Shown: positions 1 through 26,432 of the stretch, piece by piece
How the letters are laid out: each line of letters begins with the position of its first letter
How positions within the stretch are numbered: position 1 is the stretch's first letter
Program-made: the position numbers and the translations under genes
Notes under the pieces: model-generated
Seen by the model: only the letters and a program-made list of their open reading frames with translations
What the model was told of the DNA's origin: nothing
Database searches by the model: none
Origin: a virus
IMG/VR virus record: IMGVR_UViG_3300027840_000009
Location: 1 to 26,432 of that record
DNA length: 26,432 bases
Direction: 5' to 3' (one strand)

Positions 1-274
1 GAAACGGGACGCCGCGAGTGACGCCGCGTGGGACGCCGAGAGTATCGCCGCGAGGGCCGCCGCGAGGGCCGCCGCGTGGGCCGCCGCGAGTGACGCCGCG
101 AGTGACGCCGCGAGTGACGCCGCGTGGGCCGCCGCGAGTGACGCCGCGTGGGACGCCGAGAGTATCGCCGCGTGGGCCGCCGCGAGGGCCGCCGCGAGGG
201 CCGCCGCGAGTGACGCCGCCAACACCATGCTTACTGATATGGTAGAGGCTAAAATTAGGGAGGCGACTAAATGA
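1..274. repeat. left copy of inverted terminal repeat (Ala-rich repeat gene 3' end)
   Basis: The left end of the window matches the reverse complement of the right end (26102-26432). Both begin with AAACGGGACGCCGCGAG near the very tip, run through GC-rich 6-, 9- and 15-nt units such as GCCGCGAGTGAC, and finish with a 54-nt unique tail (221-274 here) that matches the other copy except at two positions. The repeat units themselves differ in number and order. This may be a true inverted terminal repeat or an assembly break inside two paralogous genes. Confidence 0.85.
2..274 (+). CDS. Ala-rich repeat protein, C-terminal fragment (5' end off window)
   Basis: Frame 2 is open from the window edge to TGA at 272-274, giving 90 residues without a start, so the gene is truncated by the contig end. 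It reads as short alanine units with S, R, W and D at fixed places (ASDAA, AWDAE, ARAAA) and then a non-repetitive tail NTMLTDMVEAKIREATK. The same tail is encoded at the other end of the window, which supports this frame over the Pro/Arg-rich frame covering the same bases. The stop overlaps the next start in ATGA, a usual sign of translational coupling. Phage proteins with AWDAARAAA-type repeats are common but I know no established function. The repeat period suggests a long alpha-helix, which is inference. Confidence 0.7.
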   Translation, partial: KRDAASDAAWDAESIAARAAARAAAWAAASDAASDAASDAAWAAASDAAWDAESIAAWAAARAAARAAASDAANTMLTDMVEAKIREATK

Positions 275-588
275 TTAACGCTGGGATGCTTTACTGGATC
301 GTCCCTGTTTGCGTGGCTCTTGGCTATGGTCTGGCTTGTTTTTGCATCATATCGGGCAAGCAATCAGACGCGGAGGAGTCTTTGGAGATTGGCGAAAGCC
401 TTATACAAAGGCAGGTTTTAGCGGCTAAAACCATTGTGGCTCAAGATAGTGATTGTGGTGGCGTGCTTTGCAAAAATTGCCCAGCTAATATTGAATCTCC
501 TTGTACGCAGCTGTGGAACGGCGGCGAAAATTGTGTGCCTTGGTTCAAGCAGTGGCTAGTTGATCACCGGATTGACGAAAGCAAGTAA
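271..588 (+). CDS. small membrane-anchored Cys-rich protein
   Basis: This 105-residue protein starts at the ATG overlapping the upstream stop, with AGGGAGG about 8 nt before it. Residues 8-28 form one hydrophobic segment, so it is probably anchored in the inner membrane. The rest holds six cysteines after the anchor, including the cluster CGGVLCKNCPANIESPC, which resembles short zinc- or disulfide-binding knuckles. The spacing recalls CKNCP-type motifs seen in other small phage proteins, but I cannot assign a family. It is coupled to the Ala-rich repeat gene; the second copy of that gene, at the right end, is followed by a different protein. Confidence 0.7.
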   Translation: MINAGMLYWIVPVCVALGYGLACFCIISGKQSDAEESLEIGESLIQRQVLAAKTIVAQDSDCGGVLCKNCPANIESPCTQLWNGGENCVPWFKQWLVDHRIDESK

Positions 589-605
589 CAGTGATAGAAT
601 CAAAT

Positions 606-838
606 AGCCTTAACCGGAAGGCTTAATATACCGGACGAAGCGGGACGTTTCTCGCAACGGTCAAAGGGCAGGTGATGCGAGATGACCGCGCATTGATCGA
701 AGCCAGGCAAAGTCCTAGCAACGGGGGCGGCCCATGCCGCGACCACTAGGCAGGAAGCGAGGCCGCAAGGGTAAGGCGGCAAAAGTAATCAAGCGTCGAA
801 AGATGCTGGCTTGCACCGGGTCAACGCCGGACGCTTCC
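606..838 (+). ncRNA. structured untranslated region with several predicted helices, function unknown
   Basis: No convincing gene lies between 589 and 845. The + strand can form several perfect helices: AGCCTT 606-611 with AAGGCT 618-623; TCTCGCA 650-656 with TGCGAGA 676-682; CGGTCA 658-663 with TGACCG 683-688 (crossing the previous helix); CCTAG 714-718 with CTAGG 746-750, enclosing GCGGC/GCCGC; GGAAGCG 753-759 with CGCTTCC 832-838; and AGCGTC/GATCGT-like arms closed by a GAAA loop at 792-807 (AGCGTC with GATGCT). AAGCGTC 791-797 can instead pair with GACGCTT 830-836, just before a run of five T. The 86-nt spacing of GGAAGCG/CGCTTCC fits a class II tRNA, but no anticodon arm can be drawn. It could be a leader RNA, a decayed tRNA or a small RNA. 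Confidence 0.35.
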
Positions 839-845
839 TTTTTAC

Positions 846-917
846 TGGCCTTTAGGCAAGAGGTAAGCCGAGCGCCTTTGAAGCGCTTAACCGCTGGTTC
901 GATTCCAGCAAGGCCAA
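846..917 (+). tRNA. tRNA-Gln (anticodon UUG)
   Basis: A complete cloverleaf can be drawn by hand. The acceptor stem is TGGCCTT 846-852 with AAGGCCA 910-916, all seven pairs matched. The D arm is GGC/GCC with a GGTAA-containing loop. The anticodon stem AGCGC/GCGCT closes the loop CTTTGAA, whose middle bases TTG read CAA glutamine codons, with T33 and A37 in place. The variable loop is TAACC. The T stem GCTGG/CCAGC closes loop TTCGATT. Discriminator A is at 917 and CCA is not encoded. The first base U1 and anticodon agree with bacterial tRNA-Gln. It lies 11 nt upstream of the next gene start, so the processed transcript may carry both. Confidence 0.93.
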
Positions 918-928
918 GGGGGCAAAGC

Positions 929-1240
929 ATGACAATAGCCGAATACCGATCCATAGCAAGCAAAGCCGTATCTGATGCTAACAAGCTACAAGGCAGACAG
1001 TGGTGGCTTGCGATGCAAAAGATACCCGCCCCGCCGACTAGATGCGTAGAGTATTGCGGCGCGGCTGACGAGATAGTGGCGATGATCGACGGGGTAGACC
1101 AAGAGCGCAAGCCGAGGCTAAAGGCTAAGGAACACGCTTGCCCCTGGTGCGGGTCGGCTCCGTGCCGTGGTTTGGGGATGCATTGTGCGGGCGGTGAAAG
1201 CCCGATACCAGATTTTAGGAGGCAGTATGGACGAGATTAG
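929..1240 (+). CDS. hypothetical protein with Cys-pair motif
   Basis: The ATG at 929 is preferred over a longer frame beginning at 734, because the longer version would translate through the tRNA. A purine-rich AAGGGGGC lies about 5 nt upstream. The product is 103 residues. Its C-terminal part carries CPWCGSAPC, followed about 8 residues later by a His-Cys pair, resembling a small zinc-binding knuckle; the N-terminal part looks helical. I do not recognise the family. Its 3' end overlaps the next start by 14 nt, part of a run of closely packed small genes upstream of the terminase genes. Confidence 0.6.
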   Translation: MTIAEYRSIASKAVSDANKLQGRQWWLAMQKIPAPPTRCVEYCGAADEIVAMIDGVDQERKPRLKAKEHACPWCGSAPCRGLGMHCAGGESPIPDFRRQYGRD

Positions 1241-1526
1241 GACACCGAAAGCGCCGCGCTTTGACGCTGGTTGTCGCGCTTGCAGGCTGGCTGAAGACAT
1301 GGGAATCGGCAAGGCTGGCGACCTTTGCGATTGGCACGCTGGATACTTTAGCTCGGTAGCCGCCGCCGAAATCGAGCGCTACGCCGCCGCTCGTGAGGCC
1401 AAGGCCCGCGAGGAGGAGCGGGAGCGGTGCGCAGAGAGGGCGGTCAAGGCTTTGTACGACGGCCCTGCGGGGAAGGATATCTTCAAGGCTGTCCGCGCCG
1501 CGATCAAGGAGTCCCCGGATGCCTAA
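1227..1526 (+). CDS. hypothetical protein, CxxC...CxxH motif and charged helix
   Basis: The start is ATG 1227, because TTAGGAGGCAGT sits directly before it; an in-frame upstream GTG/ATG at 1167 lacks such a site. The product is 99 residues. CRAC near residue 16 and CDWH near residue 34 could form a single zinc-binding finger. Residues 44-75 are rich in E, R and A and probably form a long helix or coiled coil. Its end overlaps the next gene start by 8 nt. I know no named family for it. The zinc-finger reading is inferred from the cysteine and histidine spacing only. Confidence 0.65.
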   Translation: MDEIRTPKAPRFDAGCRACRLAEDMGIGKAGDLCDWHAGYFSSVAAAEIERYAAAREAKAREEERERCAERAVKALYDGPAGKDIFKAVRAAIKESPDA

Positions 1527-1815
1527 AGACGTTCATATCGCACGGTCTGATCTTGTGGCGCACGGAGTTTCTTTCGAGGAGATCAGCGAGTTTGAGGCGG
1601 CGATAGAGCGTGCGACCGAAGCGCCCCTCCGCGCCGAGATCGAGCGGCTACGGGAGGCGCTTGGGCACTACGCCGCCGAGCACCTCTACTTCCCGCGCGG
1701 AATAGTCATCGAATGCCAGCGGAAAGGCGTTCGGCTCGCGCCGATATACTCCGACTTCGGAGAGATCGCCCGAGCCGCCCTCGCCCCGCCCGCGCCCGAG
1801 GACAAGCAATGCTAA
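1519..1815 (+). CDS. hypothetical small helical protein
   Basis: The ATG at 1519 overlaps the upstream stop (1526), a tight coupling; in-frame upstream codons in this frame overlap the previous gene and are not needed. The 98-residue product has a predicted helix around residues 20-50, with EAAIERATEAPLRAEIERLR, and no transmembrane segment. AAGGAG lies about 8 nt before the start. No family was recognised. It probably belongs to the set of non-essential small phage genes placed ahead of packaging genes, but that role is only suggested by position. Confidence 0.6.
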   Translation: MPKDVHIARSDLVAHGVSFEEISEFEAAIERATEAPLRAEIERLREALGHYAAEHLYFPRGIVIECQRKGVRLAPIYSDFGEIARAALAPPAPEDKQC

Positions 1816-1946
1816 TAGCCCGCAAGTATTGGAGCCTTACCCATCGCAAGATAGCGCTAGGAATAAAAATAAAAAGCCGCTATGCTGTCCTGGTTGTATC
1901 AAACGACGGGATAGCGTGGCATAGTAACATATGCAAAGGAGCTTGA
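1809..1946 (+). CDS. small hypothetical protein (45 aa)
   Basis: The ATG at 1809 overlaps the preceding gene's stop by 7 nt and has GAGGAC about 6 nt upstream. The 45-residue product is basic at the start and has a beta-like stretch YAVLVVSNDGIAWHS. The stop is followed immediately by the ATG of the small terminase gene, so the gene also fills the gap exactly. No family was recognised. Packing with neighbours is the main evidence that it is real. Confidence 0.5.
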   Translation: MLIARKYWSLTHRKIALGIKIKSRYAVLVVSNDGIAWHSNICKGA

Positions 1947-2459
1947 ATGCCGCGAATAAGTGACAAGAAAGCGGATAGAATGGCAAAAGATGGCAAGGTA
2001 ACGCAAGCGACGGCAACAGACGGCAAGCTTAGCGAGGCTAGCACGCCCCCCGCGCGTATGAGCGACCGCGACCGGCTTTTCTTGGCCGAATGGTTTGCTA
2101 ATGGGATGAATGCCACCGAAGCGGAACTGTCCGTGGCACCTCGCGGGCTGACTCGGGAGTCGGCGAACGCTGACGGCTCGCGGCGGCTGGCTCGTATCCG
2201 TGCTACTGCCGACTTTGCAGAGCTTATGGCGGCGGCTGGCTTGGATGACTTGGGAATCGTTGGCAAGGCCAAAGAGCTTTTTAACGCTAATGACGTCAAG
2301 TTTGATGCCATAGGCGGGAAGCATATTGTCCCCGACAACCGCGCCAGGCTCGGGGCTTTGCAGACTGTTGGCAAGTGGGTGGGCAAGGAAAAGAACGTAC
2401 TTACTGTCGATACCGGGCCTATTGAGATTAAGCTTTCCCATGATGTTGACGGCATCTAG
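1947..2459 (+). CDS. terS: terminase small subunit-like protein
   Basis: The 170-residue product resembles terminase small subunits of the Terminase_2/Nu1-like type, which bind the phage packaging site and hand DNA to the large subunit. The helix-turn-helix-like stretch runs from about residue 43 (LFLAEWFANGMNATEAELS) to 80, where residues SANADGSRRLARI echo the usual 'small residues then leucine' helix. A downstream VPDNRARLGALQTVGKWVG segment matches the VPDHRARLKALE-type motif of such proteins. AAAGGAGC precedes the ATG. It lies about 1 kb upstream of the large subunit, with three small genes between them. The assignment comes from motif memory and position, without a database search. Confidence 0.65.
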   Translation: MPRISDKKADRMAKDGKVTQATATDGKLSEASTPPARMSDRDRLFLAEWFANGMNATEAELSVAPRGLTRESANADGSRRLARIRATADFAELMAAAGLDDLGIVGKAKELFNANDVKFDAIGGKHIVPDNRARLGALQTVGKWVGKEKNVLTVDTGPIEIKLSHDVDGI

Positions 2460-2474
2460 TTTTTAGGGTATAGT
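2446..2474 (+). promoter_or_regulatory. sigma-70-like promoter
   Basis: TTGACG at 2446-2451 and TATAGT at 2469-2474 are separated by 17 nt. The -35 box lies in the last codons of the small terminase gene. Transcription would start near 2481, just ahead of AGGAGG and the gene at 2492, and would include the large terminase gene. Confidence 0.6.
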
Positions 2475-2491
2475 CTCGATAGGAGGCCGAC

Positions 2492-2836
2492 ATGGTTTTG
2501 TTTGTTCTGGCTATTCTTTGTTTTGTCGCCGTGGGTGCTGTAGTTTTTGATATGGCACGCTTTGCCAAAAAGAAGGCAAAGGCTGAAAACCCAACGGCGG
2601 GGCTGACCGATGCGGGCGGCGTTATCTACATCCAGGGTGGGAAGACATACTACCGGCTGCCGAAGGGCGAGATACGCAAGATTGCCGACTATGCTTTTGA
2701 CCTTCGCCCCGGATCGCCGGATATGATTATGTTTCTTGACGTACTCGACATAGCCAAGAAGGAACACGCTACCGAGGTTGCCGCGATGAAGGCCGAGGCA
2801 GTTAAGAACGTTAAGGAGCTTGGCAAGGATGTTTAA
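2492..2836 (+). CDS. small membrane-anchored hypothetical protein
   Basis: ATAGGAGG lies about 7 nt before the ATG. The 114-residue product starts with a clear hydrophobic segment (residues 2-20), followed by a basic stretch with FAKKKAKAE, which is a typical N-in or signal-anchor layout. The remaining part (GGVIYIQGGKTYYRLPKGE) looks like a small beta domain and the C-terminus is helical and charged. No family was recognised. It is the first gene after the promoter at 2446-2474, and its end overlaps the next start by 8 nt. Confidence 0.65.
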   Translation: MVLFVLAILCFVAVGAVVFDMARFAKKKAKAENPTAGLTDAGGVIYIQGGKTYYRLPKGEIRKIADYAFDLRPGSPDMIMFLDVLDIAKKEHATEVAAMKAEAVKNVKELGKDV

Positions 2837-3290
2837 GCAACGAATCTTGATCTATTGGCGGCGGCTTATTGGTTTTCTTCGCGCCTACCGTGCAACCAAG
2901 GTTGAACAGGACGCCGAAAAGCTGGCTGAAGCGCTGGGCCGCCCTTTGACGCTTGAACTGACGCAAGCGCAAGCCGAATACATCGCCGAGCTTTTCCAAG
3001 AGTGCGAGCCGAAGGAAGTGGCCAAGCGGTTTTACACCATGTATCCGCGTTCTGGATTTCGGTATTTTATGGTTCCGACCGAGGACGGAATGGGGCTGAC
3101 ATGGGGCCGGATTGACTACGAGTTCGAAGCCGTGGAGCTTATTTGGGCGGCGGCCAGGGTTGTCGGAGCGCTGAAAGCCAAGGAAGACGGCGACTATTGG
3201 CAACTGTCGCACCCGATGGCGCGGCGGTTTGTGGAGTTTGGGACGAAGATGCAAGCGCCTACGCCTAGCGGCAAGGGCATTTTAGGGTAA
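2829..3290 (+). CDS. hypothetical protein
   Basis: The product is 153 residues. I chose ATG 2829 over an in-frame TTG at 2820 because the AAGGAG at 2813-2818 sits at normal distance only from the ATG. The N-terminus MFKQRILIYWRRLIGFLR is basic and amphipathic, perhaps membrane-associated. The rest is mixed alpha/beta with no recognisable catalytic motif. It overlaps the preceding gene and is followed 9 nt later by the zinc-ribbon gene, so it is probably co-transcribed with the terminase gene. Function unknown. Confidence 0.65.
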   Translation: MFKQRILIYWRRLIGFLRAYRATKVEQDAEKLAEALGRPLTLELTQAQAEYIAELFQECEPKEVAKRFYTMYPRSGFRYFMVPTEDGMGLTWGRIDYEFEAVELIWAAARVVGALKAKEDGDYWQLSHPMARRFVEFGTKMQAPTPSGKGILG

Positions 3291-3299
3291 GGAGTAACT

Positions 3300-3518
3300 A
3301 TGGCTAGACCGAAGAAAGAAGAGGGCGCGGAGCCCCCCGAGACTCTTAAGGAGTGCCCCGCGTGCCACGAAGGACAGGGCGAGGCGTCGAAGGACAAGCA
3401 CGGGAATTGGCGGTGTTTCTGTCCCGCGTGCGGCTATTGGGATAGCATGGTCTACCCCACCGAAGACGCGGCAAAGATCGGATGGGAAGCTTGCGGAGGC
3501 CCTGAACAGATTTGGTAA
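3300..3518 (+). CDS. Lar/Com-like zinc-ribbon protein
   Basis: This 72-residue protein has CPAC at residues 20-23 and CPAC at 41-44, with tryptophan, YPTEDAA and W(E)ACGG following. The pattern (CPxC, about 16-18 residues, CxxCG, then Y-TE-A and W) matches the general shape of Lar-type restriction-alleviation proteins and related phage zinc ribbons. AAGGAGTAACT precedes the ATG, and the stop directly abuts the large terminase start. Known Lar proteins reduce type I restriction. That function here is only a possibility, because many zinc ribbons share this pattern. A methyltransferase in the same window would fit a DNA-protection theme. Confidence 0.55.
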   Translation: MARPKKEEGAEPPETLKECPACHEGQGEASKDKHGNWRCFCPACGYWDSMVYPTEDAAKIGWEACGGPEQIW

Positions 3519-4925
3519 ATGATTAAGCTTAATCCTGACCAGAAGCGCGCGCTAGAATTAGTCCAGCAAGGCAAGCGCCATATGCTAATTTATGGCGGCT
3601 CTAGGTCAGGGAAAACCTTTTTGATTGTATACCTCATTGTGTTGCGGGCTCTCAAATATGGGGGCTCGCGGCACCTTATTTACCGTCTACGGCAAAAGGA
3701 CGCTATCGAGTCTATTTGGCTAGAGACCCTGCCAAAAGTATTGTCGGAAATCGGCCTGAATGTATCGCTTTACCAGACAAACGAGACAAGACACGTTATC
3801 ACGTTTAAGAACGGTTCCGAGATTTGGATAGCGGGCGTAGACGACTCCCGAAGCGCTGATAGCGTCCTCGGCAAGGAATATGCGACAATCTACCATAACG
3901 AAGCGTCTCAAATACCGTTTCTAACCGCGTGGAAAGTGCGTACGCGCCTCGCTCAAGCCGTGGCCGGATGCGCCGCGCGGGAGTTCGTAGACCTTAATCC
4001 GACTAGCCGAGGGCATTGGACGTATAAGGAATACGTCGCCCTTGAAGACCCCATAGAGTCAAAGCCGGGGCATATCGTCAAACTGCCGAACCCGCAAGAT
4101 TACGCATATATCCAGATTAACCCCGCTGGCAACGTGCAGAACCTCGACCCGGCGTATATACAAAGTCTAGCCCACGCCCCGGAGCAGATGCGGCGGCGGT
4201 TCTACCTTGGCGAGTATGCCGACGACAATGAATTGACGGTATTCGCTTTCCCGCCCGAAGGATTCTATGGCGGACGTATGTTCGAGGAATGGGTGGCGGC
4301 TGTCGGCCCTGGCAATGTTCGACTCACCGCTGGTCTCGACCTTGGCTTTGAAGACGCTGACGGATTCGCGGTTGTCGCCTATGTGCCACGATTGACCGCC
4401 CCCGAAGGGCCGCGCGATATCATGGAGGCGTTGCGCAAAGGCATTCCCGCCCCGATGCCGAGCAAGGACTTGACCCGCAAACGCTGGCTAATCTACGAGT
4501 ACAAAGCCCGCCGATCCGGCTTAAAGGAACTCGCCGACGCTGTAGGCGCTGGACTAAAGACCGTTGAACGCCGATGCCTAGACCTTGGTATCCCCTACCA
4601 ATGTTCGATCTACAGCGACACTGGCGGCGGCGGGGCCAAGATGGTTTACGATTTGCGCACCCAACACCATTTACCCGTTCGGCCAGCCTACAAGCGGGAC
4701 AAGCTAGCCGCTATCGAGCTTTTGCAAGACGAGGTTAAAGCCGGGTCGTTTGTCGTCCCTGCTGACGGAGCCTTCGCGCAAGAGGCCGAGGCTATTGTCT
4801 GGACTAAAGACCCCGACACGGGCGCGATAGTGCGGACAATTGACGATAAGGTATACCACCCTGACATGATGGACGCCGTACTGTACGCTATGCGGTCGGT
4901 TTGGGTAAATAGTTTAGCCCCTTGA
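3519..4925 (+). CDS. terL: terminase large subunit
   Basis: The 468-residue protein has both enzyme domains of a phage packaging motor. The ATPase part shows Walker A GGSRSGKT (residues 26-33), a Walker B-like strand ending in IYHNEAS (124-130, with the catalytic Glu) and a coupling motif VDLNPTSRGHW (157-167). The RNase H-like nuclease part shows three acidic positions: D273 in AGLDLG, D367 in YSDTGG and D449/D452 in HPDMMDA. It translocates DNA into the prohead through the portal and cuts the concatemer. The length is normal for the family. The ATG abuts the stop of the zinc-ribbon gene without its own strong Shine-Dalgarno, suggesting coupling. Its last codons overlap the promoter at 4922. 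Confidence 0.93.
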   Translation: MIKLNPDQKRALELVQQGKRHMLIYGGSRSGKTFLIVYLIVLRALKYGGSRHLIYRLRQKDAIESIWLETLPKVLSEIGLNVSLYQTNETRHVITFKNGSEIWIAGVDDSRSADSVLGKEYATIYHNEASQIPFLTAWKVRTRLAQAVAGCAAREFVDLNPTSRGHWTYKEYVALEDPIESKPGHIVKLPNPQDYAYIQINPAGNVQNLDPAYIQSLAHAPEQMRRRFYLGEYADDNELTVFAFPPEGFYGGRMFEEWVAAVGPGNVRLTAGLDLGFEDADGFAVVAYVPRLTAPEGPRDIMEALRKGIPAPMPSKDLTRKRWLIYEYKARRSGLKELADAVGAGLKTVERRCLDLGIPYQCSIYSDTGGGGAKMVYDLRTQHHLPVRPAYKRDKLAAIELLQDEVKAGSFVVPADGAFAQEAEAIVWTKDPDTGAIVRTIDDKVYHPDMMDAVLYAMRSVWVNSLAP

Positions 4926-4950
4926 CGCTCTCCTGCTATTGTGCTACATT
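4922..4950 (+). promoter_or_regulatory. promoter for predicted small RNA
   Basis: TTGACG at 4922-4927 and TACATT at 4945-4950 are 17 nt apart, with TGC at 4942-4944 giving an extended -10. The predicted start, about 4957, is exactly the first base of the GAGGGC helix of the downstream RNA. The -35 overlaps the stop codon of the terminase gene. Confidence 0.55.
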
Positions 4951-4956
4951 GCCCCC

Positions 4957-5038
4957 GAGGGCGCCTGTTGCATAAGGCAACGCGAGCGCGGCCCTCTGCC
5001 CCTAGGTGTTGCCTCCGCCTAGGGGCTTTTCTTTTTTT
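4957..5038 (+). ncRNA. predicted phage small RNA with own terminator
   Basis: About 80 nt lie between the promoter and the terminator and contain no open frame. From the predicted start, GAGGGC 4957-4962 pairs with GCCCTC 4991-4996. An inner hairpin GTTGC 4967-4971 / GCAAC 4977-4981 has an ATAAG loop. The terminator hairpin 4998-5026 follows. GGCAAC 4976-4981 can also pair with GTTGCC 5008-5013 in the terminator loop, which would make a pseudoknot or an alternative fold. Known phage small RNAs include packaging RNAs and regulators of host or phage genes; nothing here decides between them. The region could simply be a terminator for the terminase operon. Confidence 0.45.
4998..5038 (+). terminator. 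intrinsic terminator
   Basis: GCCCCTAGG 4998-5006 pairs perfectly with CCTAGGGGC 5018-5026 (9 bp, 11-nt loop), followed by TTTTCTTTTTTT at 5027-5038. It ends the small RNA and any read-through from the terminase gene. Confidence 0.9.
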
Positions 5039-5049
5039 ACGATTACCTA

Positions 5050-5077
5050 TTGCAATTTTTGGGTAGGGGAGTATACT
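5050..5077 (+). promoter_or_regulatory. sigma-70-like promoter
   Basis: TTGCAA at 5050-5055 and TATACT at 5072-5077 are separated by 16 nt, directly after the terminator. TAGGAGGT at 5092-5099 and the ATG at 5103 follow. The -10 sits in GAGTATACTT, almost the same as the -10 region of the leftward promoter at 25128. Confidence 0.65.
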
Positions 5078-5102
5078 TAGGGTAAACAGTTTAGGAGGTA
5101 AT

Positions 5103-5303
5103 ATGAGCAAGGCGATGGTTAGCATAATGAAGTGGCGCGTGGTCCCCGTGGGCAACGGCAAGTCTTGTCTTATGGGCAAAGTATATGGCCACCACAAATT
5201 TGCCGATGGAGCTAACATTAGAACTTCTGCGCTTGTGTCTTTTGATCCGGTTATGGGGGTTGCTGAAAGCACGAATACCATTTATCGGCTTGGGGTCGAG
5301 TAA
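5103..5303 (+). CDS. small hypothetical phage protein
   Basis: This 66-residue protein has a strong TTAGGAGG site and its own promoter 25 nt upstream. It has no transmembrane segment; the pattern WRVVPVGNGKSCLMGKVYGH...LVSFDPVMGVAESTNTIYRLG looks like a compact all-beta domain. Similar short proteins (a W-x-V-x-P start, a G-x-V-x-G-H middle and a T-N-x-x-Y-R-L end) occur in other phages as I recall them, without known function. It heads a three-gene operon that ends at the terminator at 5816. Confidence 0.7.
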   Translation: MSKAMVSIMKWRVVPVGNGKSCLMGKVYGHHKFADGANIRTSALVSFDPVMGVAESTNTIYRLGVE

Positions 5304-5330
5304 TTAGCACGCCAACAAACAGGAGGCTAT

Positions 5331-5639
5331 ATGGACAAGAAGCAAGCAGAAGAGCGGATTGCGGCGATTGAACGGGAGTCGGCGGGACTGCGGCGGATCA
5401 TTGAAGCGCCGGAAGAAAAACCTAAGACGCGGTATGATTGGAGCAAAGCGCCAGATTGGGCTACTATTGCGGTAACAAATTACGATGGCGATGTTTGTTT
5501 TGGAGATTACAAACAGGCCGAGCCAAACAATACCGGAGGGTGGACTGGGAGCGAACGTGGCAACATGGGCTGGCGGGAGGGATATAGCACCGAAATTTGT
5601 CCCGACTGGCGCGATTCGCTAGAGCATCGACCAGAGTAA
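5331..5639 (+). CDS. hypothetical protein with N-terminal coiled coil
   Basis: AGGAGG lies 6-7 nt before the ATG. Residues 1-27 (KQAEERIAAIERESAGLRR) form a short coiled coil; residues 34-100 are rich in aromatic residues and contain WATIAVTNYDGDVCFGDYK and two tryptophan-glycine turns, suggesting a small beta-sheet domain. Small phage proteins with a coiled coil followed by this kind of aromatic domain are common and unassigned. It is the second gene of the operon begun at 5103. Confidence 0.65.
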   Translation: MDKKQAEERIAAIERESAGLRRIIEAPEEKPKTRYDWSKAPDWATIAVTNYDGDVCFGDYKQAEPNNTGGWTGSERGNMGWREGYSTEICPDWRDSLEHRPE

Positions 5640-5649
5640 AGGAAATAAA

Positions 5650-5802
5650 ATGTATCGCATATTGGTTGACTACGGGCTTGAGGGGCATAAGTTTTGGGAA
5701 GATTCGTTTAAAACCGCCGAAGAAGCGCTATCAGCCGCGGCGGGAGCTGGTTTTTGTGGCCCTTGGATTATTGTTAAAATTGTTTCTTTTGTAGAAAAGT
5801 AA
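5650..5802 (+). CDS. small hypothetical protein (50 aa)
   Basis: A short gene with AAGGAA 5 nt before the ATG at 5650, ten bases after the preceding stop. The product begins MYRILVDYGLEGHKFWEDSF and continues with KTAEEALSAA, then a beta-like end GPWIIVKIVSFVEK. This order (strand, acidic-aromatic turn, TAEEA helix, strands) is a plausible small alpha/beta fold. The intrinsic terminator starts 14 nt after the stop, so it closes the operon. Function unknown. Confidence 0.6.
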   Translation: MYRILVDYGLEGHKFWEDSFKTAEEALSAAAGAGFCGPWIIVKIVSFVEK

Positions 5803-5815
5803 CACGGCAACAACT

Positions 5816-5840
5816 GCCCCGACTTCGGTCGGGGCTTTTT
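5816..5840 (+). terminator. intrinsic terminator with UUCG loop
   Basis: GCCCCGAC 5816-5823 and GTCGGGGC 5828-5835 form a perfect 8-bp stem closed by the stable TTCG tetraloop, followed by TTTTTATT. It isolates the operon starting at 5103 from the morphogenesis operon. Confidence 0.95.
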
Positions 5841-5853
5841 ATTATCCCGCCCC

Positions 5854-5904
5854 TTGACAGTGTGTATGCTTTATGATACACCGAATGTATGATTTTAGAT
5901 ACAC
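5854..5904 (+). promoter_or_regulatory. TTGACA box with two operator-like palindromes
   Basis: TTGACA lies at 5854-5859. A -10 at normal distance is weak (GATACA 5875-5880 or TACACC 5877-5882). Two copies of a palindrome follow: GTGTAT-N8-ATACAC at 5862-5881 and ATGTAT-N8-ATACAC at 5885-5904. Even the 8-nt centres are similar (GCTTTATG, GATTTTAG). Centres are 23 bp apart, about two helical turns. The second copy covers the ATG at 5889. Such paired sites usually bind a dimeric regulator cooperatively; the weak -10 would fit control by repressor or activator. Confidence 0.6.
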
Positions 5905-6179
5905 TGAAAGCGGCTATCAAAGGCGCGCGGGAATCTCGGGAGGCCGGTAGGCGCGAGGCTGTCCGCGAGGCGGTGGCCGAGTATCTAGACAAGCTCCCCG
6001 AGCGGCGGGCCAATCGAGCAATTCAGGAAGTGCTTTCGGCCTCGGATATTACCGACGCTTTGCTTCGGCGCTTTGTTGCCTCTTGCCCCCCTGACAAGCA
6101 TATTGAGGTTTCTTTCCCCACTGGCGGGACTATTATCGTTTCCGGTCGCTCCGACGAAAGGAACGGCCCCGGATGGTAA
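5889..6179 (+). CDS. small helical protein heading the morphogenesis operon, possibly leaderless
   Basis: The 96-residue product begins MILDTLKAAIKGARESREAG and is Arg/Glu/Ala-rich and helical up to about residue 60, with a beta-like C-terminus (KHIEVSFPTGGTIIVSG). No Shine-Dalgarno is visible before ATG 5889, and the predicted transcript start falls at about 5887-5889, so translation may be leaderless. The start lies inside the second operator-like palindrome. The 3' end overlaps the portal start by 7 nt. No family was recognised. Its position between terminase and portal could suit a head-assembly or regulatory role, which is speculation. Confidence 0.6.
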   Translation: MILDTLKAAIKGARESREAGRREAVREAVAEYLDKLPERRANRAIQEVLSASDITDALLRRFVASCPPDKHIEVSFPTGGTIIVSGRSDERNGPGW

Positions 6180-7933
6180 AGCCTATCGAAGGGACGTCCG
6201 AAAAGTGGACGGGGCAGGAAGAGGCCGAGCTTAGGGAAAATATCACCAAGCTTTGGGGCTACTCTGCCGCGCGGGAAGCCAAGTACAACCGCAATCTAAA
6301 CCGGTACTATAACAACGGCAAGGGCGATGCCCGGGCCACGATCTGGAACGCTGGCTATCAGTCGCTAGGCTTTAACCGGGCGATGTATGATGACGCCTCG
6401 GTACAGACTAAGCTAAATATCATCAAGTCGGCGACTGATACTATTACTTCGAAGCTGTCCCAAGCCCGCGTTCGTCCTTTTTTTGATGCCGTCCGGGGCG
6501 ACTATAAGACCATCCGCGCCACCCGCGCCGCGCAGGAGTTTTTTGATCAGTTTTTCGACAAACAAAAGATTTACGAGCGCGCGCCCGAAGTCGCCCGATC
6601 TGCTATCCTTTTTGACGGCGGGCACTTTTGGGTAGATGAGGACAATCAGACTATTGAGCCCATTCCGCATTGGTGCCTGTTTGTAGACCCCTACGAGGCT
6701 AACGCCGCGACTCCGCGCGGGCTGACGTATGGCATGATTTATAGACAGCAGTACCCTTTCCGCATGGTCGAGGCGCAGTTTCCCAAAGCCGAAAGCATCG
6801 CTCGCTTTAAGGTCGGCAACACTCGCCACCTTCGCGGGCGGTTTGTGGTTTTCTATGACCTCGACGGCGGCTATAAGTGGTACGTCTACGAGGATGCCAT
6901 CCTCTGGCGCAAAAAGATAGACTATAAGCGCTTGCCGGTTACGTCGCTTTGGTGGAGCCCTCCCGCGATTGGTTGGTCAACCACCTGCCTTGCCGATGAC
7001 CTCTATACTATTCAAGTCCAGATTGACGAAATCCAAATGAGGATAGATCAGGCGCTTCGGCAATCTCCTTTTAATACCATTTTTGTGTCTACTGATTCTG
7101 GTGTTAAGGGTACAATGCTTAGCAATGAAGCCGCGTTGGTTGTCCCGTATATTCCCGGCCCCGAAGGTAGCCCGCCCGTTGTTGCCACCCCCGCGCCCAT
7201 ATCGCCCGAGTATTCGCGCTTGCTTGATAGCTATATCCAAAAAGGCTACGAGCTTGCCGGAATATCTCAATTGTCGGCCCAGGCCAAAAAGCCCGCTGGC
7301 CTGACTTCTGGTGTAGCCTTGCAGACGATGGAAGACGTAGAGAGCGAGCGCCACAATGTAACCGTGCAAGCGTATATCCATCAGTTTGTAGAGCTTGCGG
7401 AAATCGCCGTTGAGGTTTTCCCTGCCGACGCTGATATCCTCCCGCCCGCGATGGGCCGCGCCCGCGTCAAGTGGGCCGACGTTAAAAAGCAAGCCGATCT
7501 ATTCCGCGTGCAGTTTAGCGCCGGTTCCGCGCTGGCTAAAGACCCCGCGACGAAGGTACAGCAGATTCAGCAACTTCAAGCGCTCGGCATTAACTTACAG
7601 CCGATACTCCCGCAACTCCTTGAGATCCCCGATCTTGAAACGGCGTATTCAGCGACTACGGCTAGTTATGACTATATCCAGTCGGTTATAGAAAAAGCCG
7701 CTGAAGACGGAACGGTCGATTTTATCCCTATTGTTAATATGGAAATGCTCTTTAGCGAAACTGTCCGTTGGATGCTTCGCCTTTCTGCTGACGAGTCTAA
7801 CAAAAAGTATATCGACAATCTTAAAAAGTTGCTTGATAGAATCATGGAGGAACAGGCGGCCTCCGCACCCCCGCCCGAGCCGGTGCCTCCCGCGCCGGTT
7901 GAGACTATGCCGCCGCAAGGAGGGATTATCTAA
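6173..7933 (+). CDS. portal protein
   Basis: The 586-residue product is assigned as portal protein, which forms the dodecameric ring through which DNA enters and leaves the head. Support comes from its size and its place between terminase and scaffold/capsid genes. The internal sequence also fits: an N-terminal helical region with YNRNLNRYYNNGKGD, the segment NIIKSATDTITSKLSQARVRPFFD (often seen as 'N-x-x-K-x-x-I-D-T-x-x-S-K-x-x-x-x-R-P' in podovirus portals), an acidic stretch HFWVDEDNQTIEPIP, and a helical C-terminal half with GLTSGVALQTMEDVESERH. The tail is Pro-rich. AAAGGAACG precedes the ATG, and the stop overlaps the next ATG in TAATG. Confidence 0.88.
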   Translation: MVKPIEGTSEKWTGQEEAELRENITKLWGYSAAREAKYNRNLNRYYNNGKGDARATIWNAGYQSLGFNRAMYDDASVQTKLNIIKSATDTITSKLSQARVRPFFDAVRGDYKTIRATRAAQEFFDQFFDKQKIYERAPEVARSAILFDGGHFWVDEDNQTIEPIPHWCLFVDPYEANAATPRGLTYGMIYRQQYPFRMVEAQFPKAESIARFKVGNTRHLRGRFVVFYDLDGGYKWYVYEDAILWRKKIDYKRLPVTSLWWSPPAIGWSTTCLADDLYTIQVQIDEIQMRIDQALRQSPFNTIFVSTDSGVKGTMLSNEAALVVPYIPGPEGSPPVVATPAPISPEYSRLLDSYIQKGYELAGISQLSAQAKKPAGLTSGVALQTMEDVESERHNVTVQAYIHQFVELAEIAVEVFPADADILPPAMGRARVKWADVKKQADLFRVQFSAGSALAKDPATKVQQIQQLQALGINLQPILPQLLEIPDLETAYSATTASYDYIQSVIEKAAEDGTVDFIPIVNMEMLFSETVRWMLRLSADESNKKYIDNLKKLLDRIMEEQAASAPPPEPVPPAPVETMPPQGGII

Positions 7934-8517
7934 TGGAGGATAGGCTTAACGCTATCGAAAACGCTATCCTCGAACTGGCCGACGCTATGCGCGCGATCTG
8001 TGAAAAAATGGCCGCTATGGACGAAGAGGTAGACAAGCTCGCCAAGGGTAAGATTTACGACAGGCTCGAAGGAGTCGAAAGCGAAATCAATTCAATGGTG
8101 GGCGGGTTTAACGGACTCTTGTCCAAGCGGCGCGGAGATCGCTACAAGTCCATGATTGGCGCCAATGAGGCGCTTATGGGCTATGCTCCTAAGTATAAGA
8201 AGGTTTTCCAGCGCGACATTACGGAAGACCTCCTGAACGAAATTATGAAGTACATGGAGCAGGACGGCGCAAGCGAGGAACAGCTTCCCGCCATTTTCGA
8301 TTCGGTCTTGTCCGATCTCCGGGCGAGATTTGAAGAGGAACAGGCGGAAGGCGAAGGCGTGGGGCATGAGGCTATGGAGTCTCCCGAAATGGAGAAGGCC
8401 GAGCATGAAGCCCCCGCTGGTACGGCTATCGAGGTAGAAATTGAGAAGAAGCCCATCGACCCCGATGAGGCTCTTAAAAACATGGCGCGGCGCTTTAAGG
8501 GCGCTCGCGTAGGCTAA
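7933..8517 (+). CDS. scaffold-like head assembly protein
   Basis: The 194-residue product lies between portal and capsid genes, the usual scaffold position. It is acidic and mainly helical, with heptad-like patterns at residues 1-60 (AILELADAMRAICEKM) and 90-135, a very acidic linker around 135-170 and a basic end (LKNMARRFKGARVG). Scaffolds commonly use a basic C-terminal helix to bind coat protein and leave the head after assembly. There is no protease motif. Start ATG overlaps the portal stop. The role is inferred from position and composition. Confidence 0.65.
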   Translation: MEDRLNAIENAILELADAMRAICEKMAAMDEEVDKLAKGKIYDRLEGVESEINSMVGGFNGLLSKRRGDRYKSMIGANEALMGYAPKYKKVFQRDITEDLLNEIMKYMEQDGASEEQLPAIFDSVLSDLRARFEEEQAEGEGVGHEAMESPEMEKAEHEAPAGTAIEVEIEKKPIDPDEALKNMARRFKGARVG

Positions 8518-8534
8518 AAACCTAGGAGGGTTGA

Positions 8535-9947
8535 ATGGCTCTTGGTGATGTGACGCCCGGATTTAGCTCCGCGAGCGTGCTTTCTATCCTTAAGGAGAGT
8601 TATGCGGAAAAGGAGGTGCAGAACCTTCTCGAACGCAATAGCCCGACTCTTGCAAAGATCAAGAAGGTTCCCGGCTACGGTAAGTATTATGTCATTCCGA
8701 TGCTGTACTCCCGTGGCGGCGGCGTAGCGGGCGACTTTACCGCGCTGACTGCTACTAGTGCGGCGTCTAACGCGTCGGCTAAGGTTCCTTACGGCCAGTG
8801 TTTCAGCCGGTTTGACATTTCGCCGAAGGAGCATCTCGCTTCCGATAACTCTTTCGACAATGGCGCTTTTATCCAGTTCCTCCGCGAGTATTTCTTCGCT
8901 TCTAACGAGGCGCTTAGGAAGACCATCGCGGGCGCTATTTTCGGCATGGGTTATTGTGAGGTTGCGCCTCTTTCCGCTATCGATGCCGGTGCCCAGCTTT
9001 TCGTGACTGTTCCTAGCCACGCGGCTATGATGATCGACATTGGCAGTAAGGTGCAGTTTAGCACCGGCCCGACCCCTGGTGGCGCGTATCGTGCTGGCGG
9101 CCCCGTGGTTGTCTCCAAGATTAACGACAACGGCAACGACACCGTGACGGTTACTTTTGCTTCTGCCTATGGCGCGACTGTTGCGGTAGGCGACTGGATG
9201 GAGCTTGCGGGCTTCCGCGATGGATCCTCTAAGCCCCTCATGTTTGTTGGCCTCCGTGGCTGGCTCCCGACCATCGGCAATCGTACTGGCGGCACTTGGA
9301 CGAGCTATATCGGTACCGACTTCTTCGGCCTTAACCGCTCGCTTCACACTACGCGCCTCGCGGGTCAGTTCTACCTCCGCAACGCTGGCGCCAGTGAAAA
9401 GTATGCCGATGCCGTGGTCAAGGGCGTTCGCTATGCTCGCCGTGGCGGCGGTGTGCCGGACATGATTGTCCTTAATGACGTTGACTTCGGCACTATCGTT
9501 AGCGAGATTAAGGCGGCCACTAGCTACTTCCAGAAGATCAATGGCCCCGAGAACGGCGGCGAGCTTAAGGCTGTCAACGGAATTACGTCCCTGATGTTTG
9601 CCTTTAGCAATACGTGGATTAACTACGTCGTGGACGATCCCTATTGCCCCGTCGGTATTGGTTATATCCTTGAGACTGATTCTATTGGCCTTGCGATGCT
9701 CTCTAACCGCAAGCCCGTGGAGACCAACCTTCCCTCTACTAACGAAGGCGGCACGCCTCCCATTAGCTCCCAGGATATGCCCCCGATGGAGTACCGCTGG
9801 AACATTGACGACCTTATCGCCACCGCTCCCTCGGACACGGTTGACGGCCAGGGCGCGCGCGTGACGACCCAGTTCTACGGCGCTTTCTTTGTTCGCAATC
9901 CGGCCCATTGTTGCGTGGTTAAGTTCGACAATTCCCTCGCGGCCTAG
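8535..9947 (+). CDS. major capsid protein
   Basis: The 470-residue product follows the scaffold gene and has a strong CTAGGAGG site. It shows features of HK97-fold coat proteins of podoviruses: an N-terminal region with VQNLLERNSPTLAKIKKVPG, then YVIPMLYSRGGGVAGDFTAL (the 'Y-V-I-P-x-x-x-x-R-G-G-G' block), an E-loop-like segment before residue 130, and a long helix (FLREYFFASNEALRKTIAG). The middle part contains a beta insertion-like region (KVQFSTGPTP to VAVGDWMELAGF). It builds the icosahedral head. It probably needs high expression, and a hairpin follows the gene. A 464-codon antisense frame across it is a composition artefact. Confidence 0.88.
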   Translation: MALGDVTPGFSSASVLSILKESYAEKEVQNLLERNSPTLAKIKKVPGYGKYYVIPMLYSRGGGVAGDFTALTATSAASNASAKVPYGQCFSRFDISPKEHLASDNSFDNGAFIQFLREYFFASNEALRKTIAGAIFGMGYCEVAPLSAIDAGAQLFVTVPSHAAMMIDIGSKVQFSTGPTPGGAYRAGGPVVVSKINDNGNDTVTVTFASAYGATVAVGDWMELAGFRDGSSKPLMFVGLRGWLPTIGNRTGGTWTSYIGTDFFGLNRSLHTTRLAGQFYLRNAGASEKYADAVVKGVRYARRGGGVPDMIVLNDVDFGTIVSEIKAATSYFQKINGPENGGELKAVNGITSLMFAFSNTWINYVVDDPYCPVGIGYILETDSIGLAMLSNRKPVETNLPSTNEGGTPPISSQDMPPMEYRWNIDDLIATAPSDTVDGQGARVTTQFYGAFFVRNPAHCCVVKFDNSLAA

Positions 9948-9953
9948 TTACCC

Positions 9954-9990
9954 GGGGCGGGCTTCTTCGGAGGCTCGCCCCTTCCTTGTT
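9954..9990 (+). terminator. weak intrinsic terminator or attenuator after capsid gene
   Basis: GGGGCGGGC 9954-9962 pairs with GCTCGCCCC 9973-9981 (9 bp with one G-T pair, 10-nt loop), followed by a poor T tract TTCCTTGTT. It may only partly stop transcription, leaving capsid mRNA in excess over downstream tail genes. The 95-nt gap 9948-10042 holds nothing else recognisable. Confidence 0.55.
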
Positions 9991-10042
9991 CAAATCCTAC
10001 ACAATTAAAAACAACTGCCGAGACTTTTAACATGGGGGCTTT

Positions 10043-10678
10043 ATGCTTGTCTCCGATATAATCACCGCCGCTAGACAGTACACGCAAATATCCGGTTCGC
10101 AATTCTTTAACGCGACCGACGAGCTTAGAGCCGTCAATCGTGCGTATCGAGATATTTACGAGCGTATTTGCAATGCTAATGATGACTACTTTTTAACCGA
10201 GCTTATTATAGACCCCGCCACGTTTACGGACGTTCGCGAGGGCGTGCATGATTATACTCTTCCCGCTGACTTTTACCGCTTGCGCAATCTTGTGGGCGTT
10301 ACCGGTTCTGGTGATGTTCAGTTTGCGCGTAAAGACGTTCAAGATATATACCTTGGCGAAGGCTACAGGTTCTACGGCCAAAAGCTTAGGGTTTTCTATA
10401 CTTCCGGCTATTCTTCTTTTAGGCTCGAATACTACCCCGAGCCGGTTGAGTTTACCTCTACCGCGACAGCTATTACTTATCCTCCGCAACTTGAGCCGCT
10501 TATTATCGCGTATCAGCTTGCAATGGATATTGCCAAAATGCAAAACGCCGATGCTGCAAAGCACGCGGAAGAGTATGCGCGTCTTTGGAAACGTTTTGAG
10601 ATTGCTATAACTAACAAAGATAATTTGCGATACGTCAAGGTTGCCAACAAATACCGTTCCACTTTCCCGGGGTATTAA
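10043..10678 (+). CDS. head-tail connector (adaptor) protein
   Basis: The 211-residue product follows the capsid gene and resembles podovirus adaptor proteins (P22 gp4 / T7 gp11-like position and shape). Typical features are an N-terminal helix LVSDIITAARQYTQ, then FNATDELRAVNRAYRDIYE, a central beta part with VHDYTLPADFYRLRNLVGV, and a C-terminal helical segment (IIAYQLAMDIAKMQNADAA...YARLWKRFE) that would lie against the portal. It closes the packed head and receives the tail. GGGGGC lies 4-5 nt before the ATG, and the stop abuts the next ATG. The role is inferred from position and pattern. Confidence 0.75.
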   Translation: MLVSDIITAARQYTQISGSQFFNATDELRAVNRAYRDIYERICNANDDYFLTELIIDPATFTDVREGVHDYTLPADFYRLRNLVGVTGSGDVQFARKDVQDIYLGEGYRFYGQKLRVFYTSGYSSFRLEYYPEPVEFTSTATAITYPPQLEPLIIAYQLAMDIAKMQNADAAKHAEEYARLWKRFEIAITNKDNLRYVKVANKYRSTFPGY

Positions 10679-13399
10679 ATGGAATTAAAGCCCGTTAATT
10701 TCATCGCCTCTATTGATACTTCGATTGTAACCAAAGACTTGCAATCGTGGGATAATCAATCTGGCATACTTCAAAATACTGGCATTGAGCGCGACGGCGG
10801 TATAACTAATCTTTACGCGACCCTCGAATCTAATTCTATCTATGCCGAAACGTACTACGGAAAAAACGGCACTCGTATTAGCCTTCTCCGCGACGAGATT
10901 AACGACAACTATCGAGTAGTCACCGGGGGCCGCGACGTTGGCCAGGTGCCGCCGTGGGCCTCCGAATCACGCCGCGTGCTTTCGGTCGATGCCAATGATG
11001 TACTTACAACTATTAATGATACTTTCCTTGTCCTTCGCATTTCTTCCGGCTCTGCGCTGATTGAAGAAGTAAATAAGACTACTTTTGAACGCATCCAAGC
11101 TCGGTCGTTTAGCATCCCTGCAAACATTTCTGATGGTATGTTTGTTCGAAATAAGGCTCCGACTTATGCCAATGTTACTTCTATTGTTGGTATATTTCAG
11201 ACTGGATCGACGCTTAACCATCAAATAATTAGAGATTCCGGTGTTACGTATACGGCGACCGGACAGACTGGATTTCAGAATAGCTCGCAAGTGTTCGCCT
11301 ATTTTGAAAACGGATGGATTGTTGGCGCGCAAGAAGAAATAAGCGCGCAAGTTTTTCTGTTCCGCTCGACTGGCGCGCAGGAAGGCACGTTTACCCGGGC
11401 GACGTACATAACCGCAAACGGCGACACTACCGCTGTTACGTTTAACGCATGGCGCGATGTTGTACGGTGGGGCGCTCCGGTTACAACCTACGGCTATTCT
11501 TTTATCCCTCCCGCCGCCCCTGGCGGCGCGTGGACAGTTACTGCCATTACCAACGGTTCTATTAGTTCCCCCGTTTCATGCAGAATGACGTTTGGCGGAT
11601 ATGAGCTTATTTACGGTGCGTCCCGCATCATGTTTTACTCTGACCAAGATGGCACGTTTACTTACACCGTTGGGCATACCGCGCTTTCTGAAATCTATGG
11701 CTATCTCAACACCGAGGCCGAAATAGCGTTTAAGACGCATACGATTCTGGGCGAAGCCGGATATGTTTCCGCCAGCTTTGCTCGCGACGGCATCGGAGTG
11801 CCGATTACCGAAATTGGCGAGCTTTCCGCATATTACTATCCGCAAATAATCAAATGCAGTACAAACGATTATTGCATAGTGTATCGGCGCGGCAACGGTT
11901 CGTTTGGATTTGTTGAGCTTACCAAAACTCCGACTAATCCAAGAATGCAAGAAATATCCCCTGGCGTTGTTAAGATCAATACTATTTCTGCCCTTTGTAT
12001 TGCCGACGCAAACGACAACGATTTGCAATATAGCGGCAATGCTTACAACGGTTTTATTGTAGTTGGCTTTTCTGGTGGCACTTCTACGGCAAAAGCGTAT
12101 GTAGCCAGATACCGTGGAGACTTTGGCGGATCAGTCGATACCGGATACAAAGATTGCGGTAGCGTTCCTGATGTTTCGCTTGTTTTCATCCCTGAAGGTA
12201 GAAGCTACTCGGCCAACAATGAAACCATAGACGTTTACATTGGCCCGCCCCCTGCCTCGCTTGCGTATTACCGATCCGTCCGCGACGGGCTTGCTCAGTC
12301 TATCAAGGGCAATCTTCAAGGCACGCTGTACATTGACGATACCATATTGCCGCCGCCTATCGGGGTTACTTACGGGGAGCAGACTATAGCGCTGATTGGT
12401 TCAACCGCAATTCGTGAGTTTAACTATGACGGATATGCGCTAGGCAACGAAACTCCAGGCGTATACGTTTCGTTTAGGCTTTATGGCAATTTGTACTTGT
12501 TCGATGGCGACTGGATACACCTTGCCACTTTAAGCGCTGGCAATGTGTTACAAGGCGTTACCCATATAGCCAACGCTCTCGGTCTGGTATTCCTTGCCGA
12601 GTCGCCTCAAGCGGTGTTTTTCTTGTCCACGTTTGATAACTCGCTTTATACGTTTGACGGCGGGCAAGCGGTGCAAAAAATAATGCGCTTTAATCGCAAG
12701 GAGCCGATCCGAGGCGCAGTCTACAACACGCGCGAAAACACGCTTGCGATCTTTGCCGACGATTATGTAATGTGGATGCGCGACTCGATTGTTACGCAAG
12801 TTCCGCTCCCGTTTGTTTGGCCTTATGTTGCTTTTTCAACGAGCGATGGCATCTGGCTTGCCAAGGACAAGTATACCATCCGGTATCTATACAATCCTGT
12901 CGCTTTGTCTGGCGGCGGAATATCGATGGAGCTTGACGGCGGAACGTGGGGCACGGTTTACGCCGACATTTACGACGGCGGAACGTGGGGCACGGTTTAC
13001 GCAGATACTTACGAGGGCGTTACGTTTGGTAGCGAATCGGGGCAGGTTGTCCCGCTTACTTGGCAGTCGAAGTTTAACGGCTACACCGAGCGGACTAGGC
13101 AAGCTCTAGATCGATATATCTTCCGTGTGTACCAAGAGACTAGCACGCAAGTTGATATAGTTGTAAGGTATGATTATTTTACCGAAGAGGGCGCGGCGTT
13201 TGAAACGCAGACAATAACCGTAGGCGATAGTACCAATCCGTATGACGGCGATGGGTACGCTTACTTTGAGTTTGTCCCGAGTCAAAAGCAAAGCATTGGA
13301 GCCAGTGTGACCCTCACTTGCGAAGACAAGATCGTATACCTTGACGGCATGGTTTCTATCTCTCCCGCCGCCGAGACTGTTGTAAAGAATAGGAAATAG
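10679..13399 (+). CDS. large tail protein (nozzle/stabilisation-like)
   Basis: The 906-residue protein starts directly after the connector stop. It is almost entirely beta-rich, with many short repeats of aromatic and glycine residues suggestive of a propeller or stacked beta domains. In podoviruses this place is taken by the tail nozzle or DNA-stabilisation protein (P22 gp10 or T7 gp12 position), which extends the portal-adaptor channel. I infer that role, although it is longer than those relatives. Residues 753-778 contain a 13-residue tandem duplication (DGGTWGTVYADIY, DGGTWGTVYADTY). The C-terminus ends in a separate beta segment. AGGAGG for the next gene overlaps its end. Confidence 0.65.
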   Translation: MELKPVNFIASIDTSIVTKDLQSWDNQSGILQNTGIERDGGITNLYATLESNSIYAETYYGKNGTRISLLRDEINDNYRVVTGGRDVGQVPPWASESRRVLSVDANDVLTTINDTFLVLRISSGSALIEEVNKTTFERIQARSFSIPANISDGMFVRNKAPTYANVTSIVGIFQTGSTLNHQIIRDSGVTYTATGQTGFQNSSQVFAYFENGWIVGAQEEISAQVFLFRSTGAQEGTFTRATYITANGDTTAVTFNAWRDVVRWGAPVTTYGYSFIPPAAPGGAWTVTAITNGSISSPVSCRMTFGGYELIYGASRIMFYSDQDGTFTYTVGHTALSEIYGYLNTEAEIAFKTHTILGEAGYVSASFARDGIGVPITEIGELSAYYYPQIIKCSTNDYCIVYRRGNGSFGFVELTKTPTNPRMQEISPGVVKINTISALCIADANDNDLQYSGNAYNGFIVVGFSGGTSTAKAYVARYRGDFGGSVDTGYKDCGSVPDVSLVFIPEGRSYSANNETIDVYIGPPPASLAYYRSVRDGLAQSIKGNLQGTLYIDDTILPPPIGVTYGEQTIALIGSTAIREFNYDGYALGNETPGVYVSFRLYGNLYLFDGDWIHLATLSAGNVLQGVTHIANALGLVFLAESPQAVFFLSTFDNSLYTFDGGQAVQKIMRFNRKEPIRGAVYNTRENTLAIFADDYVMWMRDSIVTQVPLPFVWPYVAFSTSDGIWLAKDKYTIRYLYNPVALSGGGISMELDGGTWGTVYADIYDGGTWGTVYADTYEGVTFGSESGQVVPLTWQSKFNGYTERTRQALDRYIFRVYQETSTQVDIVVRYDYFTEEGAAFETQTITVGDSTNPYDGDGYAYFEFVPSQKQSIGASVTLTCEDKIVYLDGMVSISPAAETVVKNRK
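12935..13002 (+). repeat. tandem duplication inside tail protein gene
   Basis: A 29-nt stretch starting GACGGCGGAACGTGGGGCAC is repeated exactly at 12935-12963 and 12974-13002, with period 39 nt. It encodes a 13-residue unit twice in frame, with a degenerate third copy (EGVTFGSE) after it. Confidence 0.95.
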
Positions 13400-13407
13400 G
13401 AGGACAA

Positions 13408-14475
13408 ATGCCTAGCAATTCCGACCGCGCAAGGGCGGCGCAAAAAGAGCCGAAGAAAGAAGTTATAGAAGCGCAGAGGCCGACTTATCGGGAGGGGCGC
13501 GATGAGCTTGCCGCAAAAGATCAGGGAAGCGCCGCTAAAAATCGAGCCTTTGTAAAAGCGGAGCAAGAGCGAATAGATGCTACTGCAAAAGCTCCTGGTG
13601 GTGGCAATCGGACGGTAGCCGAAGCGAGGGCCGCGGATAGAGCAGAAGCCGCAAGCGCTCGTGAACCTAGAGAGCGCCCCGAGCGTCAAGAGCAAGCCGC
13701 GCCCGCGCCCGCCACTGCGCCCGTGGCCCCCGCCGCTCCGACCGGCCCTAACGCCGCGACGTATGGCGCTGGCTATGATGCCGACACCGCCGCCGCAATG
13801 CAGGGAGGCCCCGCCGCGACGATGGCTAGGGCTAATGAGGCGGCGCGTGAACAAGCCAAGATGCAAGCAGACCTTGCTACTCGCAACGCGATCCAAGCTG
13901 GCCGATCCGCTGGCATGATGCCGGGGCAAGCCGCTCTCGGGGCGCAGACGCAAGCCGCTAATGCTTATGGTGTTGGCATGGGCCAGGGTCAACAGCAGTT
14001 TGCCGGTTATACCCAGCTTGGCGGTCAGTTAGGCGCGGAAATGGCGCAACGTGGATTGACTGAAAAAAGCATTGACGTACAGAAGTATTCAGCCGAGCAA
14101 CAGGCCAAGGCGGCGCAACGTCAGGCTAATCAGGGACTGTTGAGTAGCTTGTTTGGCGCGTTTGGTGGCATTGCGTCGCTGTTTTCGGATCGTCGGTTGA
14201 AGGAAGACACCGTACCGGCGCGCATAGCATCGAGCCTTGACAAAATTAATAGTTACACTTATAAGTATAAAGGTAATTCCCGTCCCGAGGCTGGCGTAAT
14301 GGCGCAAGACCTCGAAAAAACCGCTATGGCTCCCGCCGTTATCGACACCCCGCAAGGCAAAGCCGTTGACACTAATCGCCTTTCGACGATGAACACCGCC
14401 GCTCTTTCCGAGCACGAAAAAAGACTCAAAGACATAGAACGCATGATTAGAGATATGGGGGGTATCAATGCCTAA
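13408..14475 (+). CDS. virion protein with C-terminal S74 intramolecular chaperone domain
   Basis: The 355-residue protein has an Ala/Arg/Gln-rich, largely disordered or helical N-terminal two-thirds and a C-terminal peptidase S74 (endosialidase chaperone) domain starting near residue 257. The catalytic pair of that family, Ser and Lys five residues apart in SDRRLK, is present as S260 and K265. The usual followers also occur (INSYTYKYKG, AGVMAQDLEK, and a final coiled coil EHEKRLKDIERMIRDMGG). S74 domains help trimers fold and then cut themselves off. Here there is no beta-helix fibre before it, which is unusual; the protein may be a fibre-like or ejection-related virion part. AGGAGG precedes the ATG. 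Confidence 0.8.
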   Translation: MPSNSDRARAAQKEPKKEVIEAQRPTYREGRDELAAKDQGSAAKNRAFVKAEQERIDATAKAPGGGNRTVAEARAADRAEAASAREPRERPERQEQAAPAPATAPVAPAAPTGPNAATYGAGYDADTAAAMQGGPAATMARANEAAREQAKMQADLATRNAIQAGRSAGMMPGQAALGAQTQAANAYGVGMGQGQQQFAGYTQLGGQLGAEMAQRGLTEKSIDVQKYSAEQQAKAAQRQANQGLLSSLFGAFGGIASLFSDRRLKEDTVPARIASSLDKINSYTYKYKGNSRPEAGVMAQDLEKTAMAPAVIDTPQGKAVDTNRLSTMNTAALSEHEKRLKDIERMIRDMGGINA

Positions 14476-15241
14476 TATCGACCAGTCTCCCGCCGAAGAC
14501 GCCGCGAAGAAGGCGGCTAAATCGTATGCCGATGCTTCCAAAGCTTACGCAGATAAGCAGAAGGCGCAGACCGACGCGCTTAAGGCGGCTTCGTCTGCCT
14601 TTGTTTCTCCTCCCGCCGCGCCGTCTATTGCCGCGCAACAGGAAAGCGCACTAGCCGCCGCCAAGGGCTCGCAAGCGCCGACATACTACGCCGGTACTGG
14701 CGGTCTGATTGCCGATCAGCCGCTGGCCGATAAGGCTATGGCCGACCGCTGGCAAGCTTTGGGCGCCGACGCTATCGAGCGACAACGCAAGGTGGACGAG
14801 CCCGCCAAGGCCAGAGCAGAGGCTATGGTAGCTATGGGCGATGCCTACAAGAGCGGCCAAGAGGTTGCGCCCCTCGCGTCTGCCCCGGTTGCGGCGACTA
14901 AGAAGTCTCGCATGGAAGACATTATATCCAAGCTGTCGGCGGAAATGGAGCGCGACAAATCCGGCCCAGGCATCGCCGATATCATCGAAGCGGCGGCGGC
15001 TGGCTGGCGTGGTGACACTCCTCTCTATGTCCAGCGTGCGGAAAGCGAAAAGGAACGGGCGGCTAAAGCCGAAGAGCTGTTGAAGACTGCCGAGCTGGAA
15101 CAGGCTTTGCAAGACGAGCGGCTAGCGTCGGCGCTAAATATCGAAAAGCTTAGACTTGGTAGCGGATCCCCGCTTTCGTTGCAGGGGCTTTCACCGGGCA
15201 AGGCGGCGGCGGCTAAACTTCTTGACGGCTTGGAGGGTTAA
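14468..15241 (+). CDS. hypothetical internal virion/ejection protein
   Basis: The 257-residue product overlaps the previous gene by 8 nt and ends next to the following ATG. It is rich in Ala, Lys and Gln, with probable helices at residues 10-45 (AAKKAAKSYADASKAYADKQ) and 150-235. A central part contains a conserved-looking GTGGLIADQPLADKAMADRW. It has no membrane segment. Such proteins next to a 700-residue helical protein commonly form the set that is ejected with phage DNA through the envelope. I infer this from position and composition only. Confidence 0.55.
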   Translation: MPNIDQSPAEDAAKKAAKSYADASKAYADKQKAQTDALKAASSAFVSPPAAPSIAAQQESALAAAKGSQAPTYYAGTGGLIADQPLADKAMADRWQALGADAIERQRKVDEPAKARAEAMVAMGDAYKSGQEVAPLASAPVAATKKSRMEDIISKLSAEMERDKSGPGIADIIEAAAAGWRGDTPLYVQRAESEKERAAKAEELLKTAELEQALQDERLASALNIEKLRLGSGSPLSLQGLSPGKAAAAKLLDGLEG

Positions 15242-17341
15242 ATGCCTATCAAATGGCAGGACGTAGGCGCGTTTGGCGCTGGCGCACTAGACGAGCTTTT
15301 GCTTGGCGCTCCCGAATGGCTACTCAAAAACCTCGGTAACAGAAAAGCCGTTGAAGACTATATCAAAACTAACAAGTCGGCGTATAAGGCTGGCGAAGTA
15401 GCTGGAACGGTCGGCGGCGCTCTTGTCCCGTGGGGCGCGGTTGCCAAGGGTGCTAAAGGCGCGGCGCTTGGAGCCAAAGCGTTAAAAGCCGCTGACGTTG
15501 GCACTGATATTGTCCGTGCCGGTGATACGGCGCTAGACCTCGCTCGCGGGGCCAAAGCCGTCAAGGGCGCGGCTACGATTGGCGAAGCGGCTAAAAAAGC
15601 TAGTCTAGCCAAGGAGCTTCTTAAGGCTGGCGCAAAGGGTTCCGCGTGGGGCGGGGCCGAAGCGGCGGCAAGGGGCGTGTTCGACGAGGAAGACCCCGGC
15701 CAAGTATTGCGCGACGTACAACAGGGCACGCTTTGGGGCGGGCTTGGCGGCGCTGGCGGGCTCGCTCTTGGAAAGGGGCTTAAGTATCTCGGCAAGGGCG
15801 CGGGCCGTCTTACCGATGAAGCGATAGAGACTGGCAAACGCTCGTTTATTGGCCGCACTCCTTTGCGAGGGCGGCAGACTGCCGAACTTTTGCGCGATAT
15901 TTCGGGGCCTGGGGCCAAGGGGCTTGGTAAGTTTAACAAGTCTGAAGAAGCGCTAGACAAGCTTTATAGCTTTGCCAAGTCTCGCGGGCTTCAAAAAGCC
16001 GGGATGGAAGATGTTGTCCTTAAGGCCGAAAAGGCCAAGTGGGGCAAGATTGACGACGCTTTTGAGCAGGCTTTCCCCGATGCTCGCGGGTCGGAAATTA
16101 TAGACAAAGCTATCGATTGGGACGAGTTGGAGCGCATATCCAAACTTCCGGGCGGCGACGTTGCGATAGCTTCGCTTGAAAAGATTCTTAAGGATACTTC
16201 CGGCACGCAAGGACTGGCTAATATTCGTAACTACCTGTCCGATGTTGCCAAGTCTACGTTTAAGGCTACAGATGAGGCGGCGGGCCGCGCACAGCGCGAG
16301 CTTGCCAATATGCTTCGGCGGAACGTTGACGAAATTGTTATGGACACCGCCGAAAAATCCGGGCTTGACATTGACTTTAAGAAGCTTAAGGAAGAGTATC
16401 TCCCCGCTCGGGCTTATGGCGAAGCGTTCGCCCGCGAGACTGTTTCGCCGCTTAGGTTGTCTACCGGATCGCCGACGCTTGAAAAGCTGGCTATGGCTGG
16501 ACTTGGCGCGGGCGCTGGTGCTACGCAAGGCCAAAGCATTGACGAGCGTGTTAAGAATGCTATTCTTGGCGGGGCGACGGGATTTGCGGTTAAGAAAGGC
16601 GCGGAAAAGGCTATCGATATGCTCCGGGGCGCAAGTGTGCCCGCTCTTGAAAAGCTCGCTCGCGTTACGCCTAAGATTGAAAAAGCCGCTGAAAAGATTG
16701 TGCCCGAAGCGCTTACCGTCCCTGGCGCTAGGCTTGCGGCTAACGTAGTCAACGAGGCGGCTAAGTCTACCGCCCCCGAAACCGAAGGCGAGGCGGTGGC
16801 GGCGCAGGACGGTGCCGAAGTTGGAGCGGCTATTGATACGCCGCAATACACCGGCCTAGTTATGAGCAAGCTTAGGGCCTTTGCCGAAGCCGAAGGCATT
16901 GACCCCGCTGGCCCTGACTTCCGCGAGTTTGTCGAGGTTGTCGGCGCGTCTACGATCGGCGATAGCGGCCCGTTTGATCCGGCCAAGCTTGCCCCGATGC
17001 TGTACCCCGACCCCGACGAGCGTAAGAAGTTTACGCAAGCGCTTGGTGTTTCTCGCCGGTTGTCGGCCAACGTGGGCGGCGCACTTAAAGCGGCTCCGAT
17101 GTTTGGCATAGGCGAATCGACGGAAGAGAGCATAGCTAGGCAGTCGGCGCTAGATCAGCTTTCTACCTTGGTGGGCGACGTTGCAAAAGATCGCGGGACT
17201 GAAAAGGCCGCAAAGAAGCAACTAGACGTAATTCTTAAATCGCGCGCCGGGCAAAAAGAAAAAGAGCGCATGATCCGGGGCTTGCTTGAAACGTACGGAA
17301 TCGACTTTGAGACTCTAGGGAGGGTCGGCGTCAATGTTTGA
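15242..17341 (+). CDS. large internal (ejection) virion protein
   Basis: The 699-residue product starts directly after the upstream stop (TAAATG). It is Ala/Gly/Lys-rich and helical, with amphipathic Gly-Ala stretches (GTVGGALVPWGAVAKGAKGA, residues 54-73 and around 155-180) that could insert into or cross membranes. Charged helices follow (residues 230-400). A Pro/Asp-rich part near residues 560-600 and a coiled-coil end (residues 615-690) complete it. This composition and place fit podovirus internal proteins that help DNA cross the cell envelope. It lacks a visible transglycosylase motif, which some such proteins carry. The end overlaps the next start by 8 nt. Confidence 0.6.
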   Translation: MPIKWQDVGAFGAGALDELLLGAPEWLLKNLGNRKAVEDYIKTNKSAYKAGEVAGTVGGALVPWGAVAKGAKGAALGAKALKAADVGTDIVRAGDTALDLARGAKAVKGAATIGEAAKKASLAKELLKAGAKGSAWGGAEAAARGVFDEEDPGQVLRDVQQGTLWGGLGGAGGLALGKGLKYLGKGAGRLTDEAIETGKRSFIGRTPLRGRQTAELLRDISGPGAKGLGKFNKSEEALDKLYSFAKSRGLQKAGMEDVVLKAEKAKWGKIDDAFEQAFPDARGSEIIDKAIDWDELERISKLPGGDVAIASLEKILKDTSGTQGLANIRNYLSDVAKSTFKATDEAAGRAQRELANMLRRNVDEIVMDTAEKSGLDIDFKKLKEEYLPARAYGEAFARETVSPLRLSTGSPTLEKLAMAGLGAGAGATQGQSIDERVKNAILGGATGFAVKKGAEKAIDMLRGASVPALEKLARVTPKIEKAAEKIVPEALTVPGARLAANVVNEAAKSTAPETEGEAVAAQDGAEVGAAIDTPQYTGLVMSKLRAFAEAEGIDPAGPDFREFVEVVGASTIGDSGPFDPAKLAPMLYPDPDERKKFTQALGVSRRLSANVGGALKAAPMFGIGESTEESIARQSALDQLSTLVGDVAKDRGTEKAAKKQLDVILKSRAGQKEKERMIRGLLETYGIDFETLGRVGVNV

Positions 17342-17633
17342 ACCTAATCTGAATTTGCCGCCTATCCCCGCCGCGATGCCGGCGCCCGCGCCTATACCCG
17401 ATGCGGTACAAACGCCGGTTATACCTCAAGGGGTAGACGAGCCGCCCGCCCCGCCGCAGTTTATCCCGGTGCCGATTGTGGTACAGCCGCCTAAGCCTAA
17501 GCCGAAAGAGTGGGCGCCTGACATTGTGCGCAAGGCCCAAGGTATTTACCCCGCCGAAGCACAAGCCAAAGCGTCAATGGTTGCGCAAGCCAAGATGCCT
17601 ACTCCTTCCGGGGCGTGGGGTGCTTCGCAATGA
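17334..17633 (+). CDS. Pro-rich small protein
   Basis: This 99-residue protein overlaps the preceding gene by 8 nt and the following one by 4 nt. The first 60 residues are proline-rich (PPIPAAMPAPAPIPDAVQTP and QPPKPKPKEW), the rest is a short helix with KASMVAQAKMPTPSGAWG. It is probably disordered, perhaps a linker or assembly factor for the internal proteins. The frame is supported by tight overlaps on both sides. Function unknown. Confidence 0.6.
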   Translation: MFEPNLNLPPIPAAMPAPAPIPDAVQTPVIPQGVDEPPAPPQFIPVPIVVQPPKPKPKEWAPDIVRKAQGIYPAEAQAKASMVAQAKMPTPSGAWGASQ

Positions 17634-17770
17634 TTGTACCAATTCTGCCGGAACTAAAAGATCAAAGAGACAGGGAAGAAGTGCGAAAGGCTTTGCTTAA
17701 TTTGGCAAGGCAGATGGAAAATGAATTACGCGCGTTAGAGTCGCGCATCTATAAGTTAGAGAATCCGTAA
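17630..17770 (+). CDS. small coiled-coil protein (46 aa)
   Basis: The start at 17630 overlaps the upstream stop in ATGA. The 46-residue product begins MIVPILPELKDQRDREEVRK and continues as an amphipathic helix with LARQMENELRALESRIYKLE, a likely coiled coil. It fills the space up to the next gene, 10 nt away. Small coiled-coil proteins in this position may act as assembly chaperones, but I see no specific evidence for that. Confidence 0.6.
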   Translation: MIVPILPELKDQRDREEVRKALLNLARQMENELRALESRIYKLENP

Positions 17771-17780
17771 GGGGGATTAG

Positions 17781-18548
17781 ATGGATTTTAACCAGCAAAT
17801 GTTTGGGCTTAAGCCTACTCTTAGGGGCCGTGGCGTTATTGGCGCGACTCCGCTTAATCTTAACGCGCTTATTCAGCCGATTACCAGTATCCCGGCTGGC
17901 ATTTTTGACGCCGCGTATGCGCTTGATTATTCTTCGTCTTCCGCCGCCGACGCCGCCGCTGGAACCGGTGCGCGCACTATTGAAACGTATGGACTTGATA
18001 AAGATTGGAATCCGGTTAGCGAAACTGTTACCCTTAACGGGCAAACGAAAGTTACCGGGACACAGACTTTTCGCCGCGTGTTCGGTTGCTTTACGCAAAC
18101 CGCTGGAACTGGTAGGTTTAACGCTGGCGATATTTACGTCGTTAAGACGGGCACGGGCGGAACGTATACGGCTGGTGTCCCTGGCACCCTTACTAGCGGC
18201 GCTCTTAAAATGCTCGTGGGAGATAATAACGCTTTTTCTGGCGTGTTTACTGCTCCCGCTGGCACGCAGTATATGTTGACCGCTATTTCAGCTATGGCTA
18301 GAGCGCAGGCGGCGACGATTACGCTTTTCCACGGGAAGCCAACAAATACGGTTGGCGCTGGCCCGTTCGCGGAACTCAAGGTTGAGGTTGGCGCGGGAAC
18401 GTCTTTGACCGAGCTTGATTTTAGCGACAATGACCCGTTGCTTATTCTTAACCAAAAGGAAGATTGCTATTTTCAGGCCGTAGCCGCTGGCGCTAGCGGT
18501 ATTCTTAATGTCCTCTGCAAGTTTAAGCGCATTACGCCTGGAATCTAA
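17781..18548 (+). CDS. virion structural protein (head or fibre decoration type)
   Basis: The 255-residue product has an AAGGGGGA site before the ATG. It is a beta-rich protein with a segment GTGARTIETYGLDKDWNPVS, then ETVTLNGQTKVTGTQTFRRV and NAGDIYVVKTGTGGTY. As I recall, this 'GTGAR - GLD - E/TVTLNG - F-R-V - AGDI' succession recurs in structural genes of marine and gut phages, often near capsid or tail genes. It is probably displayed on the virion. No catalytic residue is evident. It precedes the fibre gene and could bind to it or decorate the head. Confidence 0.6.
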   Translation: MDFNQQMFGLKPTLRGRGVIGATPLNLNALIQPITSIPAGIFDAAYALDYSSSSAADAAAGTGARTIETYGLDKDWNPVSETVTLNGQTKVTGTQTFRRVFGCFTQTAGTGRFNAGDIYVVKTGTGGTYTAGVPGTLTSGALKMLVGDNNAFSGVFTAPAGTQYMLTAISAMARAQAATITLFHGKPTNTVGAGPFAELKVEVGAGTSLTELDFSDNDPLLILNQKEDCYFQAVAAGASGILNVLCKFKRITPGI

Positions 18549-18557
18549 GGAGCAAAT

Positions 18558-19790
18558 ATGGCTGTAATAACTGCAAGGATTTTGCAGTCTTCAGGGCTTG
18601 CGTCGGCAGTCGGAAGCATCCAAGCTAAAGAGCTGGGATTGACCCTCGACACCGAGCGGCCCGTAGTTGGCTCTACTGTCGGCGGGCCTAAGTATATCCA
18701 AACGGAAGAGGCGCTATCGATAACAACCGCCGCACCTACCGCCGTTCCAATTATTAGGCGCTCGGATGTTAGTATTATTGTTGATACTAATTCGGCAGGT
18801 GCCAACGTTGCGCTAGATATTCGTGCAGGCGCACAAGTAGCGGGGTATGCAGTTACGGTAGTTGTTTTTGGTTCGGCGGATAGGTATTGCGCTTGTCAGT
18901 ATAAATCTGGTGTTGTTGAGTATATCCCTATCGGGCAGGCTAGGCGATTTGTCTACACAGGGGTAGAGTGGCAACTTCTCAAGATGGGCGATGGCCCGGC
19001 GCTTGGTTCTATTGTACCGCTTCCATTTTTAAGGTCTGTTTCGGCTACTTTCCCGTATGTCCTTCGCACGGCTGACAAAGATTTGCCGCTTGCTAATTAC
19101 CCAGTTCTTGTTCCGGCACTTCTCGCCGAAAAGGCCAATTCGCTAGGAGTTACTGACTACGCTGTTACCGTGGCAGGAAGTGTGGTTACTTTCCCTTCTA
19201 ATTCTGCATCTGATGCACTTCTTAAGGCGCTTAAAGAAGATGCAATTGTTTCTAAATATCTAAACACCGGGGAGCCTGCAAGCTTTCTCGGAGGAGAAGA
19301 TTATACCACTGCGGCTAGCCAGCTTTCAGTAAACGTTGCGGGAGTTACTTACGCAATTACCAATATTGACTTAGTTACTCGCAATGTTACCGTTTCGGGA
19401 ACTCCTGCAAGCGGCGCGCAGACTGCGTATGTTTGTCCTTATGCTATAGCCGGGTCTACTGCGGCGCGGCTTAGAAAAATAACTGGCTTTATCCCTGCCC
19501 CGGCAGGTGATGCAGGCGGCGAAGAGATAGCCGGGCTTAGGCGCATGGATCGCGGCCAAGGACATTGGCACGAAAATTGGACGGTATTTTCTGGCGGTGG
19601 CGCTTCGTCTCGATCATGGACGCCCAGCAATACATCGACTTATTACCCCATGGCACGGTCTAGCACAGACGAACAAGTTAGATCGCCAGTATCAGACACG
19701 GCAAACGGCACGCCGCGTACTGGCAAAACTACCGATCCGCGCATGGCGTCAATGTGGTTCTATACTTACGCCCAAATATACGGAGCTTAA
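18558..19790 (+). CDS. tail fibre / receptor-binding protein candidate
   Basis: The 410-residue product has AAGGAGC before the ATG and is the last large gene of the structural operon. Residues 1-150 look like a virion-attachment part. The middle (residues 150-310) is serine/threonine/alanine-rich with beta repeats. The C-terminal 85 residues are rich in Gly, Ser, Thr, Trp and Tyr, include GHWHENW, and end in FYTYAQIYGA, typical of receptor-binding tips such as collar-like domains. I infer a role in host recognition from position and composition. There is no S74 chaperone domain at its end. The AGGAGG-less gap to the next gene is 3 nt. Confidence 0.6.
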   Translation: MAVITARILQSSGLASAVGSIQAKELGLTLDTERPVVGSTVGGPKYIQTEEALSITTAAPTAVPIIRRSDVSIIVDTNSAGANVALDIRAGAQVAGYAVTVVVFGSADRYCACQYKSGVVEYIPIGQARRFVYTGVEWQLLKMGDGPALGSIVPLPFLRSVSATFPYVLRTADKDLPLANYPVLVPALLAEKANSLGVTDYAVTVAGSVVTFPSNSASDALLKALKEDAIVSKYLNTGEPASFLGGEDYTTAASQLSVNVAGVTYAITNIDLVTRNVTVSGTPASGAQTAYVCPYAIAGSTAARLRKITGFIPAPAGDAGGEEIAGLRRMDRGQGHWHENWTVFSGGGASSRSWTPSNTSTYYPMARSSTDEQVRSPVSDTANGTPRTGKTTDPRMASMWFYTYAQIYGA

Positions 19791-19793
19791 CTT

Positions 19794-19991
19794 ATGTACC
19801 ATGTAGCATTGTATAATCCCGAAACTAAAGAAATCGTAGGGGCCGAGGCGTATCCCGACGCCGACAAGGCTTATGAGCGATGGACTATGTACGAAGTTGA
19901 AGCCCGAGGCCGCGCGTGGCCGTGGCAACCGTACAAGGGCGATAAACCATTTAGCTTTGAACCTTTACAGCCGACCCCCGAGGGTGTATAA
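19794..19991 (+). CDS. small protein, module copy 1 of 3
   Basis: The 65-residue product begins MYHVALYNPETKEIVGAEAY and contains a helix (DADKAYERWTMYEVEARGRA), then WPWQPYKGDKPFSFEP. The same pattern (Y-x-A-L-Y-N-x-x-T, a second strand, an amphipathic helix ending in ARG, and a final K-F-x-F-E) recurs at 20649-20822 and in the C-terminal part of the lipoprotein between them. The three are paralogous by eye. The stop codon at 19989-19991 overlaps the -10 box of the next promoter. Function unknown. Confidence 0.65.
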   Translation: MYHVALYNPETKEIVGAEAYPDADKAYERWTMYEVEARGRAWPWQPYKGDKPFSFEPLQPTPEGV

Positions 19992-19992
19992 T
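19964..19992 (+). promoter_or_regulatory. sigma-70-like promoter for the lipoprotein gene
   Basis: TTTACA at 19964-19969 and a perfect TATAAT at 19987-19992, spaced by 17 nt, lie inside the end of the preceding gene. Transcription should start near 19999. GAGGAGGAACT precedes the ATG at 20016. The -10 also reads as the left half of GTGTAT-N8-ATATCC, a partial match to the operator palindromes at 5862-5904. Confidence 0.75.
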
Positions 19993-20015
19993 ATAGGATA
20001 TCCCGAGGAGGAACT

Positions 20016-20639
20016 ATGCGTAAACTTTGGTTTATTCTGGTTGTATTGCTTGTCGGATGCACTCAAGTTACCAATATCCCGGCCCCGACGCGGTTTTATA
20101 TTAAAGATTCGGCGTGGGACTCGATTGACCTGCCAAAGTCGGCGCGAGCGCTTGGCGATGATGTTGCCGGTATAGTTGCTTTTGTCAACGAGCATAATGC
20201 AAACAATACCGACGATCAATACTTTTTGTTGTCGGAAGATGTCCCGATTGAGCAAGCCCCTACTTGCGATGCCTACATAACTACGCAAGATCGAAGCGCA
20301 ATTATCGCTAGTTATCTTGATGTTCCGCGATCGGACGTTTTGGAGCGCAGGGAAGTGTATCGTTTTGAGGCGTATAGCAAGGGGGGTGTGTTATACGTTG
20401 ACAATGTGCCGCCTTATGTCGAACCGCTCGCTCCGCTTCCAGACTATGAGCGCTATGCTATGTATCTTGTCGGCCCGAGTGGTGTGATTTACGAAACGCA
20501 CAATGAGAATTGGGCGGCTGAAGGCTTTGCCTCAATACAGGCTAGTTATGATTATTATTTGCCGATTTGGCGGACTGAAGCCTACGCGCGCGGGGCTGGA
20601 TACTTTGTCCATGCTGGTAGCCTTTACTCGCCTAAATAG
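20016..20639 (+). CDS. secreted lipoprotein with C-terminal module copy 2 of 3
   Basis: The 207-residue product begins MRKLWFILVVLLVGC, a short type II signal peptide with lipobox LVGC (Cys15 as lipid-modified residue), so it is exported and anchored to a membrane. Residues 30-130 form a domain I do not recognise. Residues 146-204 (RYAMYLVGPSGVIYE...SYDYYLP...EAYARGAGYF) follow the pattern of the two small proteins encoded on either side (19794 and 20649). Phage lipoproteins of this kind often act in superinfection exclusion or lysis; which of these applies here cannot be read from the sequence. It has its own promoter and a strong ribosome site. Confidence 0.75.
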   Translation: MRKLWFILVVLLVGCTQVTNIPAPTRFYIKDSAWDSIDLPKSARALGDDVAGIVAFVNEHNANNTDDQYFLLSEDVPIEQAPTCDAYITTQDRSAIIASYLDVPRSDVLERREVYRFEAYSKGGVLYVDNVPPYVEPLAPLPDYERYAMYLVGPSGVIYETHNENWAAEGFASIQASYDYYLPIWRTEAYARGAGYFVHAGSLYSPK

Positions 20640-20648
20640 GAGTAACTA

Positions 20649-20822
20649 ATGTATGTAGCACTTTACAACCATAAAACGCAAGAAGTAGTGTACCAGATAG
20701 AATGTACTTGGCACGAAGAGGCGGTAGAGTGCTACAACACTTTGAAAAATGAAGCCACGGCCCGAGGGCCTGACTACGCGGCATATCTTGGTGATGTGCC
20801 ATTTAAGTTTGAGGGGGTCTAA
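20649..20822 (+). CDS. small protein, module copy 3 of 3
   Basis: AGGAGTAACTA precedes ATG 20649. The 57-residue product begins MYVALYNHKTQEVVYQIECT, has a helix with EAVECYNTLKNEATARG, and ends AAYLGDVPFKFEGV. Aligned by eye with the 19794 product, the starts (MYxVALYN / MYVALYN), the ARG after the helix and the P-F-x-F-E ends coincide. The stop shares one base with the next ATG (TAATG), so it is coupled to the 130-residue gene downstream. Confidence 0.65.
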   Translation: MYVALYNHKTQEVVYQIECTWHEEAVECYNTLKNEATARGPDYAAYLGDVPFKFEGV

Positions 20823-21214
20823 TGACTGCTAGAGCGTTTCTTGTCTCCATGCCTAAGCTTTGCCGCGCGAAGAATGCCGAGCGCTGGGCAAAGATCATCC
20901 AGATGCAGTATGACGAGGAGCTTGCTAATCCTCATAGCGTGTTTGCTCGCAACTCCGACGACGACGCCAACCCGTTCAACCGCGCCGAAACCGCGTTTGG
21001 ATTTACTGGCGACGTTGGCCGCAAGGAGCATTGCAAGGTGCTGGCCGAAATCCTCATGCTGAACCACTACAAGCATGAGCATGGTGAGACTAAGTACAAT
21101 GCCAGGATCGAAGAGCTTGCCGAGCTTGGCCGCGTTACCGAGGCCGAGTATCCCGAGATTATGGAAGCCATGAGCGTTGACCGTGCCGTAACTCTCGGCG
21201 GGTGGAATGCTTAA
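20822..21214 (+). CDS. hypothetical protein
   Basis: The 130-residue product starts in TAATG with the preceding gene, and GAGGGGG lies 5-6 nt before. It is soluble and mostly helical, with motif-like segments WAKIIQMQYDEELANPHSVF and ADDDANP-type acidic turn NSDDDANPFNR around residues 44-54, and EHCKVLAEILMLNHYKHEHGE with several histidines. No family was recognised. It overlaps the start of the multi-pass membrane protein gene by 8 nt. Confidence 0.6.
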   Translation: MTARAFLVSMPKLCRAKNAERWAKIIQMQYDEELANPHSVFARNSDDDANPFNRAETAFGFTGDVGRKEHCKVLAEILMLNHYKHEHGETKYNARIEELAELGRVTEAEYPEIMEAMSVDRAVTLGGWNA

Positions 21215-21782
21215 AAAGCAACAGGCCACGGCCATCGCGTTTCTTTTTACCACGGTGGCCGTGGCATTGTTTAACATTTTGTTAAACAGATACCAATATA
21301 TAGTTTTTGTTTTTCCGTTTGCCGTAGCGTGCTTAACAAAAGAAAAACTTAGCAAGGTGGCGGAACTTATTGGATTGTTTGCCGTTGGGCTGTATGTTTT
21401 TGGAGTTGAAAAAGAATATACGGGGCTACTTGTTTTATACGGCGCGGCGTGTCTGTACTTTACATATTTTGTAGATCATAGCAAGTTTTATATTTGGTTT
21501 TCTTCTTTGTTAGTTGGCATTGTGTCTTTTCTTGTGGCTGGCGACGTATTAAATAGATTCTTGCATGGATTTTTGGACGCTTTGTTATATTGGGCGGGCG
21601 TCTGGTCATTACACAATATGATAAAAACTGCAATAGAAAAAGAAAAAGCTAAAAGCGTAAGCATTGACCAAAAATACCTTGAAGTTATCGATGAGCTGCA
21701 ACACGTAGCCCACGAATCTATAGACGCCCTAAAACAATTAACAAGCGGAGACCACGGTGGAAGAAGTGGAAAGGGTTGCTAG
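21207..21782 (+). CDS. polytopic membrane protein
   Basis: The 191-residue protein has about six predicted membrane segments (roughly residues 8-26, 29-43, 51-67, 70-89, 94-112, 117-136) and a charged helical C-terminus (residues 140-178), probably cytoplasmic. It opens the lysis-type cluster. It is larger and has more segments than usual holins, so it might be an exclusion protein or transport-like factor. Its base composition is AT-richer than the flanking genes (runs such as TTTATATTTGG), which could mean separate acquisition. The next gene start lies inside its 3' end. Confidence 0.65.
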   Translation: MLKKQQATAIAFLFTTVAVALFNILLNRYQYIVFVFPFAVACLTKEKLSKVAELIGLFAVGLYVFGVEKEYTGLLVLYGAACLYFTYFVDHSKFYIWFSSLLVGIVSFLVAGDVLNRFLHGFLDALLYWAGVWSLHNMIKTAIEKEKAKSVSIDQKYLEVIDELQHVAHESIDALKQLTSGDHGGRSGKGC

Positions 21783-22038
21783 ACTAGAAGAGCGAATCCT
21801 TGTATTGGACAGGGAGGTAGCTGGAATTAAAGAGGAGCTAGCCGCATCGCGCATCCGCTCGGAACGATCCGCCATCGACGCGGCAGACCTGAAAGCGCAG
21901 TTGACTAATTTAATAAAGGCTTTGGAAGACCATCAAGAATGGCACGCCAACAAAACCGAAAAATCATTTAAAGCCACTGATATAATCTTGGCATTAGGAA
22001 TGCTTTTTCTCGCATTTATGGAGTTTTTAAGGGGGTAG
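21757..22038 (+). CDS. coiled-coil protein with C-terminal membrane anchor (holin-associated type)
   Basis: The start is GTG 21757, with GCGGAG 7 nt upstream, overlapping the previous gene by 26 nt. Of 93 residues, 1-60 form a coiled coil (RLEERILVLDREVAGIKEEL) and residues 74-91 (IILALGMLFLAFMEFLRG) a membrane segment at the C-terminus. This is the layout of XhlA-type hemolysin-like proteins that work with holins, and it lies right before the endolysin gene. The role is inferred from the layout. Confidence 0.6.
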   Translation: MEEVERVARLEERILVLDREVAGIKEELAASRIRSERSAIDAADLKAQLTNLIKALEDHQEWHANKTEKSFKATDIILALGMLFLAFMEFLRG

Positions 22039-22039
22039 A

Positions 22040-22477
22040 ATGAGTAGATCACTTGACGACCTCTTGCCCGATATGCGTTCACGCTCGCATATCGCCTTGT
22101 TCAACATTGAAAAGGCATTGAAGCCGTTTGGCATGATGGCAATGGTTATAGAGACCAAGCGCACTTTGCCTGTACAGATGGCATACTTTTCCCGTGGGCG
22201 AATGGCGGTTGACGATGTAAAGGCCATGTATCAGGCGGCGGGGCTGTATCGGTTGTCCGAAGCCGAGGCGAAGCAGTCTATAACCTGGACGCTGAAAAGC
22301 AAGCATCTCGACGGGCTTGCTATCGATATTGCCCCGACCAAAGACGGCTTGAATGCTTTTTGGCCGCCCGCTGGCTCGGAAGTTTGGGAAGTCATGGGCA
22401 AGGCTGGCGAGGACGCGGGCCTTAAATGGGGTGGGCGATGGAAAGACAACGTAGATAGCCCGCACTTTGAACTATAG
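22040..22477 (+). CDS. endolysin, M15 family peptidase
   Basis: The 145-residue protein matches M15 (VanY / L-alanoyl-D-glutamate peptidase-like) endolysins, which cut the peptide part of peptidoglycan. The zinc-binding block SKHLDGLAID lies at residues 87-96 (H89 and D96) and the third ligand H142 in DSPHFEL, close to D139 that may act in catalysis. Length is normal for single-domain phage endolysins, and no signal peptide is present, so it needs a holin for release. AGGGGG precedes the ATG. It lies in the lysis cluster between two membrane proteins. Confidence 0.85.
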   Translation: MSRSLDDLLPDMRSRSHIALFNIEKALKPFGMMAMVIETKRTLPVQMAYFSRGRMAVDDVKAMYQAAGLYRLSEAEAKQSITWTLKSKHLDGLAIDIAPTKDGLNAFWPPAGSEVWEVMGKAGEDAGLKWGGRWKDNVDSPHFEL

Positions 22478-22485
22478 GAGGAACT

Positions 22486-22698
22486 ATGAAGGCTTTTTTC
22501 TTGAAACTTCGGCAACTTATCGAAGGCCCGCCCGATCCGACCGACCCGCACCCCGTATCATCTAAGCGAGTGTTTTTTCTGGTTGCGCTTGCGGTTGCCA
22601 TTATTGCCACGTTTGCCGGATTCGGCGCGGACATTATCGGCATATGGCTAGGCGCGTCTACTGCCGTGGCTTTCGGTACTGCTGTTACGAGGACGTAA
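22486..22698 (+). CDS. holin-like small membrane protein
   Basis: The 70-residue product has AGGAGG before its ATG. Residues 1-28 are polar with a Pro-rich stretch (EGPPDPTDPHPVSSKR), followed by two hydrophobic segments (about 29-46 and 48-65) joined by a short turn. A small two-segment protein between endolysin and spanin genes suits a holin. The stop overlaps the next start (TAATG). Either this or the 21207 protein could be the pore-former. Confidence 0.6.
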   Translation: MKAFFLKLRQLIEGPPDPTDPHPVSSKRVFFLVALAVAIIATFAGFGADIIGIWLGASTAVAFGTAVTRT

Positions 22699-23054
22699 TG
22701 TGCGGTACTTCCTTGCGTTCCTTGGCGGCGGTGTTGTTACTGGCATTATCGCTACCATGCTCGGCAATCGATCCGGCATCCTTGCCGCCCTTCGACGTAT
22801 CGCGGGTTTACCAAGTGCCGGGGGCGACGATGGAAGCATTAAGGCTCGGCTTGATCGAGCTAGACGGGAAGCTAAAGAACTCCGAGACGCAATTAACAGT
22901 AGCCGAGGAGAAATCCAAGGCGCTAGAGGCGATGTTAGCCAGCTTGCAGATATCTTACAATCAATACAAAACGCGAACAACAATAGCACTAATAGGGACA
23001 AGCGCGGTAGCAGTAGTGGCGACGGCGCTGTTAATCCGTAGTGTGTTAAAATAA
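22698..23054 (+). CDS. signal peptide + coil + C-terminal TM protein, candidate spanin (overlapping frame)
   Basis: The ATG at 22698 overlaps the previous stop and yields 118 residues. Residues 1-24 form a signal peptide (MCGTSLRSLAAVLLLALSLPC) with a Cys at its end, though Pro before it makes a poor lipobox. A Pro-rich stretch (IDPASLPPFDV) and a helix with TVAEEKSKALEAMLASL follow. Residues 98-115 (ALIGTSAVAVVATALLIR) form a C-terminal membrane segment. An N-terminal export signal with a C-terminal anchor recalls unimolecular spanins. It shares nearly its whole length with the frame at 22700-23041. Both frames read as protein-like. Confidence 0.5.
   Translation: MCGTSLRSLAAVLLLALSLPCSAIDPASLPPFDVSRVYQVPGATMEALRLGLIELDGKLKNSETQLTVAEEKSKALEAMLASLQISYNQYKTRTTIALIGTSAVAVVATALLIRSVLK
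22700..23041 (+). CDS. Rz-like i-spanin candidate (overlapping frame)
   Basis: A GTG at 22700, two bases from the ATG of the other frame, opens a 113-residue frame. It starts with a single membrane segment (RYFLAFLGGGVVTGIIATML), then has a charged helical region (ARLDRARREAKELRDAINSS and onwards to about residue 95) and a polar end. That layout is usual for i-spanins (Rz), which cross the inner membrane and reach through the periplasm. Codon use in the first half is similar to other genes here (CTT, GGC, GTT, ATC). GAGG at 22689-22692 could serve both frames. Confidence 0.5.
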   Translation: MRYFLAFLGGGVVTGIIATMLGNRSGILAALRRIAGLPSAGGDDGSIKARLDRARREAKELRDAINSSRGEIQGARGDVSQLADILQSIQNANNNSTNRDKRGSSSGDGAVNP

Positions 23055-23077
23055 AGGCCCCAAGTGGGGCCTTTTTT
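23054..23077. terminator. bidirectional intrinsic terminator
   Basis: AAGGCCCC 23054-23061, AAGT loop, GGGGCCTT 23066-23073, then TTTT on the + strand and TTTATTTT on the - strand. It separates the lysis operon from the leftward genes, whose last stop is at 23076-23078. Confidence 0.92.
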
Positions 23078-23354
23078 ATATGTTGTCGCTTTGTGTAGAT
23101 TGCAACTGTTGGTGAAGCAATCTTTTTTGTTTTAGCTCGGCTTTTATTTCAGAATAAATACGATATCTAGCTTTTTGTGGCGTTTGCATTTCTTTATATA
23201 AAGCAGCAAGCGCAAAAGCAAAATCCTTTTTTTCTTTATCGTCTTGGTATCTAAAAGAATCTTCCGCCAACAATTTAACGGCTTTTTCTGCTATCCCATA
23301 TGCGCGTTTAAACTTATAAAAAGTGCAAACATACTCGTTCGCTGGAATATTCAT
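23076..23354 (-). CDS. hypothetical helical protein
   Basis: The 92-residue product has AAAGGAGTAACAA before its ATG. It is Lys/Ala-rich and helical, with IAEKAVKLLAEDSFRYQDDKE and EIKAELKQKRLLHQQLQ, resembling a TPR-like or coiled-coil helical pair; a Tyr-rich start (YVCTFYKFKRAYG) precedes it. No family was recognised. It is the last gene of the leftward operon before the terminator. Base composition is AT-rich relative to the structural genes. Confidence 0.65.
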   Translation of the reverse strand: MNIPANEYVCTFYKFKRAYGIAEKAVKLLAEDSFRYQDDKEKKDFAFALAALYKEMQTPQKARYRIYSEIKAELKQKRLLHQQLQSTQSDNI

Positions 23355-23365
23355 TTGTTACTCCT

Positions 23366-23584
23366 TTAAGGCCGGTTGCGCTTATTGATAAAATTATCAT
23401 CATTATAGCAATAATCCATAGCGTTGTTTATCGCCATGCCACCAGCCAAATACAACGGAGAGTAAGCCGCACTATCAAAGCCCATACGGTCATAAATCAA
23501 GTACCTAAAAGTGCCTTGCTCGTTGCAGTTGGCTAGTATCTGCTCAAATACCCATGCTACTTGTTCTACGGTTGGCTTGGTCAT
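23366..23584 (-). CDS. small hypothetical protein
   Basis: The 72-residue product starts in ATGA with the upstream stop, so it is translationally coupled. It begins MTKPTVEQVAWVFEQILANC and continues GTFRYLIYDRMGF. The last third (NNAMDYCYNDDNFINKR) is polar. The pattern VEQVAWVFEQIL...GTFRYLIYDRMGF is one I recall in other small phage proteins without function. It belongs to the same leftward operon. Confidence 0.65.
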   Translation of the reverse strand: MTKPTVEQVAWVFEQILANCNEQGTFRYLIYDRMGFDSAAYSPLYLAGGMAINNAMDYCYNDDNFINKRNRP

Positions 23585-23886
23585 TCAGCCTTCCCCGGCA
23601 TATCTACCCAATAGCTAGGCGGATACTCTGCAATTAACATAAGCTGATCACCTGGATTGTAAACATAATACCGCCCATTGATGCAATGTACAACCATCGG
23701 CGACGGATACCCGTCCCAAATGTAAAACGCCACAAACGGCTCACTCTCTGGCGGGGCAACGTCGCTTGATCGATGCCACTGGCTGGCCGACTCGTACGCC
23801 ATCGGCGCGGGGCGAACCACGGCGCAGACTGTGATAATGGCGACAACGACAAAACACGCGATCAAAAACACTCGGTCTTTACGCAT
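23581..23886 (-). CDS. single-pass membrane protein with periplasmic domain
   Basis: The 101-residue product has one membrane segment (residues 6-24, VFLIACFVVVAIITVCAVV) after a short basic start, so the rest is predicted outside the cytoplasm. The exposed part contains PFVAFYIWDGYPSPMVVHC and YYVYNPGDQLML, which look like small beta strands. The start lies inside the 3' end of the HTH-repeat gene (25-nt overlap), with AAAGGAGG upstream of the ATG. No family was recognised. Confidence 0.65.
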   Translation of the reverse strand: MRKDRVFLIACFVVVAIITVCAVVRPAPMAYESASQWHRSSDVAPPESEPFVAFYIWDGYPSPMVVHCINGRYYVYNPGDQLMLIAEYPPSYWVDMPGKAE

Positions 23887-24830
23887 CTTGCAAGCCTCCT
23901 TTTTTCTTTCAGCGCTTCCATTTTTGCAAGATACGATTTAACGTCTTCCGGTTTTACATAAACATATACACTACGTTTAACAGAATGAATATGCCCCGAC
24001 CCAATAGCCTTAATAATCCGTGTTTTCTTTAGCCCCATTTGTTTGCAATAATCAGACATAAAAACATAGCCTTCGGGGCAATCGTGCGCGGGGCGCTTGC
24101 GAGTCGCCAAGGTTTGCCGCATGGTTGCAGATTGAGCGTTTTTAATGTTTTGTATCCTGGCCTCTAGTTCGGCGATGTTTACATATCGGCGGTTAGACAT
24201 TTTGACGGCAGATACATACTTATTGTCAACATATTGGCTTATGGTCGTTGTAGTTTTGCCGTACTTTTGGGCCGCCTCGGCAATAATCATATACCCTTCT
24301 GGCGCGGCGGCGGCAAGCATTTGCGCGTATCGCTTTTTTGATTCTTCGGAGCGATGCCTTTGCACGTTTGCCGCATCTTGCCTAGCCTTGGCGCGTAAAT
24401 AGTCGCGCAATAGTTCAGCGTCGTGTTCCGCGTACCAACTGCTATTAACCAGCGTTATTAGAGGCTTAATATTATGCTTGTCAAAAAAAGACAGTATCTC
24501 GCTATGCGGCTGGCGCGTTTTCCCTGCAATGTCGCGCAAACTAACAAGCTTACCCATAGCAAACAGTCGGCTAGCTACTTCGTCGGCGTGGCTTTCATCA
24601 TACGCCTTTTTAGAGTCAATTTTGGTATATGCAACATTTTCGGCCTTTAGCATATGCGCAAGTAAAAACGGCGATATGCTGTAGCCTTTCGCAAGATCGG
24701 CAATCCCGACGCCTTCATCCCGTGTTGCCGTCCATATTTCGCAAGGAGTAGACGTTTCAGCGGAAAGATGCATATAGCTCGGGCAGGCGTTGTCTTCTGC
24801 CCCCGGTTCTCTAGTTGTAGTCGGCCTCAT
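23862..24830 (-). CDS. putative DNA-binding protein with up to four tandem HTH-like modules
   Basis: The 322-residue product has two clear repeats, residues 177-228 (PEGYMIIAEAAQKYGKTTTT to YVNIAELEARIQ) and 252-304 (PEGYVFMSDYCKQMGLKKTR to YVKPEDVKSYLAKM). Each has the order PEGY, helix, G-turn, helix with I, then a strand pair ending SVK/AVK and YV; this is the pattern of MerR/excisionase-like winged helices. Two weaker copies precede them, at about 40-86 and 95-147. The C-terminus is basic. Start codon is 1 nt after the upstream stop, so it is coupled. It may regulate phage promoters, including the operator palindromes at 5862-5904, but that is inference. Confidence 0.65.
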   Translation of the reverse strand: MRPTTTREPGAEDNACPSYMHLSAETSTPCEIWTATRDEGVGIADLAKGYSISPFLLAHMLKAENVAYTKIDSKKAYDESHADEVASRLFAMGKLVSLRDIAGKTRQPHSEILSFFDKHNIKPLITLVNSSWYAEHDAELLRDYLRAKARQDAANVQRHRSEESKKRYAQMLAAAAPEGYMIIAEAAQKYGKTTTTISQYVDNKYVSAVKMSNRRYVNIAELEARIQNIKNAQSATMRQTLATRKRPAHDCPEGYVFMSDYCKQMGLKKTRIIKAIGSGHIHSVKRSVYVYVKPEDVKSYLAKMEALKEKRRLARCVKTECF

Positions 24831-24831
24831 G

Positions 24832-24978
24832 TTACGGGTTCGCTTTTCTAATAGACGCGGCTTTTGCGCGGTTTATAGTGGCTTCTTCATGCATCCCAGC
24901 TTTATCTAATCCGTTAGCTAAAAACTCAAGCCTATCGGCCATCATAAGCGCAATAATTTTCTTTTCGGTGTTGCTCAT
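24832..24978 (-). CDS. small helical protein (48 aa)
   Basis: The ATG overlaps the upstream stop in ATGA (24975-24978). The 48-residue product begins MSNTEKKIIALMMADRLEFL, continues with ANGLDKAGMHEEA and ends in a basic stretch RKANP. It appears as one or two helices and sits between two coupled genes; the next start is only 1 nt beyond its stop. Function unknown; the tight overlap on both sides is the main evidence. Confidence 0.55.
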   Translation of the reverse strand: MSNTEKKIIALMMADRLEFLANGLDKAGMHEEATINRAKAASIRKANP

Positions 24979-25100
24979 TTAGTAGCCTCATAAGGGGGGA
25001 GATTGCGATTAACCGAAGCCATGTCGTCAAACAAATCTTGGCAAGCGGAATCAAAAGAATGTCCGTCAAAAACCATCGCTTCAATATAATCGGTATCCAT
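24975..25100 (-). CDS. small acidic protein (41 aa)
   Basis: AAGGAGAAACAA lies just before ATG 25100, directly downstream of the promoter at 25128-25155. The 41-residue product is acidic (MDTDYIEAMVFDGHSFDSAC and LFDDMA) and ends PPYEATK, with its stop overlapping the next start. It is the first gene of the leftward operon, which holds the HTH-repeat protein. Function unknown. Confidence 0.6.
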   Translation of the reverse strand: MDTDYIEAMVFDGHSFDSACQDLFDDMASVNRNLPPYEATK

Positions 25101-25110
25101 TTGTTTCTCC

Positions 25111-25905
25111 TTACTGTTGATACTTTGAGTATACTCCGTGGCTGTTTTTTGTCAATCGAAAATCGTCAAAAACTTCGCTAGAAAATATTAATTTGGCTAT
25201 TCCCGGATCGATTGAGTTTCCAAGACACTTAAGTCTGTCCATCCTAATGGGTAATTCATCATTATTTCGGACATGACCGGGAATAAAAAGTCTGGAATAC
25301 CAGCCTCGAAATAAACATATGTTATCCGCTCGGTTGGGGGAGTTCGGTTTAGGCGGATACGTTTTGCCCGACTGTTCGCTGCCCATTTTTCTTTTCCGTG
25401 TTGCGTCCCATCGCTGGCTACTGGGGTAGGCCACAATCCAAATTCGCTCTCTTTTGTGGGGCGCTCCAATGTCGGAAGCGCGTATATCTTGCCATTCCGC
25501 ATCATACCCGATTTCGGCAAGCGATCCAAGCACGGCGTCAAGTCCTCGAAAAGTGAGCGCTCCGACGTTTTCCATGATTGCGTATCGCGGTCGTAACTGG
25601 CCAATAAGGTCGGCGTATTTGTACCAGAGCCCAGATCGGGCACCCGCCAGCCCAGCGCCTTTACCAGCGATGGAAATATCCTGGCAGGGGAAACCTCCAG
25701 CAATGATCCAATCTCCTTGTGGCAGCTTAGTTGCGTCGATCTTGGTAATGTCTCCAAGCGGCACGGCGTCGGGAAATCGCTTTTGGTAAACCTTAATTGC
25801 ATAATCGTCTATCTCCGAATAATAATGTTTTTCAAAACTTAATCCGGCCCATTTTGCGCCTAGCGCAAAGCCTCCAATGCCGGAAAACAAATCAAGAAAA
25901 AACAT
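25111..25905 (-). CDS. dcm: DNA (cytosine-5) methyltransferase
   Basis: The 264-residue product has the ordered motifs of C5 methyltransferases: motif I DLFSGIGGFALG (residues 5-16), motif IV with catalytic C74 in GFPCQD, motif VI ENV (112-114), motif VIII ending DIGAPHKRERIWIVAY (145-160), and motif X CLGNSIDP (228-235). It transfers methyl groups to cytosine in a specific site, probably shielding phage DNA from host restriction. The target-recognition part between motifs VIII and X is short (about 65 residues), so the enzyme is small. The ATG at 25903-25905 shares a base with the upstream stop; the upstream in-frame TTG is less likely. There is no partner nuclease in the window. Confidence 0.92.
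   Translation of the reverse strand: MFFLDLFSGIGGFALGAKWAGLSFEKHYYSEIDDYAIKVYQKRFPDAVPLGDITKIDATKLPQGDWIIAGGFPCQDISIAGKGAGLAGARSGLWYKYADLIGQLRPRYAIMENVGALTFRGLDAVLGSLAEIGYDAEWQDIRASDIGAPHKRERIWIVAYPSSQRWDATRKRKMGSEQSGKTYPPKPNSPNRADNICLFRGWYSRLFIPGHVRNNDELPIRMDRLKCLGNSIDPGIAKLIFSSEVFDDFRLTKNSHGVYSKYQQ
25128..25155 (-). promoter_or_regulatory. leftward sigma-70-like promoter
   Basis: On the - strand, TTGACA (25150-25155) and TATACT (25128-25133) are 16 nt apart. It lies inside the 3' end of the methyltransferase gene, and the start near 25121 gives a 20-nt leader to the gene at 25100. The -10 sits in the perfect palindrome GAGTATACTC (25127-25136), also close to the -10 context at 5069-5079. 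Confidence 0.75.
25197..25802 (-). CDS. alternative frame inside the methyltransferase gene (dual coding possible)
   Basis: A 201-codon frame, ATG to TAG, lies within the methyltransferase gene in another frame of the same strand. It reads like a real protein: SLVKALGWRVPDLGSGTNTP, SWKTSERSLFEDL, KSGMMRNGKIYALPTLE, LWPTPVASDG and a final YPLGWTDLSVLETQ. I recall similar strings (SWKTSQRSL..., SGMMRNG..., LWPTPTASD, GWTDLKPLE) in proteins annotated beside phage methyltransferases. They may reflect a conserved overlapping gene, or only the shadow of conserved methyltransferase motifs in the second frame. No separate ribosome site was identified. Confidence 0.2.
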   Translation of the reverse strand: MQLRFTKSDFPTPCRLETLPRSTQLSCHKEIGSLLEVSPARIFPSLVKALGWRVPDLGSGTNTPTLLASYDRDTQSWKTSERSLFEDLTPCLDRLPKSGMMRNGKIYALPTLERPTKESEFGLWPTPVASDGTQHGKEKWAANSRAKRIRLNRTPPTERITYVYFEAGIPDFLFPVMSEIMMNYPLGWTDLSVLETQSIRE

Positions 25906-26105
25906 TACCAATACCTGTTTCTCGCCAAATACGAAAGCCGCTTTCGCTCTGCCACGGCATTAACAAGCTCGGTGCCGTCCTCGTCTATCGGCGCGTGTCG
26001 GATAATCCGGCGCGTGTCTCGCTTGATGCGGCGCTCGCGCGTGTTGCAGTTTTTGTTGCCGTCGTCCATGTAGATCGCGGGCGCGTGAACATAGGTTCTG
26101 CTCAT
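25905..26105 (-). CDS. small basic hypothetical protein
   Basis: The 66-residue product starts in ATGA with the Ala-rich repeat gene stop, with AGGGAGG upstream. It is strongly basic (NTRERRIKRDTRRIIRHAP and a second cluster in AERKRLSYLARNRYW) and could bind nucleic acid. Its stop shares one base with the methyltransferase ATG (TAATG), so it is coupled to it and may be a partner or simply a small phage gene. It takes the place that the Cys-rich membrane protein has beside the left copy of the repeat gene. Confidence 0.6.
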   Translation of the reverse strand: MSRTYVHAPAIYMDDGNKNCNTRERRIKRDTRRIIRHAPIDEDGTELVNAVAERKRLSYLARNRYW

Positions 26106-26431
26106 CTAGTCGCCTCCCTAATTTTAGCCTCTACCATATCCGTAAGCATGGTGTTTGCGGCGGCACTCGCGGCGGCCCACGCGGCGGCACTCGCGGCGTC
26201 CCTCGCGGCGTCCCTCGCGGCCCTCGCGGCGTCACTCGCGGCGTCACTCGCGGCCCTCGCGGCGGCACTCGCGGCGTCACTCGCGGCCCTCGCGGCGGCA
26301 CTCGCGGCGTCACTCGCGGCACTCGCGGCGTCACTCGCGGCGTCACTCGCGGCACTCGCGGCGTCACTCGCGGCGTCCCACGCGGCGTCACTCGCGGCGG
26401 CCCACGCGGCGTCCCTCGCGGCGTCCCGTTT
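26102..26431 (-). CDS. Ala-rich repeat protein, C-terminal fragment (5' end off window)
   Basis: The leftward frame is open from the right window edge to TGA (26102-26104), giving 109 residues without a start. It consists of short units such as ASDAA, ARDAA, AWDAA and ASAAA, then the tail NTMLTDMVEAKIREATR. The tail is the same as in the left copy except the last residue (R for K), so the frame is well supported. Compared with the left copy, the unit order differs and the D-A-E-S-I variant is missing. The stop overlaps the next ATG as at the left end. Function unknown. Confidence 0.7.
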   Translation of the reverse strand, partial: KRDAARDAAWAAASDAAWDAASDAASAASDAASDAASAASDAASAAARAASDAASAAARAASDAASDAARAARDAARDAASAAAWAAASAAANTMLTDMVEAKIREATR

Positions 26432-26432
26432 T
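26102..26432. repeat. right copy of inverted terminal repeat
   Basis: Reverse-complement partner of 1-274. The 54-nt tail 26102-26155 matches 221-274 at 52 positions. Beyond it the two copies share repeat vocabulary but not an exact order. The outermost bases (AAAACGGGAC on the - strand) agree with GAAACGGGAC at the left tip. Confidence 0.85.

Follow-up and report, generated by a model that had tools for sequence, protein, structure and literature searches.

The operators of phage lambda follow one another at a spacing of 23-24 bp, and the sites of the Ogr protein are centred near position -55 of promoters without a -35 element. The late promoters of the P2 Ogr/Delta system share the consensus TGT-N12-ACA and are Ogr-dependent (PMC3931495), and leaderless phage repressor mRNAs with an adjoining operator have been described for cI and cro of PY54 (PMC4488713). 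Here we describe a locus that recalls each of these systems, found in a window (the whole stretch of DNA that was analyzed) which spans one entire 26,432-bp virus record of IMG/VR. Nucleotide and protein searches against named phages returned no match. Very little has been described of late-gene control in spirochaete phages, and nothing in the uncultured ones studied here; we found no report on the regulation of this group in the part of the literature that we searched.

Twin palindromes at the start of the morphogenesis operon

The first-pass annotation had noticed RTGTAT-N8-ATACAC twice over the beginning of the operon running from portal to fibre genes. We confirmed the twin palindromes, as exact matches lie at 5862-5881 and 5885-5904 with their centres 23 bp apart, 5 of the 8 bases are common to both 8-bp spacers, and the second site spans the ATG at 5889 (Table 1). 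With up to 2 mismatches allowed, the motif has 8 matches in the window versus 1.56 expected, a number reached by none of 100 shuffled sequences. The looser form TGTMT-N8-AKACA occurs in the whole phage record at these two places only (2 sites versus 0.03 expected; 0 of 100 shuffles reached 2). No site was found at early promoters, the window's only two strong sites both being located here, in a record that may nonetheless lack part of the genome. The duplicated regulator site that had been proposed is thereby supported.

Table 1. Features of the operon start, and operator copies beyond the portal gene in Treponema-type phages
Feature	Position	Strand	Remarks
Intrinsic terminator	5816..5843	+	8-pair GC stem, then T run; shields the operon from genes upstream
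-35 element TTGACA	5854..5859	+	6/6 match
Operator 1, GTGTAT-N8-ATACAC, GTGTATGCTTTATGATACAC	5862..5881	.	in -35/-10 spacer and over -10; window's top PWM match
Extended -10, TGa-TACACC	5874..5882	+	weak hexamer (3/6) at 5877-5882, TG extension, N17 from -35
Operator 2, ATGTAT-N8-ATACAC, ATGTATGATTTTAGATACAC	5885..5904	.	over predicted +1 and start codon; window's second PWM match
Morphogenesis operon gene 1	5889..6179	+	96 aa with GPGW at the C terminus; start at 5889 predicted to be leaderless
Portal protein	6173..7933	+	named from gene order and size; ~70% identity to relatives
Scaffold-like protein	7933..8517	+	named from its place after portal and before the probable major capsid protein
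Probable major capsid protein	8535..9947	+	named from position and size; 70-80% identity to relatives
Head-tail adaptor (SU10_adaptor, PF24175)	10043..10678	+	E 6e-14
Tail fibre / S74 chaperone-type protein	13408..14475	+	PF13884 E 1e-8; PHROG virion/tail-fibre matches
Post-portal operator copies	L076 7813, L034 3118, L037 4148, L042 6835, L050 6681, L045 2464

The 96-aa gene, which overlaps the portal gene, has homologues in 7 close and 2 less close relatives. PHROG and Pfam searches gave no match for the portal protein.

We also looked at the remainder of the window. A tRNA-Gln gene (TTG anticodon) is located at 846-917, and the Rfam scan of the window returned tRNA only. A small Lar-like zinc-ribbon protein, conserved in five genomes, is encoded at 3300-3518 directly 5' of the large terminase gene. 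After the terminase gene, the stretch 4922-5030 contains a promoter-like TTGACG-N17-TACATT followed by a highly structured 76-nt segment (-42.7 kcal/mol, z -4.0; no Rfam match) with a terminator at its end, which is possibly a small RNA; the same gap of the relative L007 also contains a promoter-like element and a terminator. The ends of the window (1-270 and 26090-26432) contain GC-rich repeats, mutually inverted, which in another frame read as alanine-rich repeat proteins (ASDAAWDA...) open at the record ends. The record may have ended inside a repeat; the MTPRG... ORFs listed there look like frame artefacts.

Conservation of the operator in related phages

The window was compared with a close set of seven relatives, whose portal proteins are 53-73% identical to that of the window, and with a large distant set (portal 31-43%) found in part in Treponema MAGs. 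The close relatives include the uncultured contigs L003-L007, with capsid proteins 70-80% identical, L024 (portal 53%) and L070, located in a bacterial MAG (portal 66%). Concerning the persistence of the palindromes in related phages, results showed that the motif is conserved while its exact position and outer bases vary. As the exact 12-base motif was missing from the close relatives, we used a looser, independently trained motif. A dyad search in seven close promoters, covering all 256 four-base arms with 15 spacer lengths, returned GTAT-N8-ATAC as the top dyad, with 6 sites in 4 genomes (0 of 200 shuffled sets reached 4 genomes). An independent matrix was then built from 7 sites, all from distant Treponema-type loci (portal 31-36%), and run genome-wide on both strands. 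It ranked the promoter first in the window (G000, 26 kb) and also in G001 (31 kb), G004 (19 kb), G005 (4 kb) and L070 (8 kb), second in G002 (32 kb), and seventh in G003, where a half-site matrix derived from the window placed it first. The chance that a region of ~130 bp holds the top match of a 26-kb genome is about 0.5%. Outside the -35 and -10 elements these promoters are 22-35% identical, like unrelated DNA (with the exception of G003/G005, 64%), so that the shared site is not a matter of recent common descent.

The pairing is conserved as well. Using the distant-site matrix, 23 bp was the best of 30 spacings (16 to 45), a result that 0 of 300 shuffled sets reached and that persisted when the window was removed or when only upstream DNA was considered; the exceptions are G002, which fits 24 bp, and G005, which fits 32 bp. 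The intermediate relative L114/L025 (portal 42%) has two exact sites with a spacing of 20 bp over TTGTAT-N17-TATACT, immediately 5' of the first gene of its operon. The sites lie at -27 and -4 from the ATG in the window and mostly between -71 and -25 in relatives; G006 has no site, and the exact site is absent from most other distant loci.

Treponema-type phages carry [CG]TGT[AC]TAAAAAA[TG][CT]ATACAC upstream of the small gene before portal, and in L076 the sequence at that place is once exactly GTGTAT-N8-ATACAC. These are single sites beside promoters without a clear -35 element. In addition, a second copy of the operator is found in this group just past the portal stop codon and before the scaffold/capsid genes (Table 1). 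In the distant phage G028 (L093/L094), 32.6 kb contain seven TGTMT-N8-AKACA sites, several of them intragenic, with none in the reversed control, an arrangement that recalls dispersed repressor sites.

Promoter and start of the first gene

Both palindromes lie on a sigma70-like promoter composed of TTGACA, a 17-nt spacer and TGa-TACACC. That the sites cover the promoter and the beginning of the operon from portal to fibre is thus supported. The TTGACA at 5854 begins the interval marked in the first-pass annotation, which was silent on it. Considering this element and the N17 spacing, +1 would fall on 5889, which is also the first possible start codon since a TGA at 5874 closes the frame upstream. 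The gene was said to be devoid of a Shine-Dalgarno sequence, and indeed its anti-Shine-Dalgarno duplex energy of +0.1 kcal/mol is the weakest pairing among the 34 genes of the window that were tested, the other 33 having a median of -9.8.

The distance from TTGACA to the start codon is 35 or 36 nt in 8 of 8 close genomes (the window and its seven relatives), and the -10 element, which in the relatives reads TATACT, TATACC, TATATC, TATATG or GATTAT, ends 6-8 nt before the start codon. As the N-terminal protein sequence of the first gene is not conserved among these genomes, the fixed spacing must belong to the promoter; and because it is fixed though the flanking DNA is otherwise ~25% identical, the leaderless mRNA looks conserved. 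The distant relatives possess an ordinary leader with a Shine-Dalgarno sequence, and leaderlessness would therefore be confined to the close clade. In agreement with the earlier suggestion, the missing Shine-Dalgarno sequence and the conserved promoter spacing lead us to infer that the first gene is transcribed without a leader. A gene of L066 (G003), around 3283, with relatives resembling terminase small subunits, also looks leaderless, with TTGACA-N17-TATGTT-N6-ATG and TGTATAAAAAC in the spacer.

Sign of regulation and the protein that reads the sites

We consider it reasonably probable that the palindromes are operators of the late operon, most likely bound by a dimeric repressor that keeps a strong promoter silent, with a leaderless first gene. 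A dimeric DNA-binding protein would recognize TGT[AC]T-N8-A[GT]ACA, two dimers sitting 23 bp apart in this phage, the first covering the spacer and -10 of a host-type sigma70 promoter and the second its transcription start, presumably in a cooperative manner. Bound dimers would most likely obstruct RNA polymerase up to a late stage of infection, the operon being putatively a late one. Upon release of the protein, transcription would start at or within 1 nt of the ATG at 5889, and the first gene would be translated from a leaderless mRNA while the rest of the operon would use ordinary Shine-Dalgarno sites. Judging from the sequence, repression seems preferable to activation because the TTGACA is perfect in 8 of 8 genomes and the sites overlap -35, -10 or +1. 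The weak -10 hexamer of the window (TACACC) speaks against the model. The variable positions of the sites, the single sites without clear -35 in Treponema-type phages and the post-portal copies suggest that no single repression geometry applies to all.

Several candidates for the protein itself were considered. The first-pass annotation had put forward the HTH-repeat protein (24830-23862), which was discarded as a conserved regulator since six relatives, five of them operator-bearing, lack a homologue. The 96-aa product was rejected as an autoregulator, its predicted structure consisting of helices and a beta hairpin (mean pLDDT 70, low confidence) with no fold match, and so was the divergent gene of Treponema-type phages, which encodes signal-peptide-type proteins. 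Pfam and PHROG scans covering part of the ORFs found no XRE-type repressor, and no Ogr/Delta homologue was found among the candidates scanned (likewise part of the ORFs).

The close and the Treponema-type groups both carry the operator yet share, at BLAST level, no non-structural gene family, so the regulator either diverged beyond recognition or is encoded by the host. A host-encoded protein reading the operator, which would fit repression or activation alike and would tie virion production to the state of the host, is in our opinion a doubtful possibility. A phage protein diverged below the reach of BLAST would equally explain the absent common family, and four Treponema genomes contained 7 sites versus 3 in the control, one of the 7 being the phage itself. 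As the sites were few and nearly all intragenic, a host regulon was rejected for these genomes.

A late-transcription activator acting at these sites, as the zinc-finger proteins Ogr/Delta do in P2, is in our view unlikely. The two palindromes of the window are exact matches to TGT-N12-ACA, strong sites occur only in the late module and the Treponema-type promoters have no clear -35; but the window sites are centred at about -18 and +6 on a promoter with a perfect TTGACA, far from the usual Ogr position. Moreover, the sole conserved zinc-ribbon protein that we found (3300-3518) is Lar-like and was rejected as an Ogr.

RNA hairpins hiding the start codon, or acting as processing sites or terminators, are a quite improbable explanation of the repeats. 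The window sites can fold (-4.9 and -2.8 kcal/mol), the AUG is within site 2 and T6 comes directly after one distant site (G028 18204); on the contrary, operator 1 would lie 5' of the transcript, many sites do not fold, and at the A/C position, the fifth pair, left and right halves vary independently of each other, 15 of 32 sites being pairable and 17, more than half, mismatched. These independent changes point to a protein dimer on DNA, and the RNA hairpin was rejected on the mismatch pattern and the folding. Finally, a chance product of AT-rich promoter DNA with TATAC-like repeats is extremely improbable, for even if some relatives have right half-sites to which the -10 elements TATACT and TATACC contribute, every shuffle test contradicts it, as does the matrix trained on independent sites.

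We tentatively suggest that the deeply conserved TGTMT-N8-AKACA could represent an undescribed late-gene control system of a phage lineage with Treponema phages among its members. A dimeric and possibly host-encoded regulator would read the site, and in one clade the system would be combined with an obligatory leaderless first gene. The site offers a testable entry point, consisting of a 50-bp probe and the promoter.

We claim no membership of a named family for this locus. Like the P2 Ogr/Delta late promoters, the locus combines the TGT-N12-ACA geometry with a late operon, but its sites lie over -35, -10 and +1 instead of -55 and its -35 is perfect. It shares with the leaderless repressor mRNAs of lambda cI and of PY54 cI and cro a strong promoter placed for a start at the AUG and an adjoining operator; here, however, the gene concerned is the first of a structural operon and not a repressor gene, which makes the conserved leaderless start unusual, since the leaderless phage mRNAs that we found in the literature are repressor mRNAs. 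With OR and OL of lambda, bound by CI and Cro, it has in common palindromic dimer sites of ~17-20 bp repeated at 23-24 bp over a sigma70 promoter, although the window sites occur only at the late structural operon, neither at early promoters nor beside a repressor gene. By analogy, the element would work like a tandem-operator switch.
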